Source: an uncultured Bacteroidales bacterium (GTDB lineage: Bacteria; Bacteroidota; Bacteroidia; Bacteroidales; Paludibacteraceae). Taken from it: DNA of 36,025 nt. Below, piece after piece: positions 1 to 36,025 of the stretch. A program made the translations under genes and the position numbers. The DNA lies in the NCBI GenBank assembly GCA_902798385.1, contig CADBWK010000023.1, positions 1-36,025 on the forward strand, given 5' to 3'. The notes under the pieces are model-generated. The model saw only the letters and a list, made by a program, of their open reading frames with translations. It did no database searches and was not told the DNA's origin. Numbering within the stretch: the stretch's first letter is position 1; every line of letters starts with the position of its first letter.

Positions 1-64
1 TCGGACTCGAACCAACGACCGCTGGATTACAAATCTAGTGCTCTACCAACTGAGCTATAGAGGC
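1..64 (-). tRNA. tRNA-Thr (anticodon UGU), 3' end cut by window edge
   Basis: On the minus strand the sequence reads as a tRNA starting GCCTCTA at position 64, with a D arm (GCTC...GAGC), a 7-nt anticodon loop TTTGTAA with anticodon TGT at 29-31, and a T loop TTCGAGT. The 3' half of the acceptor stem lies outside the window. The anticodon stem CTAGA/TCCAG has one A-C mismatch in the middle, which is unusual. A Bacteroidales-type promoter lies directly upstream, so it is probably transcribed from its own promoter. Confidence 0.9.
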
Positions 65-95
65 GCACTACCAACCTTTTGGTCGAAAGCGGGTG

Positions 96-127
96 CAAAA
101 GTACTGCTTTTTTTTGACATGACCAAA
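96..127 (-). promoter_or_regulatory. Promoter of tRNA-Thr
   Basis: On the minus strand TTTG (124-127) is followed by exactly 20 nt and then TACTTTTG (96-103). This matches the known Bacteroidales primary sigma consensus TTTG / TAnnTTTG. The sequence around the -7 box is nearly identical to that upstream of tRNA-Phe (28138-28160), and the leader CACCCGCTTTCG after it is also shared by the two tRNA genes. Confidence 0.85.
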
Positions 128-202
128 TATTTTTGCAAAAAAATGCATTTTTACCCTCATTTTTTTCTTTTTGCACGCTATATATAACAATATTGAACGC
201 GC

Positions 203-225
203 AGCGCGCGTACATGGCGCGCGCT
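203..225 (-). terminator. Hairpin after the GH9 gene, possible end of the beta-glucan operon
   Basis: AGCGCGCG (203-210) pairs perfectly over 8 bp with CGCGCGCT (218-225) around a 7-nt loop. It lies 18 nt past the stop of the GH9 gene, the last gene of the operon. On the minus strand it is followed by AT-rich sequence but not by a clean run of T, so a rho-independent terminator is plausible, not certain. Confidence 0.4.
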
Positions 226-242
226 ACACGTAAAACCTGTCA

Positions 243-2063
243 CTACTCGAGGGCATCGATACCTGCGGTGAGTGCAAAGAGGGTGACGTTCCAGTTGATA
301 GTCACCTCGTTGGTAGCATACGAAGGTTGCTTATCGAGGTAGGACTCATCTGCTGTCACGTTCTTTGGATACTTGACGCCATCGGTCTCAGCATCCTGAC
401 GTGCAGGGTTTGGCCCTCCGGCAAGGAAACCCGGATGGGTGCCCTTCGGATGCGAATAAGAGAGACGATGGTGCGGATGGGACGAAGGGTGCGAACCAAA
501 GCCCGTAACAAAGCAGTACCCAGTGCTGTTCTGACCGAGGATGTAATTGAGGCACCGCTCGGCATTGACAAGATATTTATGTTCGCCCGTCAGACGATAA
601 GCATAGAGGCACTCGATACCTCGCCAGCAACAGCCCTCGGAGTTACAACCCCAGAAGAAATCCGACTCCTCATTGCCGTAGGGGGAACGGAAGACGGAGT
701 TCTCAACTTTGTCGAGGAAGGGCTGGAGATAGTCTAACAACGCGGTTGTTAGATCTTTGATTGTTGATTGTTGATTGTTGATTTCATCATAGTGCATGAG
801 GAGTTCGAGGTAACCCAGTTCGGCCACGTTGCCCCATACGGCAGGGGTATATTGACCGTTGGCTTCTGCGATCGCTTTGGCATGGTCCGTAGCAACCATT
901 TTATATGCATTTTCTCCGGTAAGGAGAGCCAGTTCGATAGCCGCCCAGTAGAACTCGTCATGCACATCGAAGTCGTCGTACGCACCAGTATTGATGGCAG
1001 GTGTGAACTGCTCATTGAGCGCCGGCTGATTGTAGTAGATATCGGGGTGCTCGAGTGCCCAGGCGAAGGCCATCTCGGCTGCTTCTTTGGCTTGTGCACA
1101 GAAGTCAGGATCGTAGGGGGCATAGACACGTGCAGCAAGTGCCATGGTCGCGGCAAAATCGAGTGTTGCCGCGGTGGTCTTGAGCACGACGTAACGTTGC
1201 TGCTTGCACTGATCGGGGCGAATGAACTTCTCGAAGTTCGGCGTGGTCAGTTTGTGATAGACACCACCATCAAGATCCTGCATGGTCATCATCCAGCGGA
1301 TGTTGTACATTGCCTCGGCGAGCATATCAGGGACATGAGGGGTTACAGGTGACGGGTTACCGGTTGTGGATTCCGGGATGTTGAGGTTGAGGGTATCGAA
1401 ATACGCTTTGTTCATCTCGTACGCCATGAGCCACACGCCCATCGTATAACCGGAGTTGACGATGTACTTATTGTAATCGCCGGCATCGTACCAACCACCC
1501 GGGGAGGAGATAACCGTTCCTTCGGGACGTTCATCGGTGGCCGCCGAAGCATGTACGAGCACATGATCGTCCGGATGACCGGCTTTGCGAGCATAACCTT
1601 CGGCATAGGGTTCGACAATATCCATCGATGCGCGCTGATAATAGAACGCACGGAGAGCCTTACGTGTCAGCTCCTTGTAAGGACGATCCTTAATGATGAA
1701 ATGAGCCGCTGCGCTTAATGATGGAATGATGAGTGTATATTCACCCACACTGTCCAAGGCAGAGAAATCTACGATCTGACAGGTCTTGCCCGAGACAGGA
1801 TTCGCCATGGTTGCAGAGGCAACTCCACGCCACACTGTGTCACCTGCCGCATTGAGAATGAACACTTCGTAAGGAGCGGCGTTGAGCGAATCGACATCGA
1901 TAGTCGCCGTCATCTCCTGCAGCGGTGCGAAGCCGACTTGGTTCATTCTTATCGGCTGCTCCTTCGGGCGATGACACGCCACGAGCGAGCAGACCGCTAA
2001 GAATACTATTGGTAATTTGTAATTCTCTGCCGCAAGGGCGCGATTAACTTCGTTTTTGGTCAT
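243..2063 (-). CDS. GH9 endoglucanase lipoprotein with N-terminal Ig-like domain
   Basis: Predicted 606-residue beta-1,4-glucanase of family GH9. The start at 2063 is chosen because it gives a lipoprotein signal peptide ending SLVAC (lipid Cys30) and sits 7 nt after the transporter stop; an upstream extension in the same frame runs into that gene. Residues about 38-125 look like the Ig-like domain found before GH9 catalytic domains (IRMNQVGF at its start). GGWYDAGDYNKY at about 190-201 carries the paired catalytic Asp residues, HPHHRLS is the conserved His/Arg motif, and NEVTINWN near the C-terminus carries the proton-donor Glu (about 586). Last gene of the beta-glucan operon. After the lipid Cys comes HRPKEQ, without the acidic run typical of surface-exported lipoproteins, so it may face the periplasm (inference). 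Two heptamer repeat tracts lie inside the gene. Confidence 0.92.
   Translation of the reverse strand: MTKNEVNRALAAENYKLPIVFLAVCSLVACHRPKEQPIRMNQVGFAPLQEMTATIDVDSLNAAPYEVFILNAAGDTVWRGVASATMANPVSGKTCQIVDFSALDSVGEYTLIIPSLSAAAHFIIKDRPYKELTRKALRAFYYQRASMDIVEPYAEGYARKAGHPDDHVLVHASAATDERPEGTVISSPGGWYDAGDYNKYIVNSGYTMGVWLMAYEMNKAYFDTLNLNIPESTTGNPSPVTPHVPDMLAEAMYNIRWMMTMQDLDGGVYHKLTTPNFEKFIRPDQCKQQRYVVLKTTAATLDFAATMALAARVYAPYDPDFCAQAKEAAEMAFAWALEHPDIYYNQPALNEQFTPAINTGAYDDFDVHDEFYWAAIELALLTGENAYKMVATDHAKAIAEANGQYTPAVWGNVAELGYLELLMHYDEINNQQSTIKDLTTALLDYLQPFLDKVENSVFRSPYGNEESDFFWGCNSEGCCWRGIECLYAYRLTGEHKYLVNAERCLNYILGQNSTGYCFVTGFGSHPSSHPHHRLSYSHPKGTHPGFLAGGPNPARQDAETDGVKYPKNVTADESYLDKQPSYATNEVTINWNVTLFALTAGIDALE
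757..785. repeat. Heptamer tandem repeat TTGTTGA inside GH9 gene
   Basis: Three exact copies of TTGTTGA (761-781) with partial copies on both sides. On the coding strand they read as the loop residues EINNQQSTIKD. Three units make 21 nt, so the frame is kept. This looks like a short tandemly repeated element tolerated within the protein. Confidence 0.8.
1341..1368. repeat. Degenerate heptamer repeat GGTTACV inside GH9 gene
   Basis: Four consecutive 7-nt units: GGTTACA, GGTGACG, GGTTACC, GGTTGTG. They encode the Thr/Pro/Ser-rich stretch STTGNPSPVTPHV. Reverse-complemented, the unit resembles GTAACCT, which is repeated in trmO at 27559-27579. Confidence 0.6.
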
Positions 2064-2070
2064 TGGTGAT

Positions 2071-3417
2071 TTACTTTTTAAGCGGGAATTTATAGGCGAG
2101 GAGCGCCATGATGGCTGCAATGACAGCCGGGAAGAGGGAGAAGAGTGCCCATACCATGGTGCGCACCGATTCCTCATTCACGATAACAACGATGGTCTCG
2201 CCGGTGGTCATGTCGGTATGGGAAACGAGTCCTGCGTAGCCTAAGAGCAGTGCGATGAGACTACCGGAGATAGCACCTCCGAACTTCTGCGCCATCGTTC
2301 CGGACGAGAAGATAAGTCCCGTGGAACTCGTTCCGTTTTTCTCGGTAGCATAGTCCGCCACATCTGCGTACATCGACCAGATCAGCGGCGAGTACAGTCC
2401 TGCGCCTACCGAAGCGAGCATGGAAACGGCCACCATCGCCCATATATAAGCGGCGTCCATCGGGATAAAGAAATAACCTACCGAGAAGACGCAGCAGATG
2501 ACCGATGCCCACACGAATGCCATGCGTTTGGAACCGACCCAACGCGTGAACGCCGGGCTGAGTGCACCGAAGATCATACAGGTCACTTCGCTGAAGGCCA
2601 TGAACATCGTATAGTTGATGATGAAGCGACCGATCGTCACGTCGCCGCCAAGGCAATAGGTAATCATATATCCTGCTACGGCATAGCGGAAACCGTTAAA
2701 GAAATTCGTGCAGAACGCCACGGAGGTCATATAGACCCACGGCTTGTTGCGGAAGAGATCCGCGAACTGCTTGAAACTGAATTTCTCCGCTATGATGGGT
2801 TTATGCCGTTCGCGAGTCAGGAGTCCGCAAGCGAGTGTCATCGCTGCCGCAACGAGTCCGAAGAAAGCACCCAATACGGCATACTGGTGTTGCTCCGTGC
2901 CGCCTATCATCTTCTGCAGGTACGGGAAGATGATAAGGGTGATGAAACCCATCGCGTACGCACCTACCATACGGAAGGCGGAGAACTGGTTCTTCTCATC
3001 ATCGTCGGTGGTCATCACGCCGAGCAACGAGCCGTAGGGCACGTTCACAGCCGTATAGACTGCCATCATCAGCAGGTAGAATCCGTACGCCCATATACGC
3101 TTGCCCGTCATGCCCAGTTCGGGTGTGAAGAGCAGCAGGGCGAAGATAATGCCGAAGGGTATCGAACCGAAGATGAGCCAGGGGCGATAGGTGCCCCAAC
3201 GGGTCTTTGTACGGTCCGCGATGGAACCCATGAGCGGATCGGTGAACACATCGAAGATACGTGCCGTGAGCATCAGGGCAGCCGCATCCGCGAAAGTGAG
3301 GCCGAACACATGGGTAAAGAACATCGGGAAGGCGATGGACATAATTTTCCAGGTGATACCGCCCGAAGCGGCATCACCCAGAGCATATGCTATTTTTTCT
3401 CGTAAGGGAACAGCCAT
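2071..3417 (-). CDS. GPH-family (MelB-like) MFS sugar:cation symporter
   Basis: Predicted 448-residue inner-membrane symporter with about twelve hydrophobic segments. The N-terminus MAVPLREKIAYALGDAASG and the DPLMGSIADRTKTRWGTYRPW loop are typical of the glycoside-pentoside-hexuronide:cation family. The start at 3417 is supported because ATG overlaps the stop of the upstream lipoprotein gene as TAATG, suggesting translational coupling; a longer upstream reading would run into that gene. Given its position between the SusCD genes and GH9, and the cellobiose phosphorylase in the same operon, cello-oligosaccharide or cellobiose import from periplasm to cytoplasm is the likely role. The substrate is inferred from context only. 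Confidence 0.92.
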   Translation of the reverse strand: MAVPLREKIAYALGDAASGGITWKIMSIAFPMFFTHVFGLTFADAAALMLTARIFDVFTDPLMGSIADRTKTRWGTYRPWLIFGSIPFGIIFALLLFTPELGMTGKRIWAYGFYLLMMAVYTAVNVPYGSLLGVMTTDDDEKNQFSAFRMVGAYAMGFITLIIFPYLQKMIGGTEQHQYAVLGAFFGLVAAAMTLACGLLTRERHKPIIAEKFSFKQFADLFRNKPWVYMTSVAFCTNFFNGFRYAVAGYMITYCLGGDVTIGRFIINYTMFMAFSEVTCMIFGALSPAFTRWVGSKRMAFVWASVICCVFSVGYFFIPMDAAYIWAMVAVSMLASVGAGLYSPLIWSMYADVADYATEKNGTSSTGLIFSSGTMAQKFGGAISGSLIALLLGYAGLVSHTDMTTGETIVVIVNEESVRTMVWALFSLFPAVIAAIMALLAYKFPLKK

Positions 3418-4685
3418 TATTTGTACGTGATTTTGTTGATTTGCAATCCCCAACCTACAAGCGACATCGCACCGCAAGTCTCTACTTTGTTCTTGCAGTC
3501 CGCGTTATACGTGAACGTGAAAGGACTCGGCGCTGAACCCATATCCATCTGACCTACCAAGTCCCAGCCGTCCCACCAAGGAGTAGTGATACGGAGTGCC
3601 TGGTACTCCTTATATTCTGCACCTTCGTAGTAACCTTCGTGACCTGAAGGCAGTTTCTCGAAATAGATGAGAATCGTTGCGTTCTCCGGCACTTGTGCCA
3701 TATCTTCTTTCGCTACCTTGACACGATCAGCGTCCCACAGGATATACTGCGGGCCTACCCAGAGATTCTTCTCCTCGCTGACAACGGTCTTGACCTGTGC
3801 AAACGTTCCGTCTGCGGTGATAAAGAGTACATCCGAGCCGTCGTTGTTCTTCATCGAGAGCGTGTGCTCACCTATCTCAGCTGCGGGTGCTGTAAGGGTA
3901 ACGGAAGTAGCAGTGACGGTAAGTTCAGTGATGGTCTGATCGTCCACGGTGACAGACGCTACGTTCTGGAGGTTCACACCCGTGATGGTCCATGTATCTC
4001 CTGGAACAAACTCGCCGAATCCGTCCAGAGCAACTGCACCATTGTGCACGCCCACGAGGTTCGAACCGTACATCTTGCCTTCGGCATCGGCAAAGAACAT
4101 GTAGTAGTTACCATTCTGCGTCTCGGGCAAAGTAAACTTGAGTTGCGCTGCAGTCTTGGAGGTCGGTTCTACGGAACAAACCACGTCCGTACCATAGAGG
4201 TCGTTGGTCAGTTTGATCGTAGCCACTTGATCCAGATTGTCTCCATCGACCGTCATCTCCATACCGGGAACGAGGTGTCTGCCTCCTGCCGGTAACGCAG
4301 CATAAGGATCGGTCGGATACGGTTTGACAGTGACCGAACCGGTACGCTCCGTACGTTTACCTTTGGTCGTAACCGCCTCGATCATGAGGGCGTACTTACC
4401 GGCAGAGAAGCACATGTTGATCTTCGTGCCGGTGAATATCTTCTGTCCGTCGAGGTACAAGTTGACCGTTGTATAACGGGACGGCGTTACGGTGACAGAG
4501 TCAAAGAGCGGCGTATCGGGGTTAGCGAGGCTATATGTGAACGAACCCGTACCGGACTCATTATACGGCTTTAATATCTGCGGCGCATCGTCTTCCGTCT
4601 GGGTATCAAACGGCGTCTCGTTCTCACAAGCGGTGAAGGAGACGAGCAGTGCTAAAGCTGCTAAATATAAAAACTTTGTTTTCAT
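3417..4685 (-). CDS. Surface glycan-binding lipoprotein (SusE-position) with IPT/TIG-like domains
   Basis: Predicted 422-residue lipoprotein; the signal peptide ends SFTAC and is followed by acidic ENETPFD, consistent with surface export. Residues about 115-290 hold two Ig-like TIG/IPT-type repeats (VPGMEMTVDGDNLDQVATI and VPGDTWTITGVNLQNVASV). The last 115 residues (from EKNLWVGPQYILWD) form a domain related to the two repeats of the secreted protein at 9391-10407: Trp-rich start, a KL/NF-DNY or WWDGWD segment, then a C-terminal GxGxxIxKIT-type strand. It sits directly after SusD, where such PULs usually encode surface glycan-binding proteins, so cellulose/beta-glucan binding at the cell surface is inferred. 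Confidence 0.88.
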   Translation of the reverse strand: MKTKFLYLAALALLVSFTACENETPFDTQTEDDAPQILKPYNESGTGSFTYSLANPDTPLFDSVTVTPSRYTTVNLYLDGQKIFTGTKINMCFSAGKYALMIEAVTTKGKRTERTGSVTVKPYPTDPYAALPAGGRHLVPGMEMTVDGDNLDQVATIKLTNDLYGTDVVCSVEPTSKTAAQLKFTLPETQNGNYYMFFADAEGKMYGSNLVGVHNGAVALDGFGEFVPGDTWTITGVNLQNVASVTVDDQTITELTVTATSVTLTAPAAEIGEHTLSMKNNDGSDVLFITADGTFAQVKTVVSEEKNLWVGPQYILWDADRVKVAKEDMAQVPENATILIYFEKLPSGHEGYYEGAEYKEYQALRITTPWWDGWDLVGQMDMGSAPSPFTFTYNADCKNKVETCGAMSLVGWGLQINKITYK

Positions 4686-4703
4686 AATGGTTATTATTTT
4701 CGT

Positions 4704-4735
4704 GATAACGTTATAACGTCATGACGTCATGACGA
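4704..4735. repeat. Octamer tandem repeat between SusD and the glycan-binding lipoprotein gene
   Basis: Four consecutive 8-nt units fill most of the 57-nt gap: GATAACGT, TATAACGT, CATGACGT, CATGACGA. The central part is palindromic (CATGACGTCATG). It resembles in size and placement the octamer tract at 31449-31480. No function can be assigned. Confidence 0.7.
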
Positions 4736-4742
4736 ACATTTC

Positions 4743-6440
4743 TTATTTAACATCCCACCAGAGAGGTGCGTGCCAGTTGTACTCACCGGTCACCCGTGCT
4801 TTAGCGGCATCATATTCCGCCTTGTTATACGTCTCTTCCTTGAGCGGATAGCAGAAGCGAACCGGAATCTCGTCACCGTCGACGGGTTTATTCTTTCCAT
4901 TCGGATCCGGTGGAGTCAGTTTGGGAATGTCCGAACGACGTACGTTCGCCCAAGCCTCAGCGGGGTTATGGAAATGGAGTATCCAAGCCTGCGTATTGAT
5001 CTGGTTCGTTTGCTGGTCGGCAGAAGCGCCGAAAGCGATCGTCGGTTGAGCGAGGTAGGTTGCATACTCGCCGTCCGTGATAGCGGAGCAGCCGTAGTAG
5101 TCGGAATACAGATCCATCGCAGCACGGATACCTGCCTCATAGTAGCCCTTGGCATTGTCACCATTCCAGCCCTTCACAGCAGCCTCGGCACGCAGGAAGC
5201 ACACTTCGGCGTAGGTCATGAGCACACCCGGGTTGTCGGAACGCAGGAAGTTATTCGCCAGTTTAGGCATCAGCCAACGCGGATTCGTATTCGGGTTGTA
5301 ACTCGGATGAGCCACCTGAATCTTTGCTATCTGGTTTGCCAACGGGCTACCCGGGATATCGGTATAACTTGGCCAGTTATCCCAAGAGAACTCACCCGGA
5401 GCGATCATGTAGATCAGGTCTGTTCCCGGATTAGCGGCTACCGTAGCCATGAGAGAATCGGTCATGTCGATTCGACCGTCCGCACTGGAGAGGGACATGA
5501 AGTCATCGATATAGAAACGACAGAGACGCGTTGTACGCGGGTCATTGTGGTTATAGAGTTGTTCCCACAATGTCTGGCAGATATAAGTCGGGTTGTTCGC
5601 AGGGTCATTGCCGTAGAAATATTTCGACAGCGCGTTGCCGCGGAAGTCTTTATAAGACTCTTGACCGAAACTATAGCTGACATTCATGTGTTTGACACAT
5701 GCGTTATCGAGCGCACTGTTCATCACACCGTCTGCGAGTGCTTCGTTGAACCAAATCGATGCCGAGTCCGATCTGACCTCTGATACACGCATAGCGTAAC
5801 GCAGACGGAGCGAGTTAGCAAAACTCTTCCATGCATCGATATCGCCTTGGAACAGGGGATCGCTGCTGATCGGGTCTTTTTGGATATCAAACAGTTTGAC
5901 AGCTTCTTTCAGTTCGGTAAAGAACGAGCTGTAGATAGACTCCTGGGTATCGTATGCCGGTTGGGAATTGCCATTGACGGACGCCATACCGGCTTGGGTA
6001 TAAGGAATATCACCATAGTAGTCCGTCAACACGCCGCCTATATAGACGCGGAAGATACGCAAAGCAGCCAGGTAGTTTACCTTGGTCGGATCATCTTTGA
6101 TCTGGTTAATGGCATCCGTCAGGTTACGGATAGCACCCGGGTAGAGGTTATTCCAAGGACGTCCCATCTCCTGGTCATCCGCACGGTGCTGACCGCCGTA
6201 GTACGCGGTATTCCAGCAACCCATGAGATGTTGCACAAACGCATAGGTATAGAGACGATGTACGTCCACATAATTCATATCTCCGTACATCTCCAACTCA
6301 GCAAAGGTGAGTTGCAGTGCAGGACTCGTGTGATCCGTTTTGGTCGGATCGGTATTGATCTCCTCGTAAATCTTGTCGGAGCAAGAAACGAGTACAGCCG
6401 CAAAAGCGAACAGGATAAAAAGTTTCTTTGTCATATTCAT
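4743..6440 (-). CDS. SusD/RagB-family glycan-binding lipoprotein
   Basis: Predicted 565-residue outer-membrane lipoprotein of the SusD family (SusD-like group 2). The signal peptide ends VLVSC, followed by acidic SDKIYEE. Family features include the NxDPT segment near the N-terminus (EINTDPTKTDH), the TPR-like helical region with LRIFRVYIGGVLTDYYGDIPY, FANSLRLRYAMRV, and the C-terminal WANVRRSDIPKLTPP segment. It starts 15 nt after the SusC stop; the second ATG at 6434 is an equally good start. It works as the lid and binding partner of the SusC transporter. The substrate is inferred from the neighbouring GH5, GH9 and GH94 genes. Confidence 0.95.
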   Translation of the reverse strand: MNMTKKLFILFAFAAVLVSCSDKIYEEINTDPTKTDHTSPALQLTFAELEMYGDMNYVDVHRLYTYAFVQHLMGCWNTAYYGGQHRADDQEMGRPWNNLYPGAIRNLTDAINQIKDDPTKVNYLAALRIFRVYIGGVLTDYYGDIPYTQAGMASVNGNSQPAYDTQESIYSSFFTELKEAVKLFDIQKDPISSDPLFQGDIDAWKSFANSLRLRYAMRVSEVRSDSASIWFNEALADGVMNSALDNACVKHMNVSYSFGQESYKDFRGNALSKYFYGNDPANNPTYICQTLWEQLYNHNDPRTTRLCRFYIDDFMSLSSADGRIDMTDSLMATVAANPGTDLIYMIAPGEFSWDNWPSYTDIPGSPLANQIAKIQVAHPSYNPNTNPRWLMPKLANNFLRSDNPGVLMTYAEVCFLRAEAAVKGWNGDNAKGYYEAGIRAAMDLYSDYYGCSAITDGEYATYLAQPTIAFGASADQQTNQINTQAWILHFHNPAEAWANVRRSDIPKLTPPDPNGKNKPVDGDEIPVRFCYPLKEETYNKAEYDAAKARVTGEYNWHAPLWWDVK

Positions 6441-6455
6441 ACAGGATTTAGAGGG

Positions 6456-9400
6456 TTAGAACTTTATATTGAAGTTAAGACCGTAGCTGCGACGGCTCGG
6501 GAGCGAACCGTACTCCAGACCAAGGCCGGACGTGTTATACTGGGCATCCGGATCGATATCCTTGATGTTCTTCCATACGATGAAGGGATTACGGGCTACG
6601 AAGCTGATACCTACATGCTTTACGATACCTTTCTTATCAAGCCAGTTCTTCGGGAAATCCAAAGTCAGGGTCAACTCACGGCACTTGATATAGGAGTTAT
6701 CGTAGATGAACAGTTCAGGTGTGCTACGCGATACCTCCAACCAGTAAGTCTCCGGGTTGACATAGATATCGTTCTCGCGATAGGTACCGTCTCCGTTATC
6801 GATGACACCATCCACAAGGTAACCACCGGTTGCTTTCCAACCGCTGGTGACACCTGCAGCACGACGTGCCTCTTCGGAAGCGTACCACTCGGCACGTCCC
6901 ACGAGGGTCTCTTTGGCTTTACCAGTCTCAAATGCCGAACGCTCGGACATGGAGAACAGGTCTGCTCCTACCTTCACATCGAATAGCGCAGTGAGGCTGA
7001 CCATCTTATAACGCAAAGTCGTACTCAAACCGCCGGTCCAGTTCCATTGTGCATTACCGAGCACTTTGTTCTCCTTGGTATAGGTCGGCAGACCGGTTGC
7101 AGCATCCACGATGATGCGTCCCTCCTCGTTACGAGCGAATGCCGGGCCGCAGATAGCGCCGTACTCTTCGCCTTCGCGAGCAGCCACATAGACATTACAC
7201 CAAGTAGCTTTCGCCAACTCCAACTCCGTCGTTCCCTCGACTAACTTGAGCACTTTGTTGATATTCTTCGACCAGTTGATACCGAGATCCCAACTGAAGT
7301 CCTTGGTTTGCACGAGACGCGCACCAAAGGTGATCTCAAAACCTTGATTCAAGATATCACCGGCATTGATCAAACGATACTCATAACCGCTCGCTTGAGA
7401 GGTAGCCATATGGATGATCTGATCACGTGAGTTCTGATGATAGAAGGTGAAGTCGAGGCTGATACGCTGGTTGCACCACTTGGTCTCAAAACCTGCTTCG
7501 ATAGAACGTGTGCGGGTCGGACGAAGATCAGCATTCGGCACGAGGTTGCCATACACAGAACCGATGGTATAACCCGGATAGCCGAACTGCGATTTGGAAT
7601 AACGCAATGCCAACTGATACGGATCGGTATCGCTACCTACCTCTGCCCAACTCAAACGTAACTTACCGTACGGCAGCACTTTGCGGTTGGATTTGATCAA
7701 TTCGGAGAACACCCACGAACCGCTGACAGAAGGATAGACGTAGATGTTCTTACCCGGTGCGAGGGTCGAGGACTTATCGCCACGAACCGTTGCGTCGAGG
7801 TAGAGCATATGACGCCATCCGAGGTTCACCGAACCGAAGACAGAGACAATACGTTTGCGATAAGCGGATTCCTCAACAGACTGCTCTTCGAAGCTGTTCA
7901 TGGAAATCACCTCGCGTACACTCATGTCTGTTCCGGTATTGACGACTGTTCTGTTATTTACGTCATAAACGTTCGCACCGACCGTAGCCGTGAAGTCGAA
8001 ATCACCCCAACTATCCGTATAGACACCCAGGAACTCCGCATTGATCATACGGTTGTTCCAGTAGGTATTCTGCAGACGGCCTGCCTCGTAACCCGGGGTG
8101 GTCGGATATTTGAAGTCCGAGAACTCGAAACGGTTGAGCTCAGCACCGACCGTTGCCTGGATGCGAAGTTGCGGGATGATGGTATAAACGATCTTTCCGT
8201 TCATACGGAGCAGATCTTTGTAGGACTGGTTCTTGTTTTTATAGATATCCCAGTACGGGTTCACGTTATACGGATCCATACCGTTCCAGTTCTGGTACTC
8301 ACCGAGTTCGTTCTCGTAGTTCTTGAGCCATGCCTGGTCATAGGTGGTAGCGAGCGTCATGAGGTTCTTACCTACGTTCGACTTGTCGTCACCGAGTGCA
8401 GGACGGTTCTTCACATCCTCATGCACATAGTTGACATGGAAATCCAGATCCACCGGACCAAGGGAAGTGTTGGCACGCAGATTCAGCGTGTTACGGCTCA
8501 TGTTCGAGTTCGGGAGGATATCCTTGTTGCGTAGATCGGTATAGGTAAAACGGATACCGGTCTTACCGGTGTTCATCGAGATGACCGCTGTATTGGTAGC
8601 TGTGAAACCGAGATCGAAGAAATGAGCGGTGTTGTTCGGAATGATGTTAAACGGATGGGTCTGACCGTCATAGTAACGGAGTAACAGACCTTCGTCCGCT
8701 TTCGGCCCCCAGGACTTGTTGGTATTGCTTACAGCATCGATATTGTACATACCGTTCGAACCCATACCATACTCCTGTTGTACGTTGTCCCACTTACTCA
8801 ACTGGCTGTCAAATGTGAAGGAGCCGTTGTACTCCACACCCCATTTAGCGTCGCCGGTATTGGCTTTCTTGGTGGTAATGAGGATCACACCGTGGCTGGC
8901 ACGGCTACCGTAGAGGGCGGCAGCTGCCGGGCCTTTGAGGACAGACATCGACTCGATATCATCAGGGTTGATCGACGAGATACCGTCACCGAGGTCATAA
9001 CCGCCTTCGGTTCCTGCCTCACCGTAACCCGTGTTATCCATCGGCACACCATCCACTACATACAGCGGCTGGTTGTTACCCGTAATCTCCGTGGCACCAC
9101 GCAGTACGACGCGCGTCGAACCGGAAGCACCACCTGCGGTCTCCTGTACTACCAGACCGGCCACACGACCGGCGAGCGAGTTAGCTACGTTGACCTCTTT
9201 AGCTTTGGTCAGGTCTTCACCTTTGACCTCGCCCACCTCGTAACCCAAGGCTTTGCGGTCACGTTTGATACCTAAGGCGGTAACAACTACCTCTGAGAGG
9301 ACTTCGGTGTTTTCCGACATGGTGATGTGAATAGGGTTACCGGTCACTTTGACGGTCTGAGATGTGTAGCCCATGTAGGAGAACTCGAGTTCATCGCCTA

Positions 9401-9614
9401 CATTGGCTTGAATAGAGAACTGACCATCCATATCGGTAATAGTACCGACGGTGGACCCTTTGACGAGCACACTGGCGCCGATGAGCGGACCGTCCGCGTC
9501 TTCGACCGTACCCGTAACGATGTTTTGCGAGAACGCCAAGCCTGTAGTTCCCACGGACGGGTTGTCCGAGGAGGTTGTAACGGATATCGTTGCTGCGAAT
9601 GGAGATATTCTCAA
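6456..9614 (-). CDS. SusC-like TonB-dependent transporter, 5' end lost at a junction
   Basis: SusC-family outer-membrane transporter. In order: a carboxypeptidase-D regulatory-like domain starting at NIVTGTVEDADGPLIGASV, a TonB-box-like SEVVVTALG, the plug (NSLAGRVAGLVVQ, LRGATE, LYVVDGVPMDN) and a long barrel ending in NIKF. The body is full length for the family. The beginning is not normal: the open frame has no ATG and its most upstream start is TTG at 9614. Only the end of a signal peptide (GLAFSQ) remains, preceded by residues that are the neighbouring gene read in another frame. The gene is therefore joined, in a +1-shifted frame, to the 3' part of the protein gene at 9391-10407. If the join is real the transporter would lack a signal peptide and may be inactive; if it is an assembly join the gene is probably intact in the organism. 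Confidence 0.9.
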   Translation of the reverse strand: MRISPFAATISVTTSSDNPSVGTTGLAFSQNIVTGTVEDADGPLIGASVLVKGSTVGTITDMDGQFSIQANVGDELEFSYMGYTSQTVKVTGNPIHITMSENTEVLSEVVVTALGIKRDRKALGYEVGEVKGEDLTKAKEVNVANSLAGRVAGLVVQETAGGASGSTRVVLRGATEITGNNQPLYVVDGVPMDNTGYGEAGTEGGYDLGDGISSINPDDIESMSVLKGPAAAALYGSRASHGVILITTKKANTGDAKWGVEYNGSFTFDSQLSKWDNVQQEYGMGSNGMYNIDAVSNTNKSWGPKADEGLLLRYYDGQTHPFNIIPNNTAHFFDLGFTATNTAVISMNTGKTGIRFTYTDLRNKDILPNSNMSRNTLNLRANTSLGPVDLDFHVNYVHEDVKNRPALGDDKSNVGKNLMTLATTYDQAWLKNYENELGEYQNWNGMDPYNVNPYWDIYKNKNQSYKDLLRMNGKIVYTIIPQLRIQATVGAELNRFEFSDFKYPTTPGYEAGRLQNTYWNNRMINAEFLGVYTDSWGDFDFTATVGANVYDVNNRTVVNTGTDMSVREVISMNSFEEQSVEESAYRKRIVSVFGSVNLGWRHMLYLDATVRGDKSSTLAPGKNIYVYPSVSGSWVFSELIKSNRKVLPYGKLRLSWAEVGSDTDPYQLALRYSKSQFGYPGYTIGSVYGNLVPNADLRPTRTRSIEAGFETKWCNQRISLDFTFYHQNSRDQIIHMATSQASGYEYRLINAGDILNQGFEITFGARLVQTKDFSWDLGINWSKNINKVLKLVEGTTELELAKATWCNVYVAAREGEEYGAICGPAFARNEEGRIIVDAATGLPTYTKENKVLGNAQWNWTGGLSTTLRYKMVSLTALFDVKVGADLFSMSERSAFETGKAKETLVGRAEWYASEEARRAAGVTSGWKATGGYLVDGVIDNGDGTYRENDIYVNPETYWLEVSRSTPELFIYDNSYIKCRELTLTLDFPKNWLDKKGIVKHVGISFVARNPFIVWKNIKDIDPDAQYNTSGLGLEYGSLPSRRSYGLNFNIKF

Positions 9615-10407
9615 TAGCCGTTGGCATAACCATAGCAGCTAAGCGGGCTTGTACGATATTGATTCCGTGTCCGTGCAGGGCAAAACCGCCGGTAGCAACT
9701 GCATTCTTAATCTCATCCGTGATAACTAGTCTCACTTCAGTATTCGCAGTGATATCGACTTGTGCTTGTCCGGGCAGTGCGTTCCATCCGTAGTTATCGA
9801 GTTTGTAGGAATGGTATTCGTCTGTCGGCACGATCTCCAAGGAGAGACAAAGGGTGTCATTGACATTGAAAGCGGCAAAATCGTCCGGGGTGATGCCTTT
9901 CCACTCTTTGTGTTCGTCGCCGTCCGGCAGCGCCCAAGAGACATACCAGTTTCCAGACCAAATAACTCCTTCTGCGGGTTCAACATCCTCCTCGAGGATA
10001 GTGACTTTAACCACCTCAAATCCGTGTCCGTGGATAGCAAAACCACCCTCGGCGATTGCGTCCTTAATGTCTTGGGTTACCACAAAAGTCACCTTGGTGT
10101 TTTCGCCGAAACCGAAATCGGAATCGTGCTCGGCTTCATGTCCGGGCAGTGCGGTCCATGCGTAGTTGTCAAAATTGTACTTGTGGTATGCCGCTTCTGT
10201 TTCTATCTCGAAATAGAAATAGAGTGTTGTACCTGCTTCCATAGCGGCGAAATCGCTTTGTCCCAGTTGTTTCCATTCGCGGTGTTCGTCTCCTTCGGGA
10301 TAATCCCATGAGACGCTCCAACTACCGGTCCATAAATCTCTTTCTGCAGCCGAAAGACTCATCAGTGCTACAATAGCGAGCACTAATACCGAATAAATTC
10401 TTTTCAT
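9391..10407 (-). CDS. Secreted protein with two carbohydrate-binding-like repeats; 3' end fused out of frame to susC
   Basis: The frame encodes 338 residues: a signal peptide (MKRIYSVLVLAIVALMSLSA), then two homologous domains of about 115 residues (WTGSWSVSWDYPEGDEHREW and WSGNWYVSWALPDGDEHKEW begin them; GGFAIHGHGFEVVKVTI and GGFALHGHGINIVQARL end them). The same domain forms the C-terminus of the glycan-binding lipoprotein at 3417-4685. After these comes TAIENISIRSNDIRYNLLGQP, a typical start of a Bacteroidales C-terminal sorting region. From about position 9556 the reading becomes Arg/Tyr-rich nonsense because it is the SusC signal-peptide region in a wrong frame, ending at 9391. A role in beta-glucan binding is inferred from the operon. 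Confidence 0.75.
   Translation of the reverse strand: MKRIYSVLVLAIVALMSLSAAERDLWTGSWSVSWDYPEGDEHREWKQLGQSDFAAMEAGTTLYFYFEIETEAAYHKYNFDNYAWTALPGHEAEHDSDFGFGENTKVTFVVTQDIKDAIAEGGFAIHGHGFEVVKVTILEEDVEPAEGVIWSGNWYVSWALPDGDEHKEWKGITPDDFAAFNVNDTLCLSLEIVPTDEYHSYKLDNYGWNALPGQAQVDITANTEVRLVITDEIKNAVATGGFALHGHGINIVQARLAAMVMPTAIENISIRSNDIRYNLLGQPVRGNYRLGVLAKHRYGYGRRRGRSAHRRQCARQRVHRRYYYRYGWSVLYSSQCRR
9534..9560 (-). other. Junction of two genes (deletion or assembly join)
   Basis: Upstream of this segment (higher coordinates) the minus strand reads as the C-terminal region of the binding-domain protein; downstream it reads as the end of a SusC signal peptide (LAFSQN). Neither gene is complete at its inner end and the two frames differ by +1. 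The exact join lies about 9540-9556. Confidence 0.75.
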
Positions 10408-10446
10408 TAGTGAATAAATTTGTTAAGTTAATAAAAAAGGTTATTA

Positions 10447-11694
10447 TTATTTTCTACTTGATTGCGGAGCTGTTTCATAAACAGATTGCAGGGTGTAGTT
10501 CGGATCGTTGTTCTCCCATGAATCAACCATAGCGCGTACTGCTTGTTCTCCGTTGCCTATATATTTACCTGTCTGGTGGTTGATTACGCCGAATCCGTCA
10601 TTGCCTCCTTTGCTGTTTCCATTGTCCCAATAGAGTGCGGGGATGCGTCTGTCCCGCATGGCTTTGCATATATATCGGAAGTAATAGAGACGGAATTCCT
10701 CATCGGCAGCCGAAGCGCGTCGCACGGCACCGAACTCTCCGAAATAAACAGGAATACCCCGGCGGACATACATGTTATAGAGTCGGTTAAGCATGGAGAC
10801 ATAGGCGTTTTCGTCCGAACCGGGAACGACATCGACTCCGGTGTGTCCCCATTCGTTCTTGTCCGCCGATCCGGCAAAGTCCCAGGGGTCGTAACTATGA
10901 ACGGCTACCAGAAGCCGGTTCGGTACTGCATCTTCCGGCAGAACGAGGTTTTCAACCGTCAGATCGGGATTGCATACATAACCAGGAACGCCGATGTATC
11001 GGTGACTGTTTTCCCCGCCGGCAGCGCGGATAGCATCCACGCAGACTTGGTTCCATTCGTTCAGCACGCGGTACTGCGCTCCTCCGTCGGTACGATTGGC
11101 ACCGTTACCCCAACCGCCGTCCTGGATCTCATTCAGGGTCTCAAAAACAAGCCATTCTCCGTAATTGGCAAAACGTTTGGCGATTTGCAACCAGACCATG
11201 GTGAGTTCCTGTTTGGTACGGGTGTTGACATCTTCGTTTTGTGTTGCCGCTGGCAGGTCAATCCAGTGTGCGCCTTTGCTCGGGGTGTCCGATGCTCCGA
11301 AACCGTCATGGTGGATGTTGATGATGACAACGAGTCCGGCTTTATGCGCCATATCGACGAGTTCGGCTACGCGATCCAACCATCCTTTCTCGATGGTGTA
11401 AGTCGGTGCGTTACCGATGTGCCCCATCCATGTGACAGGGATACGAACGGACTTGAATCCTGCCTTGGCTACACCGTTGAAAGTCTGCTGGGTAGCGGCT
11501 TTATTGCCCCATCCTTCTTCGTACGAGCAACCATTGTAATGGGCATCCATCTGGTTACCGAGGTTCCATCCGATTCCCATGGACATGGCGAACTGTACCG
11601 CTTCGTTATCCTGCGGACGTGTTTTTTTCTCTTGTGCCTCACAGGCGGATAAACATAATACGAGGCTTACGATAATGAATAGAAGTTTTTTCAT
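10447..11694 (-). CDS. GH5 endo-beta-1,4-glucanase lipoprotein (GH5_4-like)
   Basis: Predicted 415-residue endoglucanase. The start at 11694 gives a lipoprotein signal peptide ending CLSAC (Cys18), 13 nt after the GH94 stop. Family motifs are GIGWNLGNQMDA (about 40-51), RIPVTWMGHIG, INIHHDG (about 126-131), FETLNEIQDG with the acid/base Glu189, and PVYFGEFGAV with the nucleophile Glu320. The GWNLGN start and overall layout resemble subfamily GH5_4, which cuts cellulose, mixed-linkage glucan or xyloglucan; the exact substrate cannot be read from sequence. It is the second gene of the beta-glucan operon and probably acts outside the inner membrane, feeding SusCD. Confidence 0.92.
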   Translation of the reverse strand: MKKLLFIIVSLVLCLSACEAQEKKTRPQDNEAVQFAMSMGIGWNLGNQMDAHYNGCSYEEGWGNKAATQQTFNGVAKAGFKSVRIPVTWMGHIGNAPTYTIEKGWLDRVAELVDMAHKAGLVVIINIHHDGFGASDTPSKGAHWIDLPAATQNEDVNTRTKQELTMVWLQIAKRFANYGEWLVFETLNEIQDGGWGNGANRTDGGAQYRVLNEWNQVCVDAIRAAGGENSHRYIGVPGYVCNPDLTVENLVLPEDAVPNRLLVAVHSYDPWDFAGSADKNEWGHTGVDVVPGSDENAYVSMLNRLYNMYVRRGIPVYFGEFGAVRRASAADEEFRLYYFRYICKAMRDRRIPALYWDNGNSKGGNDGFGVINHQTGKYIGNGEQAVRAMVDSWENNDPNYTLQSVYETAPQSSRK

Positions 11695-11707
11695 TGGTAA
11701 TTGGTGA

Positions 11708-14152
11708 TTATAAAATGATTTCCACTTCGTGGCGTCCCGGTTCATAGGGTAGAATAGTCGGTTGGTCAGGACGGTTTTTGCCGTTGGGGTTCTTGACCGA
11801 GATGACATATTCCGCTTCCCGCCATTTTCGAGTGACTGTGTATTCTTTCAGATTGGAGGGGATGCAGGGATTGACCATCAGCCCGTTGTAAGTCGGTCGG
11901 ATACCGAGTATATGCTGGCTGATGACGAGCCAGTTCCATGCAGCAGTGCCGGTGAGCCAACTGTTCTTGCCTTCACCGGGTTTGGCAGCCTCTTTTCCGG
12001 CTACCATCTGACAATAAACATAAGGCTCGACGCGATGTAGTGTCTGATCCTTTATCCAAGCCGGCGAGATCTTGCGGTACAGATTCCATGCGTCATTGCC
12101 CCGACCGGCTTCTGTCTGAGCGATAATGACCCACGGGTTGTTATGGCAAAAGATACCTCCGTTCTCTTTGTAACCGGCAGGATAAGTGGATTGCTCTCCG
12201 AGTTCGATATGATAAGTCGTGTAAGCGGGATAGTTGAGTACCATACCGTGTTCGCTGTCCAGGAGTCTTGCTGCGCTGTCTAATGCTTTTTCAGGCATGC
12301 CTTGCTCGGCACCGATACGCGCCATACCGCACCAACCCTGACTCTCGATGAAGATCTGTCCTTCTTCGTTCTCGTGCGAACCGACCTTGTTGCCGTAGTA
12401 GTCATACGCGCGCAAGTACCACTCGCCGTCCCAACCAAACTGCTCAACCGCCTTGCACATCTTCTCGATCTCGGTCTCAAAAGCATCAAACGGCATGTTT
12501 TTCGCTTTCAGCAATTCCACGAACTGGCGTCCGCAATAGACGAACATACCGGCAATCATCAGGCTCTCTGCCTTGCTGCCTTCGTTCTTGTTACCCGTTG
12601 TTTGGAAGGACTCGTTCGGATCCATAGAGAAGCAGTTGAGGTTCAGACAATCGTTCCAGTCAGCGCGACCGATGAGCGGCAGACCGTGAGGTCCGAGGTT
12701 GTTGACCACATGGTAAAAACTGATACGCAGGTGCTCCATCAGGCTGACCTCTGTACCGGGTTCGTTATCCCATGGCACCATCTCGTCGAGGATGCTGAAA
12801 TCACCTGTCTCGCGGATATATGCCGTTGTACCGAAGATAAGCCACATCGGGTCATCGTTAAAACCGCCGCCTATATCGTTGTTACCGCGTTTGGTGAGCG
12901 GCTGGTACTGATGGTAGCAACCGCCGTCCGGGAACTGGGTCGAAGCGATATCGATGATACGCCGACGGGCACGCGAAGGTATCTGGTGTACAAAACCCAC
13001 GAGATCCTGGTTGGAATCGCGGAAACCCATACCGCGACCGACACCCGACTCAAAGAACGAAGCCGAACGACTCATGCAGAACGTGATCATACACTGATAC
13101 TGGTTCCATATATTGACCATACGGTTCAGGCGTTCGTCATCACTCTCTACATGGTACTTGCTCAGCAACTCATCCCACAGTGCGCATAGTTCAGCAAACG
13201 CCTTATCGACCGCCTCCACAGTAGCAAAACGCTTCAACACCTCGTGCGCGCGTGCCTTATTAATAATATGATGATCTTTCTCGCCCAGACTGGTCAGTTC
13301 GCCGTTGTTGGCAGCGAATTTCTGCTCCTGCGCATTCTCTGCATAGCCAAGCACGAAAATAAAGTCTCTGCTCTCTCCTGCAGCCAGTTCCACTTCGATA
13401 TAATGGCTCGCGATCGGACTCCAGCCGTGCGCCAGACTATCCGCCGAATGACCGGCCATCACAGCCTGCGGTTCATTCAGGTCGTTATACAGACCGACAA
13501 ACGACTCGCGGTCTGTATCATAACCGTTCACCGGACAATTGACGGCGTAGTAAGCATAATGATCACGACGCTCTTTGTATTCGGTCTTGTGATAGATGGA
13601 AGTCCACTCACCGCGCTCGATCTCCACCTCACCGGTAGAGAGGTTACGCTGGAAATTCTCGCCGTCCGTAGCAGCATTCCACAAACACCACTCCGCATAG
13701 CTGAAGAGTTTCAAGTTCTTTTTCTCCTGACTTAAGTTTGTCAGCGTCAGTTTCTGAATCTCCGCCTTCACACCCAGCGGCACAAAATGCAGCACGCTTG
13801 CGCGGACACCGTTCTTCTCGCCCGTGATACGGGTGTAGTTCAGACCGTGACGGCATTCGTACTTGTCCAGCGGCGTCTTGCAAGGTTTCCAGCCCGGATT
13901 CCATACACTCTCGCCGTCCTTGACATAGAAATAACGGCCGACACTGTCCATCGGTACGCTGTTATAACGATAACGCGTGATGCGACGGAACTTAGCGTCC
14001 TTGTAAAAATTGTACCCGCCTCCGGTATTGGAAATCAAACCGAAGAAATCCTCATTACCCAGATAGTTAATCCACGGGAAAGGAGTCGCGGGATTCGTGA
14101 TGACGTACTCTTTATTTACATCATCAAAATGTCCATATTCGTTGTGTTTCAT
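11708..14152 (-). CDS. GH94 cellobiose phosphorylase
   Basis: Predicted 814-residue cytoplasmic enzyme, close to the usual length of cellobiose phosphorylases. It has no signal peptide. The N-terminal half is the beta-sandwich domain ([32 protein letters not shown]); the (alpha/alpha)6 catalytic half contains [18 protein letters not shown] (about 369-386), [13 protein letters not shown] (about 427-439) and RADWND (496-501), whose Asp is the proposed general acid. It would convert cellobiose plus phosphate to glucose 1-phosphate and glucose. The start at 14152 is chosen because the promoter ends at 14175; a longer upstream frame crosses that promoter. First gene of the beta-glucan operon, divergent from the AraC-type regulator. 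Confidence 0.95.
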
Positions 14153-14174
14153 ACTAATCATCCAAATTACGCTG

Positions 14175-14206
14175 CAAAAGTACTGCTTTTTTTCGACACA
14201 CACTAA
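14175..14206 (-). promoter_or_regulatory. Promoter of the beta-glucan operon (GH94 first)
   Basis: On the minus strand TTAG (14203-14206, one base off TTTG) is followed by 20 nt and TACTTTTG (14175-14182). The 20-nt core AAAAAAAGCAGTACTTTTGC is identical to that of both tRNA promoters in this window. The start codon of GH94 lies 23 nt downstream of the box. Confidence 0.8.
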
Positions 14207-14256
14207 TACTTTTCCGACCGATTTTATGCGTTTTTTGTTAAAATTGTAAAATAGAG

Positions 14257-14288
14257 TTTGCAAAAACCGATTTTTTGTAGTACTTTTG
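14257..14288 (+). promoter_or_regulatory. Promoter of the AraC-type regulator
   Basis: TTTG (14257-14260), exactly 20 nt, then TACTTTTG (14281-14288), a perfect match to the Bacteroidales consensus. The chosen ATG at 14306 lies 17 nt downstream. About 50 nt separate this -33 box from that of the divergent GH94 promoter. The 9-mer ACCGATTTT occurs at 14217-14225 and 14266-14274 and could be a binding half-site (weak). Confidence 0.82.
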
Positions 14289-14305
14289 CGGAAAATTTGG
14301 AAAAT

Positions 14306-15163
14306 ATGCGTGAATCGTTTACGGAAATCACTCGGCTTGAACCGCTGGATATTTTCTATGTCGGCGAACGGCACAAGACCTTTTTCGAGTACCCTGCGCA
14401 CAGCCACGAAGTGTATGAATTGAATTTTGTGGAGAACGCTGCAGGAGCGACCCGAACCATCGGTGACAGTCATGAGACTATCGGTAGCTTGGATCTGGTG
14501 CTGATGACCGGTGCCAAGTTAGTGCATGTATGGGAACAGGGCACGTGTCCCGAGCAGGACATTCATGAGATCACCATTCATATAGATCCGGGTACTTTTC
14601 ACGGTGCACTGATGGACAAACGCGCTTTTGTCAGCATCCGGCATATGATCGATCGCGCCCAACGGGGGCTGGCTTTTCCAGAACCGGCGATTCAGATCCT
14701 GCGCGAAGACATCATCAATCTCGCGCATAGCAACGACAGTTTTGCATCGGTCATTCGCCTCTTTAACCTGCTCTATCGACTCTCGCTCGTAGAGGATGCG
14801 CGCGAACTATCCTCCTCGGCGTTCTTGGACGCCCGCGAAGAGAATGAGGACGAACGAGTTCGCAAAGTGAAGGACTATATCACCGCGCACTATATGCACG
14901 ATATCAGTCTGAAGAATATGGCGGATCTGGTATGTATGACTGACGAATCGTTCTCGCGCTTCTTCAGAAACAAAACAGGCCGCACGCCGAACAGGTATCT
15001 CATTGACTACCGTCTGGGCATTGCGGCACGTATGTTGCTCACGACCAAACTGTCGGTTGCGGAGATCAGTTTCTCATGCGGGTTCAACACCCTCAGCCAT
15101 TTCAACCGTCTTTTCCGAGAGTCCAAAGGGTGTACGCCTTCGGAGTTCCGTGAGCGGTTCTAA
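14306..15163 (+). CDS. AraC-family transcriptional regulator with cupin sensor domain
   Basis: Predicted 285-residue cytoplasmic regulator. The start at 14306 follows the promoter; an in-frame ATG at 14258 lies inside the promoter and is rejected. The N-terminal part has the cupin motif [18 protein letters not shown] (about 28-45), usually the sugar-sensing domain. The last 100 residues are a double helix-turn-helix ([61 protein letters not shown]). It is divergent from the GH94-led operon and shares a 153-nt control region with it, so regulation of that operon in response to cello-oligosaccharides is the most likely job (inference). Its stop overlaps the recombinase stop tail to tail by 4 nt. 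Confidence 0.92.
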
Positions 15164-16074
15164 TCGTCTTTGTTTTTCTTCGCACGCGGATGCGTTGCAT
15201 TGTACACACGCTTTATCTGCTCGAAGGTCGTATGCGTATAGACTTGCGTCGTGCTGAGCGAAGCGTGTCCGAGCAGTTCCTGAATCGTCCGTATGTCTGC
15301 GCCGTTATCCAACATCGCCGTCGCGAAGGTATGGCGCAGCACGTGCGGCGAGTGTTTCTTAAGCGTCGAGACCTCCCCCATCCGATTGCGTACGATGGTA
15401 TATAAACGGCTCTTGGTTAAATTTGGGAAGAATTTGACATTGGAGATTGGAGATTGGAGATTGGAGATTTCGGCATCGCGAATAGCCATAAACTCCTTGA
15501 TCTGCTCAATGAGTTTGTCGCCGATGGGTACGATACGCTCCTTGCGACGCTTACCGAAGATACGCACTTGTCCCTGATCCAAGTCCAAATCGGCATCGGT
15601 GAGTCCTAAGAGTTCCGCCTGACGCATACCGGTTTGATAGAGCATCTCGATGATCAAGCCATCCCGGATCGCCTCGTAACTATTGTCGGTAGATTGTATT
15701 CGGTGCTCTGCATTCCGCTCCTCCGCCTCCATCTCTTCCGGTCGGAAGAAGACAGGCAGGGGTTTATCGGCTTTGGGCGGGATGATACGAGCGGTGATGT
15801 CGCGCGGCACTTTCTTCTGACGCAGCAGGAATTTATAAAAACTGCGAAGTGCCGACAACTTACGCTTGACGGAACGGGGAGACTGATGCTGCTGTTCGAT
15901 CATATCTAACATCCACATCTTCACATCGTCCTCACCCACCCGCTTGGGATCGAACTCCTCGATCTCCCAGCCCATAAAACGACAAAAGTCCCGCAGATCA
16001 TCGTGGTAGGCTTCCACGGTGCGCTGCGAGTACTTTCGCTCGATGGCAATATAATCGAGAAAATGCTGAATCAA
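15160..16074 (-). CDS. Tyrosine recombinase, XerC/XerD type
   Basis: Predicted 304-residue site-specific recombinase of usual Xer length. The N-terminal core-binding SAM-like domain (FLDYIAIERKYSQRTVEAYHDDL) is followed by the catalytic domain: Arg in YQTGMRQAELLGL, Lys region GKRRKERIVPIG, HVLRHTFATAMLDNGAD, LLGHASLSTTQVYTH with the nucleophile Tyr. It is most likely the housekeeping enzyme that resolves chromosome dimers; no integron or phage genes are nearby. Its ATG overlaps the upstream kinase stop by 4 nt (ATGA), so it is in the same transcript. A loop near residues 203-217 (EISNLQSPISNVKFF) is encoded by an in-frame heptamer repeat and appears as an insertion relative to typical Xer proteins. 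Confidence 0.93.
   Translation of the reverse strand: MIQHFLDYIAIERKYSQRTVEAYHDDLRDFCRFMGWEIEEFDPKRVGEDDVKMWMLDMIEQQHQSPRSVKRKLSALRSFYKFLLRQKKVPRDITARIIPPKADKPLPVFFRPEEMEAEERNAEHRIQSTDNSYEAIRDGLIIEMLYQTGMRQAELLGLTDADLDLDQGQVRIFGKRRKERIVPIGDKLIEQIKEFMAIRDAEISNLQSPISNVKFFPNLTKSRLYTIVRNRMGEVSTLKKHSPHVLRHTFATAMLDNGADIRTIQELLGHASLSTTQVYTHTTFEQIKRVYNATHPRAKKNKDD
15439..15466. repeat. Heptamer tandem repeat ATTGGAG inside the recombinase gene
   Basis: Four exact copies of ATTGGAG. On the coding strand they give the residues ISNLQSPISN between the catalytic Arg region and the HxxR motif. They lie in a surface loop region, so the protein probably tolerates them. Confidence 0.85.
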
Positions 16075-16718
16075 ATCTCTTTGCCTGTTTGGGCATCCGA
16101 CTCAAAGGGGAAGAGACCGAAGAGTTCGGCATCGATACGGTCAGTAACCCAACGGAAATCCTCCGGGTTCTCGCCGAACTTAATACGATCGCCCTCGACG
16201 ATGAGCAGTTTGCCCTTGTAGTCCTTGATCCAGTTCTCATACTTGTCGTTCAGTCCCTGGAGGTAATCCATACGGATAGACTGCTCATAACCGCGACCGC
16301 GTTTCTGGATCTGCGACACGAGTGTCGGCAGCGAGGCGCGCACATAAATCAGCAAGTCCGGCATCTTAACGAGCGACATCATCAGGTCGAACAAATCGCG
16401 GTAGTTCTCAAAATCGCGATCGGACATGAAACCCTGCTCGTGAAGGTTCGGCGCGAAGATACGTGCATCCTCGTAGATAGTACGGTCCTGAATGATGTAT
16501 TTGTCTTGCTTGCCGATCTCCACCACGTCTTTGAAACGCTTATTGAGGAAATAAACCTGCAGATTAAATGACCACCGTGCCATATCGGAATAGAAATCCG
16601 ACAGATACGGGTTGTATTCCACGCTTTCAAAACGCGGTTCCCAGCCGTAATGTTTGGCCAGCATGTTGGTTAACGTCGTCTTACCGCAACCAATGTTTCC
16701 TGCTACTGCTATATGCAT
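16071..16718 (-). CDS. Deoxynucleoside kinase (dGK/dAK/dCK family), full length
   Basis: Predicted 215-residue cytoplasmic deoxynucleoside kinase of the salvage pathway, phosphorylating a deoxynucleoside with ATP. The P-loop GNIGCGKTT is at about 8-16. NPYLSDFYSDMARWSFNLQVYFLNKRFKDV is the substrate-binding helix region, quoted here by its ends NPYLSDF and NKRFKDV. QDRTIYEDARIF carries the Asp-Arg catalytic motif and QKRGRGYEQ the lid arginines. It is a tandem paralogue of the gene just upstream (7 nt gap) and keeps the segment that the other copy has lost. Base specificity cannot be told from the sequence. Confidence 0.92.
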   Translation of the reverse strand: MHIAVAGNIGCGKTTLTNMLAKHYGWEPRFESVEYNPYLSDFYSDMARWSFNLQVYFLNKRFKDVVEIGKQDKYIIQDRTIYEDARIFAPNLHEQGFMSDRDFENYRDLFDLMMSLVKMPDLLIYVRASLPTLVSQIQKRGRGYEQSIRMDYLQGLNDKYENWIKDYKGKLLIVEGDRIKFGENPEDFRWVTDRIDAELFGLFPFESDAQTGKEI

Positions 16719-16725
16719 AGTTTAA

Positions 16726-17310
16726 TTATTTAGTCCAGTTATTCTCACTAAAGAGTCCGAAGAGCTCAGCGTCCACGCGGTCAATGACTTTGCGGAAGTC
16801 CTCGGGGTTGTTCTCAAAATCCATCCCGTCGGACTCGATGACCAGCACACGTCCTTCGTACTTATGGAAGATGAAGTCCTCGTATTTATCGTTCAGGTCC
16901 TTGAGGTAGTCGATCTGCATGGTCTGCTCGTAACCCCGCCCGCGTTTCTGTATCTGCGCGATGAGTGCCGGTACGGACTTACGCAGATAGATCATCATAT
17001 CGGGCATCTTCATCTGCGATTTCATGAGATCGAACAGTTCCATGAAGGTGGTAAAGTCCCGTTCGGAGAGGTCACCGCGTTCGTAGTTGTTACGCACGAA
17101 CACATAGACGCCCTCGAAGATCGAGCGGTCTTCCTTGAGGAAATAGGTCTCCAGACAGAACGCCCAGCGGTTGATGTCACTGTAGTAATCCTCCAGGTAC
17201 GGGTTGAAACTCACGCTCTCAAAGCGTGGCTCCCACCCGTAGTACTTCGCCAACATCTTCGTCAGCGTCGTCTTACCTGCTCCGATATTTCCGGCGATGG
17301 CTATATACAT
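16726..17310 (-). CDS. Deoxynucleoside kinase paralogue with internal deletion
   Basis: Predicted 194-residue protein of the deoxynucleoside kinase family, with P-loop GNIGAGKTT, the lid QKRGRGYEQ and the C-terminal DRVDAELFGLF. Compared with its tandem paralogue it lacks about 17 residues: the helix after YFL is cut, so that YFLKE runs straight into the DRSIFEGVYVF catalytic motif. The deletion is in frame (51 nt) and removes the stretch equivalent to NKRFKDVVEIGKQDKYIIQ. The enzyme may be inactive, have altered specificity, or depend on its paralogue as a heterodimer; bacterial kinases of this family can form pairs. Its ATG overlaps the stop of the upstream amylase gene as TAATG. Confidence 0.88.
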   Translation of the reverse strand: MYIAIAGNIGAGKTTLTKMLAKYYGWEPRFESVSFNPYLEDYYSDINRWAFCLETYFLKEDRSIFEGVYVFVRNNYERGDLSERDFTTFMELFDLMKSQMKMPDMMIYLRKSVPALIAQIQKRGRGYEQTMQIDYLKDLNDKYEDFIFHKYEGRVLVIESDGMDFENNPEDFRKVIDRVDAELFGLFSENNWTK

Positions 17311-19727
17311 TATTGAACGCGCGCGCCTGTGATAGTATATACATGGTCTCCGCGTACGATCAGTACTTGACCGTTACGCAAGATCTTATAAGCTTTCGTA
17401 CCCTCGCCGCTCATCACATGCTCGATCGCTTGGTACTCGATGTTGTCGAATGTCGGAGCTTGTACCGGTGAGCCCGTGAACACTTTCAGTTCGCCCGGCG
17501 CCAGCGAATAGGAAGAGCTGGCCCGAGTGCCTCCGTTCAGGTAATCATACCATGTACCGGAAGGTAAGTTCAAGGTCATGTTGTCGGTCGGCGAGAAATT
17601 CGCCATAGCAAACACATCATTGCCCCAACGCACCGTGCGGGTCACGTATTTCGTACCGATATTCACCTCCGTCGGATCGCCTTCAAACACTTGCGGCATC
17701 AGACGCGTACGCAACGTGATGAACTGCGCGCACTTGGTGAAGGCATCTACACGGCTGGCATTCGTGAAATAGCCCATGGTTGCCGGGTTCGGTTTGGTAC
17801 CGGTACGTTCGTTGTAGTTGATCGAGATATCATAACCGATCTCTTCGTATTGCCACAACATGTGCGGACCGTTCAGCAGCACATTGAACGCCACTTGCTC
17901 CGCTACACGACCCAAGCGAACGGACGCATTGGATTTCACTGCCGAGTGTCCGTCTTTTTGCGCCAGATATTGCATTCGCTCCTCATCATGGCTCTCGCAA
18001 TACGATACGTAACCGTCTCTGTTCGCGTCGGCAAAGCTGTTCTTTTCGTTATTCAGATTGCCCTCAGTCGTGTAATAATACGCTTCGCACAAACCTGCAC
18101 CTGTCCAGCACAACATGCCGGCATTGATAAGATCCTGCTGACCGCTGCTCCAATGCTCCAAGATCATGTACGCATCCGGAGATACCGCCTTGACGCCGTT
18201 CGTGTAATAATACTTCAGATTATCCACCGCATCATTGGATGTACCGCACAAGCCATGACTCAGATCCAGACGGAAACCATCCACTTTATACTCGTTCAGC
18301 CAATACTTGAACACGCGGGTAAACATCTCCTTGGCCGGCGCAAAGCCATGATTCCATTCCTCATCGCCATAGCCGTTACTGTTGCCGCCATTCTCAGGCG
18401 GATAGAGGTTAAACCACGGGTTGATGTTCAACTCACTCTCCGTCTTCGTACTGCTGGTCCACGGATAGAGTTTAGCCATCGGGTTCTGGCCCGTTGTATG
18501 GTTGAATACCATATCGACAATGACCGCGATGCCGCGTTTGTGACATTCGTCGATCAGGGCTTTCAGGTCTTCCGGCTTGCCATAGGTCTTATCGACTGCG
18601 AAATAGAGTGTCGGGTTATAGCCCCAACTCTCGTTTCCTTGGAACTCCGATACCGGCATCAGCTCGATCGCATTGACACCGAGGTTCTGGAGATAATCCA
18701 AACGTTCCTTCACGCCTTGGAAGGTGCGCTTGGTTGCATAGTCATATACCCACAACTCGTAGATGATCAGGTTGTTCTTATTCGGGCGCCGGAAGTTCAG
18801 CGTAGCTTCCGACCATTGGTACTGCGGTTTATTGGTCTGGATAACCGTCACATAACCGCCGTCTGCACCGCGTTTCGGATAATCGATCAGCGTCGGGTCG
18901 ACTTGCTTGGGTTCCCATTTATCATCCGGATGCAGCACTTTCTCTGAATACAGATCGCAGATCTGCTTCTTCACGCCGTCCGCACGCTCCACTGCATATT
19001 GGAAACGATACTCTTTGCCCGGCTCCAGATTGTTGAGTGTGATCCAGAAATAGAAACCGTCCTTTTTCATCTGGTATGCGTTGTCCAGTTTCCAATCGGT
19101 CATATCGCCGATCACGAACACGTGCTTAGCCGCCTGGGTCTTGCTGCCTGCATAGGTACAGAGCGTCACCTTGGTCGGATCGTTGGCATCGTAGTAGATA
19201 CCGTTGGTTACGCCCGAAGGACGCTTAGCTGTCACAACAGATGCAGGGGTGAAGTTATCCCAAATGTCCGCGTTCTCTTCGCCGAGCCATACATAGATAT
19301 CACTGTTGGCAGAGGTCTTACCCTCTTTCGTTCCGTCCTTTCCATTGATCTTACCGTCATGGAACACAAACACCAAGGCGGTCACCTCTGTGCCGGTAGG
19401 GACCTTGTAGAAATCGTACAAGTTGTTGATCACCAACTGCCATTTGTCATTACCCAGACTGGTCAATTTCGGAGCAGAAGTCGAACGCCATGAACCGCCG
19501 ATGACACCGTCCTTACCATTATACTGCCAATCCTTGGTGGCTGTACAATAGCCGGTATGGGCATAACATTGTGTGGCACCTACCATGCCTTTATTTCCCT
19601 TCGTGGCATCAAACGTGATGGTAACCGTACCGGTATAACCCGGTGTGATGATCGCCGGATTAGTAGTCACCTGCGCCGAAACGCAAACCGCTACCAACAA
19701 CGCCAAACTGAAAACTATCTTACGCAT
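17310..19727 (-). CDS. GH13 amylase/pullulanase-like enzyme, secreted, with C-terminal tag
   Basis: Predicted 805-residue secreted alpha-glucan hydrolase. The start at 19727 gives the signal peptide MRKIVFSLALLVAVCVSAQ. Residues about 20-140 form a beta-sandwich-like domain of unknown family. Residues about 195-290 resemble a CBM48-type domain (KHVFVIGDMTDWKLDNAYQM). The GH13 barrel follows: AVIVDMVFNH (region I), GFRLDLSHG (nucleophile Asp), MILEHWSSG (proton-donor Glu), YCESHDEER (third Asp). It ends with the shared tag AYKILRNGQVLIVRGDHVY...GARV. The layout with a CBM48-like domain suggests a debranching or maltodextrin-active enzyme. It differs in type from the other three GH13 enzymes. 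Its stop overlaps the kinase start. Confidence 0.9.
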   Translation of the reverse strand: MRKIVFSLALLVAVCVSAQVTTNPAIITPGYTGTVTITFDATKGNKGMVGATQCYAHTGYCTATKDWQYNGKDGVIGGSWRSTSAPKLTSLGNDKWQLVINNLYDFYKVPTGTEVTALVFVFHDGKINGKDGTKEGKTSANSDIYVWLGEENADIWDNFTPASVVTAKRPSGVTNGIYYDANDPTKVTLCTYAGSKTQAAKHVFVIGDMTDWKLDNAYQMKKDGFYFWITLNNLEPGKEYRFQYAVERADGVKKQICDLYSEKVLHPDDKWEPKQVDPTLIDYPKRGADGGYVTVIQTNKPQYQWSEATLNFRRPNKNNLIIYELWVYDYATKRTFQGVKERLDYLQNLGVNAIELMPVSEFQGNESWGYNPTLYFAVDKTYGKPEDLKALIDECHKRGIAVIVDMVFNHTTGQNPMAKLYPWTSSTKTESELNINPWFNLYPPENGGNSNGYGDEEWNHGFAPAKEMFTRVFKYWLNEYKVDGFRLDLSHGLCGTSNDAVDNLKYYYTNGVKAVSPDAYMILEHWSSGQQDLINAGMLCWTGAGLCEAYYYTTEGNLNNEKNSFADANRDGYVSYCESHDEERMQYLAQKDGHSAVKSNASVRLGRVAEQVAFNVLLNGPHMLWQYEEIGYDISINYNERTGTKPNPATMGYFTNASRVDAFTKCAQFITLRTRLMPQVFEGDPTEVNIGTKYVTRTVRWGNDVFAMANFSPTDNMTLNLPSGTWYDYLNGGTRASSSYSLAPGELKVFTGSPVQAPTFDNIEYQAIEHVMSGEGTKAYKILRNGQVLIVRGDHVYTITGARVQ

Positions 19728-19748
19728 AATCAAAAGGATTTATCGTGA

Positions 19749-20669
19749 TTACAACTGACGACCAGTAGCGTCAAACACTTTGTCGCCGCGAATGATACGA
19801 AGTTGACCGTCAATGATGGTCTTGTGTGCTTTCTCGCTTACCACGGTCTTCTCGACGCCTTGGTTCTCGCCCCAATCAATGGTGTATGCTTCATAAGTAG
19901 CCTGATCTACGCATTCCAACTCAATCGAGCCTTTGAACGTACACTTGCGCATAATGATGTATAGGGTCTGGTCTGCCGGTAACATCCATACATTACTATC
20001 CTCAAAGCCGTTTGCCCAATATAAAGTGACACGAGTGACTTCGCCTAGCCAGCCCTTGGTCTTGTATTGGTTTCCTTCTTCGTCGGTGAGTACCACATAA
20101 GCTGCGTGGGCAGATGCCAGCGGATTAGCGCCAAGCGTACCCGTCCAACGTCCACGCTCATCGAACGTATATTCGGGTTTCTGCTCTGTAACATTCCAGT
20201 CGCCGCCAATCGAACCCATCAGCGCGAAGTCATGGTATTGACCGGACTCCTCAAGGCCGCTACCACCTCCGGGATTGTCTCCACCACCGGGGTTGTCTCC
20301 GCCACCCGGGTTATCACCTTGGCAAGCACCAATATAGAGCTGGTCAGCATTGTTCTTGATCTTGATATAGAAATCATAACAACCGGCTACCGAGCACACA
20401 TAATGGTTCCCAGCTTGAGCGAAACCGGCCACACTTGCCGGATCCAGAGGCACAGCCCAGCCGACATTGTTATCCAAGTCCCAGAGTTGCAACGTAGCAT
20501 TGACCGAAACCGATACACCCAACACCATAAACTCCTGAAACGATGGATCACTCGGGGTCGGATTGACCGTTCCCTGATAGATGGTATCATCAATCTTCAT
20601 ACCGAAATTTCCGGCAAACATTCCCGCAGCAAACAGCGTTGCTGCAAAAAAAGTAAAAATCTTTTTCAT
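19749..20669 (-). CDS. Secreted non-catalytic protein with YDFYIK module and C-terminal tag
   Basis: Predicted 306-residue secreted protein (signal peptide MKKIFTFFAATLFAAGMFA). Residues about 20-115 are the same module found at the N-termini of the two upstream amylases, ending CYDFYIKIKNNADQLYIG. A Gly/Pro linker of three DNPGGG-type repeats follows, then a second beta-rich domain (about 140-265; DFALMGSIGGDWN, VTLYWANGFEDSNVWMLPAD) that resembles carbohydrate-binding domains but is not recognised. It ends with the shared tag KTIIDGQLRIIRGDKVFDATGRQL. No catalytic motif is seen. By position and shared module it is probably a starch-binding accessory protein (inference). Confidence 0.8.
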   Translation of the reverse strand: MKKIFTFFAATLFAAGMFAGNFGMKIDDTIYQGTVNPTPSDPSFQEFMVLGVSVSVNATLQLWDLDNNVGWAVPLDPASVAGFAQAGNHYVCSVAGCYDFYIKIKNNADQLYIGACQGDNPGGGDNPGGGDNPGGGSGLEESGQYHDFALMGSIGGDWNVTEQKPEYTFDERGRWTGTLGANPLASAHAAYVVLTDEEGNQYKTKGWLGEVTRVTLYWANGFEDSNVWMLPADQTLYIIMRKCTFKGSIELECVDQATYEAYTIDWGENQGVEKTVVSEKAHKTIIDGQLRIIRGDKVFDATGRQL

Positions 20670-20698
20670 ATTGTATTTATTTTTTTAGTTAACAAATC

Positions 20699-22504
20699 TT
20701 ATTGAACAAGTCTTCCTTGTGCATCATAGACGTGCTCGCCACAGCGGATGAAGAGTTGTCCGTTCTCCAGAAATTTCTCTGCTTGGGCTGCTTTATTAGC
20801 GCCGACTGTCTCTACGTCAAAAGTACCATTCCCGGTGTAATACACAGCATAGTCAGACCCTTTGATAGCCTGCGTATAACCTGCCGGAGCATTATCATTA
20901 GCAGCGGTACCGAGCATCAACTTGACGCTTCCGTACTTACCTTGAACAGTAGCGCGATAGTACCCGCTACCTGCCTCCTCCGTCACCGTGCTCTCAGAAT
21001 GGATACCGGCTTTCTTGCGCGCGGTAATCATCTTCTTGATCTCCGATTTATATTTCATCCAATGCGGCCAGAACACGCACGGCACACCCGGCATCGAGAG
21101 CAGATACGCATTACAACGCATCATCAGGCTCTGGTCGTTGATGCTCGAGCCGTCACCTTTCTCGTTCGGCTCATTGCCATTCTGGCGATTGAAGGTGTCA
21201 TGGTTGTCGATGAACGTCACGGCGTACTTGCTGTAACCCTTACCTCGCAGACCTGCGTTCTTACACTTGGAGTAGTTCTTCTTGTAAATACCGTCACGGT
21301 ACACATTATACTTGGCATCGAAATCGAACGCTAAGGTATTCTTGCCCGCCTCGTCAATACGTTGCTTGAGCACACCCGCATCACCAAGCCAATACTCAAT
21401 CACCGAGAAATAGGGCTTGGAAGCCGTATTGTAAGCATTGATATGACTCACGTGAAAACCGCCCGCATAGTCATAGCGCCAACCGTCGTACTTCATTTCC
21501 CCTTTCATCCACTGCAGATAGGCCTTGCACATATTCTGCACATTCACATTCTTATGATCCCAGTCGCGGGCAGACGGGTAGTTCGCATCATGCTGACCGT
21601 CATCGTCATTTCCAGTTGAGCCGCAGCCTCCCTCATCATTCTTGGTCAACCAGTCCTTAGTGGGGGAGAAAGAACCATAACTGCCGAAATCATGCGTCTT
21701 CAGTCCGTCGCAGTTACCGGAACTGTTACCGATATGATTGATGACGATGTCTGCAATCACGCGCACGCCTTGGTTATGAAGAGCACTAATCAAGCCACTC
21801 AACTCCGTCGGGGTACCCATTCTGCAATTTTGTCTGCTGTATATGAGTGGGATATAACCCAAACCTCCTTGGGAAATACCGGAAGCCTGTGCCGAGGGCG
21901 GCAGCCAAACCATATCGAAATAACTACTTATCTCCGAAACCTGTCCCGACAAGGTCTGCCACTTGGTGTTACCATAACCGTTGTCGGTGTTGGAGTTCCA
22001 ATAGAAAGCCTGCAGCATTATGTCCCCACATTCGGAGGGAACAGCGCTCGCATAATCCGACGGAACTACAGGATCCGTTCCCCCACCGGGGGTATCGCCT
22101 CCACCGGGCGTGTCACCGCACCCGCTACCCGGGCCGATATACAACTCATCCGCATTATTCTTGATTTTGATATAGAAATCATAGCACGCGGAGGCTGAAC
22201 ACACGTAACGGTCGCCCTGAAGAGAGAAAGCCGAGACAGATGAGCTATTGAGCGTCTTCACCCAAGCCACCTGATTGCCAATATCATATAACTGGCAATA
22301 ATCGCCCGAGTTCACATAGATATGCGCGAGGTACTGTTCGAAGCCCTCAAACGAGTCCGTATGAGTTGCCTCGTACACATCTTGGCCGTTCACCAATATA
22401 CCGAATTGCGCGTAAGCATCAGAGCTTGCGGCCAAGAACATCGTACATAACGCCGTTATGGATAATAACGAGGCGACCTTCTTGGATAAATTTATATGTC
22501 TCAT
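20699..22504 (-). CDS. GH13 alpha-amylase, secreted, start inside the upstream gene
   Basis: Predicted 601-residue secreted alpha-amylase. The ATG at 22504 lies inside the preceding amylase gene in a different frame; it is accepted because it gives a good signal peptide (two Lys, hydrophobic core, cleavage after AYA at about 32), and no later start does. Residues about 33-127 are the YDFYIK module, then a GDTPGGG-type linker. The GH13 domain has VIADIVINHIGN (about 249-260), GWRYDYAGGF (nucleophile Asp345), VIEYWLG (Glu370) and FIDNHDTF (Asp436). The WLPPSA and GLGYIP segments resemble plant/archaeal-type amylases (GH13_6/7). The C-terminus is the shared tag KFLENGQLFIRCGEHVYDAQ. Confidence 0.93.
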   Translation of the reverse strand: MRHINLSKKVASLLSITALCTMFLAASSDAYAQFGILVNGQDVYEATHTDSFEGFEQYLAHIYVNSGDYCQLYDIGNQVAWVKTLNSSSVSAFSLQGDRYVCSASACYDFYIKIKNNADELYIGPGSGCGDTPGGGDTPGGGTDPVVPSDYASAVPSECGDIMLQAFYWNSNTDNGYGNTKWQTLSGQVSEISSYFDMVWLPPSAQASGISQGGLGYIPLIYSRQNCRMGTPTELSGLISALHNQGVRVIADIVINHIGNSSGNCDGLKTHDFGSYGSFSPTKDWLTKNDEGGCGSTGNDDDGQHDANYPSARDWDHKNVNVQNMCKAYLQWMKGEMKYDGWRYDYAGGFHVSHINAYNTASKPYFSVIEYWLGDAGVLKQRIDEAGKNTLAFDFDAKYNVYRDGIYKKNYSKCKNAGLRGKGYSKYAVTFIDNHDTFNRQNGNEPNEKGDGSSINDQSLMMRCNAYLLSMPGVPCVFWPHWMKYKSEIKKMITARKKAGIHSESTVTEEAGSGYYRATVQGKYGSVKLMLGTAANDNAPAGYTQAIKGSDYAVYYTGNGTFDVETVGANKAAQAEKFLENGQLFIRCGEHVYDAQGRLVQ

Positions 22505-25500
22505 GGTTCTTCTTTGAATTATCGATTATTTCTTCTAAGCCTTCTACAAAGCCGTCGCAGTCCACATCCAGTACGGCACGCCAGCATTCTTCGTTCCATA
22601 CATAGCAAGCGTTCTCATACAGGAAGATATCTTGTGTCTGCGCTTTCTTCACGCTCGTCTTACCCTCGTTGAAGATGACATAGATCTCTTTGAGGTCTGC
22701 CGGCATCGTGTAGGTGTACCAATCGCCGTCTTTCGTCGTCCATTTGATACCCGGCCATGCTGTCGTCTTGCCATCCAGAGCGTAAGCCTTGTCTATGTTA
22801 CGTCCGTTCTCCACGCGACGCGTGAACGCGTATATATAAAGGTCTTCCCACTTCTCCGGTTTGATATAGCGTACGTTCAGCGCACCTTGTTGCGGAGCTT
22901 TGTAGGTATAGGTCTCCGAATAAGTCGGCGTACGTTGTTGATCCAACTGAGCATACGCCTTCACGGTCGTGGTGGTCTTCACGGTGAAGGTAGCCGATCC
23001 TTGACTCGGATTAGAACCCGTTGTCGGTTCGCTGCCATCCAAGGTGTAATAGATCATCGCGTTCGTAGCACCTACCGTACTGATCGTCACCTGTTGACCT
23101 TCGTTCTGATCGCGGAAGAAACCGCTCTCCGGCGCAATAACCAAGTCAAATTCCGGATTCAGTTCGGTATCGCAGTCGATCAGCACCTCCTCTTTCTCTT
23201 CGGTCTCTTTGCCTTCACGCCAACCGTAGCAAGCATCGTAAACGAGCTCGAGGCTGTTCGATTTCACGTTCACACCGCCGCAGTCATTACCCGAACTGAT
23301 CTGGCAGTTGATCGTATCCATATCGCTGCTGAACTCATAGGTATACCAACCGTCGGCATCCTGATAGATACGCTGTCCCGGGTATGCGCCCAAGAGGTTC
23401 GACGTGATCGGGTTGCCTTCTGTATCCTTACCGACTACCGTCCATGCATAGACATATACCTTACTCCACTGTTCCGGTTTGTTGAAGCGCAGACGGATAC
23501 CGCGTTGCAGCGGTTCACGATAGGTGTAGGTATATTCCTGTACTTTCGTTTGCGCGCTGCCGCATACCGCGATCGCTTTCACGGTGGTTGTCGTAGTGAA
23601 ATTCAACGGAGCGGTGTACTCGCTCGAAGAGGTGGTCGGAGTCGAACCGTCCGTGGTGTAGTAGATATGGGCATTGCCGCTACCGCCTACTGCTTCCATT
23701 GTGACGGTGATACCGTTCACGTTATCTTCAAACGCCTGACTCGGGGTCACGATCAGACCCGGCGCTACATCGCCGTTGGCCTGAACCCACATCGCATAAC
23801 CGTTACCGGAAGCCACTTTGGTGAAGCCGCTGAAGGTATTGCCTGCTTTGTCACCCAAGCACAGAATCAGATAACCGTTCTTACCCTGTACCGTACACTG
23901 ATAACCGTTGCTTGTAGCAGACTCATCGCTCACCGGACTCTCCGAGTGAACACCGGCGAGGTGACGGGCATTGATCATATCCTTGATGGCTGCTTTATGC
24001 GCTATCCAGTGCGGATAGAACACACACGGCACGCCCGGCATACCGAGCAGGAACGCGTTTGCTTGCAGCAGACGGTCTTGCATTCCCGGCTTCATCGAGT
24101 TACCCAGACCACCGAACTCATTGCCGTCACGAAGGAAGGTATCGTGGTTATCGATAAAGGTCACAGCGTACTTAGCCATACCGGCACCCAACATACCGCT
24201 TGCTTTACAGCCGTTATAATTGAAGGCTGCAATACCGTCATTGAACGCATTGTACTTACCCGGGAAATCAAGCGACATCGTGTTTCCCTGTGCATCGCTG
24301 ATCGCCTGTTGGATAGCGCCAACACTGGCCCACAACTCCATGAACGAGATGTACGCACCGCCTGCACGGTTGTAGTCACCGATATGACTTGCATGGAAGC
24401 CCTTGCAGTAGTCGTAACGGAAACCGTCGTAGTGCATCACGTTGATCAACCATTTGGCGTAAGCGCGGCACATCTCACGTACGTTCTCCTGGTCATGCGC
24501 CAAGTCACGTGCAGCGGCATAGTTCGCCTCGTTCTTACCGTCATAGGTCGGACCGTCATCCGGTGCTCCCGTAGCGGTATTCCAGCACTCAGCAGCAGCC
24601 TCTTTGCAACTCTCCATATTCATCTCATCCGTGTTGCATATCCACGAGCCGTCCGGCTGATATACACCGTACTCGCCGAAGTCCTGCACTGCGAAGTCGC
24701 ACCAGCTGCTCATGGCCTCGAGGTGGTTAACCACCACGTCGGCTACCACTTTCGTACCGCTGTTATGGAATGCTGCAATCAGCGTCTCCAGATCACTACG
24801 GCTACCCCAGTCGCTGTTCTGGTTCGAGTATTGTCTCGGGTGATAACCCGTTCCGCTGGCGTATGCACTAGGCGGGAGCCATACCAAATCGAAGTATGCA
24901 CCGATCTCACCCGATTGTGCGATCAGGGTTTTCCAGCGCGTGTTACCGTACAGATCCGTTCCGCGCTCCGGGTCGTTATCCTTGTAGCTGTCGTAATAGA
25001 AGCCCTGCAGCAATACATCCGTACACTGACTCGGAACAGAACTGGTCGGCGTAGGGCCTCCACCGTCTTTGGATACATATACCTCATCCGCGCCCATGAT
25101 CAACTTGATATAGAAATCATAGGAGCCGTTCTCCGTCACTTTCCATTTGCCATCTTCAACGGCAAACTGATAGCCCGCAGGATCGAGGTTCACGATCCAC
25201 GCAGATTTTGCGCAAGTATCATACAACTGTACGTACTGACCAGCCTCTAACGCCAGACCGAGCACCATCCACTCGTTCCACTCCGTCTGTTGCGTGTTCT
25301 TCGTTCCCGCAACGTAATTGCCACCTACCATCAGACCATACGACTCTTCACACGGAGTCACCGGCGCATACGGCTCACCCGAACCGCAGTTGCTGCCCTG
25401 CCCGATATACAGCTGATCGGCCATGTGCTTCAGCTTGATATAGAAGTCATAGCAACCAGCCTGAGAGCATGCGTAATATCCGCTGCCTTCCGTGAACGTA

Positions 25501-25754
25501 TTCGGACAGGACTGATGGGTGTACGGATCCAAAGACACCGTCCACGTGTCACCGTTAGACGTGTTGCACAAGCAGCAATGATCCCCTGCTGCCAACTGCA
25601 CATGCGCCAAGTACTCATCGTACTCACCCGATTGATCCTTACCCCTATAATCAGCAGCAAAGATCGTGTTGCCGTTCACTAAAATGCCGTAACTCTGAGC
25701 AAAGGAACATACAGCCCAGAATAACAAAACGAAAATTGTTCCAAACTTCTTCAT
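22419..25754 (-). CDS. Large multidomain GH13 alpha-amylase with two CBM26-like domains
   Basis: Predicted 1111-residue secreted amylase (signal peptide ending CSFAQ). Two YDFYIK modules come first (about 21-120 and 138-228). The GH13 domain has VVADVVVNH (about 336-344), GFRYDYCKGF (nucleophile Asp448), FMELWAS (Glu473) and FIDNHDTF (Asp538). Then two pairs alternate: a chitobiase C-terminal/Fn3-like domain (IYYTTDGSTPTTSSSEYTAP; MIYYTLDGSEPTTGSNP) followed by a CBM26-like starch-binding domain (RLRFNKPEQWSKVYVYAWT; NVRYIKPEKWEDLYIYAFT). The shared C-terminal tag (YKFIQEGRLVIIHNGVMYDV) ends the protein at 22419, inside the next gene. It starts 18 nt after the previous stop with the same leader, AACTAATACAATGAA, as that gene. 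Confidence 0.93.
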   Translation of the reverse strand: MKKFGTIFVLLFWAVCSFAQSYGILVNGNTIFAADYRGKDQSGEYDEYLAHVQLAAGDHCCLCNTSNGDTWTVSLDPYTHQSCPNTFTEGSGYYACSQAGCYDFYIKLKHMADQLYIGQGSNCGSGEPYAPVTPCEESYGLMVGGNYVAGTKNTQQTEWNEWMVLGLALEAGQYVQLYDTCAKSAWIVNLDPAGYQFAVEDGKWKVTENGSYDFYIKLIMGADEVYVSKDGGGPTPTSSVPSQCTDVLLQGFYYDSYKDNDPERGTDLYGNTRWKTLIAQSGEIGAYFDLVWLPPSAYASGTGYHPRQYSNQNSDWGSRSDLETLIAAFHNSGTKVVADVVVNHLEAMSSWCDFAVQDFGEYGVYQPDGSWICNTDEMNMESCKEAAAECWNTATGAPDDGPTYDGKNEANYAAARDLAHDQENVREMCRAYAKWLINVMHYDGFRYDYCKGFHASHIGDYNRAGGAYISFMELWASVGAIQQAISDAQGNTMSLDFPGKYNAFNDGIAAFNYNGCKASGMLGAGMAKYAVTFIDNHDTFLRDGNEFGGLGNSMKPGMQDRLLQANAFLLGMPGVPCVFYPHWIAHKAAIKDMINARHLAGVHSESPVSDESATSNGYQCTVQGKNGYLILCLGDKAGNTFSGFTKVASGNGYAMWVQANGDVAPGLIVTPSQAFEDNVNGITVTMEAVGGSGNAHIYYTTDGSTPTTSSSEYTAPLNFTTTTTVKAIAVCGSAQTKVQEYTYTYREPLQRGIRLRFNKPEQWSKVYVYAWTVVGKDTEGNPITSNLLGAYPGQRIYQDADGWYTYEFSSDMDTINCQISSGNDCGGVNVKSNSLELVYDACYGWREGKETEEKEEVLIDCDTELNPEFDLVIAPESGFFRDQNEGQQVTISTVGATNAMIYYTLDGSEPTTGSNPSQGSATFTVKTTTTVKAYAQLDQQRTPTYSETYTYKAPQQGALNVRYIKPEKWEDLYIYAFTRRVENGRNIDKAYALDGKTTAWPGIKWTTKDGDWYTYTMPADLKEIYVIFNEGKTSVKKAQTQDIFLYENACYVWNEECWRAVLDVDCDGFVEGLEEIIDNSKKNHETYKFIQEGRLVIIHNGVMYDVLGRKL

Positions 25755-25772
25755 TGTATTAGTTGTTAAAAT

Positions 25773-27224
25773 TTATTCTTCTACCAATCTACCCATCATG
25801 TCGTACATCTTGTTGCCGTGACGGATATACATCTGACCGTTGCGCACGATCTTCGTTCCCTTGCCGCGACCGAAGGTCACTTCATCGATACCGCTACCTA
25901 CTTCCACAAAGATGGTGTAGTCCTCGCCATCCATCGCCTTGTACGTGTTCGCCGGCTGTGTCTTGTCGCGATTCTTACCCAAACGCAGGTACACTTTGCG
26001 GTAATGACCCTGAATCTCAGCGCTGTACGCATAGGTACCGCCTTGCTCGTTGCTCACCTCCGACTCCGAGTGAATACCCGCCAATTTGCGGATACCGATC
26101 ATCTGACTGATCTCCGACGAGTACTTACGCCAGTGAGGCCAGAACACGCACGGGATTCCCGGCATCATCAGGATATACGCATTCGCTTGCAGAATCTTAT
26201 TCTTCACATCCGCCGTATTCAGATCGGCATTGTACTTGATAAACTCACCGCTCTGGTTATCCGAACGCTCGAACGTATCGTGGTTATCGATAAACGTCAC
26301 CGAGTATTTCTTATAACCCTTACCGCGCAGACTGTTCGACGGGTTCTTCAACTGACCGTACGTACCTTGCTTGAACGCAGTGTTCATCACATACTTCAGC
26401 GGAAAATCGAAGATCATCGTGTTGTATTTCGCTGCCTTAAGGTGGCTCACCTGCTTGTCAATACCCTCCCAATACTCCGAAACAGAGATATACGGATTCG
26501 ATGCCTCGTTGTACTCACTCAGATAAGCACCCGAATAACCCAAGGTCATGTCGTAACGGAAACCGTCATAACCGATCTCGTCCAACATCCAGTTTACGTA
26601 TGCTTTAGCCCAACTCCGAACATACTCGTTCGAGTGATCCAAGTCACGACAACCCGCATCGTTCGTTCCCGTATCCGCTGCACCATGCGTACTGCTCTGA
26701 TAACAGGTCGATTTGCTGTCACTGAAGCACTCGTCGCCCGAGCAGATATGCGCACTCGTGAATTGGAACTTACCGCCGCTGGTACCGTTCGAGTAGATAA
26801 AATTATCCTCGAAGAAATCGCACCAGTTGCTCTTGTTATTGCGGTGGTTGATCACGATATCCGCGATACACTTCGTGTTACCTCGATGCAATGCCTGCAT
26901 AAACCGATACAGGTCAATACGATAACCCCACGAGCTGTTCTGCTGGCTTACCTGACGATGATAGTATCCTACACCGCCGCTCGTGCCGTCACCGGCCCAA
27001 CCGCTGGGCGGAAACCATACCAAATCAAAATTCGCCGTAATAGCAGCCGAGTCCTTCGTCAACTCCTGCCATGTCGTACAGCCGTACTTACCGGTCGACC
27101 TGTAACTGTCCCAGTAGAAACACTGCAACATCACATCCTCACTCTCTGCCGGAACACCTACATCCGTAGCACGCAGATTCATGGCGCAAACAAAAGCTGC
27201 AAAAATCAAAAAGAATCGCTTCAT
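25773..27224 (-). CDS. GH13 alpha-amylase, secreted, first gene of the starch operon
   Basis: Predicted 483-residue secreted alpha-amylase. The start at 27224 gives the signal peptide MKRFFLIFAAFVCAMNLRA; an upstream extension in frame would begin before the promoter. It is essentially a bare catalytic domain: KCIADIVINHRNN (about 118-130), GFRYDMTLGY (nucleophile Asp225), VSEYWEG (Glu250), FIDNHDTF (Asp316). The segment LRGKGYKKYSVTFIDNHDTF is nearly the same in the GH13 enzyme at 20699-22504, so the two are paralogues. It has no YDFYIK module but does carry the C-terminal tag KIVRNGQMYIRHGNKMYDMM. Probably hydrolyses starch outside the cell. Confidence 0.94.
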   Translation of the reverse strand: MKRFFLIFAAFVCAMNLRATDVGVPAESEDVMLQCFYWDSYRSTGKYGCTTWQELTKDSAAITANFDLVWFPPSGWAGDGTSGGVGYYHRQVSQQNSSWGYRIDLYRFMQALHRGNTKCIADIVINHRNNKSNWCDFFEDNFIYSNGTSGGKFQFTSAHICSGDECFSDSKSTCYQSSTHGAADTGTNDAGCRDLDHSNEYVRSWAKAYVNWMLDEIGYDGFRYDMTLGYSGAYLSEYNEASNPYISVSEYWEGIDKQVSHLKAAKYNTMIFDFPLKYVMNTAFKQGTYGQLKNPSNSLRGKGYKKYSVTFIDNHDTFERSDNQSGEFIKYNADLNTADVKNKILQANAYILMMPGIPCVFWPHWRKYSSEISQMIGIRKLAGIHSESEVSNEQGGTYAYSAEIQGHYRKVYLRLGKNRDKTQPANTYKAMDGEDYTIFVEVGSGIDEVTFGRGKGTKIVRNGQMYIRHGNKMYDMMGRLVEE

Positions 27225-27295
27225 TGTATTAGTTATTTTATTATCTTTTAGCATGTTAAGTCTTCGTGCAACAGGCACACGCCCATTTTGCTGCG

Positions 27296-27327
27296 CAAAA
27301 TTACAAAAAAAAACCGATATACGCAAG
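27296..27327 (-). promoter_or_regulatory. Promoter of the starch operon
   Basis: On the minus strand CTTG (27324-27327, one base off TTTG), 20 nt, then TAATTTTG (27296-27303). The leader to the first amylase start is about 70 nt. No further promoter of this type was seen in the small gaps down to the recombinase gene, consistent with one long transcript. Confidence 0.75.
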
Positions 27328-27363
27328 TATTTCGGTCAAAAAATGTAATTTTTGTTCGTTTTT

Positions 27364-28059
27364 TTATATTTTCTCTATCTTTCGTACAATCACTTTTGCG
27401 CCCTCCACTACAAAAGTAACTGTCCATCCCATATAGTCCAATTTGTATTCACGCGCGGGATCATCCTGATAGCCCGGACGCGGGTCTTGCGATAAGATAT
27501 ACTCCAGATCGCGAAGGGCTTCCTCCGGAATCCCGCTATCTCGGCTTTCCGTTATCCCGTAACCTGTAACCTCTAACCGCTCATCCTTATGTTCCTCCGC
27601 GAAGCCGTTCTGAGCATCCTCATGACTATCGCTGAAACTCAAATAGGGTTTGATGTCGTATATCGGCGTTCCGTCCAACACATCTGCTCCGCTCACGATC
27701 AGATCTCCGTTTTCCATGCCCACCAAGCGCACACTGCTTAATCCGATAGGATTAGGCCGGAACGGACTTCGCGTCGCAAACACGCCCATCCGCTTGTTCC
27801 CGCCCAAGCGCGGCGGACGAACTGTAGGACTCCAATCCAATGAATTGGGGCCCCCGGAAATCTCTGATTGGTTCTTTGAAAAGCCCCAGATGAGCCATAG
27901 ATGGCTATACCCCTCGATGCCGCGCAAGGCTTCCGCAATCTTATACTCCGGCTCAAAAACGATACGCGTCAAGATCGGACTCTCGTCCCTACTCTGCCGA
28001 GGTATTCCGAACTTATCCGTGTGCCCGTTGCGGGCATATGCTATCACTTTCAGTTCCAT
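27364..28059 (-). CDS. trmO: tRNA (N6-threonylcarbamoyladenosine37-N6)-methyltransferase TrmO
   Basis: Predicted 231-residue cytoplasmic enzyme that methylates t6A37 of tRNA-Thr using S-adenosylmethionine. Family motifs are FGIPRQSRDES, LRGIEGYSHLWLIWGF, VRPPRLGGNKRMGVFATRSP, FRPNPIGLSSVRLVG and DGTPIYDIKPYL, all in the usual order and length. It is a single-gene unit with its own promoter, divergent from tRNA-Phe. A short heptamer repeat (GTAACCT) in the region coding for EVTGYGITE has been absorbed into the reading frame. Confidence 0.95.
   Translation of the reverse strand: MELKVIAYARNGHTDKFGIPRQSRDESPILTRIVFEPEYKIAEALRGIEGYSHLWLIWGFSKNQSEISGGPNSLDWSPTVRPPRLGGNKRMGVFATRSPFRPNPIGLSSVRLVGMENGDLIVSGADVLDGTPIYDIKPYLSFSDSHEDAQNGFAEEHKDERLEVTGYGITESRDSGIPEEALRDLEYILSQDPRPGYQDDPAREYKLDYMGWTVTFVVEGAKVIVRKIEKI
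27559..27579. repeat. Heptamer repeat GTAACCT inside trmO
   Basis: GTAACCT, GTAACCT, CTAACCG in direct succession, preceded by the similar GTTATCC one base away. The unit matches the reverse complement of the degenerate tract in the GH9 gene at 1341-1368. Confidence 0.6.
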
Positions 28060-28078
28060 TTTCTGACGATTTTCGGTG

Positions 28079-28110
28079 CAAAATTACAAAAAAATACGCA
28101 TTTATGCAAA
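28079..28110 (-). promoter_or_regulatory. Promoter of trmO
   Basis: On the minus strand TTTG (28107-28110), exactly 20 nt, TAATTTTG (28079-28086): a perfect match. It lies back to back with the tRNA-Phe promoter; the two -33 boxes are 15 nt apart. Confidence 0.85.
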
Positions 28111-28125
28111 AAAAATGCAAAAAAA

Positions 28126-28157
28126 TTTGGTCAATTCAAAAAAAAGCAGTACTTTTG
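28126..28157 (+). promoter_or_regulatory. Promoter of tRNA-Phe
   Basis: TTTG (28126-28129), exactly 20 nt, TACTTTTG (28150-28157). It is nearly base-for-base the same as the tRNA-Thr promoter at 96-127, including the leader CACCCGCTTTCG. Confidence 0.87.
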
Positions 28158-28190
28158 CACCCGCTTTCGTCCGAAAGGGCGATTTGCAAC

Positions 28191-28263
28191 GGTGCCATAG
28201 CTCAGTTGGTAGAGCAAAGGACTGAAAATCCTTGTGTCCCTAGTTCGATTCTCGGTGGCACCA
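28191..28263 (+). tRNA. tRNA-Phe (anticodon GAA)
   Basis: Acceptor GGTGCCA pairs with TGGCACC, D arm GCTC/GAGC, anticodon stem AAGGA/TCCTT around CTGAAAA with anticodon GAA, T loop TTCGATT. 73 nt including the discriminator A; CCA is not encoded. The T stem CCTAG/CTCGG has one T-C mismatch. The terminator hairpin follows directly. Confidence 0.95.
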
Positions 28264-28292
28264 CAAAAAAACGACCGCAAGGCCGTTTTTTT
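28264..28292. terminator. Bidirectional terminator between tRNA-Phe and gltS
   Basis: A-run, AACGACC, loop GCAA, GGCCGTT, T-run. On the minus strand the 7-bp stem is complete with one G-U pair and is followed by seven T, so it ends gltS well; on the plus strand it has one A-C mismatch and ends the tRNA-Phe transcript. Confidence 0.85.
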
Positions 28293-28314
28293 GCTTTCTA
28301 TGCATTGATTTGTT

Positions 28315-29583
28315 TTACAACAGATTCAGGAAGAGCGTGATGATTGCCGTGTTGATGATATCGGCAAACATCGCACCGATGATAGGCACGATCAGGAAGG
28401 GTTTGACGGTGTAGTGATATTTATAGCACACAGCACTCATGTTCGCCATCGCATTCGGTGTGGCACCAAGTCCGAAACCGCATATACCCGCGCACAGCAC
28501 GGCGGCATCATAGTCGCGACCTAAGAACGGGAAGGCGATGAAATAGACAAACAGAATCATCATCACCACCTGGGATGCGAGGATGATCACTAACGGCAGG
28601 GCAAGACTCTGCAGTTCCCACAGTCGCAAAGAGATCATCGCCATGCCAAGGAACATAGACAGGCATATATTACCCACACTGATGATTCGATCCATATCAA
28701 ACTGTTTGTCCCCTTTCACCCACTTGCCGTCTTCCCTGTAAGGAATGAATCGGATGGTGTTGCGCATGATAGCGGCTAATATCAAGGCACCGAAATAGGA
28801 GGGGAACGTGACGCCCGTTTGGGCGAGCGCCCAACTCAACAACGTGCCGCCGGCCATAGCCAGTAGGATCCAATAACTTGCTTTCGCATACTGCTGGAAC
28901 TCCTGCTCGTTGGAACTGATACGTTTGGCTCGTCCTGCGGGGGAGGCTTCGTCGCTCTCGATACCCGCCATAGCAGGGTCTATCTCCTCATCTTTGGGTT
29001 GCATCTGTTCGTGCGTCAGTTTCTTGTGGATGATAAACTCCGCCAAGGGACCGCCGATCATCGAACCGGCTATCAGGCCGAAGGTAGCTGCAGCCATACC
29101 GATCGTGCTTGCGCCCTGCAGTCCCATGTGCTCCAGCACTGCGGCGAAGCCGCCTGCCGTACCATGACCGCCTGTCATCGACACGCTACCCGCGGCGATT
29201 CCCAAGAGCGGATTAACGTCCATCAGTTTGGTGATACCCCACGACATCAGGTTCTGCAGCGTGATGATAAGCACTAACAGACCTAACATGATTCCCAAGG
29301 CCTTACCGCCCTGTTTGAGCACTTTGAAATCAGTCTGGAAGCCCACGCTCGTAAAGAATGCCAGCATAAAGATATCCCGCAGCGTGCCGTCAAACGACAC
29401 CTCAACATGCCCCCAGCCGTAAAGCGCCAAGGTGATCAGCGAGAAGATGATACCGCCGCTCACAGGGGACGGGATACAGAACCGCTGCAGGAAGGACACT
29501 TTGCGCGTTAGGACCATACCGACCATCAGCGCTAAAGCTCCGATACCGGCCGTTTGAATCATGTTCAGTTCAATACTTGTCAT
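28315..29583 (-). CDS. gltS: Sodium/glutamate symporter GltS
   Basis: Predicted 422-residue inner-membrane protein that imports glutamate with sodium. The two inverted-repeat signature loops are visible: SMTGGHGTAGGFAAVL (about 153-168) and ICGFGLGATPNAMANMSAV (about 361-379). A hydrophilic central loop rich in acidic residues lies about 193-230. About ten hydrophobic segments are present. It starts 5 nt after the stop of the outer-membrane barrel gene, so the two form an operon ended by the hairpin at 28264-28292. Confidence 0.95.
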   Translation of the reverse strand: MTSIELNMIQTAGIGALALMVGMVLTRKVSFLQRFCIPSPVSGGIIFSLITLALYGWGHVEVSFDGTLRDIFMLAFFTSVGFQTDFKVLKQGGKALGIMLGLLVLIITLQNLMSWGITKLMDVNPLLGIAAGSVSMTGGHGTAGGFAAVLEHMGLQGASTIGMAAATFGLIAGSMIGGPLAEFIIHKKLTHEQMQPKDEEIDPAMAGIESDEASPAGRAKRISSNEQEFQQYAKASYWILLAMAGGTLLSWALAQTGVTFPSYFGALILAAIMRNTIRFIPYREDGKWVKGDKQFDMDRIISVGNICLSMFLGMAMISLRLWELQSLALPLVIILASQVVMMILFVYFIAFPFLGRDYDAAVLCAGICGFGLGATPNAMANMSAVCYKYHYTVKPFLIVPIIGAMFADIINTAIITLFLNLL

Positions 29584-29588
29584 ATGCT

Positions 29589-31139
29589 TTAGAATCGATA
29601 TTGTATCTTAACCGTGGCGGCATGCCGGTTGACCTTGGCGGCACTGCAGAAGGAATCAAACATATCATGCCATTCCACGCCGATATTCAGGAAATTCTTT
29701 ATCTGTTTGTTCACCGACAGACAACCATAGACCGGCGTGCCGTACGCTATGCGTATGGGTGCTTTCGGCGTATAATAGACGATCTGCAGACCGATCTGCC
29801 ATTGGCAGGGCAGATAAGCCGTCGGAGCACAGCGTACAGAAGCAAAGGTGGTAGTCTTGGCGATATGCACATTCGCTCCGCCGGTCAGCGTTATCCATTT
29901 CGTTTTCCAATACGCCGATGCCCCTATCTCGCCGAAATTCTCTTCGCCCTCTACGATATAAAAACTCGCCTCGGGTTGGATCGTCAGTTTCTGCCGGCTA
30001 TAGGCATAGGCGATCTTAAACTGGTTGATATCCTGTTCGTCCAACAGTCCCTTCGGATTGTCCCATTCCAGCGCGGGGTTATAGTACTTGCGGTAATAGC
30101 CCACCTGAATCTGATGTTGGGCGGTAGGCATATAGATGACACAGGCATCGGTGTTATTGCGCACATCAAAAGATTTCTGCACGCCGGCGGTGTCGGTCAT
30201 TTGGTAGTTGTAGAGCATCACGCGGTGTCCCGCCGTAAAGCGCCAATGAGGCAAACTGTACGCGAGTTGCAGATAGATATCGTGGTTGAACACATGCCAA
30301 CTTCGGTCCGCACTTTTTTGCTTGGTCATCGAGTAATCGCCTTCCACGCCCGCTAAGAGGTCCAGCCCTTTCACCAGCGGCGTATTCAGTTCCAGCACCC
30401 ACATCGGCAACTGGTTGGACGTGAGCGGATCGGAGGCATACTGATACCCGCCCAAGACCAGCAGTTCCGTACCTTTGTCATTGAAGGTATGGAAATAGCG
30501 CGCCCGTCCCATGATCTTCTGCGAGTACCCTCCGGGTATCGCCAGGTACTGCTGTGTGAGATAGGTCAACAGCCTGTTGCGGTCATCAAAGCGGTTGGTC
30601 ATATGCAGCGTCACATACTCCTTATGCCCTTTATGATAGCGATACGCCGCATTGGCATAGAGGTCGGTTCGCTTACTGCCGTACAGCACATTGACCGTCC
30701 CGTTGCCCTCCAGCTCCTTGCCAAAACCGCCTTGTCCTTCCACGAAGCCTTTCACCGTGTCCGTCGGCATCGTCATCGTGATATCCAGCACATTAGCCGT
30801 TCCGATCGTACCTTTCGCTACGCCCGTATTGGTGCATACCTGAATCTTCGCGATATCCTTGGCTTTCATCTGATTCAGCACCAACCGCACATCGCCGTTG
30901 ACGGGCACGTTGTCGATGCGGAGGTTGTAATCGAGCAAGAGATCTTCATAACCGGCTATCATCAAGTCCGGCATCATCTGGAGCACATCCAGCAACGACT
31001 CTTCTCCCGTCAGATCCATGCGCTGGGGATAGATCATCGTTCGGTCTGCCTTCACCTCGATGATAGGCAGACTGTCGTTTGCCCACAGAGAAACAGCCGC
31101 GAACAAACAGGACAATACCAGGAGAATAACTCGATGCAT
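29589..31139 (-). CDS. Outer-membrane beta-barrel protein with TonB-receptor-like plug
   Basis: Predicted 516-residue outer-membrane protein. The start at 31139 is chosen because it lies just downstream of the promoter and gives the signal peptide MHRVILLVLSCLFAAVSLWA; an upstream in-frame ATG at 31160 overlaps the -7 box. Residues about 25-125 resemble a TonB-receptor plug (LLDVLQMMPDLMI, YNLRIDNVPVNGDV, MKAKDIAKIQV), followed by a barrel of alternating strands ending in aromatic IQYRF. It is shorter than usual TonB-dependent receptors and lacks a clear TonB box. Coupled to gltS; it might pass an amino acid or peptide to the periplasm, which is only a guess from linkage. Confidence 0.8.
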   Translation of the reverse strand: MHRVILLVLSCLFAAVSLWANDSLPIIEVKADRTMIYPQRMDLTGEESLLDVLQMMPDLMIAGYEDLLLDYNLRIDNVPVNGDVRLVLNQMKAKDIAKIQVCTNTGVAKGTIGTANVLDITMTMPTDTVKGFVEGQGGFGKELEGNGTVNVLYGSKRTDLYANAAYRYHKGHKEYVTLHMTNRFDDRNRLLTYLTQQYLAIPGGYSQKIMGRARYFHTFNDKGTELLVLGGYQYASDPLTSNQLPMWVLELNTPLVKGLDLLAGVEGDYSMTKQKSADRSWHVFNHDIYLQLAYSLPHWRFTAGHRVMLYNYQMTDTAGVQKSFDVRNNTDACVIYMPTAQHQIQVGYYRKYYNPALEWDNPKGLLDEQDINQFKIAYAYSRQKLTIQPEASFYIVEGEENFGEIGASAYWKTKWITLTGGANVHIAKTTTFASVRCAPTAYLPCQWQIGLQIVYYTPKAPIRIAYGTPVYGCLSVNKQIKNFLNIGVEWHDMFDSFCSAAKVNRHAATVKIQYRF

Positions 31140-31157
31140 ACCCGTGTCTTTCGGCTG

Positions 31158-31189
31158 CAAAGGTACAACAAAAAAATGACATACGCAAA
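31158..31189 (-). promoter_or_regulatory. Promoter of the barrel-gltS operon
   Basis: On the minus strand TTTG (31186-31189), exactly 20 nt, TACCTTTG (31158-31165). It settles the start of the downstream gene at 31139, leaving a leader of about 12-15 nt. Confidence 0.85.
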
Positions 31190-31232
31190 TAAAAACGCAA
31201 AAATCTATTTAGCCGGTTATGGTAACAACAAA

Positions 31233-31268
31233 ACACACCAAAGGCAGCCGAAGCTGCCCTTGATGTGT
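31233..31268 (-). terminator. Strong hairpin terminator with UUCG tetraloop after the small peptide gene
   Basis: On the minus strand a 16-bp stem (two G-U pairs) closes on TTCG, flanked by TTTGTTGTT rather than a pure T run. A second hairpin, TTCGCG/CGCGAA, lies just before it at 31271-31286. Together they probably end the transcript of the large surface protein and the small peptide. Confidence 0.75.
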
Positions 31269-31307
31269 TGTTCGCGTTGACGCGAATGTTTTGATGGGGT
31301 GTGCGGA

Positions 31308-31436
31308 TTAATCGCCACCACTGCCGTCGGGGATAGGAGATCCACTAATCGTCACACCCGGGCTGCCGGCCATTACATTGGCGCCCATCGTCAACAGCGT
31401 GTCTTCTACGCTGGGTTGAATATATTTTTTTTTCAT
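31308..31436 (-). CDS. Small peptide, 42 residues, MKKKYIQP-type
   Basis: The frame reads MKKKYIQPSVEDTLLTMGAN in its first 20 residues and then VMAGSPGVTISG, SPIPDGSGGD, stop. It has an unusually good ribosome binding site for this genome (AAGGAG, 7 nt before ATG). It is followed by the strong terminator and preceded by the large surface protein, 46 nt away. I recall many unannotated Bacteroidales small proteins starting MKK-Y-x-x-P and with a Gly/Asp-rich tail, often next to surface proteins; no function is known to me. It has no real hydrophobic signal core. Confidence 0.7.
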   Translation of the reverse strand: MKKKYIQPSVEDTLLTMGANVMAGSPGVTISGSPIPDGSGGD

Positions 31437-31448
31437 AATTACTCCTTT

Positions 31449-31480
31449 CGTTAATTCATTAATTCGTTAACTCATTAACT
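31449..31480. repeat. Octamer tandem repeat before the small peptide gene
   Basis: Four consecutive 8-nt units: CGTTAATT, CATTAATT, CGTTAACT, CATTAACT. They fill most of the 46-nt gap between the large protein stop and the peptide start. Same unit length and same kind of position as the tract at 4704-4735. Confidence 0.75.
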
Positions 31481-31482
31481 CC

Positions 31483-34400
31483 TTATTTTACCAGACGACC
31501 TGTTGCGTCATACTTCTTCTCTCCACGGAGAATGTAAAGTTGACCGTTGATCATCATCTTAACAGGAGCCTCAGCTGCGTTGATTAGCTCGCAGTCAGTA
31601 GTGGTCTGACCTTGCATCGGCATTCGTTTTACTTTCTTGCCAGGTGCGAAACCAGCTGCAGGAACTTCTTGCAACAGATTGTACAATACATATGCACGAT
31701 GAGCATCGAGGTGGTTATTCGTGCCAATCGGACGAAGCTCATTATTGAAGAGCATGTATATATCATTCTCACCTGTTTCATTGATTGTGTTCAATGCAGC
31801 TGCATCCAGATCTTCGAACGTTCCGACAAGTGCACCATTTGCAACCGGAGCACCTGCCGTTTCCTCTCCATATACAACGCGCAATGTTTCAGCTGTTGCT
31901 TGGAAGATGTACGGTTTACCTGCTTCAGGAGCATCTTCTCCTACAAGGTAAGCTTCTGTACCAGCGTTATTTCTGTAAGTCAAGTTCCAGAACGTAGCAC
32001 CTTCAATATGGGTAATGTTCTTCGCCAAGCAAACAGTGTAGTGACGACCGCATTCCAAACCAGAACGAACAGTCTCATAAACCGGAGTCGGCGGTTCCGG
32101 AGTCTCTTTCTTGTAGAGCTGTACCTTTTGTTGTCCATCAGCTGCATAGAAACGGAAACGTGTTTGGCCAGAACTACTATTGAAACGGATGCAGCGCTCC
32201 GAGAACAAAAGCTTCGTCCAATCTGTCTCATAGGAAATAGTTACTTCTGCTGCATCTGCGATTGCATCTGTGAAGATAAGTTTCGAATTGGAACCATTAT
32301 CTTGGAAATACTTGTCGTCATTCACTTGAAGCGTATATTTTCCTTCGGAAGCAGCAGCAATAGTAATCACTGCAGCAGCTGCCGGTTTAGCAATCGTATT
32401 GCTGCTAATGGTTGCCAATGCATAATTGCTTGCAGCATCGTTATAATCACCGTTCCAAACGTAAGCATCTGTACCATCTTCGTAAACAAGTATATAATCT
32501 CCGCTCCAATCAGCCTGCGAAGCAGTTACTTTTACATAATTGTCTCCTACAGGAGCCGGGCCACTAACAGTCAAGCCGTTAACTACAATTGCATCACTAG
32601 AGATTGTTTCAACCGTAGCAGTTACAGAAACGGATGTTGTTCCCTCGGTGAGAGGATCGGGATCAAATGTCCAATCGATGCCTTCGGTAATTTCTGCATC
32701 TGATCCATTGGAATAGTGACCCATTACCGTCAATCCTGCAGGATTAAAGGATTGACCTTCGGTATATTCCAACTCGGTTGCGGTGCCGGAAATAGCGATA
32801 CTTTCCAATGTAGCCGCAGCCGAAACTGTAACCGTAAAGCTTGCTGTTGCACCGGTATAGTTGCCCAAATCATCCGGAATGGTAGCAGTAATGGTTGCCG
32901 AGCCTGCTGCTGCTGCATGCAATGCAGCCTCAGCGCCTGTTCCCTCGATAGTCACCGCCGTTCCACTTGTAATCTCATAAGAAATCGCTTTCTTGTTCGG
33001 GTTCGAAGTAGCCGCAATTGCCGACAAAAGGATGTCATCATCACCAACTGCCATGTTCATATCGTCGATAGAGATAGAAGCAGTCAATTTAGCTTTTTCG
33101 GACTCTGCGGTGTAGAATACAACCACATTTAGAGCACGTGTTCCCTTATTGCTACCACTCTTGCCTAATACAGCAGAGAATTCGCCGGCTGCAGAAGGAG
33201 TTATGATAACCAACTTATCATCTGTACCATCCAAAGCAGCAGTCGCATTAGTCCAAGCGGTTGTAGTTCCTTCTTTTGCTAAAGATTCAGCGTATGCTTT
33301 TGCTGTAGCATGCCATTCGACTTTAGTAATCGTCACACCCGCCTTCGGAGTAAATGCAAGAATATTATTCTCATACAAGCGAGTTTCTGCAATGAGAGTT
33401 CCACTCGAATAGTTGCCTGCAAGATAGTTGGTGACCTTTGTGCCAGTATTCTTTTGTGCCGTAATGGTAACAACATTACTATTCCAAACAACCTCCTCAT
33501 CTGCTGCGTCGTCATAACTTGCACGACTGAGGTCAAACGACATCGAATACGTACCAGCCTCATTAACCGTAATAGTATAAGTTGCATTTCCTGCAGCATA
33601 AGTTGCATCGCCGTCAGTATGTGCTGTAATCACAGCCGTTCCAAGTCCTCCTGCAAGTGCAATAACACCTTCACCAGTAACCGTTGCTACGGACTCATTG
33701 TTAGATGCGTACGATGCAATAGTTAAACTATGCGGGTTAGTCAAAGTCGGTGCGCTCCAAGAAGCACCTTGCTCGATAGTCTCGGAAACAGGATCATAAG
33801 CCAATTCCGGATCTTCTTTCTCATTAACGGTAATATCTGTCTGTGCCCAAACAGCGAGCTGTTGATCTGTATTATGGAATGTGGGATAACCAATTACGTC
33901 GATATTGGCATTCTCTGCTGCTGTTACTCCACTCTTTCCGGCATAGAGAGTGATGGTATTCTCGCCATCTGAAATTTCACCTGTACGAGCAGTAGCATCG
34001 CCACTTTCAACGGCATCTGTTACATTTACGCCAACAATCTTAATACGTTTACTCTCGTTTGCTGCGAAGTTTGCATTGAGTTGAGCAATCGTCAAAGTGG
34101 TAACAGGAATTTCTGCACCGGTTGTCTTTGTTCCTGTTGTTGCTGCAATTGCAGTAATCTCAAATTTGCCTTGATATGTAGCTGTAGTTACCTCGTATTG
34201 ACCATTCAGTTTGTCACCGGCACTAAATCCATGACCGGACTTATAAATCAGCGCACCGGCTGTTGCGTCCTCAATGAAAGCATTGCTACCATCAACAAGA
34301 GTTACAATTGCATTGGTCAAGTTAAGCAGATACGAAGTACCGGTTGCCTCTGCTTTCAATGCAGCCAAGCCTGTAACCTCCGGCATACCTCCGCCACCTG

Positions 34401-36025
34401 TTTGCTCTACATCGTCCACCGAACGCGGCATAATAGAGATAGCAGCTTCATCGTCATAACGCACTACACCGATAATCGTATATATTGCGCCATCCAACAT
34501 AGTCGGATTATAGAGTTGCGTATTGAGTGCCAAAGTGTTGACACCATCCGAGAAACTGGTGGTAGAAGCCGTATAAGTAAGGTTCTCTAATTTTACTACA
34601 GTTCCTTGCTCATTCGGATATCCGCTCGTCAAAGCAGCAATAGTAGTTACACGCGGAGTAATAGCCTCTGCGGTAGTAACAGTTACATCTGTAGAAACCA
34701 AAGTCGTCATCTCCGGATAGCCTTGATACAATTTTGACTTTGTACCAATAACTACTCCATTCAGTTTGTTGCCTGCTACAAAATTGTGACCGGACTTATA
34801 AAGCAGAATACCCTTTTCATTAGCAGCATCAGCGATCCATGCACGACTGCCATTTACGCCGGTTACAACCCAATTGGTAACAACCACATTAAATGCTGTT
34901 TCTGAAGAAGTAGTAGCCTCCAACAATGCAGCCAAAGACTCCAACGCTTCAACTTTTGTGAAAGTCTTCTCTGCTACAGCACTTACATCGCTACCTTTAA
35001 CAGCAATTGCCTTAACGGTGGTTGTGCCATCTGCATTTACTACGAACGGAGCGGTATACTCTGTCGAACTCGTTGTCGGATCAACACCATTCGTAGTATA
35101 ATAAATATGATCTGCATCATCGTGAGAAATAGTAACCGTCGTTGAACCAACGAAGTTTACATCACCCGAGATAGACGGAGCCTCAATTGCAGGAGCCTCT
35201 CCAAAGTAAATTTTAATAACCTTGATTTGGAGGTTCTTAGCATTAGTAACCTTGATTGAATGAGCCACATTAGCTTTTTGATTAGCTGGTGCTATATCGA
35301 AAGTATATGCATCATTTTTACATCCTGATGCTGCTGTACTAACAGCTGTTTCTCCTTGATAGATATTCCAAGCTACATCAGCAGCACCTCCGCTATTACC
35401 AGAAACAACAATCTTTTCAATTGGACTTGTAAATTCTGGAAGCAAGATATATGCGCCACTCTTACCAATAAAGAAATAATCACTTCCGCTTACTTTATAA
35501 TTAGTCGGAGCATGACATGTTACTGAATAACCAGAAACAGAGTTGGTGTAGGTCCCATCTTCTGTTGTATTTGATGTCGGGAATCCCCAGTTTCCATCAA
35601 TAAGATTTAATGTTACATCCGGACCTTCGGTAATCTCATAAGCAGCAGTTGCTACTTCGCTATCGTCATAACTATCTTTTACCGCATAAGCCTTGATGGT
35701 TGTATTTGCAGAAACTGGGATTGCTGCGGAGTATACTGACGAACCAGTTGAAGGAGTAGTTCCATCGGTGGTGTAATAAATTGTTGCACCAGCCGTAGAA
35801 GAAATAGTTACGTTCTGTGTACCTTCGTACGAACCAGAAGCCGGACTAAATGTCGGAGTCGCACAAGTCGGAGTTACAGGAGTGCTACCTGTCGGCGAAT
35901 AAGTCAACTTCAATCCAGCAACTTGCGCATTATATGTTGAATTATTCGTGTTGTTTTTATATATACATACCTTGTAAGCTGTGTTAGCAGATGTTTCAGT
36001 AAGCGTCCATGTGTTACTTCCGCTT
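31483..36025 (-). CDS. Very large multidomain surface protein, 5' end beyond the window
   Basis: The frame stays open to the window edge, so the start is outside; at least 1513 residues are encoded. Visible from N to C: two chitobiase C-terminal/Fn3-like domains (IYYTTDGTTPSTGSSVYSA; IYYTTNGVDPTTSSTEYTAP) separated by a beta-rich region; two copies of an OB-fold-like domain (each with YKSGHxFxAGxKLNG); Ig-like (Big) domains, including LESIAISGTATELEYTEGQ; a domain beginning DNYVKVTASQADWSGDYILV; and the shared C-terminal tag MMINGQLYILRGEKKYDATG. No catalytic motif is seen in this part. It is probably secreted and displayed on the surface, as adhesin or binding protein, or is the tail of an enzyme whose active domain lies outside. 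One sampled line is clearly more AT-rich than the operons to the left. Confidence 0.85.
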   Translation of the reverse strand, partial: SGSNTWTLTETSANTAYKVCIYKNNTNNSTYNAQVAGLKLTYSPTGSTPVTPTCATPTFSPASGSYEGTQNVTISSTAGATIYYTTDGTTPSTGSSVYSAAIPVSANTTIKAYAVKDSYDDSEVATAAYEITEGPDVTLNLIDGNWGFPTSNTTEDGTYTNSVSGYSVTCHAPTNYKVSGSDYFFIGKSGAYILLPEFTSPIEKIVVSGNSGGAADVAWNIYQGETAVSTAASGCKNDAYTFDIAPANQKANVAHSIKVTNAKNLQIKVIKIYFGEAPAIEAPSISGDVNFVGSTTVTISHDDADHIYYTTNGVDPTTSSTEYTAPFVVNADGTTTVKAIAVKGSDVSAVAEKTFTKVEALESLAALLEATTSSETAFNVVVTNWVVTGVNGSRAWIADAANEKGILLYKSGHNFVAGNKLNGVVIGTKSKLYQGYPEMTTLVSTDVTVTTAEAITPRVTTIAALTSGYPNEQGTVVKLENLTYTASTTSFSDGVNTLALNTQLYNPTMLDGAIYTIIGVVRYDDEAAISIMPRSVDDVEQTGGGGMPEVTGLAALKAEATGTSYLLNLTNAIVTLVDGSNAFIEDATAGALIYKSGHGFSAGDKLNGQYEVTTATYQGKFEITAIAATTGTKTTGAEIPVTTLTIAQLNANFAANESKRIKIVGVNVTDAVESGDATARTGEISDGENTITLYAGKSGVTAAENANIDVIGYPTFHNTDQQLAVWAQTDITVNEKEDPELAYDPVSETIEQGASWSAPTLTNPHSLTIASYASNNESVATVTGEGVIALAGGLGTAVITAHTDGDATYAAGNATYTITVNEAGTYSMSFDLSRASYDDAADEEVVWNSNVVTITAQKNTGTKVTNYLAGNYSSGTLIAETRLYENNILAFTPKAGVTITKVEWHATAKAYAESLAKEGTTTAWTNATAALDGTDDKLVIITPSAAGEFSAVLGKSGSNKGTRALNVVVFYTAESEKAKLTASISIDDMNMAVGDDDILLSAIAATSNPNKKAISYEITSGTAVTIEGTGAEAALHAAAAGSATITATIPDDLGNYTGATASFTVTVSAAATLESIAISGTATELEYTEGQSFNPAGLTVMGHYSNGSDAEITEGIDWTFDPDPLTEGTTSVSVTATVETISSDAIVVNGLTVSGPAPVGDNYVKVTASQADWSGDYILVYEDGTDAYVWNGDYNDAASNYALATISSNTIAKPAAAAVITIAAASEGKYTLQVNDDKYFQDNGSNSKLIFTDAIADAAEVTISYETDWTKLLFSERCIRFNSSSGQTRFRFYAADGQQKVQLYKKETPEPPTPVYETVRSGLECGRHYTVCLAKNITHIEGATFWNLTYRNNAGTEAYLVGEDAPEAGKPYIFQATAETLRVVYGEETAGAPVANGALVGTFEDLDAAALNTINETGENDIYMLFNNELRPIGTNNHLDAHRAYVLYNLLQEVPAAGFAPGKKVKRMPMQGQTTTDCELINAAEAPVKMMINGQLYILRGEKKYDATGRLVK

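Follow-up and report, generated by a model that had tools for sequence, protein, structure and literature searches.

Two amylase genes sharing 86 nucleotides

The DNA analysed here, referred to as the window (36,025 nucleotides), is a 36-kb contig of a 1.92-Mb genome that is 74% complete. Among named organisms, those closest to it are MAGs of Paludibacteraceae and Bacteroidales, and many of them bear ruminant sample names. On the minus strand two amylase genes, here called A and B, overlap out of frame, and the features of this junction are as follows.

22419..25754, minus strand: gene A, encoding a secreted GH13-type alpha-amylase of 1111 aa that ends in a type I tag
20699..22504, minus strand: gene B, a 601-aa secreted GH13-type alpha-amylase with a 32-residue signal peptide
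22419..22504, minus strand: A/B overlap of 86 nt, in which B is read in the +1 frame; kept in 16 genomes
22419..22496, minus strand: C-terminal tag of A, YKFIQEGRLVIIHNGVMYDVLGRKL, and stop, by translation; three short beta strands predicted
22409..22504, minus strand: predicted signal peptide of B, MRHINLSKKVASLLSITALCTMFLAASSDAYA (then QFG), residues 1-28 within the overlap
22505..22524, minus strand: region within A where translation of B would start; it is A-rich, with adenine at -3 and -6 and little predicted pairing

Besides the GH13 domain, gene A encodes chitobiase-C/Fn3-associated and CBM26 starch-binding modules, and gene B also ends in a type I tag of its own, KFLENGQLFIRCGEHVYDAQGRLVQ. 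Both ORFs and both translations at 22419..22504 were re-derived from the sequence and agree with the original prediction; the A frame ends with HETYKFIQEGRLVIIHNGVMYDVLGRKL and a stop, and the B frame reads MRHINLSKKVASLLSITALCTMFLAASS and, after a break, DAYA-QFG. The claim that the 86 bases encode the whole 32-residue signal peptide holds for residues 1-28, that is, the n- and h-regions, and fails for the A-Y-A cleavage motif, which lies beyond the A stop. The first position of a B codon is the second position of an A codon and, since B is in the +1 frame, the wobble position of A is the second codon position of B, which largely sets whether a residue is hydrophobic or polar. In line with the original description, the A/B pair of this window has no later start of B by a filter that asked for a Met near or after the A stop, at most 90 codons away, with K or R behind it.

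The overlap is present in at least 16 of the 178 genomes of the genus, its own included, with a length of 83-104 nt, and in these orthologues the second frame is open and starts inside the first. The 16 genomes (G000, the own genome, G003, G006, G015, G049, G118, G124, G127, G143, G164, G180, G188, G207, G208, G211 and G215) were obtained by DNA searches with the overlaps of the window and of G124 and by reading junctions in the fetched loci. Although all 178 genomes were included in the searches, many are incomplete, and the junctions were read in part of the 158 with a B-like match, so that 16 is a lower bound. The first ATG of B lies 83, 86, 95 or 104 nt before the end of A, with the frame kept in all 16; the distance includes an additional upstream Met in G127 (95) and in G164 and G215 (104), and in G049 and G118 the usual start codon is not ATG and the start is shifted. 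Recurrence in 16 genomes rules out an assembly error as the source of the overlap, although these genomes are related, and the counts and p-values given below are not independent.

The N-termini of B in this set have the positive n-region, hydrophobic core and AxA-type motif of Sec signal peptides. Net charge is +1 to +5 and peak hydropathy 1.96-2.59 (n=16), and the signal peptide ends in AxA in 12, AxG in two and LxA in two genomes (the last two by eye). The mean hydropathy peak is 2.27 (1.96-2.59), against 2.68 (2.22-3.32) for 22 conventional B signal peptides, which were hand-picked with G183 included, paralogous amylases and rows with the first Met away from the signal peptide left out, and were measured over the first 34 residues instead of the first 40. 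Weaker signal peptides are as expected of a compromise with the A tag.

A scan of the fetched loci gave 44 same-strand ORF pairs overlapping by 20-160 nt. Of these, 26 have a hydrophobic N-terminus, the other 18 being weaker. The A/B family accounts for 16 of the 26, and by eye no tag was seen at the end in any of the remaining 10. Elsewhere in the window, 10447..11808 and 11708..14473 (both minus strand) show an apparent 101-nt overlap, which is probably false, because a better start, MKKLLFIIVSLVLCLSACEAQ (lipoprotein-like), lies past the upstream stop.

The C-terminal tag

As originally described, tags of the same type also close five further ORFs in the window (20699, 31483, 25773, 19749 and 17310). 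Besides the amylase pair, the tag-bearing ORFs thus include 17310..19733 and 31483..35913 (both minus strand), the latter with chitobiase-C and Fn3-associated repeats and a frame open up to the contig end. In the C-termini of the fetched loci, type I tags (GxLxIxxGxxYDxxGR) occur beside type II tags (MYNILGQxVDxxYxGIVIQNGHK); the two have a [YF]-[DN]-x-x-G element in common, and the order differs as if permuted.

The tag is best read as a probable T9SS sorting domain of the short kind. Its host carries T9SS genes, as judged by two models: SprA_N, of the T9SS translocon, is found in 39 of 41 genomes, the own genome included, and in 0 of 14 control genomes, and T9SS_sortase, which we take to be of PorU type, scores 1006 bits in the own genome with a cut-off of 420, two of the 14 controls being matched below the cut-off. 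For the final 60 residues of A, structure prediction from 58 aligned tails places three strands near the end, with a mean pLDDT of 68 and about 87-92 over the last 20 residues. In the available account of the short T9SS CTDs of Prevotella intermedia (PMC11969387), these likewise have three predicted strands, Gly and basic residues are conserved in them, and their host carries T9SS genes; the A tag differs from them in that [YF]-D-x-x-G follows the L-x-I strand, apparently another order, and in having no model match.

This last point is what favours the alternative that the dual coding is real and the tag is some other C-terminal module with no role in secretion sorting: six C-terminal 80-residue pieces gave no match to a Pfam or NCBIfam sorting domain at E values up to 10. 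The translocon and sortase genes of the host and the predicted three-stranded element resembling the P. intermedia CTDs count against it, as does the fact that many signal-peptide-bearing proteins carry the tag at their very end (in a search of C-termini only), and we regard it as possible but the poorer account. The earlier designation of the tag as a targeting signal is therefore retained as one suggested by the T9SS host and not by a Pfam or NCBIfam model.

Constraint in both frames and the start of B

The synonymous test was performed with 15 genomes; G164, whose overlap is identical to that of G215, was left out here and also in the control-window, novel-residue and RNA consensus analyses. 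In the overlap, A codon pairs for the same residue differed in 610 of 1861 cases (0.328), against 0.506 expected from the single-coding body of A, a ratio of 0.65. None of 894 windows (28 codons each, mutually overlapping) was as low as the overlap, the minimum being 0.78. Since A is a mosaic gene, the junction is imperfectly gauged by its body, and three controls were added, of which the near windows and two subsets agree. The windows just upstream of the overlap had ratios of 0.85-1.04, and two species subsets gave 0.68 and 0.72 for the overlap itself. The single-coding tag of B, present in 10 of the 15 genomes, differed in 253 of 526 pairs (0.481) and the overlap tag of the same 10 genomes in 217 of 864 (0.251), corresponding to ratios of 0.99 and 0.56 with slightly different reference sets. 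Purifying constraint is thus seen on both frames of the overlap, and the prediction that the dual coding of C-terminal tag and signal peptide is kept in orthologous pairs, with depressed synonymous change, was borne out.

The start of B has a context of its own. Members of the phylum have no Shine-Dalgarno sequences, and in Flavobacterium johnsoniae initiation is described as helped by adenine at -3, -6, -12 and -13 and by low pairing (PMC6847099). Adenine is found at -3 of the B ATG in 16 of 16 genomes, compared with 94 of 345 chance +1-frame ATGs in the A body, and at -6 in 14 of 16, compared with 130 of 345; no enrichment of adenines was found at -12 or -13 (4/16 and 6/16). Between -20 and +20, bases are unpaired with a mean probability of 0.589 at the B start and 0.416 in the controls; the p-value of 9e-9 overstates the evidence, since the 16 genomes are related. 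Apart from the pairing in G049 (0.12 of controls lower), B starts with the -3 and -6 adenines and the low pairing of a Bacteroidota start, which points to initiation independent of A, with coupling through RNA unfolding as a possible alternative. The coupled translation suggested originally is not supported, as an overlap of 86 nt exceeds the coupling distances reported, mostly for E. coli, and B has its own start context. According to a review, coupling is most efficient at -4 to +3 nt and was absent at a 25-nt overlap in one systematic E. coli study, and the spacing rules likely vary between species (PMC12548453). With the first ATG 83-104 nt before the end of A, coupling of A and B by termination and reinitiation is unlikely by this rule from mostly E. 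coli data.

The nucleotide conservation could instead reflect an RNA structure or regulatory element and not a signal peptide of B. A 4-bp consensus helix, which sits just inside B, was detected in the start region from -24 to +56 (z -6.6 against column shuffles, 15 genomes), and the overlap with 40 nt downstream gave z -2.8. However, the consensus energy of the helix is weak (-2.4 kcal/mol), the overlap alone gave z -0.33, and the start region is less structured than the controls. Moreover, the +1 frame is open and hydrophobic in 16 of 16 genomes, as coding predicts, and we consider an RNA element improbable.

Somewhat less probable still is that the +1 frame is open by chance, as a by-product of a conserved tag, with the true start of B elsewhere. 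The type I tags are conserved and tend by themselves to be moderately hydrophobic in the +1 frame. Of 169 distinct type I tags that lack the overlap, 31 are open in this frame, and the open cases have a mean peak of 1.10, compared with -0.47 in the +2 frame, so that part of the signal peptide comes free. Nevertheless, only four of the 169 are both open and reach a peak of at least 1.96; this threshold is the minimum among the 16 overlap genomes, all of which reach it by construction. Random recoding, in which the A protein was fixed and synonymous codons were drawn from the own usage of the A genes, left the +1 frame of the window gene open in 5.2% of cases and open with equal or higher hydrophobicity in 0.36%; across the 16 genomes the values were 0.7-5.2% for open frames and 0.015-0.77% for open frames with at least the observed hydropathy peak. 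In addition, the synonymous suppression is confined to the overlap, the start context is favourable and the later-start filter gave no usable alternative, and for these three reasons a misannotated start of B was ruled out.

A programmed +1 frameshift fusing A to B, with the overlap within the fusion protein, would fit the +1 position of B, as required for a slip of the prfB type at CTC TGA, but we dismissed it as the least credible reading, because the A stop is TGA in six and TAA in 10 of the 16 genomes, so that the slip site is not conserved. Moreover, with a slip at the stop the +1 frame of the overlap would never be translated, which does not fit the constraint on this frame or its conserved start in a favourable context.

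It is thus very probable that the A/B segment is a conserved dual-coding junction, in which frame 0 encodes the tag of A and the +1 frame the Sec-type n- and h-regions of B, with selection on both.

Origin and spread of the junction

The overlap is absent in 28 of the 45 genomes of the B tree, and in 27 of these 28 the first ATG of B lies between 141 nt after and 11 nt before the stop of the upstream amylase. The upstream protein ends in a type II tag in 16 of the 28, counted by eye. In this set, the upstream gene of G037, G032, G178 and G179 is a shorter paralogue and not A, G162 has no upstream amylase, and for G037 and G179 the start of B is unsure, its first ATG lying within the presumed signal peptide. 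Orthologues with B after the A stop and another signal peptide had been named as the finding that would speak against the shared segment, and here the outcome was mixed: 28 genomes are without the overlap and G183 has the same tag with a conventional signal peptide, but this does not make the overlap an artefact. It is one state among several, confined to some lineages.

In G183 (L127, G183:C4:112500-119500) A carries an overlap-type tag, and B starts 14 nt past the A stop with MKRILSILLIALCTLGVQA, a conventional signal peptide. The +1 frame of this tag is open, with GTG for ATG and a peak hydropathy of 1.22, compared with 1.96-2.59 in the 16 overlap genomes, and this is below 1.50, the mean of its own open random recodings. 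It has five residues that are absent from the overlap genomes, which only just exceeds the 0-4 found in the others, and apart from the hydropathy and the start codon the decay is mild. G183 may represent either a reversion or an ancestral-like state. The overlap appears to be the derived state, because 28 of the 45 compared genomes are without it and G183 combines the A tag with a conventional B signal peptide; similarly, the tag probably came first and the signal peptide second, since the tag is widespread on other proteins and other B orthologues have ordinary signal peptides.

A single origin followed by clean descent was not borne out, as the overlap is scattered on the trees of the catalytic domains. 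The presence of the overlap changes eight times on the B tree (45 rows), nine times on the A tree (39) and three times on the rpoB tree (27), with G183 in each tree and outside the change count; for shared genomes the changes are five for B (26 rows), six for A (24 rows) and three for rpoB. The advantage of the species tree over the A and B trees is modest, and the rpoB search, made in 40 of the 45 genomes, gave no match in 13, five of the 16 overlap genomes among them. G006, with the overlap, and G192, without it, are neighbours on both catalytic trees and are similar over much of both proteins. Their sharpest differences are in the last ~60 residues of A and in the signal peptide of B, although they also differ at the C-terminal end of B and in the N-terminal part of A. 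This pattern, together with the scattered trees, suggests that the junction is kept, lost or exchanged as a unit, and the modules on either side seem to recombine.

Module shuffling is strong in the A/B orthologues (L032-L049, L124-L155). For example, G000 and G015 are 89% alike in the catalytic domain of A and only 56% in that of B. The module following the signal peptide is of the FGILVNG or of the KTLYLNTGG type, by species.

From these comparisons, an event at the A-B junction may have deleted the original start and signal peptide of B, after which the +1 frame of the A tag, fairly hydrophobic by nature, would have been recruited as the new signal peptide. Ribosomes would start B independently at the A-rich, little-structured site within the A coding sequence, and Sec would carry both proteins across the inner membrane, after which the tags, as probable type IX sorting domains of the short kind, would direct them to the cell surface. 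In the exaptation reading, the intrinsic hydrophobicity of the +1 frame makes the end of one exported protein exaptable as the export signal of the next. We offer, tentatively and with less than even confidence, the scheme that a sorting tag gave rise to an N-terminal Sec signal by exaptation of its hydrophobic +1 frame, and that the overlap locks both in one inheritable junction while the flanking catalytic modules are swapped by recombination.

We compared this arrangement with known systems, as far as they are described in the available parts of the sources. In the overlapped and embedded spanins of phages (lambda Rz/Rz1 and P2-type; PMC6139136), the downstream gene begins within the upstream one, out of frame with it (+1 in lambda), and its product has an N-terminal lipoprotein signal for export. 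Depending on the phage, the two spanin genes are embedded, overlapped or separated, much as the A/B junctions are overlapped or separated. Unlike A and B, however, spanins are phage lysis genes with lipoprotein signals, and the available text describes no targeting tag at the end of the upstream protein (PMC6139136); A and B are cellular amylases, and both readings of their overlap look like export signals, at opposite ends of the proteins. Long out-of-frame overlaps are known in prokaryotes, phase 1 being commoner among the long ones (PMC3887535). The A/B overlap resembles the long unidirectional overlaps in being on the same strand and out of frame (PMC3887535, PMC12548453), and is of phase 1 by the ATTAA example of PMC3887535, although the verbal definition there reads otherwise. 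At 86 nt it is long, as more than 80% of overlapping pairs are reported to share less than 30 bp (PMC12548453). It differs from the known long overlaps in its occurrence in 16 species, in its measured constraint and in its site, where relatives have a conventional signal peptide. In E. coli gfcC-gfcD the gene of an outer-membrane protein also overlaps the 3' end of its upstream partner, but those are described as short tandem overlaps, and dual coding is not analysed in the available text (PMC8592465).

Among the matches listed in the overlapping-gene, signal-peptide, spanin, T9SS and dual-coding literature, which was covered by titles and abstract openings, with subscription journals mostly outside, we found no sorting tag and signal peptide sharing DNA. 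What appears to be new is this sharing of DNA by a sorting tag and a Sec signal in cellular enzymes, long overlaps being already known. The junction thus provides a cellular case of two targeting signals of different proteins on shared DNA. It also indicates that a long overlap in a metagenome-derived genome can be real, though readily mistaken for a start-site error. With 15 distinct natural versions of the overlap and one relative, G183, without the second use, the origin of a signal peptide by overprinting becomes testable.
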